From Gammaproteobacteria bacterium HGW-Gammaproteobacteria-2 (GTDB lineage Bacteria > Pseudomonadota > Gammaproteobacteria > Xanthomonadales > Xanthomonadaceae): DNA of 64,000 bases. Under the pieces are notes generated by a model that saw only the letters and a list, made by a program, of their open reading frames with translations, was not told the DNA's origin and did not search any database. The translations under genes and the position numbers were made by a program. The DNA lies in contig PGZE01000003.1 of the NCBI GenBank assembly GCA_002840015.1, positions 36,460-100,459 on the forward strand. Reading direction: 5' to 3'. Positions 1-64,000 of this stretch are shown here, piece after piece (within the stretch, counting starts at the first letter, position 1; each line of letters begins with the position of its first letter).

Positions 1-887
1 GGCCCACTGCGCTCGGCGTCAGTGCAGGCGTAGAGACCGAGCACCGGCGTGGCGACGGCATTGGCGATATGCACTGGCCCCGAGTCCGGGCTCAGCAGCA
101 AGCTGGCGCGTTGCAATAACGCGGGCAATTGTTCGATGCTGTCCTTGCCAATCAGGTTGATCGCGGGTTGCCGCATATTGGCGAGGATGGCGTCGCCCAT
201 TTCACGTTCCGCGTGGCTGCGCCCGCCGATCAGTGCGATACGCATGCCATGCTGCGAAGCGGCGTAATCGGCCACTTCGGCATAGCGCTGCGGCAGCCAG
301 TTGCGCAGGGCATGGCTGGAGCACGGTGAAATCATCAGTGTGGCCTGCGGCCCGGGCAATTGCGTCTGCGCCCATTCGCAAGCGCTATCGCTGATCGGCA
401 GATTCCACTGGATATCGGCCAGGTGCAAGCCGAGCGGCGGCAAGAACTGGCCGAATACGTCGATAACATGATAACCGTCGGCCGCGATGCGTTGATTGCA
501 AAACAGGGCGTGGCCTTCGCGGCTGCGCGCCGCATCAAAACCGATACGCGTTCTTGCCTTGATCGCGGTCGATAGCACGCTGGCACGTAGCGACATTTGC
601 ATCAGCAGCAGGACATCGAAATGGCGTTTGGCCAGGCTTTGGCGCAACGCTCTCCACGCCGCAAACCCGCCACGCTTGTCGTAAACGATGAACTCTACAC
701 CGGGTAGTGTACCCAGCAGGCGCACTTCGCTACGCCCGATCACCCAGGTGATGCGGATGTCTGGGGCCTGCTGGCGCAAGGCATGCACAATCGGCAGCAT
801 GTGGGTGACATCACCCAACGCGGAAAGGCGCAAAAGGCATACGCTGCGAGGTGTGCCGTGAGCTGCGTTAAACTTGCCGCCATGCAT
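1..887 (-). CDS. Glycosyltransferase family 9 (LPS heptosyltransferase-like), C-terminus cut by window edge
   Basis: Likely adds a sugar to the Kdo region of the lipopolysaccharide core at the inner membrane. The reading frame is open from an ATG at 885-887 to the left edge. The N-terminus reads LLRLSALGDVTHMLPIVHAL, the donor-site start typical of GT9 enzymes. Near the edge it reads GPVHIANAVATPVLGLYACT followed by DAERSGP, the conserved nucleotide-sugar end of the family. About 295 residues are visible and the stop lies outside the window. It is divergent from the Kdo kinase gene, and the two predicted starts overlap by 6 bp, so one of them may be wrong. Family membership is firm; the sugar transferred (heptose or another hexose) cannot be told from the sequence. 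Confidence 0.85.
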   Translation of the reverse strand, partial: MHGGKFNAAHGTPRSVCLLRLSALGDVTHMLPIVHALRQQAPDIRITWVIGRSEVRLLGTLPGVEFIVYDKRGGFAAWRALRQSLAKRHFDVLLLMQMSLRASVLSTAIKARTRIGFDAARSREGHALFCNQRIAADGYHVIDVFGQFLPPLGLHLADIQWNLPISDSACEWAQTQLPGPQATLMISPCSSHALRNWLPQRYAEVADYAASQHGMRIALIGGRSHAEREMGDAILANMRQPAINLIGKDSIEQLPALLQRASLLLSPDSGPVHIANAVATPVLGLYACTDAERSG

Positions 888-1604
888 CAGGCGTGCGACG
901 GCGTGGGCATTGTGTTCGACGCATCGCGTTTGCCGCAAGCGCCGGCGCTGGAAAAGCTGTTTCATCCGGAAGCCTGGCCACAAGCGACACCGGTCCTGGG
1001 TAGTGGTCGCGGTTCGGCCTGGTTTGTCAGTTGCCCCAGTCACGACGCAGTGCTGCGCCATTACCGGCGTGGCGGGCTGTTTGCCACGCTGCTCGGTGAC
1101 TGGTATCCGTGGCAGGGCGCCGAGCTTACGCGCAGCTTTGCCGAATTCAACCTGCTGGCTGAAATGGCCAGTCAGGGCTTGCCCGTGCCCACGCCCTTGG
1201 CCGCACGTTATCAACGTGATGGTGCGGGCTACCGTGCCGATATCCTGATCGAACGGATTGCCTCAGCCGTGCCTTGGGCTGCCTTGCTGCATGCCGATTT
1301 GGCAAGTGCGCCGTGGGAGCAGGTGGGTGCAACCATCGCCCGTTTCCATCGTGCCGGCATCGATCATGCCGATCTGAACGCCAATAATGTGTTGCTCGAT
1401 GGCGCGGGGCAGGTATGGTTGATTGATTTTGATCGTTCGCAACGCCGTCCACTCAAACACCGTTGGCGGTATCGCAACCTGCGTCGGTTGCGTCGTTCCA
1501 TCGACAAACTCATGGCTGGCTACCCATACAGCGATGCGGTGGTGTCGGGCTGGTCACGCCTGCGCGAGAGCTATGCGCTGGCGATGGCGCAGGGGCTGCC
1601 ATGA
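882..1604 (+). CDS. kdkA: 3-deoxy-D-manno-octulosonic acid (Kdo) kinase
   Basis: Predicted to phosphorylate Kdo of the LPS inner core with ATP (EC 2.7.1.166) at the cytoplasmic face of the inner membrane. The 240-residue length fits the KdkA family. It shows the small-kinase catalytic loop HADLNANNV at residues 162-170 (catalytic Asp164) and the metal-binding IDFD at 181-184. The N-terminal LGSGRGSAWFV block (about 39-49) corresponds to the nucleotide-binding loop region. The ATG at 882 gives the family length but has no clear Shine-Dalgarno and overlaps the divergent glycosyltransferase start; in-frame GTG codons at 903 and 912 are alternatives. The gene ends by an ATGA overlap with the next gene. 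Confidence 0.88.
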   Translation: MHQACDGVGIVFDASRLPQAPALEKLFHPEAWPQATPVLGSGRGSAWFVSCPSHDAVLRHYRRGGLFATLLGDWYPWQGAELTRSFAEFNLLAEMASQGLPVPTPLAARYQRDGAGYRADILIERIASAVPWAALLHADLASAPWEQVGATIARFHRAGIDHADLNANNVLLDGAGQVWLIDFDRSQRRPLKHRWRYRNLRRLRRSIDKLMAGYPYSDAVVSGWSRLRESYALAMAQGLP

Positions 1605-2365
1605 TGTGGAGCTTGCGTTTTCTCGGTGTCGGCAATGCCGCGGCTGCCGATCAATTGGGCTCGGCCAGTGCGGTCATCGAGCGTGATGGCGAGCCGCTGC
1701 TGATGATCGATTGCGGGCAGGAGGCATTGGCCGCTTATCTGTGTACCTATTCGGCCATGCCGCAGGCGATATTCATTACCCATGTCCACATGGATCATGT
1801 CGCTGGCCTTGAACGCCTGTTTTTTGCAACCCGCTTTGATCCAGCGCAATGCGGTCGTGTGCGTCTGTATGTAGCAGCCGCATTGGTGCCGCATTTGCAG
1901 GCACGAGTGGCCGATTACCCCGGTGTACTGGCTGAGGGCGGTAGCAATTTCTGGGATGCGTTTCAGTTGATCCCGGTAAGCTGCGGTTTTTGGCATCGGA
2001 AGCTGTGGTTTGACGTGTTTGCGGTGCGCCACCATGCGCCTGGCACCGCTTTTGGCCTGCGGCTGCGCGGCTCACTGCTCTACACCGGCGATACCCGGCC
2101 AATTCCAGAAGTGCTCAATACCCATGCGGATCAAGGCGAATTGATCGCCCACGATTGCGCCTTGATTGGCAACCCATCGCACAGTGGCCTTGATGATCTT
2201 GAACGCGAGTACGGGAAAAACCTGCTGGATCGATTGTTGATTTACCATTACGGTAGTGCTGCCGAGGCAGAATCCATGGTGGCACGTGGCTATCGGGTGG
2301 CGCATGCAGGGCTGCGCGTGGCATTGGCAGAACCCGTTTTAGCTCAGGCACTGGAGTCATCTTGA
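1601..2365 (+). CDS. MBL-fold metallo-hydrolase (RNase Z-like group)
   Basis: A metallo-beta-lactamase-fold hydrolase of 254 residues. The metal site is HVHMDH at residues 61-66 (HxHxDH), followed downstream by a histidine in the RHHAPG stretch and the LLYTGDT metal-bridging Asp block. The spacing resembles the ribonuclease Z / arylsulfatase-like branch of the superfamily. The substrate cannot be inferred. The start ATG at 1601 overlaps the kdkA stop (ATGA), and the stop overlaps the TTG start of moaA, so it is translationally linked to both. An in-frame ATG at 1604 is an alternative start. Confidence 0.8.
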   Translation: MMWSLRFLGVGNAAAADQLGSASAVIERDGEPLLMIDCGQEALAAYLCTYSAMPQAIFITHVHMDHVAGLERLFFATRFDPAQCGRVRLYVAAALVPHLQARVADYPGVLAEGGSNFWDAFQLIPVSCGFWHRKLWFDVFAVRHHAPGTAFGLRLRGSLLYTGDTRPIPEVLNTHADQGELIAHDCALIGNPSHSGLDDLEREYGKNLLDRLLIYHYGSAAEAESMVARGYRVAHAGLRVALAEPVLAQALESS

Positions 2366-3414
2366 ACCGCCCCACTGCACGCACAACATTGGCACCTGCT
2401 GCGCCGGTCATCGTTGCTGATCGTCTTGGCCGCAATTTGCGCGACCTGCGTGTTTCGGTGATCGAAACCTGCAATTATCGTTGTCCATATTGCATGCCCG
2501 CTGATCGCACCCCGGAGTGGACCGAGCATGACCATGCCAACAGCAGCAAGCGCCTGGGTTTTGCTGAAATCGAAACGCTGGTACGCAGCTTTGTGTCCTT
2601 GGGCGTGAGCAAAGTGCGGTTAACCGGTGGCGAGCCGTTGCTTCGCCGTGGTCTACCCGATCTGATTGCACGACTGGCTGCTATCGACGGCATCGAAGAT
2701 CTTGCGCTGACCACCAACGGCAGTCTGCTTGCAAGACACGCCAATGCACTTGCCGACGCCGGCCTGCATCGGCTGACGGTGAGTCTGGACACCCTGGATC
2801 CACAGCGTTTTGCGCAGTTATCCGGCGGCCGTGGCCGGGTCGATGATGTGCTCGATGGCATTGCTGCGGCAGAACATGCCGGTTTTGCTGCGATCAAGAT
2901 CAACTGCGTGGTGCAGCGCGGCGTCAATGATGGCGATGTGTTGCCATTGCTCGCGCATTTTCGTGGCAGCGCACATGTGGTGCGTTTCATCGAATACATG
3001 GACGTGGGCACCTGCAATCGCTGGCAGCGCGATCAAGTGGTGCCATCGGCGCAACTGCGCGACCTCATTCACCAGCGTTGGCCATTGCGCGCGCTGCAAC
3101 CGAATTATCGTGGCGAGGTGGCATCCCGCTACGCCTATGCTGATGGTGCCGGTGAAGTGGGCTTCGTCAGTTCGGTGAGCGAGCCATTTTGTGGCGATTG
3201 CCATCGCGCACGCCTGGGCGCAGATGGCCAGCTTTACACGTGTTTGTTTGCTGCCACCGGCACACCGCTGCGCGAATACATCAATCACGGTGAACTAGCG
3301 TTGCAGCAGCGGATTGTCGAAACCTGGGTGGGCCGTGGTGATCGCTACAGCGAGCTGCGCGGTAATGCACCGGAAGCCGGTAAACGCATTGAGATGTTCA
3401 TGGTGGGTGGTTGA
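2362..3414 (+). CDS. moaA: GTP 3',8-cyclase (molybdenum cofactor biosynthesis protein A)
   Basis: Radical-SAM enzyme that converts GTP to 3',8-cyclo-7,8-dihydro-GTP, the first step of molybdopterin synthesis. The N-terminal 4Fe-4S/SAM motif is C37-x3-C41-x2-C44 (CNYRCPYC). LTGGEPLLR is the SAM-binding GGEP motif. The second cluster ligands are C277, C280 and C294 (FCGDC ... C). The protein ends in GG, which is required for activity in the family. Length 350 is normal. The start is TTG at 2362, overlapping the previous stop, and was chosen because the family's RDLRVSV block lies 27 residues in. First gene of the moaACDE series. Confidence 0.95.
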
Positions 3415-3914
3415 TGGCAACGCGCAAACGCGAGACGCTTTCGCACATCGATGCTTTGGGTCAGCCAGCGATGGTTGATATCTCTGCCAAACAGCCAAGT
3501 GTGCGCGAGGCGTTGGCAGAATGCCGCGTGCGCTTTCCCGCAGCCATTGCTGCCAGCCTGCGCGAGCAGGGCATGTGTACCGCGAAGGGGCCGGTGATTG
3601 CCACCGCCATCATCGCCGGCACCCAAGCGGTCAAGCAGACTTCGGCGTTGATCCCGTTTTGCCACCCGCTGCCTATCGACGGCTGTCGCTTTGAAGTGCT
3701 CTGGGCCGGTGACAACGTACTGAATATCACGTGCATGGTGCGTACCACGCATCGCACCGGGGTTGAGATGGAAGCGTTGACTGGTGCCACGGTGGCGGCG
3801 TTGACGGTTTATGACATGTGCAAGGCGCTGTCGCACCGCATGGTGCTGGGGCCGGCACGGTTGCTGGCCAAAGCCGGTGGCAAGCATGATTTTGCCAAGG
3901 AAAAGCTGCGATGA
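3414..3914 (+). CDS. moaC: Cyclic pyranopterin monophosphate synthase
   Basis: Acts with MoaA to form cyclic pyranopterin monophosphate. Of its 166 residues, the conserved [19 protein letters not shown] block and [11 protein letters not shown] are plainly visible, as is the C-terminal [17 protein letters not shown] that carries catalytic residues. The ATG at 3414 overlaps the moaA stop as TGATG; a TTG one codon upstream is possible but less likely. It overlaps moaD by 4 bp (ATGA). All four moa genes are therefore translationally coupled or nearly so, which fits stoichiometric expression. Confidence 0.95.
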
Positions 3915-4153
3915 AAGTGGTTGTTCACTACTTTGCCAGTCTGCGTGATCGGGCCGGTTGCAGCAGCGAGGATGTCGAGATGGCCGATGGCGCATCCTTG
4001 TCGGCGTTATACGCCCAGTGCAGCACACGGCATGGCTTTGATTTTCCGCAAGCGCGGCTGCGGGTAGCGCTCGATGATGCCTTTGTCAGCTGGGATCATG
4101 GTTTGCACGAGGGCGCGCAGGTGGTTTTTTTGCCGCCGGTATCGGGAGGTTGA
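3911..4153 (+). CDS. moaD: Molybdopterin synthase sulfur-carrier subunit
   Basis: Small ubiquitin-like protein of 80 residues that carries sulfur as a C-terminal thiocarboxylate to MoaE. The C-terminus [10 protein letters not shown] ends with the diagnostic Gly-Gly. The N-terminus [13 protein letters not shown] matches the first beta strand and turn of the family. It needs an E1-like enzyme (MoeB) for adenylation; a rhodanese-ThiF candidate lies about 29 kb downstream at 33376-34515. It overlaps moaC by 4 bp. Confidence 0.93.
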
Positions 4154-4155
4154 TC

Positions 4156-4569
4156 GTGCCCGATTTTGCCATCAGCGAATCGCCGATCGATCCGGCATTG
4201 CTGCGTCAGGCCATGCAATCACCACAATGCGGCGCATTCGTCGCATTCGAAGGCTGGGTGCGCGACAACCATCTGGGCAAGTCTGTACTGGCGCTGGATT
4301 ACCAGGTTTATCGCGAACTGGCGCTCGGCGAAGGTGAGCGGATCATGCACGAGGCGTGTGCGCGCTTCACTATTGTCGATGCCCGTGCAGTGCATCGCGT
4401 CGGGTCATTGGCGCTCGGTGATCTCGCGGTCTGGGTCGGCGTCAGCGCGGGCCACCGCGATGCGGCATTTTCTGCCTGCCGCTGGATCATCGATGAAATC
4501 AAGGCGCGGGTGCCGATCTGGAAGCGCGAACACTATGCGGACGGCGTCAGCGAATGGCTGCACCCATGA
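4156..4569 (+). CDS. moaE: Molybdopterin synthase catalytic subunit
   Basis: Large subunit of molybdopterin synthase, which inserts two sulfurs into the cyclic precursor. The FEGWVRDNHLG region and the C-terminal VPIWKREHYADG with the active-site lysine are characteristic. Two starts are possible: TTG at 4150 overlapping the moaD stop, or GTG at 4156. A strong GGGAGG at 4144-4149 sits six bases from the GTG and touches the TTG, so GTG was chosen, giving 137 residues. It is the last gene of the moa operon; the next gene is convergent. Confidence 0.93.
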   Translation: MPDFAISESPIDPALLRQAMQSPQCGAFVAFEGWVRDNHLGKSVLALDYQVYRELALGEGERIMHEACARFTIVDARAVHRVGSLALGDLAVWVGVSAGHRDAAFSACRWIIDEIKARVPIWKREHYADGVSEWLHP

Positions 4570-4600
4570 CCGGATAGCGCGTGCTTTGATCAGGCACGCA

Positions 4601-6289
4601 TCAATCGAACAACCGCAAGGGCTGCGGTTTAGCCAGTTCGGCGAGGATCCGTGAGTCGCGTCCGTAGATGTCGCGTTTGAATCCGAGCCGGCCATCGCTG
4701 TGGATGTCCACACTCCAGTACATCAACAATACCGTGACTGGCCGATGCAGGCTCACGTTGCGGGTCTGGTTGCTGGCAATTACGACATCGATGGCAGCCC
4801 GGTTCCATTGTGCCGGGTCGTCAAGCAGGCGCTCGACCAGTTCCAGTGGCCGCTCCACCCGAATGCAACCGGAGCTGAAGGCGCGTTGTTCGAGATCGAA
4901 CAGTTCGGTATGCGGAGTGTCGTGCAGATACACGCTGTAGGGGTTATCGAAACGGATCGCAACCCGCCCCAATGAATTGCCTGCTCCCGCATCCTGGCGC
5001 AAGGTCAGGCCACTGGGATTACTCCAGTCGATCTGCTCGGCGCGCAATTCCTTGCCGTTGTGGTCGAGCACACGCAAGCGATTGGCAGCCAGATAACCGG
5101 GGTTTTTGCGGACCTTGGGCAGGATGTCGTTGCGCAGAATCGTGGGGGGTACCGTCCACGTCGGGTTGAAGGTGATCCGGTTGATCTGCGAGCGGAAGCT
5201 TGGCGTTTTGCGATAGGGTTTGCCTACCTGCACGCGTGTGCTCCATTGCGGCTGGCCATGCTGAAAATAAGTTGCCTTGTAGCCGGCGATGTCGACCAGT
5301 AAAAACTCGGCGCTGGTTTCATGCAACAACCAGCGAGCACGCTCCAGATTGGCGCGCACTTGATCGATACGCATCGCTACGGTTATGTTGAGTGCTGCCA
5401 GTGTGCTCTTGCCCAGCACCCCGTCGGGGGCCAGGTATTGCTTGCGCTGGAATCGGCGCAAAGCATCTTCCAGCACCTGGTCAAAGTGCGTTGAATCCGC
5501 AGTGGCTTCCATCTCCGGGTCGCCATATCCGCTCAGGCGCAGACGCTCGCGCAACGCCGGTATTCTTGGGTCGTCGTCACCCGTTTTCAGTGTTGGGCCG
5601 TCGGCGATTTGCGGCCAGCCTCCTGTACTTTGCACTTTGCGCAGCCGGCGCAGGCCTTCACGCAATTGCTCATATAGTGGATACATCGGGCGGGCACGGT
5701 TGAACAAGGCCGCAATTTCGCCTGCATCAATCGCTGCACTCATTGCGCTTAATGCTGAGCGCACCTCGATACTGCGCGCTTGAAAGTTCCAATCGCGTTC
5801 AAGCACACGGGGGTCGACCTTGCCATTGAGCAAATGCGACAAGGCGGTGAGCAAGCTGCGTGTTGCCAGCAACTCAGTCGTCAGTGCAACATCGGCAGGC
5901 AGGGTTGGCTGTGCCCACGTGGCACGCAGCGTATCCAATGCGTAATCGCCAGACGACAAGCCATCGCTTTCGATGTCGTCAAGTGCGGCCAGCAACGCAG
6001 CCTGCTGCGCGGGTTCGGCCCATGCGGGCCTGAATTGGCGCAGTTGATAAAATATGGCAAGCAGTTGATCCAACTGCGAATGCTCTGCGGCCTGCGCTGC
6101 GGATTGCGCAAGTTGTTCGCGCAATTGCAGGGCAAGCCTTGGATTTTGCGCAGGCTCCAGCGGTGTGGCCGCTGCCTGTACGCCAACGATGGCAGCAATT
6201 AGCAGCAACGCGATGTTGGTGAGCCACCCACGCAACCGTTTTTTAACCTGCACGACTGTAACTTGCGCGTTGGTGTCGGTTGTCGGCAT
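4601..6289 (-). CDS. L,D-transpeptidase of the LdtD/YcbB type, membrane-anchored
   Basis: Predicted periplasmic enzyme that forms 3-3 cross-links in peptidoglycan. Of 562 residues, a short cytoplasmic tail and one membrane segment (about residues 18-37) come first. A scaffold region and a peptidoglycan-binding repeat (around RRFQRKQYLAPDGVLG) follow. The YkuD catalytic domain has HDTPHTELFD and SSGCIRV, with the nucleophile near Cys475. Size and domain order match LdtD. The ATG at 6289 was chosen because a GGAG lies upstream and the hydrophobic anchor follows closely; another ATG 14 codons earlier is possible. It is divergent from a second L,D-transpeptidase-type gene across about 30 bp. Confidence 0.9.
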   Translation of the reverse strand: MPTTDTNAQVTVVQVKKRLRGWLTNIALLLIAAIVGVQAAATPLEPAQNPRLALQLREQLAQSAAQAAEHSQLDQLLAIFYQLRQFRPAWAEPAQQAALLAALDDIESDGLSSGDYALDTLRATWAQPTLPADVALTTELLATRSLLTALSHLLNGKVDPRVLERDWNFQARSIEVRSALSAMSAAIDAGEIAALFNRARPMYPLYEQLREGLRRLRKVQSTGGWPQIADGPTLKTGDDDPRIPALRERLRLSGYGDPEMEATADSTHFDQVLEDALRRFQRKQYLAPDGVLGKSTLAALNITVAMRIDQVRANLERARWLLHETSAEFLLVDIAGYKATYFQHGQPQWSTRVQVGKPYRKTPSFRSQINRITFNPTWTVPPTILRNDILPKVRKNPGYLAANRLRVLDHNGKELRAEQIDWSNPSGLTLRQDAGAGNSLGRVAIRFDNPYSVYLHDTPHTELFDLEQRAFSSGCIRVERPLELVERLLDDPAQWNRAAIDVVIASNQTRNVSLHRPVTVLLMYWSVDIHSDGRLGFKRDIYGRDSRILAELAKPQPLRLFD

Positions 6290-6319
6290 TATCTGTTCGC
6301 TCCGTATTGTCTGGGGATC

Positions 6320-7018
6320 ATGCCATTGCATCCGCCGTGCCGATCACTCTTGTTGCTGACGATTTTCGCCTGCGCCAGTGGCAGGGCTTCGCCGCCGGCC
6401 GACCCACTGCTTTCCGCTACGCCGATAGCTGCCAGGGCTGCGGTAACGCTGGCATTGCAAGCGATGCGCTGCGCTGTGAACAGCGGTGTGCCAGCCCCGA
6501 ATCGACTGGCCGTAATTGATTATTCAAAACCCTCCACAGAGAAACGCTTGTGGGTATTTGATCTTGCCGCGAACTCTCTTCTGTATGCAGAACGGGTTGC
6601 GCACGGTCGCAATTCGGGTGAAAACCTTGCTGCAACGTTTTCCAATGATACGGGCAGCTATGCGTCAAGCCTGGGTTTGTTTCGCACGCGTGATGTTTAC
6701 TTTGGCCGCAACGGGTATTCGCTGCGGATGCAGGGGCTTGAGCCGGGCTTCAATGACAACGCCATGAGTCGCGCCATCGTGATCCACGGCGCCGACTACG
6801 TCAGCGAGGCATTCGTGCGCAAAGTCGGACGGATCGGTCGCAGCCTGGGTTGCCCGGCGGTACGCAGAAAAGTGGCCCATGCGCTGATAGACACGATTCA
6901 GGATGGACAGTTCGTATTTTCCTACTATCCCGACCCAACATGGTTGGCGCATTCACGTTTCGTCAATTGTGGTGGCAGCGGGGTTGCACAGAACGGCGGC
7001 TTTTCGGCCGCTCCCTGA
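6320..7018 (+). CDS. Murein L,D-transpeptidase catalytic domain family protein (YkuD_2-like)
   Basis: Exported protein of 232 residues with a signal peptide (about residues 1-24). The C-terminal domain has His156 in IVIHGADYV and Cys178 in RSLGCPAVRR, the His and Cys of the YkuD_2 family (often called murein L,D-transpeptidase catalytic domain proteins). Whether these are true transpeptidases is poorly established. The ATG at 6320 was preferred because GGGG lies just upstream and the signal peptide begins there. It is head-to-head with the LdtD-type gene, so the two may share a regulatory region. A strong terminator follows. Confidence 0.82.
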   Translation: MPLHPPCRSLLLLTIFACASGRASPPADPLLSATPIAARAAVTLALQAMRCAVNSGVPAPNRLAVIDYSKPSTEKRLWVFDLAANSLLYAERVAHGRNSGENLAATFSNDTGSYASSLGLFRTRDVYFGRNGYSLRMQGLEPGFNDNAMSRAIVIHGADYVSEAFVRKVGRIGRSLGCPAVRRKVAHALIDTIQDGQFVFSYYPDPTWLAHSRFVNCGGSGVAQNGGFSAAP

Positions 7019-7021
7019 CAA

Positions 7022-7048
7022 AAAGGCCGGGGTGCCAGCCCGGCCTTT
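7022..7048. terminator. Bidirectional intrinsic terminator
   Basis: A 10-bp perfect stem (AAAGGCCGGG at 7022-7031 paired with CCCGGCCTTT at 7039-7048) with a 7-base loop. It has A-rich and T-rich flanks and sits between convergent genes. Confidence 0.85.
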
Positions 7049-7070
7049 CCTCGTGATTCGGCAGCTGCGC

Positions 7071-7526
7071 TCAGCGCAGCGGCACGATCTGGTTGTTGGT
7101 TACTCGCACGTAGTCACCGGGGGCCACGTTGGCGAGATTGCGCTGGTTGATGACAATGCGGCGACCGTCATCCATGCGTAGAAAAACGTCATACGTTGGC
7201 GCAGATTTGACGTTCTTTTCGATCTGATGGCCCGCTACTGCGCCGCCCACAGCGCCGACCACCGTTGCAGCCTTGCGGCCGTCGCCTTTGCCGACCTGAT
7301 TACCCAACACGCCGCCGACGATACCGCCCAATACCGCGCCGCCACCACTGGCCGAGCTGTTGCCGTAAACGGTTTCAATGCGTTCAATTACACCGCAGTC
7401 GTAACAACGCACATTCTGGCTTGGGCCGCTGGGGGGCGGGCCATAACCATAGCCACGGCCACCGCCGGTGGCGCAGGCCGCAAGGCCGATACAAAGGGTG
7501 GAAACAAACAGGTTTCGCAGGTTCAT
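7071..7526 (-). CDS. Glycine-zipper 2TM outer-membrane lipoprotein (SlyB/PcP-like)
   Basis: Lipoprotein of 151 residues with a lipobox LAAC at about residues 15-18 after a short signal peptide. The centre is a glycine zipper (GGIVGGVLGNQVG, then GAVGGAVAGHQIE), the Rick_17kDa/2TM anchor that inserts in the outer membrane. The C-terminal part is a small beta domain found in SlyB-type proteins. Its role is probably envelope integrity. The ATG at 7526 was chosen because the signal peptide starts there; an upstream in-frame extension has no signal features. It stands alone between convergent terminators and a cytochrome-like gene. Confidence 0.85.
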   Translation of the reverse strand: MNLRNLFVSTLCIGLAACATGGGRGYGYGPPPSGPSQNVRCYDCGVIERIETVYGNSSASGGGAVLGGIVGGVLGNQVGKGDGRKAATVVGAVGGAVAGHQIEKNVKSAPTYDVFLRMDDGRRIVINQRNLANVAPGDYVRVTNNQIVPLR

Positions 7527-7627
7527 GGTGTTACTCCGCAACGGTGGACTGTGTTCATGCTGAAGTGTAGTGGCTGAACGCACACCGACCGCGTTCGTTG
7601 AATGGGTGTGCTGGCGTACCGACCGGC

Positions 7628-8020
7628 TCAACGATAATCGCGATGGCAGGCGTCACAGGCGTCATCGACCCGTGTTGCTACAAGGGTCAGCTCAGCGCAA
7701 CTGGTAGCCATCGTGTGCAGGGCTGCCGACGTTGCTGCTTGCAGATCGGCAGCGTAACGTAAAAAGGTGGCGTCCTTTGATGTCGCAAACACCGTATCGA
7801 TGTCCGCGCCGAGAGAGTTGAGTCGGGCGAAATGATGGCGCACGGTTTTGGTCGAGCAACTCGGCGCCGCCAACTCGGCATTGACACTGCGCTGGTGGTG
7901 ATCGATCAGCACCATCAGGCTGCGGGGCAGGACATGGGCCTGGCGCAGCGCATTGAGCGCAGAACTGGTGCCGAGAACACCAATCATCAATCCGATCAGC
8001 AGGGTGATGGCAAAGCGCAT
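7628..8020 (-). CDS. Cytochrome c'-like exported haem protein
   Basis: Small exported protein of 130 residues with an N-terminal hydrophobic signal (residues 1-22). A single haem c motif, Cys122-Asp-Ala-Cys125-His126, lies at the extreme C-terminus, with predicted helices elsewhere. That layout (four-helix bundle with C-terminal CxxCH) is that of the cytochrome c' family, which binds gases such as NO or transfers electrons in the periplasm. Overall similarity could not be measured, so the family name is an inference from architecture. No neighbouring respiratory gene explains its partner. Confidence 0.65.
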   Translation of the reverse strand: MRFAITLLIGLMIGVLGTSSALNALRQAHVLPRSLMVLIDHHQRSVNAELAAPSCSTKTVRHHFARLNSLGADIDTVFATSKDATFLRYAADLQAATSAALHTMATSCAELTLVATRVDDACDACHRDYR

Positions 8021-8084
8021 GGTGTCTCCGGGACTGGAATTCCGACGCGCATTGTCGCCGATCTTTAGCGGTTAAAATGTACGG

Positions 8085-8891
8085 ATGAACAGCATTGCGC
8101 CGAATATTGATGTATTGCAGCAGCGATTTGCCGGCATTGATCGCCTCTATGGTGCGGGTGCTGCTGCTGGTTTTTCTGGCTGTCATGTCTGCGTGATCGG
8201 TCTTGGCGGTGTGGGTTCCTGGGCGGTGGAAGCGCTGGCGCGCAGTGCAATCGGCGCGTTGACCCTGATCGATGCCGACGATGTTTGCGTGAGTAATACC
8301 AGCCGACAGATACAGGCACTGGACGGCAATTTTGGCCGCGCCAAGGGTGAGGTGCTGGCGGAGCGCTGTCGTGCCATCAACCCGGCAATAACGTGCCAGG
8401 TGATACCCGCATTCCTGACGCCATCCAATCTCGGGGAGTTGCTTGATCGCGGCTATGACCTGGTACTGGATGCCTGTGACAGCTTTCGCAGCAAGGTCGA
8501 AACCATTGCCTGGTGCCGGCGCCGCAAGTTGCCGTTGGTGGTGGTGGGTTCCGCTGGCGGGCGCATCGATGCCACCCAGGTGCGGGTGCGTGATCTGAGC
8601 CGAACCGAGCACGACGCGATGTTGTCGCTGATCCGCAAGAAGCTGCGCGGCGAGTTCAATTTTCCACGCAATGCGCAGCGCTATTTCGGGGTGTCGGCGG
8701 TGTATTCGTTGGAAAACGTGCGTTATCCGCAGGCCGATGGCACGGTGTGTGGCATCCGGCCGGCGGCCAGCACCGATGCGGGGTTTACCCTCGATTGTAG
8801 TGCCGGCCTTGGCGCCGCAACCCATGTCACCGGAGCGTTTGCATTTGCCGCGGTGGGGCGGGCACTGGAGCTGCTGCGCCGTGCGCGGTGA
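8085..8891 (+). CDS. tcdA: tRNA threonylcarbamoyladenosine dehydratase
   Basis: ThiF/E1-like ATP-dependent enzyme that cyclises t6A to ct6A at position 37 of ANN-decoding tRNAs. The protein has 268 residues. The Rossmann nucleotide site GLGGVGSWAVEALARS is at about residues 44-59, followed by the LIDADDVCVSNTSRQ block in which E1-like enzymes bind ATP. It lacks the rhodanese domain and CxxC pairs of the MoeB-like protein at 33376, which separates the two ThiF-family members here. The ATG at 8085 follows a promoter-like AT-rich stretch. Confidence 0.9.
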   Translation: MNSIAPNIDVLQQRFAGIDRLYGAGAAAGFSGCHVCVIGLGGVGSWAVEALARSAIGALTLIDADDVCVSNTSRQIQALDGNFGRAKGEVLAERCRAINPAITCQVIPAFLTPSNLGELLDRGYDLVLDACDSFRSKVETIAWCRRRKLPLVVVGSAGGRIDATQVRVRDLSRTEHDAMLSLIRKKLRGEFNFPRNAQRYFGVSAVYSLENVRYPQADGTVCGIRPAASTDAGFTLDCSAGLGAATHVTGAFAFAAVGRALELLRRAR

Positions 8892-8992
8892 TGGATTTGG
8901 GTGTGCAGCGTTACTGATGACGTTACGGTCATTGGTCACAATCCGCTGTTCGCGCAACAGTGCGGACACCGATAACTTGTAAGGATGTGACA

Positions 8993-10387
8993 ATGAACGA
9001 GCAGGGCCGGGGGCGCGACGACGACAGGTCGGCTGTGGATGCGATATCCGCGTCGATCAAGGCTGGCAACGTCGCGGCAGCGATCAGCCAGTGCCGGCAG
9101 CGGCTTGCGGTTGAGCCAAAAAACGCCGCGATCTGGGGGTTGCTGGGTTCGGCACTGGCGGCTAGCGGCGACATCAACGAAGCCGGTAAAAGCCTGGCGC
9201 GTGCGATTGCCAGCGATCCGGCCGAGCCGGCTTACCATGTGCAGATGGGTGAGCTGTACGCGCGCCTGGATCGCGCCAGCGATGCCGCTGCGTGTTTTGA
9301 GCGCGCGCTGACCCTCGTGCCCGAGCATCTGCCGGCCCTGCATGGCCGTGCCAATGCCCTGTGGGCGCAAGGCAACCTGTTGGCGGCGCGGCAGACCTAC
9401 CAGCAGATCCTCGCGTTACGCGGTGATGATGCCTTTGCTGAGCGCAACCTGCGGCTGATCAATGGCCGTCTGGTCGAGCGTTGGCATTTTCCGATGGTCA
9501 GTGATGGGCCGCGCAATGCCCACTACGAGCAGGCGCTGTGCGCGGCGATCACGGCCGATTCGGTGGTGCTGGATATCGGTGCCGGCACTGGCTTGTTGTC
9601 GATGATGGCAGCGCGCGCCGGTGCGCGCCACGTGATTGCCTGCGAGGGTAACCCGGCGATGGCTGAACTCGCTCGCGAAATCATTGCCCACAATGGCCTT
9701 GCCGACAAAATCACCGTGCTTGCCAAATCATCGTTCCAGATCGAGCCGCAAGCCGATTTCCCTGCCGGCCTGCGCCCCAATCTGATCGTGGCCGAGATTT
9801 TCGACGCCACCGTGATCGGCGAAGGAGCGTTGGCGAGTTTTGCCCATGCCCGCAGTCATTTGGCGCTGGAGGGCGCAAGGATCATCCCGGCACGGGCGCG
9901 GCTGCATGGTGTGCTGATCGAATCGGACATGCTCTGGCGCGAGGGTGCCGCCGATCATGCCAGTGGTTTCGATCTGCGCATGCTCAACCAGTACCGACCG
10001 GATTGTGTCGGTGTGGAGGGGCACGGGTTTCAAGGCGTCGCGTTATCCGACGACTTCGCCATCTTCGATTTTGATTTCACCCGCGATACCGCAACCAGCC
10101 CCACGCACAACACGCTGGAAATCGAGATCACCCGTGCCGGCGTGTGCCATGGTGTTGCCTACTGGATGCGTTTGCAGCTTGATGACGAGCGGGACCTGGA
10201 TAACCGTCCCGACCTGGGCGATGGCGTATCCGATGCGTATTGTGCGCACTGGCACCAGATGGTGCGGCTGCTGGTGCCCGCGATACCCGTGCAACCCGGT
10301 ATGCGCATTCGCATCCAGGCACAGCACAACCTGCATTCAGTTGCATTGAGCGTGTTCGATCCAGTGACCGGGTTGCCCGGCGGTTGA
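8993..10387 (+). CDS. TPR-containing protein arginine methyltransferase-like protein (PRMT7-like)
   Basis: A 464-residue two-part protein. Residues about 25-160 are tetratricopeptide repeats. From about 175 on is a class I SAM methyltransferase with a full set of PRMT hallmarks. Motif I is VVLDIGAGTG (191-200). The ribose-binding acid is Glu218 in ACEGN. The double-E loop has Glu268 in AEIFD and Glu277 in GEGAL. The C-terminal AHWHQ (His419, Trp420) sits where PRMTs have the THW loop. The AEIFD...IGEGAL segment closely recalls eukaryotic PRMT7. The start ATG at 8993 follows AAGGAT. An oxygenase gene follows after 49 bp on the same strand. Substrate and activity are unknown; protein arginine methylation is inferred. 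Confidence 0.8.
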   Translation: MNEQGRGRDDDRSAVDAISASIKAGNVAAAISQCRQRLAVEPKNAAIWGLLGSALAASGDINEAGKSLARAIASDPAEPAYHVQMGELYARLDRASDAAACFERALTLVPEHLPALHGRANALWAQGNLLAARQTYQQILALRGDDAFAERNLRLINGRLVERWHFPMVSDGPRNAHYEQALCAAITADSVVLDIGAGTGLLSMMAARAGARHVIACEGNPAMAELAREIIAHNGLADKITVLAKSSFQIEPQADFPAGLRPNLIVAEIFDATVIGEGALASFAHARSHLALEGARIIPARARLHGVLIESDMLWREGAADHASGFDLRMLNQYRPDCVGVEGHGFQGVALSDDFAIFDFDFTRDTATSPTHNTLEIEITRAGVCHGVAYWMRLQLDDERDLDNRPDLGDGVSDAYCAHWHQMVRLLVPAIPVQPGMRIRIQAQHNLHSVALSVFDPVTGLPGG

Positions 10388-10436
10388 TGCAGATGCCGGT
10401 GTTGCACTTTTCAGGTGCGCAAGGTCTACTTTCGCC

Positions 10437-11096
10437 ATGAACGAGAACGAACGATACCGCAGTGCCGGTGCTGTGCTGTGCGAACGGATGGTGCCGCCAG
10501 AAGTGGCCGCGGCGATGGCTTACCAGATCAGCGTGCAGGTGCGAAAGAGTGGTGGCCAATGCCTAGCGCCGCCGCTGATCACCAGCAAGCCGTGCTATGA
10601 GATTTACTGTTACCAGTGGCCGGTGCTGCTTACGTTTCTGTGGGCAATGACGCCGAAGATCGAAGCCGTTGTCGGCCGCCCCCTGCTGCCGAGTTACAGT
10701 TATTTTCGTACGTATCAACACGGCGATGTTTGCCGCATTCATGCTGACCGCCCGGCCTGTGAGCATTCGGTTTCGTTGACCCTGGCTTACTCGGATGACA
10801 AGCCGTGGGCGTTGGCAGTTGCCAACGATCCGGCGCCGCTGGAGCAGCGCGGCACCATCCGTGGTGATGAGGATTTTGGCGGCAGCGGATACAGCGAGTT
10901 TGCGATGGCAGCCGGTGATGGCGTGGTCTATCGCGGCACCGACTACCTGCACGGGCGGTTGATACCCAACCCCAATCGCTGGTCGGCGCATTTGTTTTTG
11001 CATTGGGTTGATCGTGAAGGCCCCTATCGCGAGCAGGCTTTCGATGGCCGATCCGTCGTTGGAAATACCGATTTCGTGTTTCCTGCGGCGGTCTGA
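10437..11096 (+). CDS. 2OG-Fe(II) oxygenase
   Basis: Predicted non-haem iron, 2-oxoglutarate-dependent oxygenase of 219 residues. The iron facial triad is His102-x-Asp104 (RIHADRP) and His172 (YLHGR). Arg181-x-Ser183 in NPNRWSA is the usual 2-oxoglutarate carboxylate-binding pair at the right spacing. No signal peptide is seen, so it should be cytoplasmic. It starts 49 bp after the PRMT-like gene in the same direction, probably in one transcript, which suggests the two act on a shared protein or metabolite. The stop codon lies inside the stem of the downstream hairpin. The substrate is unknown. Confidence 0.8.
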   Translation: MNENERYRSAGAVLCERMVPPEVAAAMAYQISVQVRKSGGQCLAPPLITSKPCYEIYCYQWPVLLTFLWAMTPKIEAVVGRPLLPSYSYFRTYQHGDVCRIHADRPACEHSVSLTLAYSDDKPWALAVANDPAPLEQRGTIRGDEDFGGSGYSEFAMAAGDGVVYRGTDYLHGRLIPNPNRWSAHLFLHWVDREGPYREQAFDGRSVVGNTDFVFPAAV

Positions 11097-11121
11097 CAGG
11101 CGGCGGTTGGCCGCCTGTCAG
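11093..11121. terminator. Convergent-gene hairpin, probable terminator
   Basis: A 12-bp perfect stem (11093-11104 with 11110-11121) and 5-base loop between two convergent genes, starting inside the oxygenase stop codon. There is no T-tract, so termination efficiency is uncertain. Confidence 0.55.
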
Positions 11122-11132
11122 CCACGCGCAAA

Positions 11133-13544
11133 TCAGAACTCGCTGGCCAGACGTGCAAACAATGCAGCGCCGTTGAGGCCAAACTGCACACTGTCATACT
11201 TGAAACCGTTGTCGGTTTCGTCGGCGTTCTGGGCACTCGGGAACTTGTCGAAGATGTTGGCTGCGCCGAGGGTGAACTTGGTCTTGCCACCATTGAAGGC
11301 ATAGGTGAGGCTGGCATCGGCCGACAAGCGCGCATCGTACTTGAGGTTCGGCACCGGCGGTCCGGAGAACGTGCCGAGGGTCTGTGAGCCAAAGTAAATC
11401 AGCTTGAACAGCCCGTTCCATGAACCATGGGTGTAATCGAACGCCAGCGTGCCCTTGCTGCGTGGCGCGCCGTTTTCGATAAACAGTTTTTCGCGGTTGT
11501 CGAGCAGGGCATCTTCGCGGCCGGCGAGTGAGGCCGGGGTGTTGACCCGGCGGACATCGGTCTTGTTGTAGTTGAATCCGAGCAGGGTAACCAACTTGCC
11601 GCCGGCCATGGGCATGTCGTGGGCAGCGGTGACATCAACGCCACGGGTTTTGGTATCGACCGAGTTGACGAAGAACTGCGCCTCGCCGACACCCAGTTGG
11701 TCCAGAATTGCGCCGATGCTCGGGTCGCTGTCGTCGAAACGGCCGCTTAGCACGATGCGGTCATCGATGTTGATCCAGTAGCCGTCAACCGTCAGCGTGA
11801 GGTTGTCCAGCGGCTCCCAGGTGAAGCCAAGGGTGAAGTTGTCGGAAGTTTCTTCCTTCAGCTTGGGAATGCCGGCGGCATTGGCCACGGCACCGCCATT
11901 GGGCGCCAGCACCACGTCGGTGGGTACACCGCCGATGAAGTCGGTGAAGGTGGAAGAGAAAAAGCGCTGTTGCAGCGACGGCGCACGGAAGCCGGTGCTG
12001 ACCGAGCCACGAAGGCGCAGGGTGTCGGTGGTGCGATAGGCCCACGCCAGCTTGCCGTTGAGGGTGGTGCCAAAATCGCTGTAGTCCTCGTAGCGGCCGG
12101 CAATATCGACCATCAGGCGATCGGTGACGCTGGCTTCCAGATCAACGTACGCGGCCCAGCTGTCGCGGCTGGAGTTGGTTTCGTCACCCGGCTGAAAACC
12201 GGGGAATCCCTGACTGCCGGCATTGCCGCCACCGGCGCCGTCGGCATCGATGAAGGAACCCGCCTCGCCGGCAAAAATCTTGTAGCGTTCGTCGCGATAC
12301 TCACCACCGAAGGCCACGTTCAGACCCTGAAACACGCCATCGTAGTATCGGCTGATGTCGAGGTTGGTGGTTTGCTGGCGGAACGAAAAACCGCCGGCAT
12401 CAAAGCGGGTAGGGCTGATGCCGGCGCCGCCAGCGAGCAGGTTGGCATTGGCGATCGAGGCATTGAGCGTATTGGAGATGTTGTACAGCAGCTCGTTGTA
12501 GCCGTAGGTGGTGCTCAAATCAACATGCCAGTCCGCAAAATCACCGCGAGCGCCAACCGTGGCGTAACGGTCCTCGAGATCGCCATTGATGAACGGCACA
12601 AAGCCGTCGGGGAACATCGCGGCGGAATTGCGTGACGGGATATCGTCGGAACCAATGCCGCCGCGCGCAAACGCCGCCGATGATGCATCGCGATCCTGGT
12701 AGGTGCCGGTGAAATACGCTTCGACATTATCGGTGATGCCGAACGTGCCGTTGCCGGCCACCGTGGTGTTGTCCACGCTGGAATCGCCGATGGTGCGCGG
12801 ATTGTCCTTGCCCGAGCGGTCGGAACGATTGCGACTCAGGTACTCGGCGGTGATGCCAAGCGTGCCGCGGTCACCGAGTTCCACGCCGCAGTAAGCGGTG
12901 GTGAGGTCGTTTTCACCATCGCCGCGCGAGTACTGGCCATAGGCAAGCACGCCTTCGCAACCGAGACGCTGTTTCAGGGTGATGTTCATGACGCCGGCGA
13001 TGGCATCGGAGCCGTACTGCGCCGCCGCGCCATCGCGCAGCACTTCCACCTGTTCGATTGCCAGCACCGGGATCGTGTTCAGGTCGGTGCCGGTGGCGCC
13101 GCGATTGCGTGCGCCGAACAGGTTGACCAGCGACACGTTGTGCCGGCGTTTGCCATTGACCAGCACCAGGGTCTGGTCGGCACTGAGGCCGCGCAAGGCT
13201 GCCGAGTCGATCAGGTCGGCACCATCAGCGCCAGTCTGCCGCGTCGAGTTGAACGATGGGGCGATGAATTGCAGCGACTGGGCAAGATCGAACTGCGCAC
13301 CCTGGGTGGCCGCTTTTTCCATCGGGATGATATCGACCGGCACCAGGGTCTCGGTGGCCGAGGTGCCCTGTCGACGCGAGCCGAGCACCATGACCTTGTC
13401 GAGCGATTTGGCTTCGGCCTGATCCGTTGTGGTATCTGCATCGCCGCCCTCCTGCGCCCAGACTGGCGCAGCCACACTCAAACCCATAAGTACAAACAAC
13501 GGCAAGGCATTGCCCACGGCCGTAAACAGCAGCGATTTGCGCAT
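11133..13544 (-). CDS. TonB-dependent outer-membrane receptor
   Basis: Outer-membrane beta-barrel receptor of 803 residues, with a signal peptide (about 1-31, ending near VWAQ). The plug domain has TonB-box-like DKVMVLGSRR, then ALRGLSADQTLVLVNGKRRH and IEQVEVLRDGAAAQYGSDAI, all typical of the TonB-dependent receptor plug. The barrel ends near LFARLASEF with a terminal Phe. AGGGGAA lies just upstream of the ATG at 13544. The ligand cannot be told; there is no Fur-type box that I could recognise and no transport operon beside it. It is convergent with the PRMT-like/oxygenase pair, so any functional link is only positional. Confidence 0.9.
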   Translation of the reverse strand: MRKSLLFTAVGNALPLFVLMGLSVAAPVWAQEGGDADTTTDQAEAKSLDKVMVLGSRRQGTSATETLVPVDIIPMEKAATQGAQFDLAQSLQFIAPSFNSTRQTGADGADLIDSAALRGLSADQTLVLVNGKRRHNVSLVNLFGARNRGATGTDLNTIPVLAIEQVEVLRDGAAAQYGSDAIAGVMNITLKQRLGCEGVLAYGQYSRGDGENDLTTAYCGVELGDRGTLGITAEYLSRNRSDRSGKDNPRTIGDSSVDNTTVAGNGTFGITDNVEAYFTGTYQDRDASSAAFARGGIGSDDIPSRNSAAMFPDGFVPFINGDLEDRYATVGARGDFADWHVDLSTTYGYNELLYNISNTLNASIANANLLAGGAGISPTRFDAGGFSFRQQTTNLDISRYYDGVFQGLNVAFGGEYRDERYKIFAGEAGSFIDADGAGGGNAGSQGFPGFQPGDETNSSRDSWAAYVDLEASVTDRLMVDIAGRYEDYSDFGTTLNGKLAWAYRTTDTLRLRGSVSTGFRAPSLQQRFFSSTFTDFIGGVPTDVVLAPNGGAVANAAGIPKLKEETSDNFTLGFTWEPLDNLTLTVDGYWINIDDRIVLSGRFDDSDPSIGAILDQLGVGEAQFFVNSVDTKTRGVDVTAAHDMPMAGGKLVTLLGFNYNKTDVRRVNTPASLAGREDALLDNREKLFIENGAPRSKGTLAFDYTHGSWNGLFKLIYFGSQTLGTFSGPPVPNLKYDARLSADASLTYAFNGGKTKFTLGAANIFDKFPSAQNADETDNGFKYDSVQFGLNGAALFARLASEF

Positions 13545-13801
13545 GTTGATTCCCCTAATCCCGGTAACGGCCGTCCCCAATCGCAACCCGCCACGGCCCA
13601 AGCCGGCTGCGTTGCCAGTGCAATGCACCGGCGCTCACCTGCAATGTAGCGCGACGCGGGGCGCGCGGGAAGATGCTGCCTGCTGTGCTTGTGCTCGTGG
13701 AAACCAGCTTTGCCGGCGACAGCCTTGCGAAAAGCGTCGTGTACGCGGCGTGCTGCTACCGGTGTGTACACTGCGCGTTCGGCTAATCGTATGGACTGGT
13801 A

Positions 13802-14674
13802 ATGAATCTGCAGCAGTGGCGGCGCGAAGGGGATACGTTCGAGTGGCAGGGCCAACGCATTTTTTATCGTGACCAGGGGCAGGGCGAGGTGCTGCTGTGC
13901 TTGCACGGCTTTCCCACCGCGTCGTGGGACTGGCATCGGCTGTGGCCGTCGCTTACCGCAACGCGGCGGGTGATCGCGCTGGATTTTCTCGGCTATGGGT
14001 TTTCCAGCAAACCGCTGGATCATGTCTACAGTGCAGCGGAGCAGGCCGACATCGTGCTGGCGCTGATGCAGGCTTTGGGCATCGGGCAGGCGCATGTGCT
14101 GGCCCACGATTTTGGCGACAGCGTGGCGCAGGAGCTGCTGGCGCGGGTGGCCGAGAGCGGTGTAGGCCTGTCGCTGCAGTTGCTGTCAGTGTGCTACCTC
14201 AATGGCGGCCTGTTCATGGAAGCGGCACGGCCGCGCCTGATCCAGCGCTTGTTGCTAGGCCCGCTCGGGCCGTGGTTGTCGCGGCGGCTGAGTTACCCGC
14301 GGTTTGCGCGCAGTTTTGCGGCAATTTTCGGTCGGCAAACACAGCCCAGCAAGACCGAACTTGGCGATTTCTGGCGCTTGATTACCCACGAAGACGGCCA
14401 TCATCTGGCCCATGCCCTGATCCAGTACATCCCCGAGCGTCACCGGCAGCGCGCGCGCTGGGTGGCGGCGATGCAAAACAGCAAGGTGCCGCAACGTTTG
14501 ATCATCGGCATGGCCGATCCGGTCTCGGGCTGGCGTATCGCCAAGCGTTACCGTGAATTGTTGCCAGCGGCCGATGTAGTCGAACTGGCAGAGATCGGCC
14601 ACTACCCGCAGGTGGAAGCGGCGGATGCCGTGCTGGCGGCGCATGTCGCGTTCATCGCACGCATTGCGCCATGA
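13802..14674 (+). CDS. Alpha/beta hydrolase with aspartate nucleophile (haloalkane dehalogenase / epoxide hydrolase-like)
   Basis: Alpha/beta-hydrolase of 290 residues. The oxyanion HGF motif is at residues 35-37. The nucleophile elbow AHDFGDS places Asp103, not Ser, at the nucleophile position, as in haloalkane dehalogenases and epoxide hydrolases. The acid is probably in GMADPVSG and the catalytic His in EIGHYPQVE near the C-terminus. Substrate unknown; no membrane segment or signal peptide is apparent. It is preceded by 257 bp without a gene, shared with the divergent TonB receptor, which must hold both promoters, and it converges with the cation exchanger. Confidence 0.82.
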   Translation: MNLQQWRREGDTFEWQGQRIFYRDQGQGEVLLCLHGFPTASWDWHRLWPSLTATRRVIALDFLGYGFSSKPLDHVYSAAEQADIVLALMQALGIGQAHVLAHDFGDSVAQELLARVAESGVGLSLQLLSVCYLNGGLFMEAARPRLIQRLLLGPLGPWLSRRLSYPRFARSFAAIFGRQTQPSKTELGDFWRLITHEDGHHLAHALIQYIPERHRQRARWVAAMQNSKVPQRLIIGMADPVSGWRIAKRYRELLPAADVVELAEIGHYPQVEAADAVLAAHVAFIARIAP

Positions 14675-14678
14675 ATCG

Positions 14679-15710
14679 TCATGCACTGCCGCTGCGCTGC
14701 AACCACAGCACGCCGAGCAGGTATGTCGCCACGATCAACCAGCGCCCGAGTGTTGCCCGCCGTGATGCGGGAGCCACCGCCACCGCAGCGGCGATCGCCA
14801 TCATCATCACCGCAAACAGGCCGATGGCGCTGTGGCTGGGATCCAGCTCCGCGAAAATCGGGCCTTTTCGATCCGCCAGATCCATGGCCAGAAACACGAC
14901 CATGTTCACTGCGTTGGAGCCAAACAGATTGCCTACCGCCAGGCCGGACGAGCCCATGCGGAACGCTGCGATCGAGGTGACCAACTCCGGAAGCGAGGTG
15001 GAGACTCCGACCAGTAAGGTGCCGACCAATGTCACCCCCAAACCGCTGAGTTCGGCCAGCCGCACAGCGGATTCGGCAAACGGTTTGCCAATGACAAGTA
15101 AAGCGGCTGCTGCCAGTGAAAATTGCAGTAATGCAGGGTAGAGACGAGTGCGTTGGCTGGTTGCGGTTGTGACCGCTGCGATTCTGGTGGAGCGTACGCC
15201 GCTGCGGTAAAGCGCATACATGCCGGCGCAGTAGATCGCGGCCAGCAACAACGATTGCGGTGCCACCCCAAACAGTAGCGAGGTGGGTCGGATCATCACG
15301 AATAGTGCAGCGCTGGCATTGAGCAACATCGCGAGTGCTGCCAGTGACACCACCTCGGCATCGCGCCCAGGCGGTGTCAATCGCCCGAGCAAGAGGCCGA
15401 CAACCGCAAAGACCAACATGTTGGCCATGCTCGATCCGAACAGGTCGCCCGCGGCCAGATCGGCAGCACCGATTTTCACGGCGGCAATGTCGGTGGCCAG
15501 CTCCGGTAGCGATGTGGCGCCCGCCAGCAGAATCGTTCCGATCCAGACTCGACCGATACCGGTCGCATCGGCGATATGGTCTGCGGCGTGGGCCAGCAAC
15601 GACGCGGAGGCGATCAGCATCACGGCCAGCGCGGTAAACACGACGAGCGCCTGGATCACCGCGGCGGTCCAGGTGGCGAAGCGCGCATGCGCAGGTGATG
15701 ATTCAGCCAT
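14679..15710 (-). CDS. Sodium/calcium exchanger family membrane protein
   Basis: Inner-membrane CaCA-family antiporter of 343 residues, probably exchanging Ca2+ for Na+ or H+. It contains the two inverted alpha-repeats that form the ion site: GTILLAGATSLPELATD with GDLFGSSMANM, and GTLLVGVSTSLPELVTS with GNLFGSNAVNM. About ten hydrophobic segments are evident. The ATG at 15710 lies inside the end of the P-type ATPase gene (55-bp overlap); a GTG near 15663 is an alternative. Co-directional with the ATPase, so the two likely form an ion-homeostasis operon. Confidence 0.85.
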   Translation of the reverse strand: MAESSPAHARFATWTAAVIQALVVFTALAVMLIASASLLAHAADHIADATGIGRVWIGTILLAGATSLPELATDIAAVKIGAADLAAGDLFGSSMANMLVFAVVGLLLGRLTPPGRDAEVVSLAALAMLLNASAALFVMIRPTSLLFGVAPQSLLLAAIYCAGMYALYRSGVRSTRIAAVTTATSQRTRLYPALLQFSLAAAALLVIGKPFAESAVRLAELSGLGVTLVGTLLVGVSTSLPELVTSIAAFRMGSSGLAVGNLFGSNAVNMVVFLAMDLADRKGPIFAELDPSHSAIGLFAVMMMAIAAAVAVAPASRRATLGRWLIVATYLLGVLWLQRSGSA

Positions 15711-18163
15711 TCGGCGACAAGCCAAGTACCAAGCACCGCTATCAATACGATCACCGCGAGTTGAAGGTCGATGTGATGGAGGGCCAGCATATTGCGCAAT
15801 CCGGGCAAAACCAGGGTTGCTGCCTGTAGCAACAGTGACAGCAGCACAATGATGTTCAGCAGCATATTGCTGGCTGGCAACTGCACAATCCGCCGTGCGG
15901 GGTAGGCAAACACCAGTTGCGCGCTGGCTTCGAACAGGAAGACCGCAGTTCGCGCCACGGCGGCGGTATAACCTAATACGGGCAGCCAGATCAGTAGACC
16001 CAATCCTGCGGAGGCCTTGATCAGGCCGCTCGAAAACACGAAGCGCAAAGAGGCAGAATCGAGTAATGGGCTGCTTGGTGATCGCGGCGGACGTTGCATG
16101 ACCCCTTCGTTGCGATCCAGTGCCAGAGCCAGCGCTGGCGGACCATCGGCGATGAAGTTGATCCATAACAACTGGATCGCGGTCAGTGGCAGCAGCAACA
16201 TGCCCGACTCTTCGCGAAGGTCTTGGGTATACGCCAGGATCGCGCCGCCAACCACCAGGATCACCAGGGCGACATTGGTCGAAAACAGGAAGCGGATGAA
16301 TTTCTGGATATTTTCGTAAATGCCGCGCCCTTCCTCGATCGCACCGACGATGGTGGCGAAATTATCGTCGAGCAAAACCAGGTCTGCGACCTCGCGGCTG
16401 ACATCGCTGCCGCGCTGACCCATGGCAATGCCGACATCGGCACGCTTCAATGCGGGTGCATCGTTGATTCCGTCGCCGGTCATCGCCACAATCTCGCCGT
16501 TGGCCTGCAAGGCTTCGATCAGGCGCAATTTGTGTCCTGCACTGACACGTGCGAACACGGTGACCTCTTGCGCGGCACACTTGAGCTGCGCTGAATCGAG
16601 TGCGTCGATCTCGGCCCCGGTCATCACCTGCGCGTGTTCCATGCCGATTTGCGCGGCGACTGCGCGCGCGGTGCCGGGATGGTCGCCGGTGATCATGATG
16701 ACCCGCACCCCAGCGGCCTTGACGATCCGCATGGCGTCTGCCACCTCTGCCCGTGCTGGGTCCCAGAGCAAAACAAGGCCAAGCAAGTGCAGATCCGATT
16801 CATCCTCATCCGCTCCTTGGGCCAAAGCCAGAACGCGATAACCATCGCGGGCGGCAGTCTCGGCGCTCTCCAGCCAATCGCTGCGCATACCTGGATCCAA
16901 TCGGCAGCGATCGATCAACACTTCCGGTGCGCCCTTGAGAAAGCTGCGCGGACCTTCAGCACTTTGAACGGTAACCCGCATGAACTTCCAACTGCTATCG
17001 AAGGCCCGTAGCGATATCCGGGGATGCGTGGCGCGCAGGGTGTCGATGTCGATGCCCTGATCGCGCGCAAATTCGAGCAGGCCGATTTCAAGCGGATCGC
17101 CGGCCTGTGCGCCTAGATCAGCGTCGTTGACCAGCACCATCGCGTGCAGCGCATCGCGACGGCGCTCGCTGCGCAACGCATGCACGCGCATGTGATTTTC
17201 AGTCAGCGTGCCGGTTTTATCGGTGGCGATCACGGTAACCGATCCCAACGCTTCGACCGCGCTCAGACGCCTCACCACCGCGTTGCGTCTGGCCATGCGC
17301 TGAACACCCAATGCCAGAGTGAGGGTGACTACCGCCGGCATGCCTTCGGGTACCGCAGCTACCGCCAGCGCGATCGCAAACAACACCATTTCTTCGAAAC
17401 GACCCAAACCTTCCGCAGCGAGCCCGGCAACTATCAACACCACAGCCAGCGCACCGACCCAACGGGCGATCTGCATGCCGAACGCATCAAGCCGCCGCTC
17501 CAGCGGCGTTTTTTCGCTCTCGATGCGGCCGAGCATTCCCGCCAGTTGGCCCATGGCGCTGAGCGCGCCGGTTTCGCTGACTTCCAACAGGCCTTTGCCA
17601 CGCACCACCAGTGTGCCGCTCATGGCGCGTTCGTCGACTGCTTTGTCGATGGGTACCGACTCGCCGGTCAGCACGGCTTCGTCGATCATCAATCCCTGTG
17701 CTTCGAGCAAGCGACCGTCTGCCGGCACCCGCTCACCGGCCGCGACCCGCAGCAGATCGCCAGGCACGACCTGCGAACTCGGGATGTGTTGAAGGCTGCC
17801 ATCGCGTATTACCCAAGCCTGCGGCGCAGCCATTGCCTTGAGTTGCGCCAAGGCCTGTTCCGAACGGTACTCTTGAAATGATCCGAGGCCGGCATTGAGC
17901 AACAAAATCGACAGGATAGCGACCGCTTCGACCGGTACGTCGATCATTCCTTCGTACAGCCAGGTTCCGATGTCGAACAGCAGTGCGAACAGCAGCAGAA
18001 GAATCAGCGGGCTGCGAAATTGCTTGAGGACACGCCGCCAAACCGGAGTTGTGCGCGCTTCGGGCAGGGCATTTGCGCCAAACTGCCGCAGTCGTTGTTG
18101 CGCCTGTGTCTTACTCAGCCCCATCGGCGGGAGTGGCGGTGTTGGGCTTCGTTGTGCCGACAT
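15656..18163 (-). CDS. Cation-transporting P-type ATPase (P2 type, Ca2+/Mg2+-like)
   Basis: Inner-membrane ATP-driven cation pump of 835 residues. The N-terminal cation-ATPase domain precedes the actuator motif TGES (166-169), the membrane motif VPEGMP (271-276), the phosphorylated Asp315 in DKTGTLT and the hinge motif TGDGINDAPALK. The PEG-P membrane motif is that of P2-type pumps, so Ca2+ (or Mn2+) is the likely cargo, which fits the overlapping cation exchanger gene. The ATG at 18163 follows a GGGAG; an upstream in-frame extension of 52 codons has no matching features. The cargo is inferred, not shown. Confidence 0.88.
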   Translation of the reverse strand: MSAQRSPTPPLPPMGLSKTQAQQRLRQFGANALPEARTTPVWRRVLKQFRSPLILLLLFALLFDIGTWLYEGMIDVPVEAVAILSILLLNAGLGSFQEYRSEQALAQLKAMAAPQAWVIRDGSLQHIPSSQVVPGDLLRVAAGERVPADGRLLEAQGLMIDEAVLTGESVPIDKAVDERAMSGTLVVRGKGLLEVSETGALSAMGQLAGMLGRIESEKTPLERRLDAFGMQIARWVGALAVVLIVAGLAAEGLGRFEEMVLFAIALAVAAVPEGMPAVVTLTLALGVQRMARRNAVVRRLSAVEALGSVTVIATDKTGTLTENHMRVHALRSERRRDALHAMVLVNDADLGAQAGDPLEIGLLEFARDQGIDIDTLRATHPRISLRAFDSSWKFMRVTVQSAEGPRSFLKGAPEVLIDRCRLDPGMRSDWLESAETAARDGYRVLALAQGADEDESDLHLLGLVLLWDPARAEVADAMRIVKAAGVRVIMITGDHPGTARAVAAQIGMEHAQVMTGAEIDALDSAQLKCAAQEVTVFARVSAGHKLRLIEALQANGEIVAMTGDGINDAPALKRADVGIAMGQRGSDVSREVADLVLLDDNFATIVGAIEEGRGIYENIQKFIRFLFSTNVALVILVVGGAILAYTQDLREESGMLLLPLTAIQLLWINFIADGPPALALALDRNEGVMQRPPRSPSSPLLDSASLRFVFSSGLIKASAGLGLLIWLPVLGYTAAVARTAVFLFEASAQLVFAYPARRIVQLPASNMLLNIIVLLSLLLQAATLVLPGLRNMLALHHIDLQLAVIVLIAVLGTWLVAEWLNHHLRMRASPPGPPR

Positions 18164-18355
18164 GACGAACTCCCGATCGGGCGAGGTCAGTGGTTGATGA
18201 AAATCGTTTTGGCGAGTTGGCTTGCTATCGAAAGTGATGCCGCACGATATTGTTGCGTAGAAATGGGGTGGTGCGCTTGATCCGGCGCAAATAACTATTC
18301 CTATATCCCAAAGATGCATACAAGCGCCTTGGGCAAACCATCAGATACTCCATTG

Positions 18356-18382
18356 AAAACGGCGCCCACTGGGCGCCGTTTT
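18356..18382. terminator. Strong bidirectional intrinsic terminator
   Basis: A 12-bp perfect stem (AAAACGGCGCCC at 18356-18367 with its complement at 18371-18382) and a 3-base loop, flanked by A and T runs. It ends the leftward beta-oxidation operon at 18404. Confidence 0.9.
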
Positions 18383-18403
18383 TGTCATCCGATGACTGGG
18401 CAA

Positions 18404-19603
18404 TCAGAGCGCTTCGAAGATTCCTGCCGCGCCCATGCCGGTGCCGATACACATCGTCACCATGCCGTACTTGAGCTTGCGCCGACGCATGCCATGCACG
18501 ATGGTGGCGGTGCGAATGGCGCCGGTGGCACCCAGCGGATGGCCCAGGGCAATCGCGCCGCCGAGCGGATTGACTTTGTCTTCGTCCAGGCCAAGATCAC
18601 GGATCACCGCCAGCGCCTGCGCGGCGAAGGCTTCGTTGAGTTCGATCCAGTCGATCTGATCGCGGCTCAGGCCGGCCTGCTTGAGCGCCTTGGGGATGGC
18701 TTCCTTGGGACCAATGCCCATGACTTCGGGCTTGACCCCGGCGACGGCGAAACCAACAAAGCGTGCCAACGGGGTGAGGCCGTAATCCTTGATTGCCTGT
18801 TCCGATGCCAGCAACACCGCGCCGGCACCATCGGACATCTGCGAGGAGTTGCCGGCGGTGACCGAACCGCCAGCGCGGAACACGGTGCGCAGCTTGGCCA
18901 GGCCTTCGGCGCTGGTGTCGGCGCGTGGGCCTTCGTCGGTATCGACGATGATCTCGCGTTGCGTGATGGTGTCGGTGGCGAGATCGGGCTGGCGCGTAAT
19001 GATGGTGTAGGGGCTGATTTCCTCGCGGAACTCGCCAGCGGCAATCGCTGCCAGGGCGCGTTGGTGCGAACGCAGCGAGAACGCGTCCTGATCCTCACGA
19101 CTGACTTTCCACTGCTCGGCGACTTTTTCAGCGGTGATACCCATGCCGTAGGCGATGGCGACGTTATCGTTCTCGAATACCTGGGTGCTCATCGATACCT
19201 TGTGGCCCATCATCGGCACCATGCTCATCGACTCGGTGCCGCCGGCCAGCATCAGATCGGCTTCGCCCAGACGGATGCGATCGGCGGCCAGTGCCACCGC
19301 TTGCACGCCCGACGAACAGAAGCGGTTGATCGTCTGTGCCGGTACGCCGATGGGCAGGCCCGCCAGCAACGCGCCGATGCGCGCCACATTCATGCCTTGC
19401 TCGCCCTCGGGCATGGCGCAGCCAATGATGATGTCGCTGATGCGATTGGCGTCGACGCTTGGCGCTTGCGCCATCACCGCCTTGAGCACGTGCGCCAGCA
19501 TTTCATCGGGGCGGGTGTTGCGAAACATGCCGCGCGGCGCCTTGCCCACCGGGGTGCGGGTGGTGGCGACGATGTAGGCGTCCTGGATTTGGCGGGTTGA
19601 CAT
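18404..19603 (-). CDS. Acetyl-CoA C-acyltransferase (thiolase)
   Basis: Cleaves 3-ketoacyl-CoA with CoA in the last step of beta-oxidation. The protein is 399 residues long. The nucleophile Cys is in [10 protein letters not shown] (about residue 92). The C-terminus has [16 protein letters not shown] with its catalytic His and [11 protein letters not shown] with the second catalytic Cys. It is a FadA/FadI-type degradative thiolase rather than a short biosynthetic one. It follows the fused hydratase/dehydrogenase in the same direction, 144 bp downstream, with a repeat-rich spacer. The strong terminator at 18356-18382 ends the operon. Confidence 0.93.
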
Positions 19604-19633
19604 GACGTTTCCTCGTTATTTGGTTTTCGGGGC

Positions 19634-19724
19634 GTGGGACTCGGGACGACAATGCTTGCGAACTTTTGCTTTGGTTGTTTGCTCTGGTTTTTCCGAGTCC
19701 CGAGTCCCCAGTCCCGAGTCCCGG
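19634..19724. repeat. GGGACTC-type short tandem and inverted repeats
   Basis: The spacer between the two beta-oxidation genes holds GTGGGACTCGGGAC (19634-19647). Three further copies of the reverse-complement unit, CCGAGTCCC or CCCGAGTCCC, lie in 19693-19724. The copies can pair across the spacer into an RNA hairpin. Such heptamer-like intergenic repeats are common in Xanthomonas-type genomes. Confidence 0.75.
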
Positions 19725-19747
19725 CAACACTGAATCCCGCCTCGGCA

Positions 19748-22120
19748 TCAATTCCGCAGCGGCTTGCCGGTGGTCAGGGTATGCACGATGCGCGCCTGGG
19801 TTTTGGGCATTTGCGCCAGCGCGATAAAGTGCTCCAGCTCCAGCTTCAGCAGCCAGTCTTCGTCAACCAGCGCGCCGCGATCGACGTTGCCGCCGCACAG
19901 CACGGTGGCGATGCGGGTGGCGATTTCCATGTCGTGCTCGGAGATAAAGCGGCCTTCGAGCATGTTGACCAGCATCATCTTGAAGGTAGCGATACCGACA
20001 TCGCCGGCCACTGGTATCTGCCGCGCCGGCAGCGGCGGGCGGTAGCCGCTGTCAGCCAGCGCACGTACCTGCGCCTTGGCGACGAACAGCAACTCATGCG
20101 GGTTGAATACCACCACATCGCTTTCGCGGACGAGGCCGAGCTCCTTGGCTTCCAGTGCCGAGGTCGAGACCTTGGCCATCGCCACCGCTTCGAAGTAAGG
20201 TTTGAGGCCAGCGAACACATCGCCACCGGCGGCCGTAGCCAAGCCGACCCGGGTGGCGATTTCCTTCAGGCCACCGCCAGCCGGCAACAGGCCGACACCG
20301 GCTTCAACCAGACCGATATAGCTTTCCAGCGCCAATACGGTGCGGGTGGCATGCATCTGGAACTCGCAGCCACCGCCCAGCGCCATGCCACGCACCGCCG
20401 CAACTACCGGCACCAGGGCGTATTTGATGCGCTGGCTGGTGGTCTGGAAGTTGGCAATCATCGCGCCGAACTCATCGACCTTGCCGGCCTGAAGCTGGCC
20501 CATCGCACCCTTGAGATCGGCGCCGGCCGAGAATGGCTCGCTGTTTTGCCAGATCACCAGGCCAGAAAAATCCTTTTCGGCAATGCCGATGGCCTGTTGC
20601 AGGCCGTCAAGCACGGCATCGGATACGGTATGCATCTTGGTTTTGAACCCGACCACCGCGATGCCGTCGCCGTCGTGCCACATGCGCACGCCGTCGTTCT
20701 CGAACACCGTCTCGCCGGCGCCGTAACGCTCGCCCAGCACCGGGTCGGGGAAGCGTTGGCGGGCATAAACCGCCAGCGAGGAACGCGGCTTGATCGCGTT
20801 GCTGCTGGGGCTGAAACTGCCCTCGGCCTGATGTACACCGGTACGGCCATCCACCGCCCACGCCGGCAGCGGTGCATTGGCCATGGTCTTGCCGGCAGCG
20901 ATGTCTTCCTGAATCCAGCTGGCGATCTGCTGCCAGCCAGCGGCCTGCCAGGTTTCAAACGGCCCGAGCTTCCAGCCGTAACCCCAGCGGATCGCCAGGT
21001 CTACATCGCGCGCGGTATCGGCGATATCGGCAAGATGGAAGGCACTGTAATGGAACAGGTCGCGGAAACAGGCCCACAGGAACTGTGCCTGCGGATGCGC
21101 ACTGGCGCGCAGCTTGGCGAATTTCTCGGCCGGGTCCTTGAGCTTGAGGATTTCCACCACTTCGGCTGCCGCTTCGCCGGTGGCGGGGCGGTAATCGGCC
21201 TTGCCGATGTCGAGCACCGAGATGGTCTTGCCGATCTTGCGGAAAATGCCGGCGCCGGTCTTCTGGCCCAGCGCGCCTTTTGCAATCAGCGCCTTGAGCC
21301 AGTCGGGTGTGTTGAAGTGGCTATGCCAGGGGTCATCGGGCAGGGTGTCGGCCATGGTCTTGATGACATGCGACATGGTGTCCAAACCAACCACGTCGGA
21401 GGTGCGGTAGGTGGCGCTTTTCGGCCGGCCCAGCAGCGGCCCGGTCAGGGCATCGACTTCATCGAAACCGAGGCCGAAGGCGGCAGTGTGGTGCAGCACC
21501 GACAGGATCGAGAACACGCCGATCCGGTTGCCGATGAAGTTCGGTGTGTCCTTGGCATGTACTACGCCTTTGCCCAAGGTGCTGGTGAGGAACGTTTCCA
21601 GGCCTTCGAGCACGGCCGGATCGGTGCCACGGCAGGCGATCAGTTCGGCCAGGTGCATGTAACGCGGCGGGTTGAAAAAATGCACGCCGCAAAAACGCGG
21701 GCGCACCGCGTCGGGCAGGGCATCGGCCATGGCATTGATGCTCAGGCCCGAGGTGTTGGACGCCACCACCGCGTGCGGCGCGATGTGCGCAGCGATTTTG
21801 CTGTACAAGTCGAGCTTCCAGTCCATTCGCTCAGCGATGGCTTCGATGATCAGATCGCACTCGGCCAGCAGCGGCAGGTGCTGCTCATAATTGGCAGCGG
21901 TGATTGCGGCAGCGCGGGATTTGGCGGCAAGCGGCGAGGGCGACAGCTTGCCGAGGTTGGCAATGGCGCGATTGACGATGCCATTGCGATCGCCCTCTTT
22001 TGCGGGCAAATCGAACAACACCGTATCGACGTTGGCATTGACCAGGTGTGCCGCGATTTGCGCGCCCATGACGCCGGCGCCGAGGACGGCCACCTTGCGA
22101 ACTTTCAGGTTGTTGGACAT
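19748..22120 (-). CDS. Fused 3-hydroxyacyl-CoA dehydrogenase / enoyl-CoA hydratase (FadN-type order)
   Basis: Catalyses the hydration and NAD-dependent oxidation steps of beta-oxidation. Of 790 residues, the N-terminal half is the 3-hydroxyacyl-CoA dehydrogenase (AVLGAGVMGAQIAAHL from residue 11; GVHFFNPPRYMHLAE; NFIGNRIG). The crotonase domain with FSAGADLKG and GMALGGGCEF is in the C-terminal half. That is the reverse of E. coli FadB and the order of Bacillus FadN-like proteins. The start ATG at 22120 immediately precedes the NAD-binding fold. It lies between its TetR regulator (84-bp gap) and the thiolase, all leftward. Confidence 0.92.
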   Translation of the reverse strand: MSNNLKVRKVAVLGAGVMGAQIAAHLVNANVDTVLFDLPAKEGDRNGIVNRAIANLGKLSPSPLAAKSRAAAITAANYEQHLPLLAECDLIIEAIAERMDWKLDLYSKIAAHIAPHAVVASNTSGLSINAMADALPDAVRPRFCGVHFFNPPRYMHLAELIACRGTDPAVLEGLETFLTSTLGKGVVHAKDTPNFIGNRIGVFSILSVLHHTAAFGLGFDEVDALTGPLLGRPKSATYRTSDVVGLDTMSHVIKTMADTLPDDPWHSHFNTPDWLKALIAKGALGQKTGAGIFRKIGKTISVLDIGKADYRPATGEAAAEVVEILKLKDPAEKFAKLRASAHPQAQFLWACFRDLFHYSAFHLADIADTARDVDLAIRWGYGWKLGPFETWQAAGWQQIASWIQEDIAAGKTMANAPLPAWAVDGRTGVHQAEGSFSPSSNAIKPRSSLAVYARQRFPDPVLGERYGAGETVFENDGVRMWHDGDGIAVVGFKTKMHTVSDAVLDGLQQAIGIAEKDFSGLVIWQNSEPFSAGADLKGAMGQLQAGKVDEFGAMIANFQTTSQRIKYALVPVVAAVRGMALGGGCEFQMHATRTVLALESYIGLVEAGVGLLPAGGGLKEIATRVGLATAAGGDVFAGLKPYFEAVAMAKVSTSALEAKELGLVRESDVVVFNPHELLFVAKAQVRALADSGYRPPLPARQIPVAGDVGIATFKMMLVNMLEGRFISEHDMEIATRIATVLCGGNVDRGALVDEDWLLKLELEHFIALAQMPKTQARIVHTLTTGKPLRN

Positions 22121-22203
22121 GTGCGGGGGTACTCCGTTGCTGCGGTTGATCGGATCGTGCGGTCGCGGTGCGTAGGGCACGGGTTGGGGGTGACAACTTT
22201 GTA

Positions 22204-22830
22204 TTACGGCGCGCGCAGGCCTGCTGCGGCAAACCGGATCAGGGCTTGCGCGCTACGCTGGCAATGGGTTTTTTCGCTGACGTTGCCGGGCCGCTTGATC
22301 AGGCCAAAGTCGGCCATCGCGTAAGTGAGTGCCCCTGCTATGAAATCCAGCCGCCAGTAAAGTTCCTCTTTGCCCAGTTCGGGTGCATGCGCGCTGATCG
22401 CCTTGGCGAACTCTCGCAGCACGTGACCGTAGTTGTCGGAAAGAAACTTGCGCAGGCGCTCGTTCTTTTCGGCATAGGCACGGGCGAGCACGCGAACAAA
22501 GGCCGAACCGCCGCCCTGGCGGTCCAGGGTGAGTGCCAGGGCAGGTTCGATGAAGGCGGCTAGAACCGCTTCGAGTGCGTGATCGGCTTGCGCCTGCGCT
22601 TTGCCCAGCGCGTCGAGCCGTTTCTGGCTTAGTTCGTCCAGACGGCGGCGGAAAACCTCGTTGACCAGATTTTCCTTCGAGCCGAAGTGGTAGTTGACCG
22701 CTGCGATATTGACATCGGCGCGGGTGGTGACCTGGCGCAACGAGGTGCCGGCAAAGCCGAACTGGGCGAACAAATCCTCTGCGGCGGTCAGCAACCGTTC
22801 TTTGGTGGAAAAATGTACCGAGGCATTCAT
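22204..22830 (-). CDS. TetR/AcrR family transcriptional regulator, PsrA-like
   Basis: Repressor of 208 residues. The N-terminal TetR helix-turn-helix is complete (LFAQFGFAGTSLRQVTTRAD, then VNIAAVNYHFGSKENL). The sequence SLRxVTxxADVNxAAVNYHFGSK resembles PsrA, the Pseudomonas fatty-acid-responsive repressor of beta-oxidation. The C-terminal half is a ligand domain with no recognisable motif. It is the first gene of the leftward fad operon, and a PsrA-type operator lies just upstream, so autoregulation relieved by long-chain acyl ligands is likely. The ATG at 22830 is preferred over the adjacent TTG. Confidence 0.85.
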   Translation of the reverse strand: MNASVHFSTKERLLTAAEDLFAQFGFAGTSLRQVTTRADVNIAAVNYHFGSKENLVNEVFRRRLDELSQKRLDALGKAQAQADHALEAVLAAFIEPALALTLDRQGGGSAFVRVLARAYAEKNERLRKFLSDNYGHVLREFAKAISAHAPELGKEELYWRLDFIAGALTYAMADFGLIKRPGNVSEKTHCQRSAQALIRFAAAGLRAP

Positions 22831-22855
22831 CAACGGACCAATCCATCGCTCGATT

Positions 22856-22869
22856 CAAACAAACGTTTA
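22856..22869. promoter_or_regulatory. PsrA-like operator upstream of the fad operon
   Basis: CAAAC-AAAC-GTTTA at 22856-22869, 26 bp upstream of the TetR start. The known PsrA consensus is G/CAAAC-N2-4-GTTTG/C; this site matches nine of ten fixed positions. Binding is inferred. Confidence 0.6.
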
Positions 22870-23069
22870 ACACAGACTAGCGCCGGTAACGGGGTGCGGT
22901 CAATGGTCAAAAACGCCAAATCGCTCTTGGGCCGTGACGCGGTTCGCATCATTGGCTACAATGGTTTCTGGGAAATCCCCCTAAGCCCGCGATTGTTCGC
23001 GGTTTTGTGGTAGCCTCGGCTCTTTCACCGGGCTGGCTGCCCTCTCTAATCAATACACGGAGTGATTAC

Positions 23070-23495
23070 ATGGCGCTGCAGCGCACCCTTTCCATCATCA
23101 AACCCGATGCCGTCGCCAAGAATGTCATCGGTCAAATCTACTCCCGTTTCGAGCAAGCAGGTCTGGTCATTGTTGCAGCGAAGATGAAGCACCTCTCGCG
23201 CAGCGAAGCCGAAGGTTTTTATGCGGTACACCGTGAGCGCCCGTTTTTCAATGCGCTGGTTGAGTTCATGATCTCCGGCCCAGTGATGATCCAGGCGCTG
23301 GAAGGCGACAATGCGGTGGCCAAACACCGCGACCTGATGGGCGCTACCAACCCCAAGGACGCTGCGCCCGGCACCATCCGCGCTGATTTTGCCGAGAGCA
23401 TCGATGCCAATGCGGTGCATGGCTCGGACAGCCTCGAAAACGCTGCCAACGAAATTGCCTATTTCTTTGCTACCACCGAACTGTGCCCACGCTGA
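23070..23495 (+). CDS. ndk: Nucleoside diphosphate kinase
   Basis: Transfers the terminal phosphate between nucleoside triphosphates through a phosphohistidine. The protein is 141 residues long, the usual size. It starts [15 protein letters not shown]. The active-site histidine is in ANAVHGSDS, and GAT-P-DA-PGTIR is the nucleotide-binding block. CGGAG lies just upstream of ATG 23070. It is the first gene of a long rightward cluster (rlmN, pilW, rodZ, yfgM, bamB, der), an arrangement conserved in gammaproteobacteria. Confidence 0.96.
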
Positions 23496-23505
23496 TTGAC
23501 CATCG

Positions 23506-24654
23506 ATGAACGACGGGATTGCCAAGCAAAACCTGCTCGATCTCGACCGTGATGGTCTGGAGCGCTTCTTTGTCGAAACCCTCGACGAGAAGCGCTTCCG
23601 TGCGCATCAAGTGATGAAGTGGATTTATCATCGCCACGTCACTGATTTTGAGTTGATGACGGATATCGGCAAATCGCTGCGTGGCAAGCTGGAGCAGCAC
23701 GCACGGGTGTTGCCGCCTAGCGTCGTGTTTGAAAAGCCATCTACCGATGGCACCCACAAATGGCTGCTTGGCATGGATGGTGGCAATGCCATCGAGACCG
23801 TGCTGATCCCGGACAAGGGGCGTGGCACGCTGTGCGTTTCATCGCAGGTCGGTTGTGGCCTCAACTGCCAGTTTTGCTCCACTGCCACCCAGGGCTTCAA
23901 CCGTAACCTGAGCACCGCCGAAATCATCGGTCAGGTCTGGGTCGCGGCCAAGCATCTGGGTAACGTGCCGCATTTTCAGCGCAAGCTTACCAACGTGGTG
24001 ATGATGGGCATGGGCGAGCCGTTGCTCAATTTTGACAACGTGGTACGCGCCATGAACATCATGCGCGATGACCTCGGTTTTGGCCTCGCCAACAAACGCG
24101 TCACCCTGTCCACTGCCGGTCTGGTGCCACAGATCGATCGCCTTTCCGAGGAGAGCGACGTGTCGCTGGCGGTATCGCTGCACGCGCCCACCGACGAGTT
24201 GCGCACCGAGTTGGTGCCGCTCAACAAGAAATATCCGATTGCAGTGCTGATGGCGGCGTGCGTGCGTTATGCGCAACGCAAGCCGCGCACTTCGATCACC
24301 TTCGAATACACCATGATGAAGGGAATCAACGATCAGCCCGAACATGCCCGCGGCCTGGCTGCGCTGATGCGCAAACTGGATGCCAAGGTGCAGCGCACCA
24401 ACACGGCCAAGGTCAATCTGATTCCGTTCAACCCGTTTCCCGGCACCCGATTCGAGCGCAGCAACGAGACCGATATCCGCGCGTTTCAGACACTGCTGCT
24501 TGAGGCTGGCGTGCTGACCATGGTGCGTCGCACCAGAGGCGATGATATCGATGCCGCCTGTGGTCAGCTCAAGGGGCAGGTGCTCGACCGCACACGCCGG
24601 CAGGCGGATTTTCGCCGCAAGCTTGAAGCACAGGGGGTTTCCGATGCTGCGTAG
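23506..24654 (+). CDS. rlmN: Dual-specificity 23S rRNA A2503 / tRNA A37 C2-methyltransferase
   Basis: Radical-SAM methyltransferase that methylates C2 of A2503 in 23S rRNA and of A37 in some tRNAs. Length 382. The 4Fe-4S motif CGLNCQFC lies about residues 120-127. The second SAM region includes [12 protein letters not shown]. The C-terminal catalytic Cys is in [11 protein letters not shown]. It starts 10 bp after the ndk stop, and its last codons overlap the start of pilW. Confidence 0.96.
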
Positions 24655-25402
24655 TCTTCCACGCCAGCTTGCTGTGATTGCGCTGGCGACGGTGATTGGC
24701 GCTTGTGCCGGCAATGGCTCACGCTCCAAAGCCGATGTGGAGCACGCCGTGCAAACCAATCTCGGGCTCGCGCAAAGCTACATGGGCAAGGGCGATTTTG
24801 AGGCCGCGCTGGACAAGCTGCGCAAGGCGGAGGCGCTCAACCCGCGCTCGCCGCAGACCCAATCGATGTTGGGCATGCTCTATGAGCGCATCGGTCGTCC
24901 TGAATTGTCCGGCCCGTTTTACGAAAAGTCGGTCTCGCTGGCGCCAAACGATGGTGCCATGCTCAACAACTATGCAACATGGTTGTGCCGCAGCAAACGC
25001 TCTGCCGACTCGCTCACCTGGTTCGATCGCGCCCTGAACGACCCTTTCTACAAAACCCGGGCGATGGCCTATGGCAACGCAGGGCGTTGCGCCGTTGAAG
25101 CCGGTTTGCTGGAGCGCGCCGAAGGCTACTTTCGTGGTGCGCTCGAGATCGACCCGAACTTTACCGATGTGTTGCAGGACATGGCCAGTCTGAGCTTGCA
25201 ACGCGGCGATTATTTGCGGGCACGCGCCTTTGTGCAGCGGCGTGAAGCCTTGGGCCCGGTGGGGCCGGTGTTGCTGGATATCGCTGCGCATGTAGAAGAC
25301 GGCCGAGGGGATCAAGAGGCCGCACAACGCTACCGTAGACAGCTCCTGGAGCAGTTTCCGGAGTATCAATCCGCCTTGCCAGGTAACAATAAAAAACCAT
25401 GA
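24644..25402 (+). CDS. pilW: Type IV pilus biogenesis/stability protein PilW (PilF)
   Basis: Outer-membrane lipoprotein that helps the PilQ secretin assemble. The 252-residue protein starts with a signal peptide and a lipobox-like VIGAC (Cys about 21). At least four TPR units follow (for example [20 protein letters not shown] and [20 protein letters not shown]), as in PilF/PilW. The ATG at 24644 begins the signal peptide and overlaps rlmN by 11 bp. The stop overlaps rodZ by 4 bp. Position between rlmN and rodZ is the classic one for this gene. Confidence 0.9.
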
Positions 25403-26316
25403 ACACGCAAGTCTCAGCCGAGAGTGCCGACGCTATGGAAAGTATCGGACAGCAACTGCGTAGTGCACGGATTGCCAAGGGTTACTCCATTTCCGAGATG
25501 GCAGCGCGAATGCGGGTGCTCAGTCACGTCATTGAAGACATCGAGTGCGAGCGATACGACCGCTTGGGTGCTTCGATCTATGTGCGCGGACACTTGCAAA
25601 GCTATTGCCGTCAGCTCGGGTTGCCCTGTGGCATGGTTGAAGGCTGTGCTGATGCCAGCAAGCTTCCGCCGCTGGCACCCATGGTTCGCAGTTCGGCAAT
25701 TCAGCGGATGGTCGACTTTTCCACACGTAGCCTCGTCTACGTAGTGCTCACCGCATCCATCGGTATCCCGGTAGTGTGGTTTGCACTCAATTCACCAGAA
25801 CCTCATCCGGCGAGGTCGTTGACACGAATTGACCCGGTCACCGCACCATCGCCCGACATAAATGATCCGCTGGTCGTAACCACCAGTGCCACGCTTCAAG
25901 AAAGCGCCGACGCAGTGGCCACGCCGGCCACAGCTGACGCAGCCAACGACCAGCCGGTTGTGGCGTCGCTTGCCGGGTTTTATCGCGAACAGCCTGCGAC
26001 CAAGAGCGTTGATGCACCCGCTTCTGTCGCGGCACCTGAAGTAGTCCCGGCAACAGACGTGTTGCTGCAATTTGAAAAAAAGAGCTGGTTGCAAGTGCGC
26101 TCCCGCGATGGTGGCTTGCGTGATGAAGCGCTTGTCAGTGCTGGTGAGGAGCGCCGTTATCCGTTGGATCAGGTGGGTTACATTACCCTTGGCAACGCGA
26201 GCGGGGTAGCCGTCAGTATCAACGGCGTTGCAGCGGATATCTCCACATTTCAACGCGCAGACGTGGCACGATTTACAATATCTTCGGATGGCGCGTTGGC
26301 TGCGGCCCGCGATTGA
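25399..26316 (+). CDS. rodZ: RodZ-like helix-turn-helix membrane protein
   Basis: Cytoskeletal adaptor that links MreB to the cell wall elongation machinery. Of 305 residues, an N-terminal helix-turn-helix (QQLRSARIAKGYSISEMAAR with IEDIECERYDRLG) comes first. One transmembrane segment follows (about residues 113-133, SLVYVVLTASIGIPVVWFAL), then a low-complexity Ala/Pro/Thr periplasmic linker. The C-terminal beta domain contains VLLQFEKKSWLQVRSRDG. This is RodZ architecture. It overlaps pilW by ATGA. In E. coli ispG and hisS follow; here yfgM follows directly. Confidence 0.88.
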   Translation: MNTQVSAESADAMESIGQQLRSARIAKGYSISEMAARMRVLSHVIEDIECERYDRLGASIYVRGHLQSYCRQLGLPCGMVEGCADASKLPPLAPMVRSSAIQRMVDFSTRSLVYVVLTASIGIPVVWFALNSPEPHPARSLTRIDPVTAPSPDINDPLVVTTSATLQESADAVATPATADAANDQPVVASLAGFYREQPATKSVDAPASVAAPEVVPATDVLLQFEKKSWLQVRSRDGGLRDEALVSAGEERRYPLDQVGYITLGNASGVAVSINGVAADISTFQRADVARFTISSDGALAAARD

Positions 26317-26373
26317 TCCACCGATAATTCTGATCACTAATGCGTTCGGCTATTGCCCGAATCCAGGAACCTC

Positions 26374-27021
26374 ATGGCTATTGAATCTCTCGACGAACAC
26401 GAACAAAGCGAGCGCGTACGCGCCTGGTTGAAAGACAACGCCAGCAACATGTTGACAGGCGTAGCCTTGGGCGTCGCCATGATTGCCGGGTGGCATTGGT
26501 GGCAGAATGCGCAAAGCGAGCATCAGGCCACCGCCGCAGTGCAATTCAACACTCTGGTCGAAGCAGCCAGAGCAAACGAGCCAGATTCGGTGGACGCGAT
26601 TGCGCAGTCACTTCGCTCCGAGTTCGCCGATACGCCGTATGCGTTGCTGGCGGGTTTGCGGGTGGCGCGTGTCAAACTCGACGCTGGCGAGCCACAAGCG
26701 GCGCGCGATGCGCTTGCCGCCATCGATGTTTCCGATCAGGATCAGGCACTGGCGGCATTGGTAGCATTGCGTATCGCCCGTCTTGATCTGACGTTGGACA
26801 AGCCGGGCGATGCGCTGGCGACCTTGCAATCCATCAGCAGCGATTTTGGTGGCCTTGTTGACGAAGCGCGTGGCGACGCTCTGACGGCACTTGATCGTAC
26901 AGACGACGCACGTCTGGCTTATCAAAAAGCATTGACTGTGCTTGACGGTGGCTCGCCGATATATCGCACCGTGCAGATGAAGCTTGACAATCTTGGTGTC
27001 GCCGCCAAGCCGGAGGTCTGA
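26374..27021 (+). CDS. yfgM: YfgM-like periplasmic chaperone / Sec-associated protein
   Basis: Single-pass inner-membrane protein whose E. coli homologue joins the SecYEG-PpiD complex. Of 215 residues, the N-terminus is charged, then a transmembrane segment (about 28-45, MLTGVALGVAMIAGWHWW) is followed by TPR-like helices (DEARGDALTALDRTDDARLAY). The ATG at 26374 follows CAGGAAC. It is three bases from bamB, so the two are probably co-translated. Confidence 0.88.
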   Translation: MAIESLDEHEQSERVRAWLKDNASNMLTGVALGVAMIAGWHWWQNAQSEHQATAAVQFNTLVEAARANEPDSVDAIAQSLRSEFADTPYALLAGLRVARVKLDAGEPQAARDALAAIDVSDQDQALAALVALRIARLDLTLDKPGDALATLQSISSDFGGLVDEARGDALTALDRTDDARLAYQKALTVLDGGSPIYRTVQMKLDNLGVAAKPEV

Positions 27022-27024
27022 GCA

Positions 27025-28242
27025 ATGCGTCGTTTTTTCTTGCGCGCCTCGGTACTTGTATTGAGCGTAGTGCTTCTTTCAGCGTGCGGCACAGTGAAGA
27101 AATGGTTCGGCAAGTCTGACAAAGCGCCCGAGCCCGATGAGCCAGCAGCACTGGTCAATATTGAAAACCCGATTACCATCGAGCGCATCTGGGGTGTGTC
27201 GCTTGGCGACGGCGAAGGTAACCTTTGGACCCGGCAAGCACCCGTTCTCGCCGAGGGCCGCATCTACGCCAGCAATATCGATGGTCGTGTGATGGCCTTC
27301 GATGCGATGACGGGCAAGCAGTTGTGGAGCACCAAAACCAAGCTGCCTTTATCCGGAGGCCCAGGAGTGGGTGCGGGGCGATTGGTGTTGGGCAGCCTTG
27401 AAGGCGATGTAATTGCGCTTGACGCAGATTCCGGTGCCGAGATCTGGCGCACCAAGGTTTCTTCGGAAGTCATCACTGCCCCGGTTGTCTCGCAGGGCTT
27501 TACTGTTGTGCGCGGCAATGACGGACGCGTATTCGGCATCAATCTGGGCGATGGCAAGCGGGTATGGGTTTTTGACCGAGGTTTGCCAGCATTGACTACC
27601 CGCGGCAATGCGCCGCCGGCGCTGGCCCGTGATGCGGTGGTGATTGGCTATGCTGACGGCATGTTGGTTACGCTGCGTATTGCTGATGGCGGCACCCTAT
27701 GGGAACGCGCAGTAGCAACTCCCGATGGCCGCAATGAACTGGAGCGCATGGCCGATATCGATGGTGATATTCAAGTCGGCCTGACCGACGTGTTCGCACA
27801 TAGCATCAAGGGCCAGGTGATGGCGGTGGATTTATCCAGCGGTCGCCCGCTGTGGAATCGCGATATCACTGGTTATGCGGGCATGGCGTTGATGGGCGAC
27901 AAGGTAATCACTGCTGACGGTAGTGGCGTGTTGATGGCGCTTGATCGCGGCACTGGTGCCGGTCTGTGGCGACAAGATGCATTGCTCAACCGGATGGTAT
28001 CGACGCCAGCTGCTGCCGGCCCGTATGTGGTCGCCGGCGATGTTGAAGGGTATTTGCACTGGTTTGACGCAGTTACCGGCGCCCCGGTTGGCCGCATCCA
28101 TCTTGGTGGAGGGCTGCGAATTCCGTTTTTGGGCAAAAAGCCCGGGCCGATCAGGGCAACACCGCAGGTGTCCCCTGATGGCGTGGTTTATGTTGTCAAC
28201 ACCGAAGGCACGCTCGGCGCCTATCGCGTAATTGGTCGCTGA
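27025..28242 (+). CDS. bamB: Outer membrane protein assembly factor BamB
   Basis: Lipoprotein of the BAM complex that helps insert beta-barrel proteins. The protein is 405 residues, with lipobox LSAC (Cys about 19). PQQ-like beta-propeller repeats follow: [58 protein letters not shown] and others, eight blades expected. It lies between yfgM and der, the conserved position. Confidence 0.95.
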
Positions 28243-28259
28243 GCGAACGGAGAATTGAC

Positions 28260-29657
28260 ATGCTTGCGCTGGTTGCGCTGATTGGACGGCCGAATGTCGG
28301 CAAGTCCACGTTGTTCAATGCGCTGACCCGCAGCCGCGATGCGTTGGTACATGACGAGCCCGGAGTAACCCGAGATCGTCATTACGGCGTGTGTCGGATT
28401 ATTGAAGACTTGCCTTTCGCCGTGGTTGATACCGGCGGCCTCACCGAACAGACCGAAGGCATTGCCGGAGCCACCACGCAGCAAGCGCTGGCCGCTGCCG
28501 AGGAAGCGCAGGTGCTGGTGTTTGTGGTCGATGCCCGTGCTGGCTTGCTTGGCCCCGACCAGAGCATCCTCACCGACCTGCGGCGCAGCGGCAAGCCGGT
28601 GATTCTGGCGGTCAACAAGGTTGATGGCCTGGACTCGGATATCGTGCTCGCCGAGTTTTCCGGTTGTGGCATCGCGACCATGATTGCCTTGTCGGCCGCG
28701 CATCGCAGTGGCATCGACGACCTGCTCGACGCCATCGAAGTGCATCTGCCTGAACCCGAGCCAGTACCTGACCCTAGCGAGCAACCGCCGGGGGTGATGC
28801 GGATCGCTGTGGTCGGCCGCCCGAATGTCGGTAAATCCACTCTCATCAATCGCATTCTTGGCGAGGATCGCCTGATCGCATCGGATGTTCCGGGTACAAC
28901 CCGCGACGCCATCTCGGTCGATATTCTGCGCGATGGCCGGCAATACCGGCTGGTCGATACCGCTGGCATCCGGCGCAAGGGGCGGGTTGAATTGGCGGTT
29001 GAAAAGTTTAGCATTATCAAAACATTGCAAGCCATTGATGCGTGCGAGGTTGCGATTGTATTGATTGATGCCAGCGAAGGTGTCACTGAACAAGACGCCA
29101 CTGTGCTGGGCTACGTTCTCGATGCCGGCCGCGCGTTCGTGATCGCCGCCAACAAATGGGACGGCTTGAGCAGCTATCAACGCTCGCAAACCCAGGACAT
29201 GCTCAGCCGCAAACTGACCTTTGTCGAATGGTCCGAGACCGTGTTCATTTCCGCGCTGCACGGTTCGGGTCTGGGTGAATTGTTCAAGGCGCTGCATCGG
29301 GCGCACGTTTCGGCAACGCGAACCTTCAGCACCTCCGAAGTCACTCGCGCGCTGGAAATGGCTTACGAGGCCAACCCACCGCCGGTGGTACGCGGCCACG
29401 TGCCGAAGATGCGCTTTGCCCATCCGGGCGGCAGCAATCCGCCGACATTCATCGTTCACGGTTCGCGACTGAAGTCTCTGCCGGAGCACTATCGGCGCTA
29501 TCTGGAAAACTTTTTCCGCAAGCGCTTCAAGCTGGTCGGCACCCCGATCAAGTTCGAATTCCGCGAGGGCGAAAACCCCTATGGCGAACGCAAGAACGTG
29601 CTCAGCGAAAAACAGATCGCCTCACGGCGGCGGATGATGCGTCACGTCAAACGGTGA
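28260..29657 (+). CDS. der: Ribosome biogenesis GTPase Der (EngA)
   Basis: Double GTPase needed for 50S subunit maturation. The protein is 465 residues. G domain 1 starts [18 protein letters not shown] domain 2 has [17 protein letters not shown] (about residue 184). Each has its DxxG and NKxD motifs (NKVD, NKWD). The C-terminal KH-like domain is present, and a short tail of basic residues ends the protein. Start ATG at 28260 is 17 bp after bamB. It overlaps mobA by 4 bp. Confidence 0.97.
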
Positions 29658-30229
29658 TCGGGAACGCGGGCATTGTCGCTGTTATCCTTGCCGGTGGCCG
29701 TTCGCGGCGCATGGGTGGTGTTGACAAGGCCTGGCTGCCGTGGCGTGGCAGCAGCTTGATTGAAACCCTGGCAGAAGCACTGCTCGCGCAGGTCGATGAC
29801 GTACTGGTGGTCGCCAATCACCTTCCAGAGCGGTATGCCGCCATCGGTTTGCGCTGTGTCGCTGATCGTCGTGCCGAGTATCCGGGTCCAATGGCCGGTC
29901 TTGAAGCCGGCTTTTACGCCAGCGATGCGCGCTGGGTGCTGAGCGTGCCAGTGGATGTGCCGCATTTGCCTGCTGATCTGCTGAGCCGGCTGCTGGCCAG
30001 TGCCGAAACCACGGGTTGTGTACGTGCCCGCGACGTCGATGGGGTACAGCCGTTGATCGCCGTATATCGTCGTAAGCTGGCGCTACCATCGTTGGTGCAG
30101 GCACTGGACGCTGGCGAGCGCGCCATGCACCGTTGGCAGACAAGCGTGAACATCGCCGAAGTGGACTTTTCGCCGCATCGCTTTGGCAATCTCAATACCC
30201 CCGCCGATTTGCGTGAAGAGGGCATGTGA
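29654..30229 (+). CDS. mobA: Molybdenum cofactor guanylyltransferase
   Basis: Attaches GMP to Mo-molybdopterin to make the bis-MGD cofactor of DMSO-reductase-type enzymes. Of 191 residues, the nucleotide-binding N-terminus is [20 protein letters not shown], a textbook MobA signature. [11 protein letters not shown] and VPVDVPHLP follow in order. The start is GTG at 29654, overlapping the der stop; no ATG fits. It is followed by moeA with a TGATG overlap, so the two molybdenum genes are coupled to the der transcript. Confidence 0.9.
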
Positions 30230-31455
30230 TGCGCAGCAAACACGAAGCCATCGGTTTCAGTGAAGCACTGGCTATCGTGCGCGAGGTTGGTGTGCGCCAA
30301 CGCCTGCCAACCGAAACTGTGGCGATCAATGCCGCCGCCGGTCGGGTACTGGCCGAGACCATCATCGCGGCCATCGACTTGCCCGGCTTTGACAACTCGG
30401 CGATGGATGGCTTCGCCGTGCGCGCCGCCGATCTAAATGCCGCCGCACCGAGTACCTTGCGGCTCGCCGATGAACAATTCGCCGGGATTGATCGCAAATT
30501 GGTGTTGGCTCCTGCAACTGCGATTCGTATCACCACCGGTGCGCCGCTACCTGCCGGCGCCGATACCGTAGTCATCAAGGAAAACGCCAGTGTTGCCGAC
30601 GGATACGTCACCCTCGCGGCCGGTACTACGCCCGGCGCCAATATTCGCCGACGCGGCGAGGATTTGCGCAGTGGCGAACTGGCGATTTCCGCCGCAAGCC
30701 GCTTGCTGCCGGCGCAGGCATCACTGGCGGCAGCTCTGGGCTTTGGTGAGCTTTTGATGTATCGCCGACCACGCGTAGCTGTGTTCAGTGGTGGTGATGA
30801 ACTTCGCCAGCCCGGGCAGGCTTTGGCAGCGGGCGAAATATACGATAGCAATCATGCACTGGTGAGCAGCTTGTTGGCCGGCGAGGGCATCAGCGCACGA
30901 GCATTCCCGTCGTTACCCGACGATCCGCTGCAAATCCGTGCAGCGCTGGCCGATGCCGGCACGCAGTGCGATCTGCTGATCACTTGCGGCGGCGTGTCGG
31001 CCGGCGAGAAAGATTACCTGCCGGCACTGATCGCCGAACACGGCGAATGGTTTTTCTGGAAAGTCCGGATCAAGCCCGGAATGCCGGTATTGTTTGGCCG
31101 CTTTGCCGACACTTTGGTGATGGCTTTGCCCGGCAACCCGGTCGCCGTGCTCGCCACCTTTCGCACGCTGGTGGTGCCATTGCTGGATGCCTTGCAAGGG
31201 ATCGCTGCCGAGCCACCGGCACTGTTTGCACGGCTCAGCGCGCCATTGCACAAGAAGCACTCGCGTTTCGAGTTCCAACGCGGCCGGGTTTACGGCCAGC
31301 CTGACGGCTGCCTGTGGGTGGATGCCGACCCAGCCACCGGTTCCAACCGGCTCGCCGCCGCCGCCCGTGCCAACGCACTGCTGTGCATTCCCGAAGGCCC
31401 GCAACAGCTCGCACTAGGCGATGCGGTGCAAGTGCTGGCGTTGGGTGGGTGGTAG
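30229..31455 (+). CDS. moeA: Molybdopterin molybdenumtransferase
   Basis: Inserts molybdate into adenylated molybdopterin. The protein is 408 residues. The N-terminal domains include DLPGFDNSAMDGFAVRA, and the MPT-binding MogA-like domain carries VFSGGDELRQPG and TCGGVSAGEKDYL. GNPVAVLATF follows, then the C-terminal beta domain. The ATG at 30229 overlaps the mobA stop as TGATG; a GTG one codon upstream is possible. With moaACDE and mobA the window holds nearly the whole cofactor pathway; the MogA/MoaB adenylyltransferase is not in view. Confidence 0.93.
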   Translation: MRSKHEAIGFSEALAIVREVGVRQRLPTETVAINAAAGRVLAETIIAAIDLPGFDNSAMDGFAVRAADLNAAAPSTLRLADEQFAGIDRKLVLAPATAIRITTGAPLPAGADTVVIKENASVADGYVTLAAGTTPGANIRRRGEDLRSGELAISAASRLLPAQASLAAALGFGELLMYRRPRVAVFSGGDELRQPGQALAAGEIYDSNHALVSSLLAGEGISARAFPSLPDDPLQIRAALADAGTQCDLLITCGGVSAGEKDYLPALIAEHGEWFFWKVRIKPGMPVLFGRFADTLVMALPGNPVAVLATFRTLVVPLLDALQGIAAEPPALFARLSAPLHKKHSRFEFQRGRVYGQPDGCLWVDADPATGSNRLAAAARANALLCIPEGPQQLALGDAVQVLALGGW

Positions 31456-31632
31456 CGAACACGAAACGCATGCATTATCCGGTCGTTCGATTGTTTGGAG
31501 AAATCGGATTCGACCAGATTTTCGCGTGAGACACGATGACATGCGCCCGGCGCGCGATGGCATGGGCGCCGGCCACGATACGCAATAGTCTCGGTGGTAA
31601 CCTTGCAGCCAGGTTTTCGAGGAGACAATCCA

Positions 31633-33102
31633 TTGCTGTCCGAGGTTGAGCAGGTCCGCCTGCGGTTGTCGCAGAACACCGATGCGAACAAGAAGTCGCA
31701 GCTCGGTCAGTTCCTGACGCCTGCCGCAACGGCGGCTTTCATGGCCAGTCTTTTCCCACCTGCCGATGGGCACTGCCGCCTGCTCGATGCCGGTGCGGGG
31801 ATCGGTTCGCTCGCCGCAGCGTTTCTGGAACGATGGCGTTCGGGGGTGCTTCGCTTTGAGGGCGTCGAGCTTGATGCTTTCGAGATCGATGATTCGCTGC
31901 ACAGCCAACTGGCGCACACACTGGCGCGCTATCGGGGCGACGATTTTTCCGCAACGTTGCATGGCGACGACTTCATCCACGCCGCGACCGAGGCAATTAC
32001 CGGTGGGCTGTTCGCCACATCACTCCCGCAATACAGCCACATCATTCTCAATCCGCCGTACAAGAAAATTGGCAACGATTCCCCGCACCGTCTGGCACTG
32101 CGTCGTGTCGGCATCGAGACGGTAAATCTGTATTCGGCCTTCGTGGCGTTGGCGGTAGCGCAGGCAGCACCCGCCGGGCAGATCGTCGCGATCATCCCGC
32201 GCAGTTTCTGCAACGGGCCGTACTATCGACCGTTTCGCGAGTTCATGCTTGCACGCGCTGCCATCCGCCACATGCACCTGTTCGAGTCGCGCAGCAAGGC
32301 ATTCAAGGACGATGCGGTCCTTCAGGAAAACATCATCATTCGCCTTGAGCGTGGTGGCGAACAGGGGCCGGTAACGGTGTCGACTTCCACCGACGACACA
32401 TTCGCTGATCTTGCCAGCCATGAACACCCGTTTGCGCGAATCGTGTTCGCTGATGATCCCGAGCGATTTATTCATGTCCCCACCGCGCCGGAAGCACACG
32501 TCGTTGAGCCGTTCCCGGCGGTGCGATATGCGCTGGCCGAGCTTGGTGTTGAGGTTTCGACAGGACCCGTTGTGGACTTTCGACTCAAGGAGCACCTGCG
32601 CGCCATGCCAGGGCCCGGCACTGTGCCCTTGCTCTATCCCGGCCATTTCGCCACCAGCGGCAGCACCTGGCCGATCGACGGAATGAAGAAGCCCAACGCC
32701 ATCCAGCGCAATTCCGACACCGAAAAGTGGCTCTACCCAAACGGTTTTTATTGCGTGGTACGAAGGTTTTCCTCGAAAGAGGAATCGCGCCGGATTGTGG
32801 CGAGTCTGGTTGATCCCGGTGCATTCGATAATGCGCCGGCACTCGGATTCGAGAACCATCTGAACGTTTTTCACGCGGGCCGACGCGGCTTGCCGCCGGC
32901 ATTGGCGCATGGATTGGCCGTTTTCTTGAGCACGACTGCGGTAGACGAGGCATTCCGTCGCTTCAGCGGCCACACCCAGGTCAACGCAACCGACTTGCGA
33001 CGCATGAAATACCCCAGCCGTGAGGTGCTGACTCAACTTGGCGAATGGGCGATGCAGCAAGGCTCTCTCACGCAGGGCATGGAAACGTGTCAAGGACTTT
33101 GA
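31633..33102 (+). CDS. N6-adenine DNA methyltransferase (Eco57I-like), solitary
   Basis: Predicted SAM-dependent DNA adenine methyltransferase of 489 residues. Motif I DAGAGIGSL (52-60) comes first and the catalytic NPPY at 140-143, so it has the gamma-type (I then IV) order. GQFLTP precedes motif I, as is common for type II methylases of the Eco57I/PstI kind. A GGAGA at 31621-31625 is seven bases from the TTG at 31633, which was therefore chosen; an in-frame GTG at 31594 would add 13 residues. No endonuclease gene is recognisable on either side, so it is an orphan or a remnant of a restriction system. It sits between moeA and the rhodanese-ThiF gene, which suggests insertion into a molybdenum-cofactor region. 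Confidence 0.82.
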   Translation: MLSEVEQVRLRLSQNTDANKKSQLGQFLTPAATAAFMASLFPPADGHCRLLDAGAGIGSLAAAFLERWRSGVLRFEGVELDAFEIDDSLHSQLAHTLARYRGDDFSATLHGDDFIHAATEAITGGLFATSLPQYSHIILNPPYKKIGNDSPHRLALRRVGIETVNLYSAFVALAVAQAAPAGQIVAIIPRSFCNGPYYRPFREFMLARAAIRHMHLFESRSKAFKDDAVLQENIIIRLERGGEQGPVTVSTSTDDTFADLASHEHPFARIVFADDPERFIHVPTAPEAHVVEPFPAVRYALAELGVEVSTGPVVDFRLKEHLRAMPGPGTVPLLYPGHFATSGSTWPIDGMKKPNAIQRNSDTEKWLYPNGFYCVVRRFSSKEESRRIVASLVDPGAFDNAPALGFENHLNVFHAGRRGLPPALAHGLAVFLSTTAVDEAFRRFSGHTQVNATDLRRMKYPSREVLTQLGEWAMQQGSLTQGMETCQGL

Positions 33103-33375
33103 GATCGTGAATTGAAAATTCATGTGTGGGTCGCTCTGTGTGAGTGCGTGTAGCTGACGACGCTGGGGTTGATACTTCGATATCCTGAATCCGTTTTCGC
33201 TGAAGACGTTGCCGTTGCTCGCGCACGGCCGGTCGATGGCAAACGGGACGCCGAGCTTGCCCGCCCATTTGCCGAATCGACAGCAGGATTGGTGTTTGTT
33301 ACTGCTTTTCCAAACAGGGCGATCCATCGGGCTTCGCAACCACAAGGCTTCGGCGATCAGCGATAATCCAGAATC

Positions 33376-34515
33376 ATGAGCACAACCGAGATTTTTCCGT
33401 CCGAGATCGACCCGCCCGAGGCGCTGCGGCGCGTGGGCGATGGCGCGCTGTTGATCGATATCCGCGAGCAGCACGAACGCGCATTGGGCATGGCCGAGGC
33501 GGCGCTTGGCATTGCCCGCGCGGAGCTCGAGGCCGAGCCCGGGCGCTGGTTGCCTGATCCCGAGGCACCGGTGATGCTGATCTGTGCGCGTGGCAGCCGT
33601 TCGCGTGCGGCGTGTGCCAATCTGCGCGCGCGCGGCTATGCGCGGGTGTGTTCGGTGGCCGGAGGTACCGAGGCATGGCTGGCGCTGGGCCTGCCGATGA
33701 CGGCAGCGGATAGCGACGCCGGTTTCTATCAGCGTTACGCACGGCATTTGTCGGTCCCGGAGATCGGTGTCGCCGGGCAGCGCCGCCTGCAGCGCGCGCG
33801 GGTGCTGCTGGTGGGCGCTGGTGGCCTGGGTTCACCGGCGGGCTATTATCTGGCAGCAGCCGGTGTCGGCCATATCAGCGTAATCGATGACGACCAGGTG
33901 GAGCGCAGCAATCTGCAGCGCCAGATTCTGCATACCGATGCCCGTATCGGGGTGGCGAAAACCGCGTCGGCACAGATCGCACTCGCCGCCTTGAACCCGG
34001 ACATCGACATCGTGGCCGTGCCGCAACGGCTGGATCGCGACAACGTCGATGCGCTGGTCAGCGCGGCCGATGTGGTGGTCGATGGCGCCGACAATTTTGC
34101 CGCGCGCTATCTGCTGTCCGATGCCTGCGTCAAACACGGCAAGCCGCTGGTGTACGGCGCGGTGCATCGCTTTGAAGGCCAGGCCAGTGTGTTCGATGCC
34201 GGGCGTCAGCGCGGCACGGCGCCGTGTTATCGCTGCCTGTTCCCCGAGCCGCCACCGGCGCAGTTCGCGCCCAATTGCGCTGAAGCCGGAGTGCTGGGGG
34301 TAGTGCCCGGCGTGATCGGCATGATCCAGGCGACCGAGGCGATCAAGCTGCTGCTCGATATCGGTGAATCATTGAGTGGCCGCCTGCTGCAGTTCGATGC
34401 GCTGACGATGCGCTTTCGTGAGACTCGACTGAAGCCAGACCCCGACTGCACGGTATGCGCGCCGGGCCGGGCGTTTCCGGGTTACATCGATTACCAGGCG
34501 TTTTGCAGCGGTTGA
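33376..34515 (+). CDS. Rhodanese-ThiF fusion, MoeB-like molybdopterin-synthase adenylyltransferase
   Basis: E1-like enzyme predicted to adenylate the MoaD C-terminus and to help transfer sulfur to it. Of 379 residues, the rhodanese domain comes first, with CARGSRS (Cys about 75) as its active-site loop. The ThiF domain follows: VGAGGLGSPAGYYLAAAG nucleotide site, the DDDQVERSNLQRQ adenylation block, and the zinc pairs CYRC and CTVC. In E. coli MoeB there is no rhodanese; fusion in this N-terminal order is known in other bacteria. It could also serve ThiS. ATG 33376 follows about 270 bp without a gene. Confidence 0.85.
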   Translation: MSTTEIFPSEIDPPEALRRVGDGALLIDIREQHERALGMAEAALGIARAELEAEPGRWLPDPEAPVMLICARGSRSRAACANLRARGYARVCSVAGGTEAWLALGLPMTAADSDAGFYQRYARHLSVPEIGVAGQRRLQRARVLLVGAGGLGSPAGYYLAAAGVGHISVIDDDQVERSNLQRQILHTDARIGVAKTASAQIALAALNPDIDIVAVPQRLDRDNVDALVSAADVVVDGADNFAARYLLSDACVKHGKPLVYGAVHRFEGQASVFDAGRQRGTAPCYRCLFPEPPPAQFAPNCAEAGVLGVVPGVIGMIQATEAIKLLLDIGESLSGRLLQFDALTMRFRETRLKPDPDCTVCAPGRAFPGYIDYQAFCSG

Positions 34516-34521
34516 TGGGCT

Positions 34522-34869
34522 TCATGCCTCGGATTTTTCGGCGCAGGCGATGCACAGTGTGGTGGTAGGGTCGACGTCGAGCCGGCGCGGGTTGATCGCT
34601 TCATCGCAATGGCTGCATAAGCCGTAATCGCCACTCTCGATGCGCGCCAAAGCGGCGTCGATTTTGCGCAGTGACAGGGCGCGGCGTTGTTGTACCGCCA
34701 TCGCCATCGCCTGGCCCTGCATCGCGTCCATGCGCGAGAGCCGCCCAACACTGGTTTGATCCAGTTCAACCGGCTTGGCGGCATCGCGGGCGGTGGCTTC
34801 GGTTGCACTCAGTTCGCTTTTGAGTGCCAACAGGTGCTGGCGGAAATGGTCGTGTGGTGCAGGGGACAT
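34522..34869 (-). CDS. DksA/TraR-family zinc-finger protein
   Basis: Small protein of 115 residues with a C-terminal C4 zinc finger (CSHC ... CIAC) after a helical coiled N-terminal half. This is the TraR/DksA type that binds the RNA polymerase secondary channel. It is shorter than E. coli DksA (151 residues), and the family assignment does not prove ppGpp-linked function. The ATG at 34869 was chosen because GGAG lies seven bases upstream; an in-frame TTG at 34884 would add five residues. It is convergent with the rhodanese-ThiF gene, with 6 bp between stops. Confidence 0.82.
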   Translation of the reverse strand: MSPAPHDHFRQHLLALKSELSATEATARDAAKPVELDQTSVGRLSRMDAMQGQAMAMAVQQRRALSLRKIDAALARIESGDYGLCSHCDEAINPRRLDVDPTTTLCIACAEKSEA

Positions 34870-34880
34870 ATTGCTGCTCC

Positions 34881-35252
34881 TCAACCCACCACGAACCCGG
34901 CCACCACGCGTCGGTGCTCGCTCGCAAGCAGGTTGAAGGTGCGCGCCGCGGCGGCGTTGTCCATAAACTCGATGCCGATGCCGCGGGTGAGGGCGGCGGC
35001 ATGCACGGCTGGCGCCGGGAAGCGCAGTTGCGCGCCGGTGCCGAGCACGATCAGTTCCGGTTGCAACGCAAGCAGTGGCTCCAGATCGCCGGCTTGCAAC
35101 GGCACGTCTTCCGATACGGCCCAGGTTTCGATCAACTGGCTTGGGCTGAGGATGAAGCTGCTACCGAGTACTCGCTCGTTGAGCAGAACCCCGTCGTGCG
35201 AGACCCCGCGCAGCACATAGCGCAATTCCAGTGGCTCGTGGGCAATCTGCAC
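34881..35252 (-). CDS. Mth938-like domain protein (DUF498)
   Basis: Small protein of 123 residues of the Mth938/DUF498 family, whose human member is NDUFAF3, a complex I assembly factor. It begins with MQIAHEPLELRYVLRG and has the conserved ILSPSQLIETWAV and PELIVLGTGAQLRFP blocks. The bacterial function is unknown. The start ATG at 35252 is five bases from the downstream end of the yhbY gene. The three leftward genes (yhbY, this one, dksA-like) are probably one transcript. Confidence 0.85.
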   Translation of the reverse strand: MQIAHEPLELRYVLRGVSHDGVLLNERVLGSSFILSPSQLIETWAVSEDVPLQAGDLEPLLALQPELIVLGTGAQLRFPAPAVHAAALTRGIGIEFMDNAAAARTFNLLASEHRRVVAGFVVG

Positions 35253-35257
35253 GGCAC

Positions 35258-35563
35258 TCAGCGCTTGGGCAGCACGATCTGCGGATTCTCGGGATGCCGG
35301 CGATAGAGCAGGGCGGTGTTGCCAATGCGTTGCACCAGGGTAGCATCGCAGCCCGCCAGCAACTCGGCAATCCAGGCATCGCGCAGGTCGCGATCACCGG
35401 CGGACACCTTTACCTTCAGCAATTCGTGATGATTCAGGGTTTCAGTCAACTCGGTTAGCAACGCCGGGGTAATGCCTTTGGCACCCACCATGATGACCGG
35501 TTTGAGCGGGTGGCCGAGGCTGCGCAGGTAACGCGCCTGAGCGGAAGGAAGCGGTTTGTCCAT
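35258..35563 (-). CDS. yhbY: Ribosome assembly RNA-binding protein YhbY
   Basis: CRM-domain RNA-binding protein associated with pre-50S particles. Of 101 residues, LRSLGHPLKPVIMVGAKGIT and HHELLKVKVSAGDRDLRDAW match the CRM signature and its GxxG loop. The ATG at 35563 was chosen because the family starts near LPSAQARYLR; a longer reading frame upstream lacks similarity. It is divergent from rlmE, the usual neighbour, across about 100 bp that must hold both promoters. Confidence 0.92.
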   Translation of the reverse strand: MDKPLPSAQARYLRSLGHPLKPVIMVGAKGITPALLTELTETLNHHELLKVKVSAGDRDLRDAWIAELLAGCDATLVQRIGNTALLYRRHPENPQIVLPKR

Positions 35564-35662
35564 GATGACGTATCGATCTGCGAGGGGTGGGGCACTGCGG
35601 CATTGCCGCCAGTGAACAGGACGAAAGGGTATCATGAGAGCCTTATAACCCGATAATTAGTC

Positions 35663-36280
35663 ATGGCGCGTAGCAAGAGCAGCCAGCGCTGGCTGCGAGA
35701 ACATTTCAATGATCCCTATGTCAAACGCGCGCAGGCCGAGGGCATGCGCTCGCGCGCCGCATTCAAGCTCGAAGAACTGCTCGACCGTGACGTGCTGATC
35801 AAGCCGGGCATGGTAATCGTCGACCTTGGAGCGGCCCCGGGTGGTTGGGCGCAAGTTGCACGTCGTGAACTGGGGCACAGTGGCCGAGTGGTGGCGTTGG
35901 ATATTCTGGAGATGCCACTGATTGCCGGAGTCGAGTTTCTTCACGGCGACTTCAGGCAGCCCGAGGCATTGTCACGGTTCGAGGCGCTGCTGGCTGGCGA
36001 CCGGGTAGACCTTGTGCTATCGGATATGGCCCCCAATATGAGCGGTATGGCTGCGGTGGATGTGCCGCGGGCAATGTACCTGGCCGAGTTGGCACGTGAT
36101 TTTGCGCAAGCGCATTTGCGTGAAGGTGGGGTGTTTCTGACAAAGCTGTTCATGGGCTCGGGCTTTGACGTCTATGTTGCGGATCTGCGCAAACGCTATC
36201 GCAAGGTGGTTGTACGCAAACCCAAGGCATCACGTAATCGCTCACCCGAGGTGTACGCGCTGGCCACTGGCAAGCATTGA
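35663..36280 (+). CDS. rlmE: 23S rRNA (uridine-2552-2'-O)-methyltransferase
   Basis: FtsJ/RrmJ methyltransferase that modifies U2552 in the A loop of 23S rRNA. The protein is 205 residues. The N-terminus has RSRAAFKLEEL with the first catalytic Lys, DLGAAPGGWAQVA is the SAM site, LSDMAPNMSG carries the catalytic Asp, and VFLTKLFMGSG the second Lys. FtsH follows 46 bp downstream, the conserved order. Confidence 0.95.
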   Translation: MARSKSSQRWLREHFNDPYVKRAQAEGMRSRAAFKLEELLDRDVLIKPGMVIVDLGAAPGGWAQVARRELGHSGRVVALDILEMPLIAGVEFLHGDFRQPEALSRFEALLAGDRVDLVLSDMAPNMSGMAAVDVPRAMYLAELARDFAQAHLREGGVFLTKLFMGSGFDVYVADLRKRYRKVVVRKPKASRNRSPEVYALATGKH

Positions 36281-36326
36281 TTTATATTACGGGTGCGGTT
36301 GAATCCGGCCCACGAGGACGTTGTCG

Positions 36327-38237
<1,911 letters not shown>

Positions 38238-38329
38238 GCGGCGAATTCATCGCTTGTTGAATCGCGTTGCGACATGCCAAGATGCACACTTATCTTTGCA
38301 CTGAAGCCCGTTGTCAGGAGATCAACATT

Positions 38330-38806
38330 TTGCGAAAGGGAATTCTCACCGGGCTGCTGATCGCGATTATCGCTAGCGGTTGCGCAACCGTCGATCAACG
38401 CCATCACACCGGCGAAGCGATAGCTGCCGCCGGCACCACGCCATACGAAGCAATACAACTCGCTGCTGCCGCAGCGCCACGCAGCGTTCCGGGGCCGTTT
38501 CTGGTGCGTATCCAGGCTATCGGGACGGACTCTGGCTACACTTATTTCAATACCGAGCTCGACTATCGTGATCAGCGCAACCTCTCCCTTGCACTCACGC
38601 CTGCAGCAGTTAGTGCACTGGAGCTGCGCTTGGGTACAGATTTGCGGACGGGCCTGATTGGCAAGCAACTGCTGGTCAACGGCGACGCGCGACGCGTGCG
38701 AATCGTATTCTTAGCCAACGGCCGACCTTCCGGCAAGTACTACTATCAGACACACGTCCATGTAAGCGACGCGAGGCAGATCGTGATCGTGCCGGATTCT
38801 GATTAG
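38330..38806 (+). CDS. Putative lipoprotein of unknown function
   Basis: No family recognised. The 158-residue protein begins with a basic N-terminus, a hydrophobic stretch and a lipobox-like ASGC, which suggests a lipoprotein signal. The mature part is hydrophilic, with GYTYFNTELDYRDQRNLSLAL and FLANGRPSGKYYYQTHV recurring as recognisable segments but not matching a domain known to me. AGGAG at 38316-38320 lies nine bases from the TTG at 38330, and the signal peptide starts there, so TTG was chosen; ATG at 38282 is possible. It lies between ftsH and prfB. Confidence 0.65.
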   Translation: MRKGILTGLLIAIIASGCATVDQRHHTGEAIAAAGTTPYEAIQLAAAAAPRSVPGPFLVRIQAIGTDSGYTYFNTELDYRDQRNLSLALTPAAVSALELRLGTDLRTGLIGKQLLVNGDARRVRIVFLANGRPSGKYYYQTHVHVSDARQIVIVPDSD

Positions 38807-38912
38807 GTCGTTGGCTACACCGGATCATCGGACGAACACCGCGCATTGATGCTGCGCCGCATGGTGGTCTGTTATCCTTTGCGGCTTTCCTGCCTGTATA
38901 GCCATCCATCCC

Positions 38913-40035
38913 ATGCTTGAACTTAATCCGATTCGCCAGCGCATTGCCGACCTGCAGGGTCGGTTGTTGTCGCTGAGGGGGTTTCTTTGACTTCGACACC
39001 AAGAAAGAGCGTCTGGAAGAAGTTACCCGTGAACTTGAACACCCCGATGTCTGGAACGACCCCGAGCGCGCACAAACGCTGGGGCGTGAGCGTTCTTTGC
39101 TGGAAAAGAACGTACTGACCATCGAACGACTTAACGGTGCGCTGGACGGCTCGACCGAGCTACTGGATCTGGCCGAGTCCGAGCAGGATGCCGACACCGC
39201 CGATGCGGTGTCCGCCGATGTCGAGGCCTTTGCGCGCGAGCTCGATGCGCTGGAGTTCCAGCGCATGTTCTCGGGCAAGATGGATGCCAGCAACGCCTTC
39301 GTCGATATCCAGGCCGGCGCCGGCGGTACCGAGGCGCAGGATTGGGCCGAAATGCTACTGCGCATGTATCTGCGCTGGTGTGAGTCGCGTGGTTGGAAAA
39401 CCGAATTGATGGAAGTCAGTGCTGGTGAAGTGGCGGGCATCAAGTCGGCCACATTTCGGGTCGAGGGTGACTACGCCTACGGTTGGTTGAAAACCGAAAC
39501 CGGGGTGCATCGGCTGGTGCGCAAGTCGCCATTCGATTCCGACAATCGCCGGCACACCTCGTTTACCTCGCTATTTGTCAGTCCCGAGGTTGACGACAAT
39601 ATCGATATCCAGATCAATCCCGCCGACCTGCGCACCGATGTCTATCGCTCATCGGGTGCCGGCGGCCAGCACGTCAACAAAACCGAGTCGGCGGTACGCA
39701 TTACCCACGAACCCTCCGGTATCGTGGTTGCCTGCCAGACCGGACGCAGCCAGCATGCCAACCGCGATACGGCAATGAAGATGTTGGCGGCCAAGCTCTA
39801 CGAGATGGAAGTGCGCAAGCGCAACGTCGAGCGCGATGCGGTGGAAGCCACCAAGTCGGATATCGGCTGGGGCAGCCAGATACGCAATTACGTGCTCGAT
39901 CAGTCGCGGATCAAGGATCTGCGTACCGGGATTGAGCGAACCGACACCCAGAAAGTGCTCGATGGCGATCTTGATGAGTTTGTCGAATCGAGCTTGAAAG
40001 CCGGGCTTGAGGTCGGCGCGAAGCGGGTGGGTTGA
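38913..40035 (+). CDS. prfB: Peptide chain release factor 2, with programmed +1 frameshift
   Basis: Recognises UGA and UAA stop codons. The reading frame begins at ATG 38913 and meets TGA at 38988-38990 after 25 codons. The same gene continues in the +1 frame from 38989 to 40035, with GGQHVNKT (the catalytic GGQ) and the SPFDS codon-recognition element (normally SPF) both present. The full product is 373 residues. The two parts are one gene joined by programmed frameshifting, not a broken gene. LysS follows 65 bp downstream, the conserved order. Confidence 0.95.
38976..38990 (+). promoter_or_regulatory. prfB autoregulatory frameshift site
   Basis: AGGGGG (38976-38981), an internal Shine-Dalgarno, precedes CTT TGA C (38985-38991). 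This matches the known prfB element, in which slow decoding of UGA by scarce RF2 lets the ribosome slip +1 on CUU. Confidence 0.93.
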
Positions 40036-40100
40036 GGTTCTGGCCGCATCCGTCAAACAGAATACGAGCACATGCTCAATCTCCTGAAAAGCTGAGCCAA

Positions 40101-41572
<1,472 letters not shown>

Positions 41573-41682
41573 TTGCGCTGGTATCCCGGAAAGGTCGAAG
41601 CTTCTGGTCCGCAAAGTTCGTAAAGGAAAGCCTATATCGCGATTTGGCTCTTCGGCGATAGTGTGGGTGCGGAGAAGGCATG

Positions 41683-41821
41683 TCTCGCCAAGACGCCAAG
41701 AACGCCAAGGAATCAATCGGCATCGAGGTGGAAGCTATCGACAGTTCACAACGACCAACTGCCGATTTCGTCTGCGATCATTCTTTTGCTTACCCTTGGC
41801 GTTCTTGGCGTCTTGGCGAGA
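41683..41821. repeat. Perfect 28-bp inverted repeat, REP-like
   Basis: TCTCGCCAAGACGCC... at 41683-41710 is perfectly inverted at 41794-41821, separated by 83 bp, and is itself built of GCCAAGA-type units. It lies in about 450 bp with no gene between the broken lysS and fadD, which also holds CTTTGCG-rich repeat motifs at 41609-41630 and 41955-41976. Confidence 0.85.
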
Positions 41822-41889
41822 GCAAAGGGCTTCTTTGCACCCAGTCGCTGACAAGCCGGCACGGGTTTGCGGTTGCACCCCTCACCGTT

Positions 41890-41909
41890 ATTCCAGCTTT
41901 TGCTGGAAT
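41890..41909. repeat. Short palindromic repeat element
   Basis: ATTCCAGC-TTTT-GCTGGAAT hairpin (8-bp stem), of the kind found as a dispersed intergenic repeat in many proteobacteria. It lies in the same gene-free stretch as the 28-bp inverted repeat. Confidence 0.7.
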
Positions 41910-42024
41910 GACGAGACCGCCCATGGTGCGGTTACCGTTCGGCTGCTCTTTTCGCGTTCTTTGCGTCCTTTGCGGATCCAATGCATTGATGTCGCTCTTG
42001 CGCGACAGCCGTCAATGGTTAAGT

Positions 42025-43604
42025 CTACTTTGCGCTATCGCGCAACTCGCGCCGCAGGATCTTGCCGACGTTCGATTTCGGCAATTCGCTGCGAAACTCG
42101 ATATAGCGTGGCTGCTTGTAGCCGGTGAGGTTTTCGCGGCAAAACGCCTTGATCTGTTCGACGCTGAGCGCCGGGTTCTTTTTGACCACGACCACCTTCA
42201 CCGCCTCACCGGATTTGTCATCTGGCACCCCGACTGCTGCCACTTCGAGCACCTCGGGCATCTGTGCAATCACGTCTTCAATCTCGTTTGGGTAGACGTT
42301 GAACCCCGAGACCAGAATCATGTCTTTCTTGCGAGGCGCTGCCAATAACCTGCCATCACCTGTGGCCCCTTGATGCACAATTCGCCGACTTCGCCGGTGG
42401 CCAGTATTTCGCCTTCCTCGTTTTTCACGCAGGCATCGGTGGACGAAATGGGCAGGCCGATGGCGCCATTGAAATCAGTCAAACCCATTGGGTTCATGCA
42501 GGCGGCGGGCGAGGTTTCGGTGAGGCCGTAGGCCTCTATCAGGGTGACGCCGGTGACCTTTTTCCAGCGTTCGGCGACGGCACGTTGCACCGCCATACCG
42601 CCACCGAGACTGAGATGCATCGACGAAAAATCAATCTGATCGAAGCCGGGCGTGTTGAGTAGCCCATTGAACAGGGTGTTGACCCCAGTGATCGCAGTGA
42701 ACCGCGTGTTTTGCAACGTCTTCACGAACCCGGCCATGTCGCGTGGGTTGGCGATCAAATGATTGAGACCGCCAAACTTCATGAACACCAGACAATTCGC
42801 GGTCAATGCGAAGATGTGATACAGCGGCAGCGCGGTGATGATCGCCTCTTCGCCGTAGGTGATGTTCCTGCCGAGCCAGGTGCATGACTGTTCCATGTTC
42901 GAGACCAGATTGCGATGGGTCAGCATGGCGCCTTTGGCAACACCCGTAGTGCCGCCGGTGTATTGCAGGAAAGCGATGTCATCCAGGGTGACCGTCACTT
43001 CCGGGCAAACCTTGCTGGCGCCCAGGGCAAGAGCTTCGCGAAACCCGATGGCTCCTGTGATCGTGAAAGCCGGCACCTGTTTTTTGATATGGCGCAGCAT
43101 GAAGTTGATGATTGCCCCCTTGGGGAACTTCAGCATGTCGCCGACACCAGTGACGACCACTTTCTTTATCGCGGTATCGGCCAATACTTCTGCCACGGTG
43201 TGAGCGAAGTTCTCCAGTACAACAATGGCAGAGGCACCCGAATCCACCAATTGATGTTTCAACTCGCGGGCGGTGTACATGGGATTGGTGTTGACCACCG
43301 TCATGCCGGCGCGCAGCACACCGAAGATTGCGATGGGGTACTGCAACAGGTTAGGCATCATCAGGGCGACCCGATCGCCCTTTTTGAGTTTGAGATCGTT
43401 GATCAGATAGGAGGCGAATTGACGGCTCAGGCGTTCAATTTCACCGTAAGTGAGTTGCGTGCCAAAGCTGGCAAAACCCGGTCTGTCAGCGTACTTTTCG
43501 CATACCTGATCCAATACCGACAGGATGGATTGATACTGGCTGATGTCGATCTGTTCGGGCACCCCTTTGGGATACGAATCCAACCACGGTTTTTGCAAAC
43601 TCAT
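42025..43604 (-). pseudogene. fadD: Long-chain fatty acid-CoA ligase, frame broken by an internal deletion
   Basis: Acyl-CoA synthetase that activates fatty acids for beta-oxidation. It starts at ATG 43604 after GGGAGGATG. The AMP-binding motif YTGGTTGVAKGAM, YGLTETSP and [17 protein letters not shown] are in the first frame. [20 protein letters not shown] onward, including the C-terminal [10 protein letters not shown], is in another frame. Between GYWQR and KKDM about 33 residues are missing; only five bases remain at 42331-42335, a loss of about 94 bp. The lost part includes the adenylation-domain hinge with the GDxxxxD Asp, so the product would be inactive. The lysS gene about 1 kb away has the same kind of defect. 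Confidence 0.87.
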
Positions 43605-43716
43605 GAATACATCCTCCCAGATGTCTGTTGTTCGATCACTTTCGTGCCGGAGGTTCCGTACGTGTGCGTCCGGTTTTACCCCGATTGGAGCACAGGCCCG
43701 ACATGGCTGCAAGGCA

Positions 43717-44139
43717 ATGTGTGCATTGCTCCTGTTTTACCTGCTGTTTGTCTCCGGGTGTGCGCATGAAGATGCCGAAGTGGCTCTGCGCAGGCAAGTG
43801 CAGGCCAGCATTGCGGCATTGGCTGAGCATGACCACTCCGCGTTCATGGATACCGTGGCGGACGATTTCGTCGGACCGCAAGGTATGGACCATCATGGCG
43901 CATCGCAGATGGCGCGTTTGTATTTGCTGCGCTTTCGCCAGATTCGCTTGATCGCCGGCCCGCTGGATGTCGCAATGGCTGACCAACGTGCGCGGGTATC
44001 GTTCACCGCGATGCTCACTGGTGGTCAGAGTGGATGGTTGCCGGATCAGGCGCAAGCCTATCGGGTCGACAGTTCGTGGCGCCTTGTCGGTGAAGACTGG
44101 CATATGATTGCACTGGACTGGCAGCCGGTGGCGCGCTAG
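43717..44139 (+). CDS. Putative NTF2/SnoaL-like lipoprotein
   Basis: Small exported protein of 140 residues with a signal peptide and a lipobox-like VSGC (about residues 12-15). The mature part has a SnoaL/NTF2-like pattern: VQASIAALAEHDHSAFMDTV, then GDxxWHMIALDWQP at the end, as in nuclear-transport-factor-2-fold proteins. No ligand or enzyme can be named. The ATG at 43717 starts the signal peptide; the Shine-Dalgarno is weak. It is divergent from the broken fadD gene. Confidence 0.65.
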   Translation: MCALLLFYLLFVSGCAHEDAEVALRRQVQASIAALAEHDHSAFMDTVADDFVGPQGMDHHGASQMARLYLLRFRQIRLIAGPLDVAMADQRARVSFTAMLTGGQSGWLPDQAQAYRVDSSWRLVGEDWHMIALDWQPVAR

Positions 44140-44197
44140 CGGCCTGTCGGGTTTGACCGGTCCGGCGATAAGAGTGGCTTTTCGCTTCGCGCGGTCG

Positions 44198-44280
44198 GTT
44201 GCTTCGCAACAACGGCTGTTGCGCAGGCTGCGCCTTTACTTCGCCGCTACGCGGCTCGCTGGGTCGCCCACAGGGTGGGC
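44198..44280. repeat. Chain of four small hairpins
   Basis: Consecutive palindromes within 83 bp: GTTGC-TTC-GCAAC (44198-44210), GCGCAG-G-CTGCGC (44221-44233), GCCGC-TAC-GCGGC (44243-44255) and GCCCAC-AGG-GTGGGC (44266-44280). The last reappears inverted at 44662-44676. The 44140-44823 region has no recognisable gene and consists mostly of such repeat sequence. Confidence 0.8.
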
Positions 44281-44536
44281 TCTCACCAAACATCCGCCAA
44301 GTCTTTGATTTTGCTTTTGCGCTTCATGCTGTTTTCGGCACTCCTTCGCGGGCATCGCGCACCAATGCAAACACGGCATTGGGCCCAGCGCTCGTTACTT
44401 TCATACCCCCATTTCCGCCATAGCGCATCAGCTCGCCTCATGTTTGATGCGCGAATAAGCGCACCGAACCGGACTCCTACAGGGAACGTTCACCGCTTCC
44501 GTGGGAGCGCGCCCCAGATCAAGTCTGGGGCAGGCT

Positions 44537-44604
44537 CTGCGCGCGAAGCGCTTTCGCCTGTTCGTTCGCCGGCAGGCCGGCTCCCACTGAAGCACTGGCT
44601 CGCA
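44537..44604. repeat. REP-like element, copy 1 (downstream of acnA)
   Basis: About 68 bp that aligns without gaps to 47744-47811. It includes GTTCGCCGGCAGGCCGGCTC, which pairs with itself in part. It lies within the 684-bp gene-free stretch downstream of acnA. Confidence 0.8.
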
Positions 44605-44823
44605 ATGGCGTGCAACACAGTTGCTCCTGCAAAGAATAGGCAGTTGGGGCCACCTGTAGGAGCCCACCCTGTGGGCGACGCGCTGGAACGCGCGTTGCTG
44701 CGAATACGAGCGCCAACCACTCTGAAATCCACAGTCGTCATGCGCTCAAGCGAAGGAGACGCACCGGTCGGACTCAAGTCCGACCGGCTGCCAGCATCGC
44801 TTTACGTGTTCAATCGTTTGAAA

Positions 44824-47562
<2,739 letters not shown>

Positions 47563-47743
47563 GCGGTGGCTCCGGGTGGCATCGAAAGGGGGAGGGTCGA
47601 AACCCAGCTGGTCATTATACGCGTAGGCGTTGGTTGACAGCGGTCGCAACGAATCGTTCCAAGCCCAATAGCCTCGCTTTGTACGTTGGCGACCGCTCCT
47701 GTGGGAGCGCGCCTACGCACAAAACTTTCGCAAGGTTGTTCGC

Positions 47744-47811
47744 CTGCGCGCGAAGCTCTATCGCCAGATCGTTCGCCGGCAGGCCAGCTCCCACAAAAGC
47801 ACTGGTTCGCA
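47744..47811. repeat. REP-like element, copy 2 (upstream of acnA)
   Basis: Matches 44537-44604 over about 68 bp with scattered substitutions and no gaps. It lies in the 538-bp gene-free stretch 47563-48100; beyond it that stretch is AT-rich (47865-47930) and must hold the promoters of acnA and of the DUF2383 gene. Confidence 0.8.
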
Positions 47812-48100
47812 CCATGGGGCAACGAAGCAGAGATATCGGGACTGGCTCTGATTGTCTAAACAAGATTAAGTATGTAAATTAAATTACTGATATATATGCA
47901 TTTAACAGAAACACCTCATGCTCGATCAATGCGGTTTTTAACCAAACCATAACGTAAAAACTGTTACCCTCACCAAGTTGTGATTGGTGTCAGCCGCAAC
48001 GCGCCACCGCAGCCGTCCGTGAATGCAAGCCCATTTGCAATCTCGCCTGTCTTCCATGGTGCTGCTTCGCCAGCACCGTGCCGCCCGCCAGGAGCCATTG

Positions 48101-48538
48101 ATGACCGATTCCCTAACCAGCCTTTCCGATCTGCTCGAGATCAGCCGTGATGGTGTGGATTTCTTCGAGCAGGCATCACAATGTGTTGATGACAAGCGCC
48201 TTCGTGCGCTTTTTTCACAATTGGCAAAGACCAAAGCCAGCCTGGCTGAAAACCTTTCCGAAGAGGTTACTGCCAAGCCAGGGCGCAAGGGTAAAGCGAG
48301 TGGCCCCGTCGCCGAGTTCCAGAAAACCTATGCCAGCCTGAGTACCAGCTTGCGCAAGGCGGATGTTACGCAAATCGATCAGCTCGAACAGACTGAAGAT
48401 CGCCTGCACAGCCGCTTTCAAGAATTGGTGATGGACCGCGACCAGACGTTTGTGGTGCGGGTGTTGGCCAAGCAGTATCTGGCCAGGGTTGACCCGCTGC
48501 ATCGTGAGATCCGTGCGCGCAAACGTAGCCTGAGCTGA
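48101..48538 (+). CDS. PA2169-family four-helix-bundle protein (DUF2383-like)
   Basis: Small all-alpha protein of 145 residues. SLSDLLEISRDGVDFFEQAS and EQTEDRLHSRFQELV are typical of the DUF2383/PA2169 ferritin-like four-helix proteins, whose function is unknown. The family is often stress- or stationary-phase-related in Pseudomonas, but this gene's role cannot be told. AGGAG lies about seven bases before ATG 48101. A strong terminator at 48589-48612 follows. Confidence 0.75.
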   Translation: MTDSLTSLSDLLEISRDGVDFFEQASQCVDDKRLRALFSQLAKTKASLAENLSEEVTAKPGRKGKASGPVAEFQKTYASLSTSLRKADVTQIDQLEQTEDRLHSRFQELVMDRDQTFVVRVLAKQYLARVDPLHREIRARKRSLS

Positions 48539-48588
48539 CGTTTCGTTCGGCCAAGCAGCGCGGTAACGCCGTGTAGCGACGAAACAAC

Positions 48589-48612
48589 AAAAGGGGCCTT
48601 GCGGCCCCTTTT
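48589..48612. terminator. Bidirectional intrinsic terminator
   Basis: A 10-bp perfect stem (AAAAGGGGCC at 48589-48598 with its complement 48603-48612) and a TTGC loop between convergent genes. Confidence 0.9.
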
Positions 48613-48643
48613 GTTTTGCAGCTTGCTTCTGCTGACGGTTGGC

Positions 48644-50803
48644 TTATTTATCGCCACCGTCAAGACCACGGCGCGCCAGCAGCGGCTTGGTATCCGGTGC
48701 GCGGCCACGGAAATTGGCGAACAAGGTCATTGCATCTTCGGCACCGCCGCGTGAGAGCAATGTTTTGCGAAAGTGATCGCCATTTTCGCGCTTCAGTCCA
48801 CCATTCTCCTTGAACCACTCAACACTGTCGGCATCCAGCACTTCGCTCCAGATGTAGCTGTAGTAGCCGGCCGCGTAACCGCCAATGATGTGCGAGAAGT
48901 AGGTGCTGCGATAACGCGGCGGTACCGGCGCGAAATCAACACCGGCCTGTTTCAATGCATTCGCCTCGAATGCCAGTACGCCGTCAGCATCGGGCACCTG
49001 CTCAGGAGTTATCTGATGCCACGCCTGATCAAGCAGCGATGCTGCCAGATACTCGGTGGTGGCAAAGCCTTGATTGAACTTCTGCGTGGCCATGACCTTG
49101 TCCAGCAATGCCTGCGGCATCGGCTCGCCGGTCTGGTAATGCTTGGCGTAGTTGGCCAGCACTTCCGGCCAGGTCATCCACATTTCGTTGACTTGTGAAG
49201 GATATTCAACGAAGTCACGCGGCACGCTGGTACCGCTGAAACGCGGGTAGCGTACGTTGGAGAACATGCCGTGCAGGGCGTGGCCAAACTCGTGGAACAT
49301 GGTGTTGGCTTCGTCAAAAGTGAGCAGGGTAGGCTCGCCTTGCGGTGGCTTTGGAATGTTCAGGTGATTGGCGACGACCGGCTGTGTGCCTAGCAGACTG
49401 GATTGTGAAACGTACGCATTCATCCAGGCACCACCACGCTTGGACGGGCGGGCGTAGAAGTCGGCGATGAAGATGGCTAGCTGGCTGCCATCGGCATCGA
49501 ACACATCAAAGACGCGCACATCGGGCTGATACACCGGCAGGTCGGTACGTTCCTTGAAGCTCAGGCCGTAGAGCTGATTGGCGGCAAAGAACACGCCGTT
49601 TTGCAACACATTGTCGATCTCGAAGTATGGACGCAGCTGCGATTCATCAAAATCGTAGCGGGCGCTGCGCACTTTTTCGGCGTAATAGGCCCAATCCCAG
49701 GCGGCTAGCTGGAAACCGCCCTTTTGGGCGTCGATCAGCTTCTGCATGTCTGCCGCTTCCTTGCGGGCATTGGCTACCGCCGCTGGCGCCAGGTCGCCCA
49801 GCATCTTGTTGACGGCTTGTGTGGTACGTGCGGTCTGGTCTTCCAGACTGTAGGCTGCGTGGTTGGCGTAACCCATCAACAGGGCGCGCTCAGCGCGAAG
49901 CTTGGCGACCCGTGCGATGTTGGCGCGGTTGTCGTACTCGCCACCGTGGCTGCCGCGACCAACGGAAGTGGTCTGGATGCGCTCGCGCAGGGCGCGATTT
50001 TCAAGCGAGGCAAGCGATGGCTGGCCTGAGGTGTTCATCATCGCCAGCATGAACTTACCGTCCTTGCCGGCGGCTTTGGCGGCTTGGGCAGCCGCTGCAA
50101 TTGCATTGTCGGACAGGCCAGCCAGCTCATCGCGGCTGTCGACCACGATCGCTGATGCGTTGGTTTCCTTCAACACGTTTTGGCTGAAGCTGGTTTGCAG
50201 CGAGGCCAGTTCGCTGTTGATGGCCTTGAGCTTTTCCTTGTCGGCATCCGACAGGTTGGCGCCAGCGCGCACAAAATCGGTGTGATAGCGCTCGAGCAGA
50301 TATTTCGATTCGGCGTCGAGACCGAGGCTGTCGCGTTGCTCATAAAGCGACTTCACGCGTGCGAACAGCTTGCTGTTCAGAGCGATGGCATCGCGGTGGG
50401 CTGATAGTTTGGGTGCCATTTCACTCTGGATTTTTTCCAGCGTGTCGTTGGTGTTGGCGCCGGCCAATGAGAAGAATATGGTTTGCACGCGATCCAGCAA
50501 CTCGCCGCTGCGTTCCATCGCCACGATGGTGTTTTCGAAGCTGGCTGGCTCGGCGTTATTGGCGATTGCCTCGATTTCGGCGGCATTTTCGGCCATCCCC
50601 TTTTCAAAGGCGGGCGTGTAGTGCTCGTCGCGGATCGTGTCGAACGGCGGGTAGCCAAAGGGCAGAGTGCTGGCCTCAAACAACGGGTTGCTGGCTTCGC
50701 TGGTGGCAGCGGCGTCTGCTTTGGCCGGCGGCTCAGAGGTGGAACAGCCGGTAATAGCCAGCGACAGGGCGCCAGCGAGTGCAACTGCGAGTCGATGATT
50801 CAT
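48644..50803 (-). CDS. dcp: M3-family peptidyl-dipeptidase, lipoprotein
   Basis: Zinc metallopeptidase of the thimet-oligopeptidase family (Dcp-like), 719 residues. A lipobox-like ITGC (Cys about 20) follows a signal peptide, so it is probably anchored in the envelope. The zinc motif HEFGH is in MFHEFGHALHGMFS (around residue 495), with the family's YPSQVNEMW segment after it, and LLDQAWHQITP before the C-terminus. It probably cleaves dipeptides from oligopeptide C-termini. It is convergent with the DUF2383 gene across a terminator. Confidence 0.9.
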   Translation of the reverse strand: MNHRLAVALAGALSLAITGCSTSEPPAKADAAATSEASNPLFEASTLPFGYPPFDTIRDEHYTPAFEKGMAENAAEIEAIANNAEPASFENTIVAMERSGELLDRVQTIFFSLAGANTNDTLEKIQSEMAPKLSAHRDAIALNSKLFARVKSLYEQRDSLGLDAESKYLLERYHTDFVRAGANLSDADKEKLKAINSELASLQTSFSQNVLKETNASAIVVDSRDELAGLSDNAIAAAAQAAKAAGKDGKFMLAMMNTSGQPSLASLENRALRERIQTTSVGRGSHGGEYDNRANIARVAKLRAERALLMGYANHAAYSLEDQTARTTQAVNKMLGDLAPAAVANARKEAADMQKLIDAQKGGFQLAAWDWAYYAEKVRSARYDFDESQLRPYFEIDNVLQNGVFFAANQLYGLSFKERTDLPVYQPDVRVFDVFDADGSQLAIFIADFYARPSKRGGAWMNAYVSQSSLLGTQPVVANHLNIPKPPQGEPTLLTFDEANTMFHEFGHALHGMFSNVRYPRFSGTSVPRDFVEYPSQVNEMWMTWPEVLANYAKHYQTGEPMPQALLDKVMATQKFNQGFATTEYLAASLLDQAWHQITPEQVPDADGVLAFEANALKQAGVDFAPVPPRYRSTYFSHIIGGYAAGYYSYIWSEVLDADSVEWFKENGGLKRENGDHFRKTLLSRGGAEDAMTLFANFRGRAPDTKPLLARRGLDGGDK

Positions 50804-50908
50804 GTTTGCGGGTTCCTTGGTTGAGCAACGTCAGCCACCAAGGGTAACGCAAGCGGCTGCTAGTTGCCGCCATGACTTTTGACACCATGACTTTTGGCAG
50901 GGCAGGGC

Positions 50909-51913
50909 TCAGCGCTCGAACCACGGTGGTGGTTGCAAGCCTTTGTCTTGCAAAAACGCAGGGTTGAACAACTTGGACTCATAACGGCTGGCACTGTCGC
51001 ACAGGATGGTCACGACGCAATGCCCAGGCCCGAGCTGCCTGGCCAGACGGATGGCACCGGCAACATTGATGCCGCTGGATGTACCCACATAGAGTCCTTC
51101 TGTGCCAATCAGCTCCCAAAGTACCGGTAGCCATTCTTGATCGGGGATGTTGTAGGCATCATCGATGCGCGCACCGCTGAGATTGCCGGTGATGCGGTTC
51201 TGGCCAATGCCTTCGGTGATTGAACTGCCGTGTGATACCAACTTGCCGGTCTTCACCCAACTGTAAATGGCTGCGCCATCCGGATCAGCGGCCGCCGTGA
51301 TCACCGACGGGCTGCGTTGTTTGAGGTAGGCGGACACGCCGGCCAGGGTACCGCCGGTGCCGACCGAACAGATAAAGCCATCGACTTTGCCGCCCGTTTG
51401 CGCCCAGATTTCCGGCCCGGTACTGGTGGTGTGGCCGTTGCTGTTGGCCAGGTTGTCCCATTGATTGGCATAAAAAACCCCACCGGGCGTGTTGGCGGCC
51501 ATTGCTTCGGCCAGGCGTCGGGCCTGATGCACGTAGTTGTCCGGGTTCGCGTACGGGACGGCAGGCACGGTGCGCAGATCGGCGCCCATGCCGCGCAAAG
51601 CCGATTGCTTCTCGGCGGATTGGGTATCGGGCATCAGGATGATCGTCTTGAGTCCCAATGCGTTGCCGGCCAAGGTGAGGCCAATGCCGGTATTGCCGGC
51701 GGTGCCTTCAATCACGGTGCCACCCGGCGCTATCAAACCGCGCTCCAGCGCGTCGAGCAGCAGATACTTGGCAGCGCGATCCTTGACCGACCCCCCCGGA
51801 TTCATGAACTCGGCCTTGCCAAAAATCGCGCAGCCGGTGCGCTCTGATGCTGCACGCAGCCGGATCAGTGGGGTATTGCCGATGTGATCAAGAAACGGAC
51901 AGTCGATGGCCAT
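50909..51913 (-). CDS. Cysteine synthase-type PLP-dependent enzyme
   Basis: Fold type II PLP enzyme of 334 residues. The PLP-Lys is in NPGGSVKDRAA (about residue 44). IEGTAGNTGIGLTLAG is the substrate-carboxylate loop, and SVGTGGTLAG binds the PLP phosphate. It fits the cysteine synthase A / O-acetylserine sulfhydrylase family, although this longer type also includes related beta-replacement enzymes, so the exact reaction is not certain. No cys regulon genes are beside it. It is divergent from the GST gene with about 145 bp between. Confidence 0.85.
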   Translation of the reverse strand: MAIDCPFLDHIGNTPLIRLRAASERTGCAIFGKAEFMNPGGSVKDRAAKYLLLDALERGLIAPGGTVIEGTAGNTGIGLTLAGNALGLKTIILMPDTQSAEKQSALRGMGADLRTVPAVPYANPDNYVHQARRLAEAMAANTPGGVFYANQWDNLANSNGHTTSTGPEIWAQTGGKVDGFICSVGTGGTLAGVSAYLKQRSPSVITAAADPDGAAIYSWVKTGKLVSHGSSITEGIGQNRITGNLSGARIDDAYNIPDQEWLPVLWELIGTEGLYVGTSSGINVAGAIRLARQLGPGHCVVTILCDSASRYESKLFNPAFLQDKGLQPPPWFER

Positions 51914-52058
51914 GGCAGGTGCTCATGCAAGTGTGCTTGCAGTGCAACGGTTATTAACGAAAAGGTCAAGCGTTGTGCATTGCTCATGCACAGGCTGCTG
52001 CGTACATGCGGGCAACTCGTCTATGCTTGGATACCTGTCGAATCCAGAGGACTCACGC

Positions 52059-52691
52059 ATGTATACGTTGTATTACGCGCCCGGCGCGGCCAGTTTCGTG
52101 GTGCATTGGTTGTTGATCGAGGCGGGCGCCGAGTATCAGCTGCAGCGCGTCAACCTGCAGGCGGGTGAGCAGCGCAGTGAGGCTTACCTGAAGCTCAATC
52201 CCAACGGCGTAGTGCCGACGTTGCTTATCGACGGCAAGCCGGCGAGTGAGGCGGCAGCGCTGCTGCTGCATCTGGCAGATTCGTTTCCCGCGATGGGGCT
52301 GGCGCCGGCTGTCGGCAGCCTGGATCGGGCACATTACTACCAGTGGGTGCTGCACTTGGCCAATACCGTGCAGCCGGCGTTCCGGCACTGGTTCTTTGCC
52401 GCCGAGGCCGCAGGCGAGGCCAATGCCGAAGCCGCCAAGGCGCAAGCCCGCGCGCGTATCGAGGCCGCGTGGCAGCGCATCGACGACCACCTGAATGCCA
52501 ACGGGCCGTATCTGTTGGGTGAATCGCCCAGCGCCGCCGATTTTTTGCTGACCATGTTGATGCGCTGGTCGCGCAACATGCCGCGCCCGGCCACTGAATG
52601 GGTGAATCTGGCAGCGTTGGCACAGCGCATGAAAGCGCGCCCGAGTTTTGCGCAGCTGTGTCAGGCCGAGGAGTTGACCGAGTGGGTCTGA
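52059..52691 (+). CDS. Glutathione S-transferase family protein
   Basis: Cytosolic GST of 210 residues. The thioredoxin-like N-terminal domain has MYTLYYAPGAASFVVHWLL and NPNGVVPTLL, with the cis-Pro region and the glutathione-binding SEAAALLLHLAD following. The helical C-terminal domain ends near SFAQLCQAEEL. The ATG at 52059 was chosen because the fold begins there and CAGAGGA lies upstream. It is 19 bp before an acyl-CoA dehydrogenase gene in the same direction and may be in one transcript with it and with the enoyl-CoA hydratase. Confidence 0.88.
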   Translation: MYTLYYAPGAASFVVHWLLIEAGAEYQLQRVNLQAGEQRSEAYLKLNPNGVVPTLLIDGKPASEAAALLLHLADSFPAMGLAPAVGSLDRAHYYQWVLHLANTVQPAFRHWFFAAEAAGEANAEAAKAQARARIEAAWQRIDDHLNANGPYLLGESPSAADFLLTMLMRWSRNMPRPATEWVNLAALAQRMKARPSFAQLCQAEELTEWV

Positions 52692-52710
52692 CAACGCAAG
52701 GGGCACAGGC

Positions 52711-54516
52711 ATGAGTGAGGTCGAGCTGATCGATTGGCGGCACCAGCAGTTTGTCCTGCACGAGGTGCTGCAGGTGGCGCAGCTCACGCGTTACCCGCAT
52801 TTCTCGCAGCACAGCATCGATACCTTCGATGCGGCGCTCGAACTGGCGCAGCAGTTGGCGCTGACGCAATTTCAACCACACAACCGCGAGGCCGACCTGA
52901 ACGAGCCGCGCGTACGCGATGGCAAGGTGCATCTGCTGCCCGCAGTAGCCAAGGCACTGGCCGCGTATCGCGAGGCGGGGTTTTTTGCGGCGGGTGCCGA
53001 TGAAACCGATGGTGGTATGCAACTGCCTTATACCATCGCGTTGGCTTGCGACGGGCTGTTTGCCGGCGCCAATGTCGCCACCGCCGGCTACCCGATGCTG
53101 ACCAAGGGCGTTGCTCATCTGATCGCGCAGTTTGGCACTGCCGAGCAGAAACAACGCTTCTTGCAGCCGCTGCACGATGGCCGCTTCTTCGGCACCATGT
53201 GCCTGAGCGAGACACAGGCTGGCTCATCGCTCGGCGATATCAGTACCCGCGCCGAGCCCATTGGTAACGGCGATTACCGCATCAGTGGCGCCAAGATGTG
53301 GATCTCCGGCGGCGAGCATGAGTTGGCCGAAAACATCGTGCACATGGTGCTGGCGCGCACCCCCGATGCGCCGCCGGGTGTGCGCGGCATCAGCCTGTTC
53401 ATTGTGCCGCGCTACCGGGTCGCGGCCGATGGCAGCGTTGGCGAGGACAACGATGTGCGGCTTGCCGGCGTCAACCACAAGCTTGGGCAACGCGGCATCG
53501 TCAACACCTTCCTCAAGTTTGGCGAGCACGGCGCGTGTATCGGCCATCGGGTTGGGCCGGAACATCGCGGCCTGGCGCAGATGTTCGTGATGATGAACGA
53601 AGCCCGGATCGGAGTTGGCATCGGCGCGATCATGCTGGGCAATGCCGGCTATCGTTATGCGCTGGCCTATGCCAGGGAGCGCCGTCAGGGCCGTCATCCC
53701 GATCAGAAAGACCCGCAAAGCCAGCCGGTGCCGATTATCGAACACGCCGATGTGCGGCGGATGCTGTTGCAGCAACGCGTCTATGTGGAAGGCGCGCACG
53801 CACTGGCGTTGTATGCAGCAACACTGGTCGATACTCAGGGTCATGATCCCGATGCTGCCGTGCGTGCGCGTGCCGGGACACTGCTGGAATTATTGACGCC
53901 CATCATCAAGGCCTGGTCGGCGCAGTGGTGCGTGCAGGCCAACGACCTGGCAATCCAGGTGTTGGGTGGTTATGGCTATACCCGCGAGTATCCGGTCGAG
54001 CAGTTCTATCGCGACAATCGACTCAATCCAATCCACGAAGGCAGTAACGGCATTCAGGCACTGGATCTGCTCGGCCGCAAGGTGCTCACCGACAACGGGG
54101 CAGGGCTGCGGGCGTTGCTTGATGCGATGGCGAGCACGATCGAGTCGGCAGCAGGCCAGCCCGAGCTGATCGCGTATGCGCAGGCATTGGCGCAGTACGC
54201 CAAGCGTGCCGCCGACGCGACCTTGCGTATTGGCAGCGAGTTGGCCGCAGGCAAGTTGCGCCAGGGGCTGGCCAATGCCTCGCAATACCTCACTGTGATG
54301 GGGCATCTGTGTGTGGGTTGGATGTGGCTGCGCCAGGCGCAAACGGCCAGTGCGGCACTGCCGGCAGCACATTCCGCCGATGCGCGTTTCTACCGTGGCA
54401 AGCTGCATGCCTGCCGGTTCTTTTTTCAGCACGAGTTGCCAACCATTGAAGCGGCATTGCGGCTGCTCGAATCCATGGACAGCAGCGTGTACGACATGCA
54501 GATCGACTGGTTCTAA
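52711..54516 (+). CDS. Acyl-CoA dehydrogenase
   Basis: FAD-dependent dehydrogenase of 601 residues, of the long type with a C-terminal extension. MCLSETQAGSSLGD and KMWISGGEHEL are FAD/substrate-binding blocks. QVLGGYGYTREYPVEQFYRDNR and IHEGSNGIQALDL with the catalytic Glu are diagnostic. An N-terminal helical extension and a C-terminal domain of about 100 residues fit the long FadE-like subfamily. Substrate chain length cannot be told. It ends three bases before the enoyl-CoA hydratase start. Confidence 0.9.
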   Translation: MSEVELIDWRHQQFVLHEVLQVAQLTRYPHFSQHSIDTFDAALELAQQLALTQFQPHNREADLNEPRVRDGKVHLLPAVAKALAAYREAGFFAAGADETDGGMQLPYTIALACDGLFAGANVATAGYPMLTKGVAHLIAQFGTAEQKQRFLQPLHDGRFFGTMCLSETQAGSSLGDISTRAEPIGNGDYRISGAKMWISGGEHELAENIVHMVLARTPDAPPGVRGISLFIVPRYRVAADGSVGEDNDVRLAGVNHKLGQRGIVNTFLKFGEHGACIGHRVGPEHRGLAQMFVMMNEARIGVGIGAIMLGNAGYRYALAYARERRQGRHPDQKDPQSQPVPIIEHADVRRMLLQQRVYVEGAHALALYAATLVDTQGHDPDAAVRARAGTLLELLTPIIKAWSAQWCVQANDLAIQVLGGYGYTREYPVEQFYRDNRLNPIHEGSNGIQALDLLGRKVLTDNGAGLRALLDAMASTIESAAGQPELIAYAQALAQYAKRAADATLRIGSELAAGKLRQGLANASQYLTVMGHLCVGWMWLRQAQTASAALPAAHSADARFYRGKLHACRFFFQHELPTIEAALRLLESMDSSVYDMQIDWF

Positions 54517-54518
54517 TC

Positions 54519-55310
54519 ATGACCACAAATGGCAAACTCAGCATCGAACGCCGCGGCCATGTGCTGTTGATCGGCTTCGATCGCGCCGACAAGCGCAACG
54601 CTTTTGATGTCGATATGTATCTGGCACTGGCGGCCGCTTATGGCGAGCTCGACCGCGACCCGGACCTGCGCTGTGGCCTGTTGTTTGGTCATGGCGAGCA
54701 TTTCACTGCCGGTCTGGATTTGCCGCAGTGGGCGCCGGTGCTGGCTCGTGGCGAGTGGATTGCCTTGCCCGAAGGCTGCATCGAACCGTTCGGGCTGGAC
54801 GAAGGCAAGCGCTTACGCAAACCAATGGTGGTGGCGGCACGCGGAGTCAGCTTTACGGTCGCGGTGGAATTGATGCTGGCCGCCGACATACGTGTTGCCG
54901 GTGCCGACGCGCGTTTCGGTCAGCTCGAAGTGCAACGCGGCTTTTTCCCGTGCGGCGGCGCTACGGTGCGGTTGGCGCAGGAAGTGGGGTGGGGCAATGC
55001 GATGCGCATCATCCTCAGCGGTGAAGAGTTTTCGGCCGAGGAGGCTTACCGATTGGGCCTGGTGCAGGCGCTGGTGCCGCCGGATCAGACGTTTTCCGCC
55101 GCACTCGCGATTGCCGAACGCATCGCTGCCCAGGCCCCACTCGGAGTGCAGGCGGCCTTGGCCTCGGCTCGCCATGCCCGCGTGGCCGGTGATGTGGCAG
55201 AGTTGGCGGTGATGTTCGGCCGTCTTGGCCCGGTGTTGGCGAGCGAGGACATGGCCGAAGCCTTGAGCGCGTTCAACGAGCGCCGTAACGCGGTATTCAA
55301 AGGGCGCTGA
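54519..55310 (+). CDS. Enoyl-CoA hydratase/isomerase family protein (crotonase)
   Basis: Crotonase-fold protein of 263 residues. LFGHGEHFTAGLDLPQW carries the oxyanion-hole region, and ADIRVAGADARFGQLEVQRG the second. The usual hydratase glutamates are not both evident (QLEVQRGFFPCGGA), so an isomerase or other crotonase reaction is possible. It is downstream of the acyl-CoA dehydrogenase by three bases. It overlaps the end of the convergent patatin gene by 14 bp. Confidence 0.87.
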   Translation: MTTNGKLSIERRGHVLLIGFDRADKRNAFDVDMYLALAAAYGELDRDPDLRCGLLFGHGEHFTAGLDLPQWAPVLARGEWIALPEGCIEPFGLDEGKRLRKPMVVAARGVSFTVAVELMLAADIRVAGADARFGQLEVQRGFFPCGGATVRLAQEVGWGNAMRIILSGEEFSAEEAYRLGLVQALVPPDQTFSAALAIAERIAAQAPLGVQAALASARHARVAGDVAELAVMFGRLGPVLASEDMAEALSAFNERRNAVFKGR

Positions 55311-56304
55311 TCGTGCTGGATGCGTTTTGTGCAACCGTGCGCGGCTTCGCCAGTTGTGCGCCGACATGGGCAAGCCGCGCCGCAACGTCAGGTTTCAGCA
55401 GGTGTTGCAACGCCTGCTCGCGCAGGTGCTGGATGTTATCGCTGGATGCATCGTCCAGAAACTGGCTGCCGGCTTCAAGCTTCATCTGCATCCGGGTGTA
55501 GCCGTCGCCAACCAGCAAACGGGCGATCTCGTCGTTGTTGTCGGAGGCGGCATCGAACACTACATCCAGCAACGGCATTGCCCATTGCATCGCGCCCCAG
55601 CTTTTCGCATCGTGGGCGCTGATCGGGTAAGCGTGACGCCCAGTGCCCATCGACAGCAGCAGCAGTTGCCGAGGGTCGCTGATGCTGTCATCAAAGCGCA
55701 GTGCTTCGGCGATTGCGCACAGCGCCGGGTTGTTGGCGACCACGCCGCCATCGATCACTGCCAGCTCGCGCTCACCGATGCGCATCGGGTGCGCCGGAAA
55801 ATATCCAGGGGCTGCCGCTGAGCCGCGCAGCGCTTCCCATACCGGCACATCGCGGTGCTCGGGCGCATAACTGCGAAAAAACACGGGTGCCCGCGCGATG
55901 GTGTCAAAGGCCAACAACATCACTGGGCGTTGCAGCTGGCCCAGTGTCATCTCGCCAAATATCAAATGCAGCACCCGATCAAGGCCGCGACCATCAAACT
56001 TGGGTGCTGACAGGCCCTGACTGGCGATACGGCGGGCACGGGACAACACCCGCTTGGGCGCATCCGGAAAAATCGCGCGACTGGCTTCTTCATACAGTTG
56101 CGCCAGTTCGGCAGGGCGCTTTCCTGCAGCAAGGCCAGCCACCACCAAGGCGCCGGTTGAATTACCCACCAGCAAGTCGAATTGATCGGCAACTGGCCCG
56201 GCATGGTGCGCTGCCAATGCGTTCTCAAGATGAGCAAGCCACAAGCTGGGCACCACGCCACGAATACCGCCACCATCGATACTCAGAATCCGTTGCGCCC
56301 GCAA
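55297..56304 (-). CDS. Patatin-like phospholipase
   Basis: Predicted lipid acyl hydrolase of 335 residues with a Ser-Asp dyad. The oxyanion loop DGGGIRG (10-16) is followed by GNSTG with nucleophile Ser49 and the DGG motif with Asp185. No signal peptide is present, so it is cytoplasmic. The start TTG at 56304 is the only start after an in-frame stop, with GGAG nine bases before it. It resembles CapV-type CBASS effectors in general shape, but no CD-NTase or other defence gene is beside it, so a defence role is not supported. Confidence 0.85.
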   Translation of the reverse strand: MRAQRILSIDGGGIRGVVPSLWLAHLENALAAHHAGPVADQFDLLVGNSTGALVVAGLAAGKRPAELAQLYEEASRAIFPDAPKRVLSRARRIASQGLSAPKFDGRGLDRVLHLIFGEMTLGQLQRPVMLLAFDTIARAPVFFRSYAPEHRDVPVWEALRGSAAAPGYFPAHPMRIGERELAVIDGGVVANNPALCAIAEALRFDDSISDPRQLLLLSMGTGRHAYPISAHDAKSWGAMQWAMPLLDVVFDAASDNNDEIARLLVGDGYTRMQMKLEAGSQFLDDASSDNIQHLREQALQHLLKPDVAARLAHVGAQLAKPRTVAQNASSTISAL

Positions 56305-56424
56305 AGCCTGCTACTCCATGTCAGTAAAGGTCGGTAATGGTCGCCCCGGGGCAAATGATTGATGCCGTGGCACCACCCGGGACGTGCGTTGATTGACTGC
56401 ACTGACAGCCGCCGAGTTCCCGCA

Positions 56425-57171
56425 TCAGCCGCCGAACACGCGTTTGAGCAGATCACTGCCGCGCTTGAGCGGGTTGTTGCGGATCGCCTTTTCTTCTTCG
56501 GCTATGTGATGAAACAGGCCATCGAGTGCCTTGTCGGTAACGTATCCATCAATATCCTGCATGTTTCCAGCGCCAAATGCACCGGCCAGAGCACCAGTCT
56601 TTTCAGTCAGTGTCTTGTAGCGTTGGGTGACATCATTATTGGCGGTGGCCTTGCTCACGATGGGAAGAAACGCATCACGTAGCCGATCTTCACTGACCTT
56701 GCGGAAGTATTGCGTGCCTGCATCATCACTACCGCGCACGATGTCCAGCGCGTCTTTGACCGTCATCGCACGAACGGTATCGGCAAAAATGTCCGCAGCC
56801 GCAGGAACCGCTTGCTCGGCAGCACGGTTCATGGATATCTCAAAGGCATCGACCGAGGCGCCGGCACCAAACTTGCGCGCCAACTTGGTTGCTTTGCGCA
56901 GGCTTTTCGGTGTGGCGATTCGCACCGCCTCATCGGCCAGAAAGCCGTCCGTCCTGCCGAGCCGGAGTACGGCATTTCGCGTACCTTGCGCCAGCGCTTC
57001 CTTGACACCGGCTGCTGCGTCAGCCTCGCCGACGGGCGCAACAGAATTCTCGGAAGTACTGGATTGACCCAACAGTTGGCCGAGGCGGTCGGAAAGCGAC
57101 TGCGCTGCACACGGGGCAGATAGTGCCAGCGTCAGACTTCCCAGAAACGGCAACAAGTACGCGGTACGCAT
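56425..57171 (-). CDS. DUF4197 exported protein
   Basis: Exported protein of 248 residues with a signal peptide (about 1-22, cleaved near CAAQ) and one DUF4197 domain. VKEALAQGTRNAVLRLGRTDGF and TQYFRKVSEDRLRDAFLPIV are recognisable family segments. The C-terminal IRNNPLKRGSDLLKRVFG is also conserved. The function is unknown. The ATG at 57171 follows GGAG. The 530 bp upstream to the cold-shock gene contain no gene. Confidence 0.82.
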   Translation of the reverse strand: MRTAYLLPFLGSLTLALSAPCAAQSLSDRLGQLLGQSSTSENSVAPVGEADAAAGVKEALAQGTRNAVLRLGRTDGFLADEAVRIATPKSLRKATKLARKFGAGASVDAFEISMNRAAEQAVPAAADIFADTVRAMTVKDALDIVRGSDDAGTQYFRKVSEDRLRDAFLPIVSKATANNDVTQRYKTLTEKTGALAGAFGAGNMQDIDGYVTDKALDGLFHHIAEEEKAIRNNPLKRGSDLLKRVFGG

Positions 57172-57701
57172 CAATGGCTCCTTCACATGTATGGCAAACG
57201 GGTGTCGGCTCAGGATTGCGTCAATTCGGCAGGTTGTTCGTTGTTCAGAGCATCCCCAGTGTAACGCTGTGAGCGCATACACACGGCCATCGTTGGCGTT
57301 ACCAAGCACGTGGCCCGGCAAGTTGGGCCCGACTGCATTAGCCTGGCATGTTCAGGCTTGACTTGTTCAGAACATCGCAAAAGATTAGTCGAAGCCATGA
57401 CGGAAGATCCAAACGCGTTGCACTTGATTCTTGAGACCACCCAGCCGAGTGAGGCAAACCAACCATGATGGTAATTCATCCACCACGAAACCACCCGGTC
57501 ACTACTCGCATTTATGCTAAAACCGGGTTAAAGTGACAAGCGCTGTGGTTGCTTGGGTCACTGAAGATCGTGGCCCGATGCGGTAGATCCAGATGATCCG
57601 CTACATCGATGCGCGTCGCTTTCTCCCGAGGCAATACAGCACCCGTGGCGAGCGGTTGATTTTTCGCCAGTCCTTTCACACACTGTTTTGGGAGCAAGTT
57701 T
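57172..57701 (+). other. Gene-free stretch with the probable cold-shock gene leader
   Basis: 530 bp without a convincing gene. It must hold the promoters of the divergent DUF4197 and csp genes. The last 150 bp before the csp ATG at 57702 are gene-free and end in GGGAG; cspA-type genes often have such a long 5' leader that acts as an RNA thermosensor. No defined RNA motif was recognised. Confidence 0.5.
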
Positions 57702-57911
57702 ATGTCGGATCGTCAAAATGGCACGGTAAAGTGGTTCAACGATGCCAAAGGCTTTGGTTTTATCAGCCGCGAGAATGGCGAAGATGTGTTTGTGCATTTT
57801 CGCGCCATTCAAGGTGACGGCTTCAAATCGCTGCAAGAAGGCCAGCAAGTGACCTTCAAGCTCGTGCAGGGGCAGAAGGGTTTGCAGGCGGACGAGGTCC
57901 AGGCACTGTAA
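57702..57911 (+). CDS. Cold-shock protein, CspA family
   Basis: RNA chaperone of 69 residues with one OB-fold cold-shock domain. The RNP1 motif KGFGFI and RNP2 motif VFVHF are present. GGGAG lies 9 bases upstream of the ATG. A perfect palindrome just downstream serves as terminator. The exact paralogue cannot be named. Confidence 0.95.
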
Positions 57912-57931
57912 TCTGACATGCTTTTATTGCA

Positions 57932-57971
57932 GCAAAACAGAATCCCGGGCATGCCCGGGATTCTGTTTTGC
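57932..57971. terminator. Long palindromic terminator of the cold-shock gene
   Basis: A perfect 40-bp palindrome: each half is GCAAAACAGAATCCCGGGCA or its complement. It can form a stem of about 18 bp with a 4-base loop. T-rich sequence on its 3' arm (TTCTGTTTTG) fits an intrinsic terminator. Confidence 0.85.
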
Positions 57972-58027
57972 GCGAAACGCAAACGTATTCAGCCAGTGTG
58001 GAGCACCCATGCTGAGACTTGACACTA

Positions 58028-58172
58028 CCTGAGTAGCGCTGATCTTCAGCAGGGTGGTGAGCCATATCTAAATCAAAGCAAGATCAGTCTGGCACATAGC
58101 GTTTGTCGCTCTGAGCGATTACCTGCCAATGCAAACTGAGTGCCGGGCTGCTGAAGATCAGCGCTAATCAGG
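58028..58172. mobile_element. MITE-like element A, 145 bp
   Basis: 25-bp terminal inverted repeats with one mismatch: 58028-58052 (starting CCTGAGTAGCGCTG) and 58148-58172. They are flanked by a perfect 8-bp direct repeat TGACACTA at 58020-58027 and 58173-58180, a target-site duplication. It encodes no protein. The ends match those of element B (outer CCTGATTAG). Confidence 0.88.
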
Positions 58173-58258
58173 TGACACTAACTAACGAGCCAGGCCCCGC
58201 GAAATCGGGAATCTGTCAGCGCTGTCGCCACACATCTGTCCGTGCATATCGAATTGGC

Positions 58259-58286
58259 TTTTTACATAATATACATTATGCGAAGT
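58259..58286. other. dif-like XerC/XerD recombination site
   Basis: On the minus strand: XerC arm ACTTCGCATAA, centre TGTATA, XerD arm TTATGTAAAAA. This agrees with E. coli dif at 23 of 28 positions, with the central region and inner arms identical. It lies 86 bp from MITE A and 614 bp before umuD. It may be the chromosome dimer-resolution site or an attachment site used by a Xer-dependent phage or island. Confidence 0.75.
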
Positions 58287-58900
58287 AAACGAGCCGTCAC
58301 GACAGCCACGCCTCTACATGCCACATGTCTTCTGTCTCCCGCATTGAACTATGCTCCGCAACCGCAGCGTTGATGCATCACGAGCACAGGAAACCATGCC
58401 GCGCCAATAACAGACGCGCGAAACTATGCAGCAAACCGAATCAACTGCGTCAGGACCACGTCGCCGTCAGGCTCTTAGGCCTGATGGTGCTACCTTCGCA
58501 TCAAGCGTTTTTACGCCAGCAGCGTACCAACAGACTTGTTCGCCTACCGCCGATGACCGGAACCGTACGCCGAGTAGATACAGTCATGGGCGCAACGGCC
58601 CATCATGGCAGCCCTGCAAACTAACCGTCACCCTGGCATCGTCGCCAAACCCCGAGACCGCCATTGCGCAGCGCGCCCAGGCTATAGAATGATTCTTCCA
58701 GCGGGCTCTCTCAATGGCTGAGTTGCCCCTCCCCAGCCTTCTCGCCAGCTGATTGGCGCCGCTCTTCGGCAGAAATGCGGAAGACCCAAATATTTATTCT
58801 ATTTTCATACTGTTACGATGCATTCATCGCGCCATGCGATACCTTGTATTATCAGTTCCAGTGCCATTTTGCTGAAGATCAGCGCCGATCAGGTCCCGCC
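58287..58900. other. Gene-free stretch between dif-like site and umuD
   Basis: About 614 bp. Short open frames have no similarity known to me. It includes an AT-rich stretch near 58780-58860, the probable umuDC promoter area, and a solitary MITE end at 58871-58893. I saw no full LexA box; a TACTGT half-site is at 58808-58813. Confidence 0.5.
58871..58893. repeat. Solitary MITE terminal repeat
   Basis: GCTGAAGATCAGCGCC-GATCAGG matches the right end of MITE A (58150-58172) with two substitutions. No partner end or flanking duplication was found, so it is a remnant. It ends seven bases before the umuD start codon and therefore overlaps its translation initiation region. Confidence 0.75.
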
Positions 58901-59347
58901 ATGTCCACGTCATCCGCCCGCGTATTAGGTCTCAGCACTCTCACCTCGACCATACCCGCCCTTCCTTTGGTTGGCATGCGGGTCACCTGCGGCTTTCCCA
59001 GCCCGGCCGATGATTTTCTGGGCGAGGATCTGGATATCACCAAGCGCTGCATCACCAACCCGGTAGCGACCTTCTTTGCAGAGGCCGAGGGCGACAGCAT
59101 GATCGGCTTTGGCATCCATCCGGGTGACACTTTAGTAGTTGATCGCTCGATCAAGGCCCAGGATGGGGATATCGCCATCGTGCTCTGGGAAGGTGGGCTG
59201 ATGGTCAAAAAGCTGCGCTTTCGTCGGCACAGTGTTGAACTGGTTTCCGGTGACGATCAGCTCGCACCCATTCATGTAACGGAAGACTCCGAGCTTCAGG
59301 TCTGGGGCGTGGTGACCTGGTCGTTCCGCAAGCACTTGCGGCGGTGA
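58901..59347 (+). CDS. umuD: UmuD-like DNA polymerase V accessory protein
   Basis: LexA-fold S24 peptidase whose self-cleaved form joins UmuC. It is 148 residues. The cleavage site Cys30-Gly31 is in VTCGFPSPADDF, nucleophile Ser66 in EGDSM, and general-base Lys103 in LMVKKL. The full family set is present, so the protein should be functional. ATG 58901 was chosen over an upstream ATG because the family starts there. umuC begins three bases after the stop. Confidence 0.92.
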   Translation: MSTSSARVLGLSTLTSTIPALPLVGMRVTCGFPSPADDFLGEDLDITKRCITNPVATFFAEAEGDSMIGFGIHPGDTLVVDRSIKAQDGDIAIVLWEGGLMVKKLRFRRHSVELVSGDDQLAPIHVTEDSELQVWGVVTWSFRKHLRR

Positions 59348-59350
59348 GCC

Positions 59351-60589
59351 ATGTTCGGCCTGGTGGATGGCAACAATTTCTATGCATCCTGCGAGCGGGT
59401 GTTCCAGCCCGAGCTGATCGGCAAGCCCGTCGTGGTGCTGTCGAACAACGACGGTTGCTGTATCGCCCGTAGCGATGAGGCCAAGGCACTGGGCGTGAAG
59501 ATGGCGCAGCCGATCTTCGAGGTGGCGCCTCACATCCGCAACCAACTCATCATCCGTTCGGCCAACTTCGGGCTCTATGGCGACTTGAGCGGGCGAATCG
59601 TAACCATCTTGCGCGACCTCTTTGCCCGAGTGGAGGTTTACTCAATCGACGAGAGCTTCATCAGCTTCGAAGGTGTGCGGGATCGCATACAGGCCGCCGC
59701 AGAAGCCCGAGCCCGGATACTGCAGTGGACGGGAATCCCCTGCTGCGTTGGTATTGCCCCCACAAAGACCCTGGCCAAGGCAGCCAACAAGCTGGCCAAG
59801 AAACATCCATCCGGGGTGTCCGTGATCGATAACCCCTCCGACCAACTCAAGCACTTTCCGGTTGCCGATGTCTGGGGCGTTGGCCGTCGGTTGACTGCAC
59901 GACTGGGTGAGGACGGCATCCTCACGGCCAGGAACCTGCTGGACGCGAACCCAGACACTTTGCGCGCCCGCTATGGCGTAACGCTCGCGCGCACCCAACG
60001 GGAGCTGCAGGGCCTTGTCTGCACGGACTTGCAGGATGCCGAGCCTGACAGGCAGCAAATCGTCTGCTCACGTTCCTTTGGTCACGAGATTATCCAACAG
60101 CAAGACCTTCATGAAGCCGTAGCAACCTTTGCGGTGATGGCCTGCGAGAAGCTGCGTGCCAGGCGCCTGAAAGCCTCAGGCGTATGGGTCTGGCTCAACA
60201 CCAATGCCTTCAAACTGGGCCAGGCTCAATATCATCCAGGCAAGGCGATGAACTTTGTTGCCCCGACCAGCGATACGCGCGAAGTGTTGACCGCGGCAAG
60301 TGCCTTGACACGTGCCATGTATCGAACCGGCTACCAATACAAAAAGGCGGGCGTAGGGCTGCTCGACCTGACTCAGTGCGACCAACAGCAAGGTGACCTG
60401 TTCGCTGGCGAGGATGTACGGTCAACCCGGACGATGGCGGTTCTCGATCAGGTCAACCAGAAATACGGGCGCGGTACCCTGGGCTTTGCGATGAGTGGAT
60501 GGCGGCGCACGCCGCAGTGGGGCATGCGCCAGGAAAACCTGTCGAAGGCATTCACGACAAAATGGGACCAACTGCTTCGAGTTGTCTGA
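59351..60589 (+). CDS. umuC: UmuC-like Y-family DNA polymerase (Pol V catalytic subunit)
   Basis: Error-prone translesion polymerase of 412 residues. The N-terminus FGLVDGNNFYASCERVF carries the first catalytic Asp; SIDESFISF carries the second Asp/Glu pair. IPCCVGIAPTKTLAKAANKL and DVWGVGRRL are palm and HhH segments. The C-terminal UmuC-specific region is present. It is intact, and follows umuD in an operon. Confidence 0.94.
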   Translation: MFGLVDGNNFYASCERVFQPELIGKPVVVLSNNDGCCIARSDEAKALGVKMAQPIFEVAPHIRNQLIIRSANFGLYGDLSGRIVTILRDLFARVEVYSIDESFISFEGVRDRIQAAAEARARILQWTGIPCCVGIAPTKTLAKAANKLAKKHPSGVSVIDNPSDQLKHFPVADVWGVGRRLTARLGEDGILTARNLLDANPDTLRARYGVTLARTQRELQGLVCTDLQDAEPDRQQIVCSRSFGHEIIQQQDLHEAVATFAVMACEKLRARRLKASGVWVWLNTNAFKLGQAQYHPGKAMNFVAPTSDTREVLTAASALTRAMYRTGYQYKKAGVGLLDLTQCDQQQGDLFAGEDVRSTRTMAVLDQVNQKYGRGTLGFAMSGWRRTPQWGMRQENLSKAFTTKWDQLLRVV

Positions 60590-60812
60590 GAAACTTTGAG
60601 AAACTTGACACTCATCGACCAGACGTGGTCGATCGCTTCCGACACGGCCACGCGGTATCGTTGCCGTGGTCATGCTCCGTGATGCTGTGCTCAAGGGCGG
60701 CGGGCCGCGAATACAACAGCCACAAGAAACTTGCGCATCGTCAACAATACGCGCGCAAAACCAAAACATGTGGGTTCGACCGATCATCCGCACCAAACTG
60801 CAGGACAACACC

Positions 60813-61292
60813 ATGACTACTCTTGCCAACATGATCGATGATCTGAGCCGTCAGCTGCCTGAGCTGCTGCACCCGCAAGCAGACGCACAGGTGGCACGAA
60901 GTTTTTCCCGCGCCTTCTACGCGCTTTACACTGAAATGCGCGTCGGCCCGGACGATGCGCTGCCAGCATCGATCCAGGCTTTTTTACAACAAACCGCCCC
61001 CGACATGCGCTCTGGCCTGTTGCCGCTGGATCGGTACCTATACAGCCGGATGGATGCATTGTTGGGGACGATATGGAAGTCCGATGAATGGTTGGGCTTG
61101 TGCCAACTGCGGTCCACGCGTGAGGCTCTGCGCGAGCTTTACGCGTCCTACTTGCCCATCGGGGACATAATGCCCGCCGACCCTGAACTAGACGCTGCAA
61201 TCCGCGACAAGGGCAATCGCGAGGCGGTGCAGGACGCGAACCTGACCCCGACCAGATTTCCGGCCAGCCATTGGTGGTGGGGCATGTCCTGA
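60813..61292 (+). CDS. Protein of unknown function
   Basis: Not recognised. The 159-residue soluble protein begins MTTLANMIDDLSRQLPELL. It is rich in helices and ends PASHWWWGMS. AGGA lies upstream of ATG 60813. It has no signal peptide. It lies 223 bp after umuC on the same strand, in the segment bracketed by the two MITEs. Composition looks like that of the host. Confidence 0.55.
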   Translation: MTTLANMIDDLSRQLPELLHPQADAQVARSFSRAFYALYTEMRVGPDDALPASIQAFLQQTAPDMRSGLLPLDRYLYSRMDALLGTIWKSDEWLGLCQLRSTREALRELYASYLPIGDIMPADPELDAAIRDKGNREAVQDANLTPTRFPASHWWWGMS

Positions 61293-61323
61293 AGGCAACA
61301 CCGTCTCCTGTCCCTTCATTCTT

Positions 61324-61510
61324 CCTGATTAGTGTCGAACCTCAGCTGTGACGCGCTGTGAATCCTTCTCCCACCGGGAGAAGGTGGCCAGAAGGGCCGG
61401 ATGAGGGTGCGGCGCAAGGAAATTATCGTCACGCTTACGTTGAACCCTCACCCCAACCCCTCTCCCGTGGGGAGAGGGGCAGAGTCAGCTGAGATTCGAC
61501 ACTAATCAGG
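61324..61510. mobile_element. MITE-like element B, 187 bp
   Basis: 25-bp terminal inverted repeats with one mismatch: 61324-61348 (starting CCTGATTAGTGTCGAA) and 61486-61510. They are flanked by a perfect 8-bp target duplication TCATTCTT at 61316-61323 and 61511-61518. The inside carries palindromes CCTTCTCCC-ACC-GGGAGAAGG and CCCCTCTCC-CGT-GGGGAGAGGGG-like sequence. No gene. Confidence 0.9.
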
Positions 61511-61957
61511 TCATTCTTTCAAGTCGAGCGGAACATATTGCGGCTGTGTGCCAGGTGCCATTACCACCTTGTACGGGATGCCCATGAACACGTTTTCAGC
61601 GAAAAAAACCAGATTCGTCCCTACCATCGCAGGCGGTGCAATTTCAGTGAAATCCGGGATGCCGAAATTGTGCAACCGAACCGCCCCTGGCGCCACTTCT
61701 TCGTCCGGATCTTCGGCGTCGTAGGTTGCCATATATTTCGTGTGGAATGCCGCAGGGTCCATGATCGGATCAAAATCTGATCCGTGCGCCAGATGGTTGA
61801 CCACCTGCGCATAGGCGCGCACCCACTTTGGGTTAACCAGGGCGGGCGCAAGGCGTATCGCCTCAAGTGGATCGAAGGTTTCTACCTGTCCGATAATAAC
61901 TACTGGCGCGCCATTGCTGGCAAAATCGACCTCGATGGCAGGCAAGTCGTCAGACAT
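61511..61957 (-). CDS. Protein of unknown function
   Basis: Not recognised. The 148-residue acidic protein has no signal peptide. Recognisable segments are VVIIGQVETFDPLEAIRLAP and TNLVFFAENVFMGIPYKVVM, but they match no domain known to me. The ATG at 61957 follows GAGGAAAC. Its stop codon lies inside the left 3 bp of the 8-bp duplication of MITE B, so the element inserted immediately behind the gene without changing its coding sequence. It is leftward, 162 bp from galE. Confidence 0.6.
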   Translation of the reverse strand: MSDDLPAIEVDFASNGAPVVIIGQVETFDPLEAIRLAPALVNPKWVRAYAQVVNHLAHGSDFDPIMDPAAFHTKYMATYDAEDPDEEVAPGAVRLHNFGIPDFTEIAPPAMVGTNLVFFAENVFMGIPYKVVMAPGTQPQYVPLDLKE

Positions 61958-62119
61958 TATCGTTTCCTCGTTGCATGGTGGTGGCATTGGCCACAGGGAA
62001 TTTATGCGTCTTGCAGCCGACGCGCATCACATCGCGGTACCTGATTTGCGCTGTATCTCAGCCCGGCACCTCATTCGTTGCTCATTCGCCATGAAAAACC
62101 CAGTGTATTGAACGGTAAT

Positions 62120-63148
62120 TCAGTCTGGCTGAATAATCGATCCGTATCCTTGCGGATTCAACGCCTGCCAGCGCCACGCATCGCGGCACATCGCATCCAG
62201 ATCATGTTCTGCCTTCCAGCCAAGCAATGCGTGTGCCAGGCCCGGATCGGCAAACACGGTGGCGCTGTCACCGAGCCGACGAGCAACAATATCGTACGGG
62301 ATGGCTTTACCTGCGGCGCGCTCGAAGGCTTTGACCATTTGCAGCACGCTGACACCGCTGCCGGTGCCGAGATTGACGGTGACGCTGCGATCTTTGTTGC
62401 ACAGATAATCCAGCGCATCGACATGGGCGCGCGCCAGATCCATCACATGCAGATAATCGCGCACGCCGGTACCGTCCACCGTTGGGTAATCATCACCGAA
62501 CACCTGCAAGCGTTCGCGCCGACCGACGGCAACCTGGCACATGAACGGCATTAAATTGTTCGGCGGGCCGTTGGGGTCCTCGCCGATCAGGCCCGAAGGA
62601 TGTGCGCCCACCGGATTGAAGTAGCGCAGCACTGCGGCGCGGAAGTTCGGGTCGGCAGTACACAGATCACCGATCAGTTGCTCCATCACCAGTTTAGTGC
62701 GGCCATAGGGGTTGCTCGCCTGCAACGGGGCATCCTCGCGCACCGGCACCTGCTCCGGGTCGCCGTATACGGTGGCAGACGAGCTGAATACCAACCGCCG
62801 CACGTTGGCTTCGCTCATCGCGCGCAGCACCGTTATCGTGCCGCTGATGTTGTTGTCGAAGTAGTCAAGCGGCTTTTTGCAGGACTCACCCACCGCTTTG
62901 AGGGCAGCAAAGTGCATCACTGCGTCAAACCGGTATTGCGAAAAAACCCGCTCCAGGCCGACCGAGTCCCTGACATCAAGTTCGTGCAGCGGCAGCGGCG
63001 CGCCGACGACCTGTTCCAGGCGAGCAACCGCAGCGCGTGAGCTGTTCGAGAAATTGTCGGCAATCACCACCTGATGGCCGCGCTCGGTGAGCACCACGCT
63101 GGTGTGTCCGCCGATGTAGCCAGCTCCACCCAAGACCAGAATCTGCAT
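62120..63148 (-). CDS. galE: UDP-glucose 4-epimerase
   Basis: Interconverts UDP-glucose and UDP-galactose for surface polysaccharide synthesis. It is 342 residues. The Rossmann GGAGYIGGH (7-15), SSSATVYG (122-129) and Tyr148-x3-Lys152 are the SDR/GalE active-site set. The ATG at 63148 follows AGGAGAG. Divergent from a UDP-sugar dehydrogenase gene, both typical of O-antigen or capsule loci. Confidence 0.94.
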   Translation of the reverse strand: MQILVLGGAGYIGGHTSVVLTERGHQVVIADNFSNSSRAAVARLEQVVGAPLPLHELDVRDSVGLERVFSQYRFDAVMHFAALKAVGESCKKPLDYFDNNISGTITVLRAMSEANVRRLVFSSSATVYGDPEQVPVREDAPLQASNPYGRTKLVMEQLIGDLCTADPNFRAAVLRYFNPVGAHPSGLIGEDPNGPPNNLMPFMCQVAVGRRERLQVFGDDYPTVDGTGVRDYLHVMDLARAHVDALDYLCNKDRSVTVNLGTGSGVSVLQMVKAFERAAGKAIPYDIVARRLGDSATVFADPGLAHALLGWKAEHDLDAMCRDAWRWQALNPQGYGSIIQPD

Positions 63149-63331
63149 CGCCACTCTCCTGAACGGTTGTTCCGACATCACTTCACTTGCGTGCGATCCA
63201 ATGCGCGCGCGTGCGTAGTGTAGTGTTTCGGCAGCATTGCCGGATTAGCGCGGGTTTTGCGTTGAATGAAACGCATTGGCTGGATAATGACGGCCACTTC
63301 ACCACACAACCCTACCGAGATGAGCATCACC

Positions 63332-64000
63332 ATGAGCACCAAGCTGCCAGCACCCGACCAAATACGCGTTGCCATCATCGGTTTGGGGTACGTTGGCCTG
63401 CCGCTGGCAGTGGCTTTCGGCCAGCACCTGCCAACCGTGGGCTTCGACATCGACCAGGCTCGCATCGCCGAACTCAATGCCGGACGCGATCACACACTGG
63501 AGGTGTCCAGCAACGAATTGCGTGCGGCACAGCAGTTGCGTTGTAGCCATGACCCAGCCGATCTGCAAGGCTGCAATGTGTTCATTGTCACCGTCCCTAC
63601 CCCGATCGATGACTACAAGCGCCCCGACCTGCGGCCGCTGGAGTCGGCCAGTCGCACGGTGGGTCGGGCGATCCAGCACGGCGGCATGGCAATCTATGAA
63701 TCCACCGTTTATCCCGGCGCAACCGAGGAAGTGTGTGTGCCGATCATCGAGCGCGAATCGGGACTGCGTTATCAGCGCGACTTCCACGCCGGCTACAGCC
63801 CCGAGCGGATCAATCCCGGCGACAAGGTGCATCGGCTGGAAACCATCACCAAGGTCACTTCCGGCTCCAGCCCCGAGGCGGCGCAGTTCGTCGACCAGCT
63901 TTACCGTCGGATCATCACTGCGGGAACCCACCTCGCCTCCAGCATCCGCGTGGCCGAGGCCGCCAAGGTAATCGAAAACACCCAGCGTGACGTCAACATT
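63332..64000 (+). CDS. Nucleotide-sugar dehydrogenase, TviB/VipA-like, cut by window edge
   Basis: UDP-N-acetyl-hexosamine 6-dehydrogenase type enzyme. The NAD site GLGYVGLP is at residues 17-24. GRDHTLEV and VTVPTPID, with [12 protein letters not shown] and [10 protein letters not shown], are TviB/WbpA-type signatures. About 223 residues are visible; the C-terminal UDP-binding domain is outside the window. ATG 63332 is a conservative choice; in-frame ATGs at 63320 and 63287 are possible. It is probably the first gene of a polysaccharide cluster extending rightward. Confidence 0.88.

Follow-up and report, generated by a model that had tools for sequence, protein, structure and literature searches.

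Protein arginine methyltransferases (PRMTs) are usually presented as enzymes that act in eukaryotes on proteins (for instance in PMC11871472), and one description lists their motifs as I, post-I, II, the double-E loop, III, and the THW loop (PMC12925635). PRMT9 is described as having three tetratricopeptide repeats (TPRs) and as methylating the splicing factor SF3B2 (PMC10984984). A bacterial case comes from streptozotocin biosynthesis: SznE (or StzE) is reported to be an arginine-guanidino methyltransferase that acts with SznF, and SznF is reported to accept Nω-methyl-L-arginine (PMC11705231). A search with SznE/StzE as the query is also said to have led to a methylarginine antibiotic cluster (PMC12637814). 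The reported activity of SznE means that a PRMT fold can serve free arginine in bacteria.

Here we consider a window of 64,000 nucleotides (the whole stretch of DNA that was analysed) that encodes a methyltransferase of the same family as SznE and, just downstream, an oxygenase. An initial annotation called the methyltransferase PRMT7-like and proposed that the two enzymes could make or remove a modification on one substrate. We find good support for a bacterial, single-core enzyme of the PRMT7/9 type that is laid out like PRMT9; within its family, the SznE branch has been described before. The link to the oxygenase is the weakest part of the original case.

Motifs, fold, and layout of the methyltransferase

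The methyltransferase gene (8993..10387, + strand) encodes 464 amino acids; these coordinates include the stop codon, and the coding residues end at 10384. The ATG at 8993 is immediately preceded by TAAGGA, and an alternative GTG start at 8960 is possible. The gene and the window are alike in GC content (63.1% vs. 60.0%). As the initial annotation stated, the open reading frame contains motif I, both glutamates of the double-E loop, and an AHWHQ sequence. All six PRMT motifs are present, with AHW for THW and AE for SE as variants. Motif I is VLDIGAGTG (residues 192–200, in the region 190–201), post-I is HVIACE (213–218, in 213–219), motif II is NLIVAE (263–268), and motif III is LALEGARIIP (290–299, in 290–300). 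The double-E loop AEIFDATVIGEGALA (residues 267–281; 9791..9835, + strand) has both glutamates, as AE(268)IFDATVIGE(277)GAL, and the THW-type loop is AHWHQ (418–422, in 416–424; 10244..10258, + strand). The entry helix of the PRMT7/9 type, HF-M--D--RN--Y, is present as well. Across 32 aligned family members, H165, M168, D171, R174, G196, G198, G200, E218, E268, W420, and eight more residues are invariant. (The second glutamate of the double-E loop is a proline in 22 of 73 other relatives, so family members need not all be working PRMTs and the chemistry of the family is not uniform. The window protein has glutamate at both positions.)

In a sequence search of the PDB, the protein matches mouse PRMT7 (4c4a) with E = 6.8e-53 and bovine PRMT9 (8rbk) with E = 8.1e-44, and one alignment to the latter spans the TPRs into the core. 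With such E values, the likeness to PRMTs is not due to chance. PRMT7, PRMT9, and T. brucei PRMT7 also rank above the type I PRMTs in a profile search (among the best 60 of 116 matches). Pfam places TPRs in the N-terminal third (TPR_19, E = 2.4e-13), which bears out the TPRs that were originally proposed. In the core, its matches are to generic models of methyltransferases; the Pfam PRMT_C model scores 21.9 bits, which is below its cut-off of 27. We also considered membership in a non-PRMT family and rejected it: PrmA, CpaM, and other models of SAM-dependent enzymes score weakly and do not extend beyond the Rossmann part. That the gene at 8993–10387 encodes a PRMT of the PRMT7/9 type is well supported.

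An AlphaFold model based on 32 aligned sequences (that of the window and those of other loci) has a mean pLDDT of 90.3 and a pTM of 0.82. It has a TPR region of nine helices (residues 6–160; 9008..9472, + strand), with block means above 90 over most of it; the Pfam TPR families and the alignment to bovine PRMT9 identify the same solenoid. The PRMT core (residues 158–464; 9464..10384, + strand) has a Rossmann part and a beta-barrel part, and this predicted PRMT fold aligns to the solved PRMTs listed with Z of 28–32. Foldseek places bovine PRMT9 first (E = 1.9e-28, 439 columns). With VIA-align, the best match is to human PRMT9 (Z 31.6, rmsd 2.0, 286 aligned), tied with trypanosome PRMT7; mouse PRMT7 is at Z 29.6, and among the rows listed, type I PRMTs are at Z 28–29. 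In this comparison, of the kind that the initial annotation had called for, the type I PRMTs come behind PRMT9 and T. brucei PRMT7. Alignment of the TPRs and core together to bovine PRMT9 gives Z 30.2 and rmsd 5.1 with 408 aligned, and the TPR part of the alignment starts at residue 39. Identity to solved PRMT7/9 entries in the structural alignments is 25–32%.

The window protein is built like half of PRMT9, with a repeat region and one core, and it is bacterial rather than animal. In both proteins, TPRs at the N-terminus precede a PRMT core with the six motifs, and the double-E loop has alanine at position 272; PRMT9 is the best structural match over the TPRs and core combined. PRMT9 differs in having two cores, three TPRs, and CWEQ in the THW loop, whereas the window protein has one core, about four and a half repeats, and HWHQ. 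PRMT7 resembles the window protein in its core sequence, in the M--D--RN--Y helix, and (in mouse PRMT7) in the FD and IGEGAL of the double-E loop. Trypanosome PRMT7 also has a single core, but animal PRMT7 has two. To our knowledge, PRMT7 does not have a TPR domain. So, "PRMT7-like" was apt for the FD and IGEGAL and for the PRMT7/9 type, but not for the layout, which is that of PRMT9. As the 464 residues hold one PRMT core and not the tandem cores of animal PRMT7/9, we classify the protein, on its predicted structure, as a single-core member of the PRMT7/9 type that is laid out like PRMT9 (TPRs, then a core).

The family in bacteria and its SznE branch

The methyltransferase is present in three further genomes of the genus (83–94% identity). 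Among 100 genomes (own included), the orthologues among the matches listed are those of the genus's four genomes, and the next match listed is in another genus of the family (1.6e-35). (Although 98 of the 100 genomes match at 0.001, these matches, among those listed, are mostly to the TPRs or to the Rossmann part.) In the phylum, 24 of 398 genomes reach 1e-10, and 13 of these 24 (own included) are stronger than 1e-31. Two short patterns, scanned against a collection of 84,980 species, matched 177 stretches. The best 80 of these were taken as loci; many are from metagenome-assembled genomes, among them all three named relatives from the genus. A long-TPR member occurs in Pseudanabaena, which is available in culture, beside neighboring genes that differ from those of the window. 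Family members span six or more phyla (Pseudomonadota, Actinomycetota, Acidobacteriota, Cyanobacteriota, Myxococcota, and Thermodesulfobacteriota) and are found in 15 of 72,556 plasmid records. Four of these 15 records name the product 50S ribosomal protein L11 methyltransferase, which looks like a misannotation. In viral contigs, a scan with two short patterns for each protein, which detects close relatives, found no relative of the methyltransferase or the oxygenase. Given this range of phyla, and given that SznE has been described as an L-arginine methyltransferase, the statement that PRMTs are little known in bacteria needs to be qualified. As for the bacterial TPR-PRMT family itself, we noticed no description of it in the literature searched, which had subscription papers largely outside it.

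Recent transfer of the gene from a eukaryote is unsupported: the nearest rows outside of the genus are bacterial, with about 41–42% identity, solved PRMT7/9 entries reach 25–32% in the structural alignments, and the GC content of the gene is like that of the window.

Clustering of the neighbors across the 80 loci yielded a cross-phylum partner, which is a diiron-plus-cupin protein. In Streptomyces benahoarensis (L159), this neighbor matches SznF from the PDB with 834 bits, so the adjacent methyltransferase is probably SznE. Searching for SznF directly gave homologues in 10 of the 80 loci, at about 1.5 kb or less from the methyltransferase; these loci are from Streptomyces, Actinomadura and allied genera, Acidobacteria, and one myxobacterium. 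We found no SznF homologue at 13 further methyltransferase loci (four of which repeat named loci), within the 64-kb window, or in a search, run without a positive control, of five genomes (the four of the genus and G027, which is from another genus). On plasmids of Pantoea dispersa and Methylobacterium indicum, the methyltransferase lies beside an iron-containing redox enzyme and a Rieske protein, going by annotation only.

Like the window protein, SznE belongs to the bacterial PRMT7/9-like family and has one core, and the probable SznE of S. benahoarensis is 40.7% identical to the window protein over 270 core residues. As SznE is in the same family, a protein substrate should not be assumed. 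Furthermore, 7 of the 10 SznF-linked proteins have a TPR match (E ≤ 0.01; one exceeds the Pfam cut-off, and L127, L150, and L159 have no match), so TPRs by themselves are no proof of a protein substrate.

Two trees bear on where the window protein falls, both of them from rows thinned at 72% identity. In the first and rougher tree (54 rows, with long branches), the nearest rows outside of the genus, by path, are the SznF-linked L159 and L101. For the more careful tree (46 rows), we removed the long-branch rows L066, L084, L069, L067, L065, L086, and L047 and the second domain of mouse PRMT7. In this tree, the bacterial family and eukaryotic PRMT7/9 are separated from four type I-like rows with support of 98/94, and an SznF-linked clade (93/79) includes two rows that are not linked to SznF. 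The window genus (100/100) has a long stem; it lies outside of the SznF-linked clade, with Asaia and other proteobacterial rows (89/86), and the nearest rows beyond the genus are L100 and L095. Topology tests reject neither a grouping of the window genus with the SznF-linked rows (AU test, p = 0.188) nor one clade of the window genus and the eukaryotic rows (p = 0.28); the backbone is weakly supported. BLAST identities to the window protein are similar for L101 and L102 (40.8%), L159 (40.7%), and the best row with long TPRs (41.8%). As far as these sequences go, the tree does not decide between an SznE-type and a protein-type placement of the window protein.

We also identified eight diagnostic columns that have the same residue in at least 9 of the 10 SznF-linked rows and in under 30% of 73 other bacterial rows; these were picked after the alignment was viewed and are not a published criterion. 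(The counts use 91 of 107 rows and exclude type I-like or long rows, namely L066, L084, L069, L067, L065, L064, L087, L049, L047, Hmt1, PRMT6, and the second PRMT7 domain, as well as L075–L078, which duplicate named loci.) At seven of the eight columns (265, 272, 279, 283, 291, 339, and 342), the window genus has another residue: for example, the SznF-linked rows have C272, F339, and R342 where the window genus has A, V, and E. The one agreement is P406, which is also found in the eukaryotic rows. These seven columns, together with the lack of an SznF homologue and the placement in the careful tree, make it less probable that the window protein is an orthologue of SznE, though this is still a serious candidate reading.

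Another piece of evidence comes from Magnetococcales. At two of three loci (L098 and L099), the methyltransferase has a neighbor with TPRs and a match to glycosyltransferase family 41, the O-GlcNAc-transferase kind; at the third locus (L097), the scan covered the upstream neighbor only. These neighbors suggest TPR-guided modification of proteins.

The oxygenase and its association with the methyltransferase

The oxygenase gene (10437..11096, + strand) has an ATG start, encodes 219 amino acids, and begins 49 bp after the methyltransferase gene, on the same strand. With so short a gap, it is plausible that the two genes would be cotranscribed. A search of Pfam and NCBIfam gives no family match at E = 0.1, and the PDB, searched by sequence, gives nothing better than 0.43. 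An alignment of 14 relatives has H102, D104, H172, and R174 in every row. In 2OG-Fe(II) oxygenases, the arginine for 2OG lies about nine residues past the distal histidine. R181, at +9, was named in the initial annotation and is not in all 14 rows, whereas R174, at +2, is; the proposed triad and the 49-bp distance were correct.

The predicted model (pLDDT 81.6) has the fold of a 2OG oxygenase. Its structural matches reach Z 16.8 (rmsd 4.1, 187 aligned), with many rows close behind, and include SnoN/SnoK, BesD/HalB/HalD, the proline hydroxylase H11, and GriE. By class, the matches are amino-acid hydroxylases and halogenases, antibiotic enzymes, and a prolyl hydroxylase. BesD/HalB/HalD, H11, and GriE act on free amino acids. 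The top Foldseek match is a Pseudomonas prolyl hydroxylase that was solved with EF-Tu, with many others near. SnoN/SnoK, BesD/HalB, and the Pseudomonas prolyl hydroxylase share the fold and the HxD...H triad with our protein, but their identity to it is just ~9–17% in the rows listed. Because so many structural matches are nearly tied, the function of the oxygenase cannot be read from its fold. From the model and the alignment, we describe it as a small 2OG-Fe(II) enzyme with an intact His-Asp-His triad.

The two genes are adjacent on one strand in three of the four genomes of the genus. In the other (G001), the methyltransferase gene is followed directly by the TonB receptor gene, and the oxygenase is missing. 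Four of 100 genomes, counting the window's own, have an orthologue of the oxygenase (at least 62% identity): G000, G002, G003, and G027. G027, whose oxygenase is 62% identical, yielded no PRMT of the TPR-PRMT kind, and the upstream neighbors of its oxygenase are glycosidase and phosphoribosyltransferase genes. In the class, 4 of 369 genomes (own included) have oxygenase profile matches at 1e-10. Narrow and broad oxygenase profiles match at 2 of the 80 named methyltransferase loci, both of the window genus, and at none of 77 other methyltransferase loci (flanks of up to 7 kb). Similarly, eight genes of the window (the ThiF-family gene, the TonB receptor, the oxygenase, and others) have no tblastn match at 1e-5 near other PRMT loci. 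In the ORF-based neighbor lists, spurious long ORFs from GC-rich genomes make the lack of other partners weak evidence. The pair is an arrangement at the level of the genus. By the co-occurrence that the initial annotation had itself proposed to check, the two genes are largely not conserved together, and its suggestion of a joint function on one substrate fares poorly; joint action is possible but not favored.

Possible substrates and the rest of the locus

We lean, by a little, towards the reading that the window methyltransferase, as a PRMT of the PRMT7/9 type, methylates arginine in a protein: the diagnostic columns, the long TPR domain, and the Magnetococcales neighbors favor a protein substrate, without proving it. 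The TPRs would bind a specific protein partner, or a small number of them, and the core would use S-adenosylmethionine to methylate an arginine of the partner at a guanidino nitrogen. The product would most likely be mono- or symmetric dimethylarginine, as with PRMT7 and PRMT9. Other single-core PRMTs act as homodimers, and this one probably would too. The oxygenase would be a separate enzyme, perhaps on the same transcript in this genus, and not a fixed partner. The main rival, which we consider possible but the less probable of the two, is that free L-arginine or another small guanidine is methylated, as by SznE, and that the oxygenase then oxidizes the methylarginine. This would be a counterpart of SznE–SznF with a different oxygenase, and its product could be a metabolite for export. 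The SznF-type genes near 10 of the 80 family loci, the annotated pairs on the P. dispersa and M. indicum plasmids, and the described roles of SznE/StzE in guanidino methylation (PMC11705231) and in finding a methylarginine cluster (PMC12637814) all fit such a route. So do the structural likeness of the oxygenase to BesD/HalB/HalD, H11, and GriE, the proximity to SznF-linked rows by BLAST and in the first tree, the AU test, and the shared P406. However, the window protein lacks an SznF-type neighbor (0 of 5 genomes, without a positive control), differs at seven of the eight columns, and has a nine-helix TPR domain where the SznF-linked proteins have at most weak TPR matches, and the careful tree groups its genus with Asaia and other proteobacterial rows. 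Also, apart from the oxygenase, we recognized no biosynthetic genes adjoining the methyltransferase, and one genome of the genus lacks even the oxygenase.

If the methyltransferase does act on a protein, the oxygenase might hydroxylate or demethylate the same arginine. The 49-bp gap on one strand, the intact triad, and the excess of silent over amino-acid changes in both genes are consistent with this, and JmjC oxygenases are described as capable of demethylating methylarginine (PMC10952680). Still, the pair is not obligate (G001 lacks the oxygenase, G027 has the oxygenase without the methyltransferase, and just 2 of the 80 loci have both) and the predicted fold, with its many tied matches, is one that small 2OG oxygenases share in general, so we think that this is unlikely. 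We give roughly even chances to the oxygenase being a neighbor by chance with a job of its own, such as hydroxylating a translation factor or a metabolite, which is compatible with either reading of the methyltransferase. Its distribution is unlike that of the methyltransferase and its first Foldseek match is the EF-Tu-associated prolyl hydroxylase, but the two genes are adjacent on one strand in three of four genomes. Most speculative, and improbable in our view, is the combination of a PRMT9-layout methyltransferase that selects a bacterial protein through its TPRs and a dedicated oxygenase that goes on to oxidize the resulting methylarginine or its partner, as a writer and editor of arginine in this genus, with the family's bacterial stock as a possible ancestor of PRMT7 and PRMT9.

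A bacterial family with PRMT active-site motifs, and often with PRMT9-like TPRs, makes PRMT-type methylation of protein arginine in bacteria testable, and makes the origin of PRMT7/9 directly testable as well. The SznE branch and its relatives provide a natural comparison for what decides between protein and amino acid substrates.

Amino-acid changes are fewer than silent changes in both genes within the genus, by a crude count rather than a codon model. Compared to the two more distant genomes of the genus, the methyltransferase has differences of 0.34–0.37 at fourfold sites and 0.16–0.17 in amino acids. For one of these comparisons (G003), the methyltransferase and oxygenase values are 0.37 and 0.41 at fourfold sites and 0.16 and 0.06 in amino acids.

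Upstream, a ThiF-family gene (8085..8891, + strand), which is presumably tcdA, lies 101 bp 5' of the methyltransferase gene and is retained across the genus. A promoter scan of 8000–14000 gave no sigma-70-like promoter, which is not informative. Downstream, the TonB-dependent receptor gene (11133..13628, − strand) is convergent with the oxygenase gene and is found in all four genomes of the genus. Between these convergent genes is a hairpin (11093..11121, not assigned to a strand) that overlaps the oxygenase stop codon. It is not among the calls of the terminator scan; with a computed folding energy of −26.7 kcal/mol (for 11091–11140), it is possibly a terminator common to the oxygenase and TonB receptor genes.

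Oxygenase-linked and plasmid-borne clusters

At each of four actinobacterial loci with relatives of the window methyltransferase (L119, L126, L134, and L135), there are two homologues of SznF, the oxygenase partner of the free L-arginine methyltransferase SznE, and these flank the PRMT-type methyltransferase on both sides. By annotation, compact clusters are also found on plasmids of Pantoea dispersa (L173:5030-11477) and Methylobacterium indicum (L177:5926-9983). Both contain an iron-containing redox enzyme, a Rieske protein, a PRMT-type methyltransferase (annotated as L11 methyltransferase), and an ATP-grasp protein, and the Pantoea cluster additionally carries ada together with an MFS transporter. 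These are candidate clusters for guanidine or N-nitroso natural products.

Two-core layout and the double-E loop

A bacterial PRMT-like protein of 892 residues (L047:6791-9469; genome G015, same family) matches the two-core layout of animal PRMT7/9. Its strong PRMT-like domain spans residues 531-812, and a second, weaker and degenerate one lies N-terminal to it. By eye, the strong domain has D at the position of the first double-E Glu. The second double-E Glu is Pro in 22 of the 73 bacterial rows other than the SznF-linked ones; L078, which was left out of that count, shows Pro there too. Perhaps these relatives are inactive or altered enzymes.

Neighboring genes

In Magnetococcales (L098:4225-6123; L099:1456-3636 and 5856-8738), very long TPR proteins adjoin TPR-PRMT genes, and for two of the three there is a glycosyltransferase-41 match (the O-GlcNAc-transferase kind) among the matches listed. 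Beside the window pair, the TonB-dependent receptor (11133-13628, minus strand) is 92-97% identical across the genus, which is higher conservation than for most neighbors.
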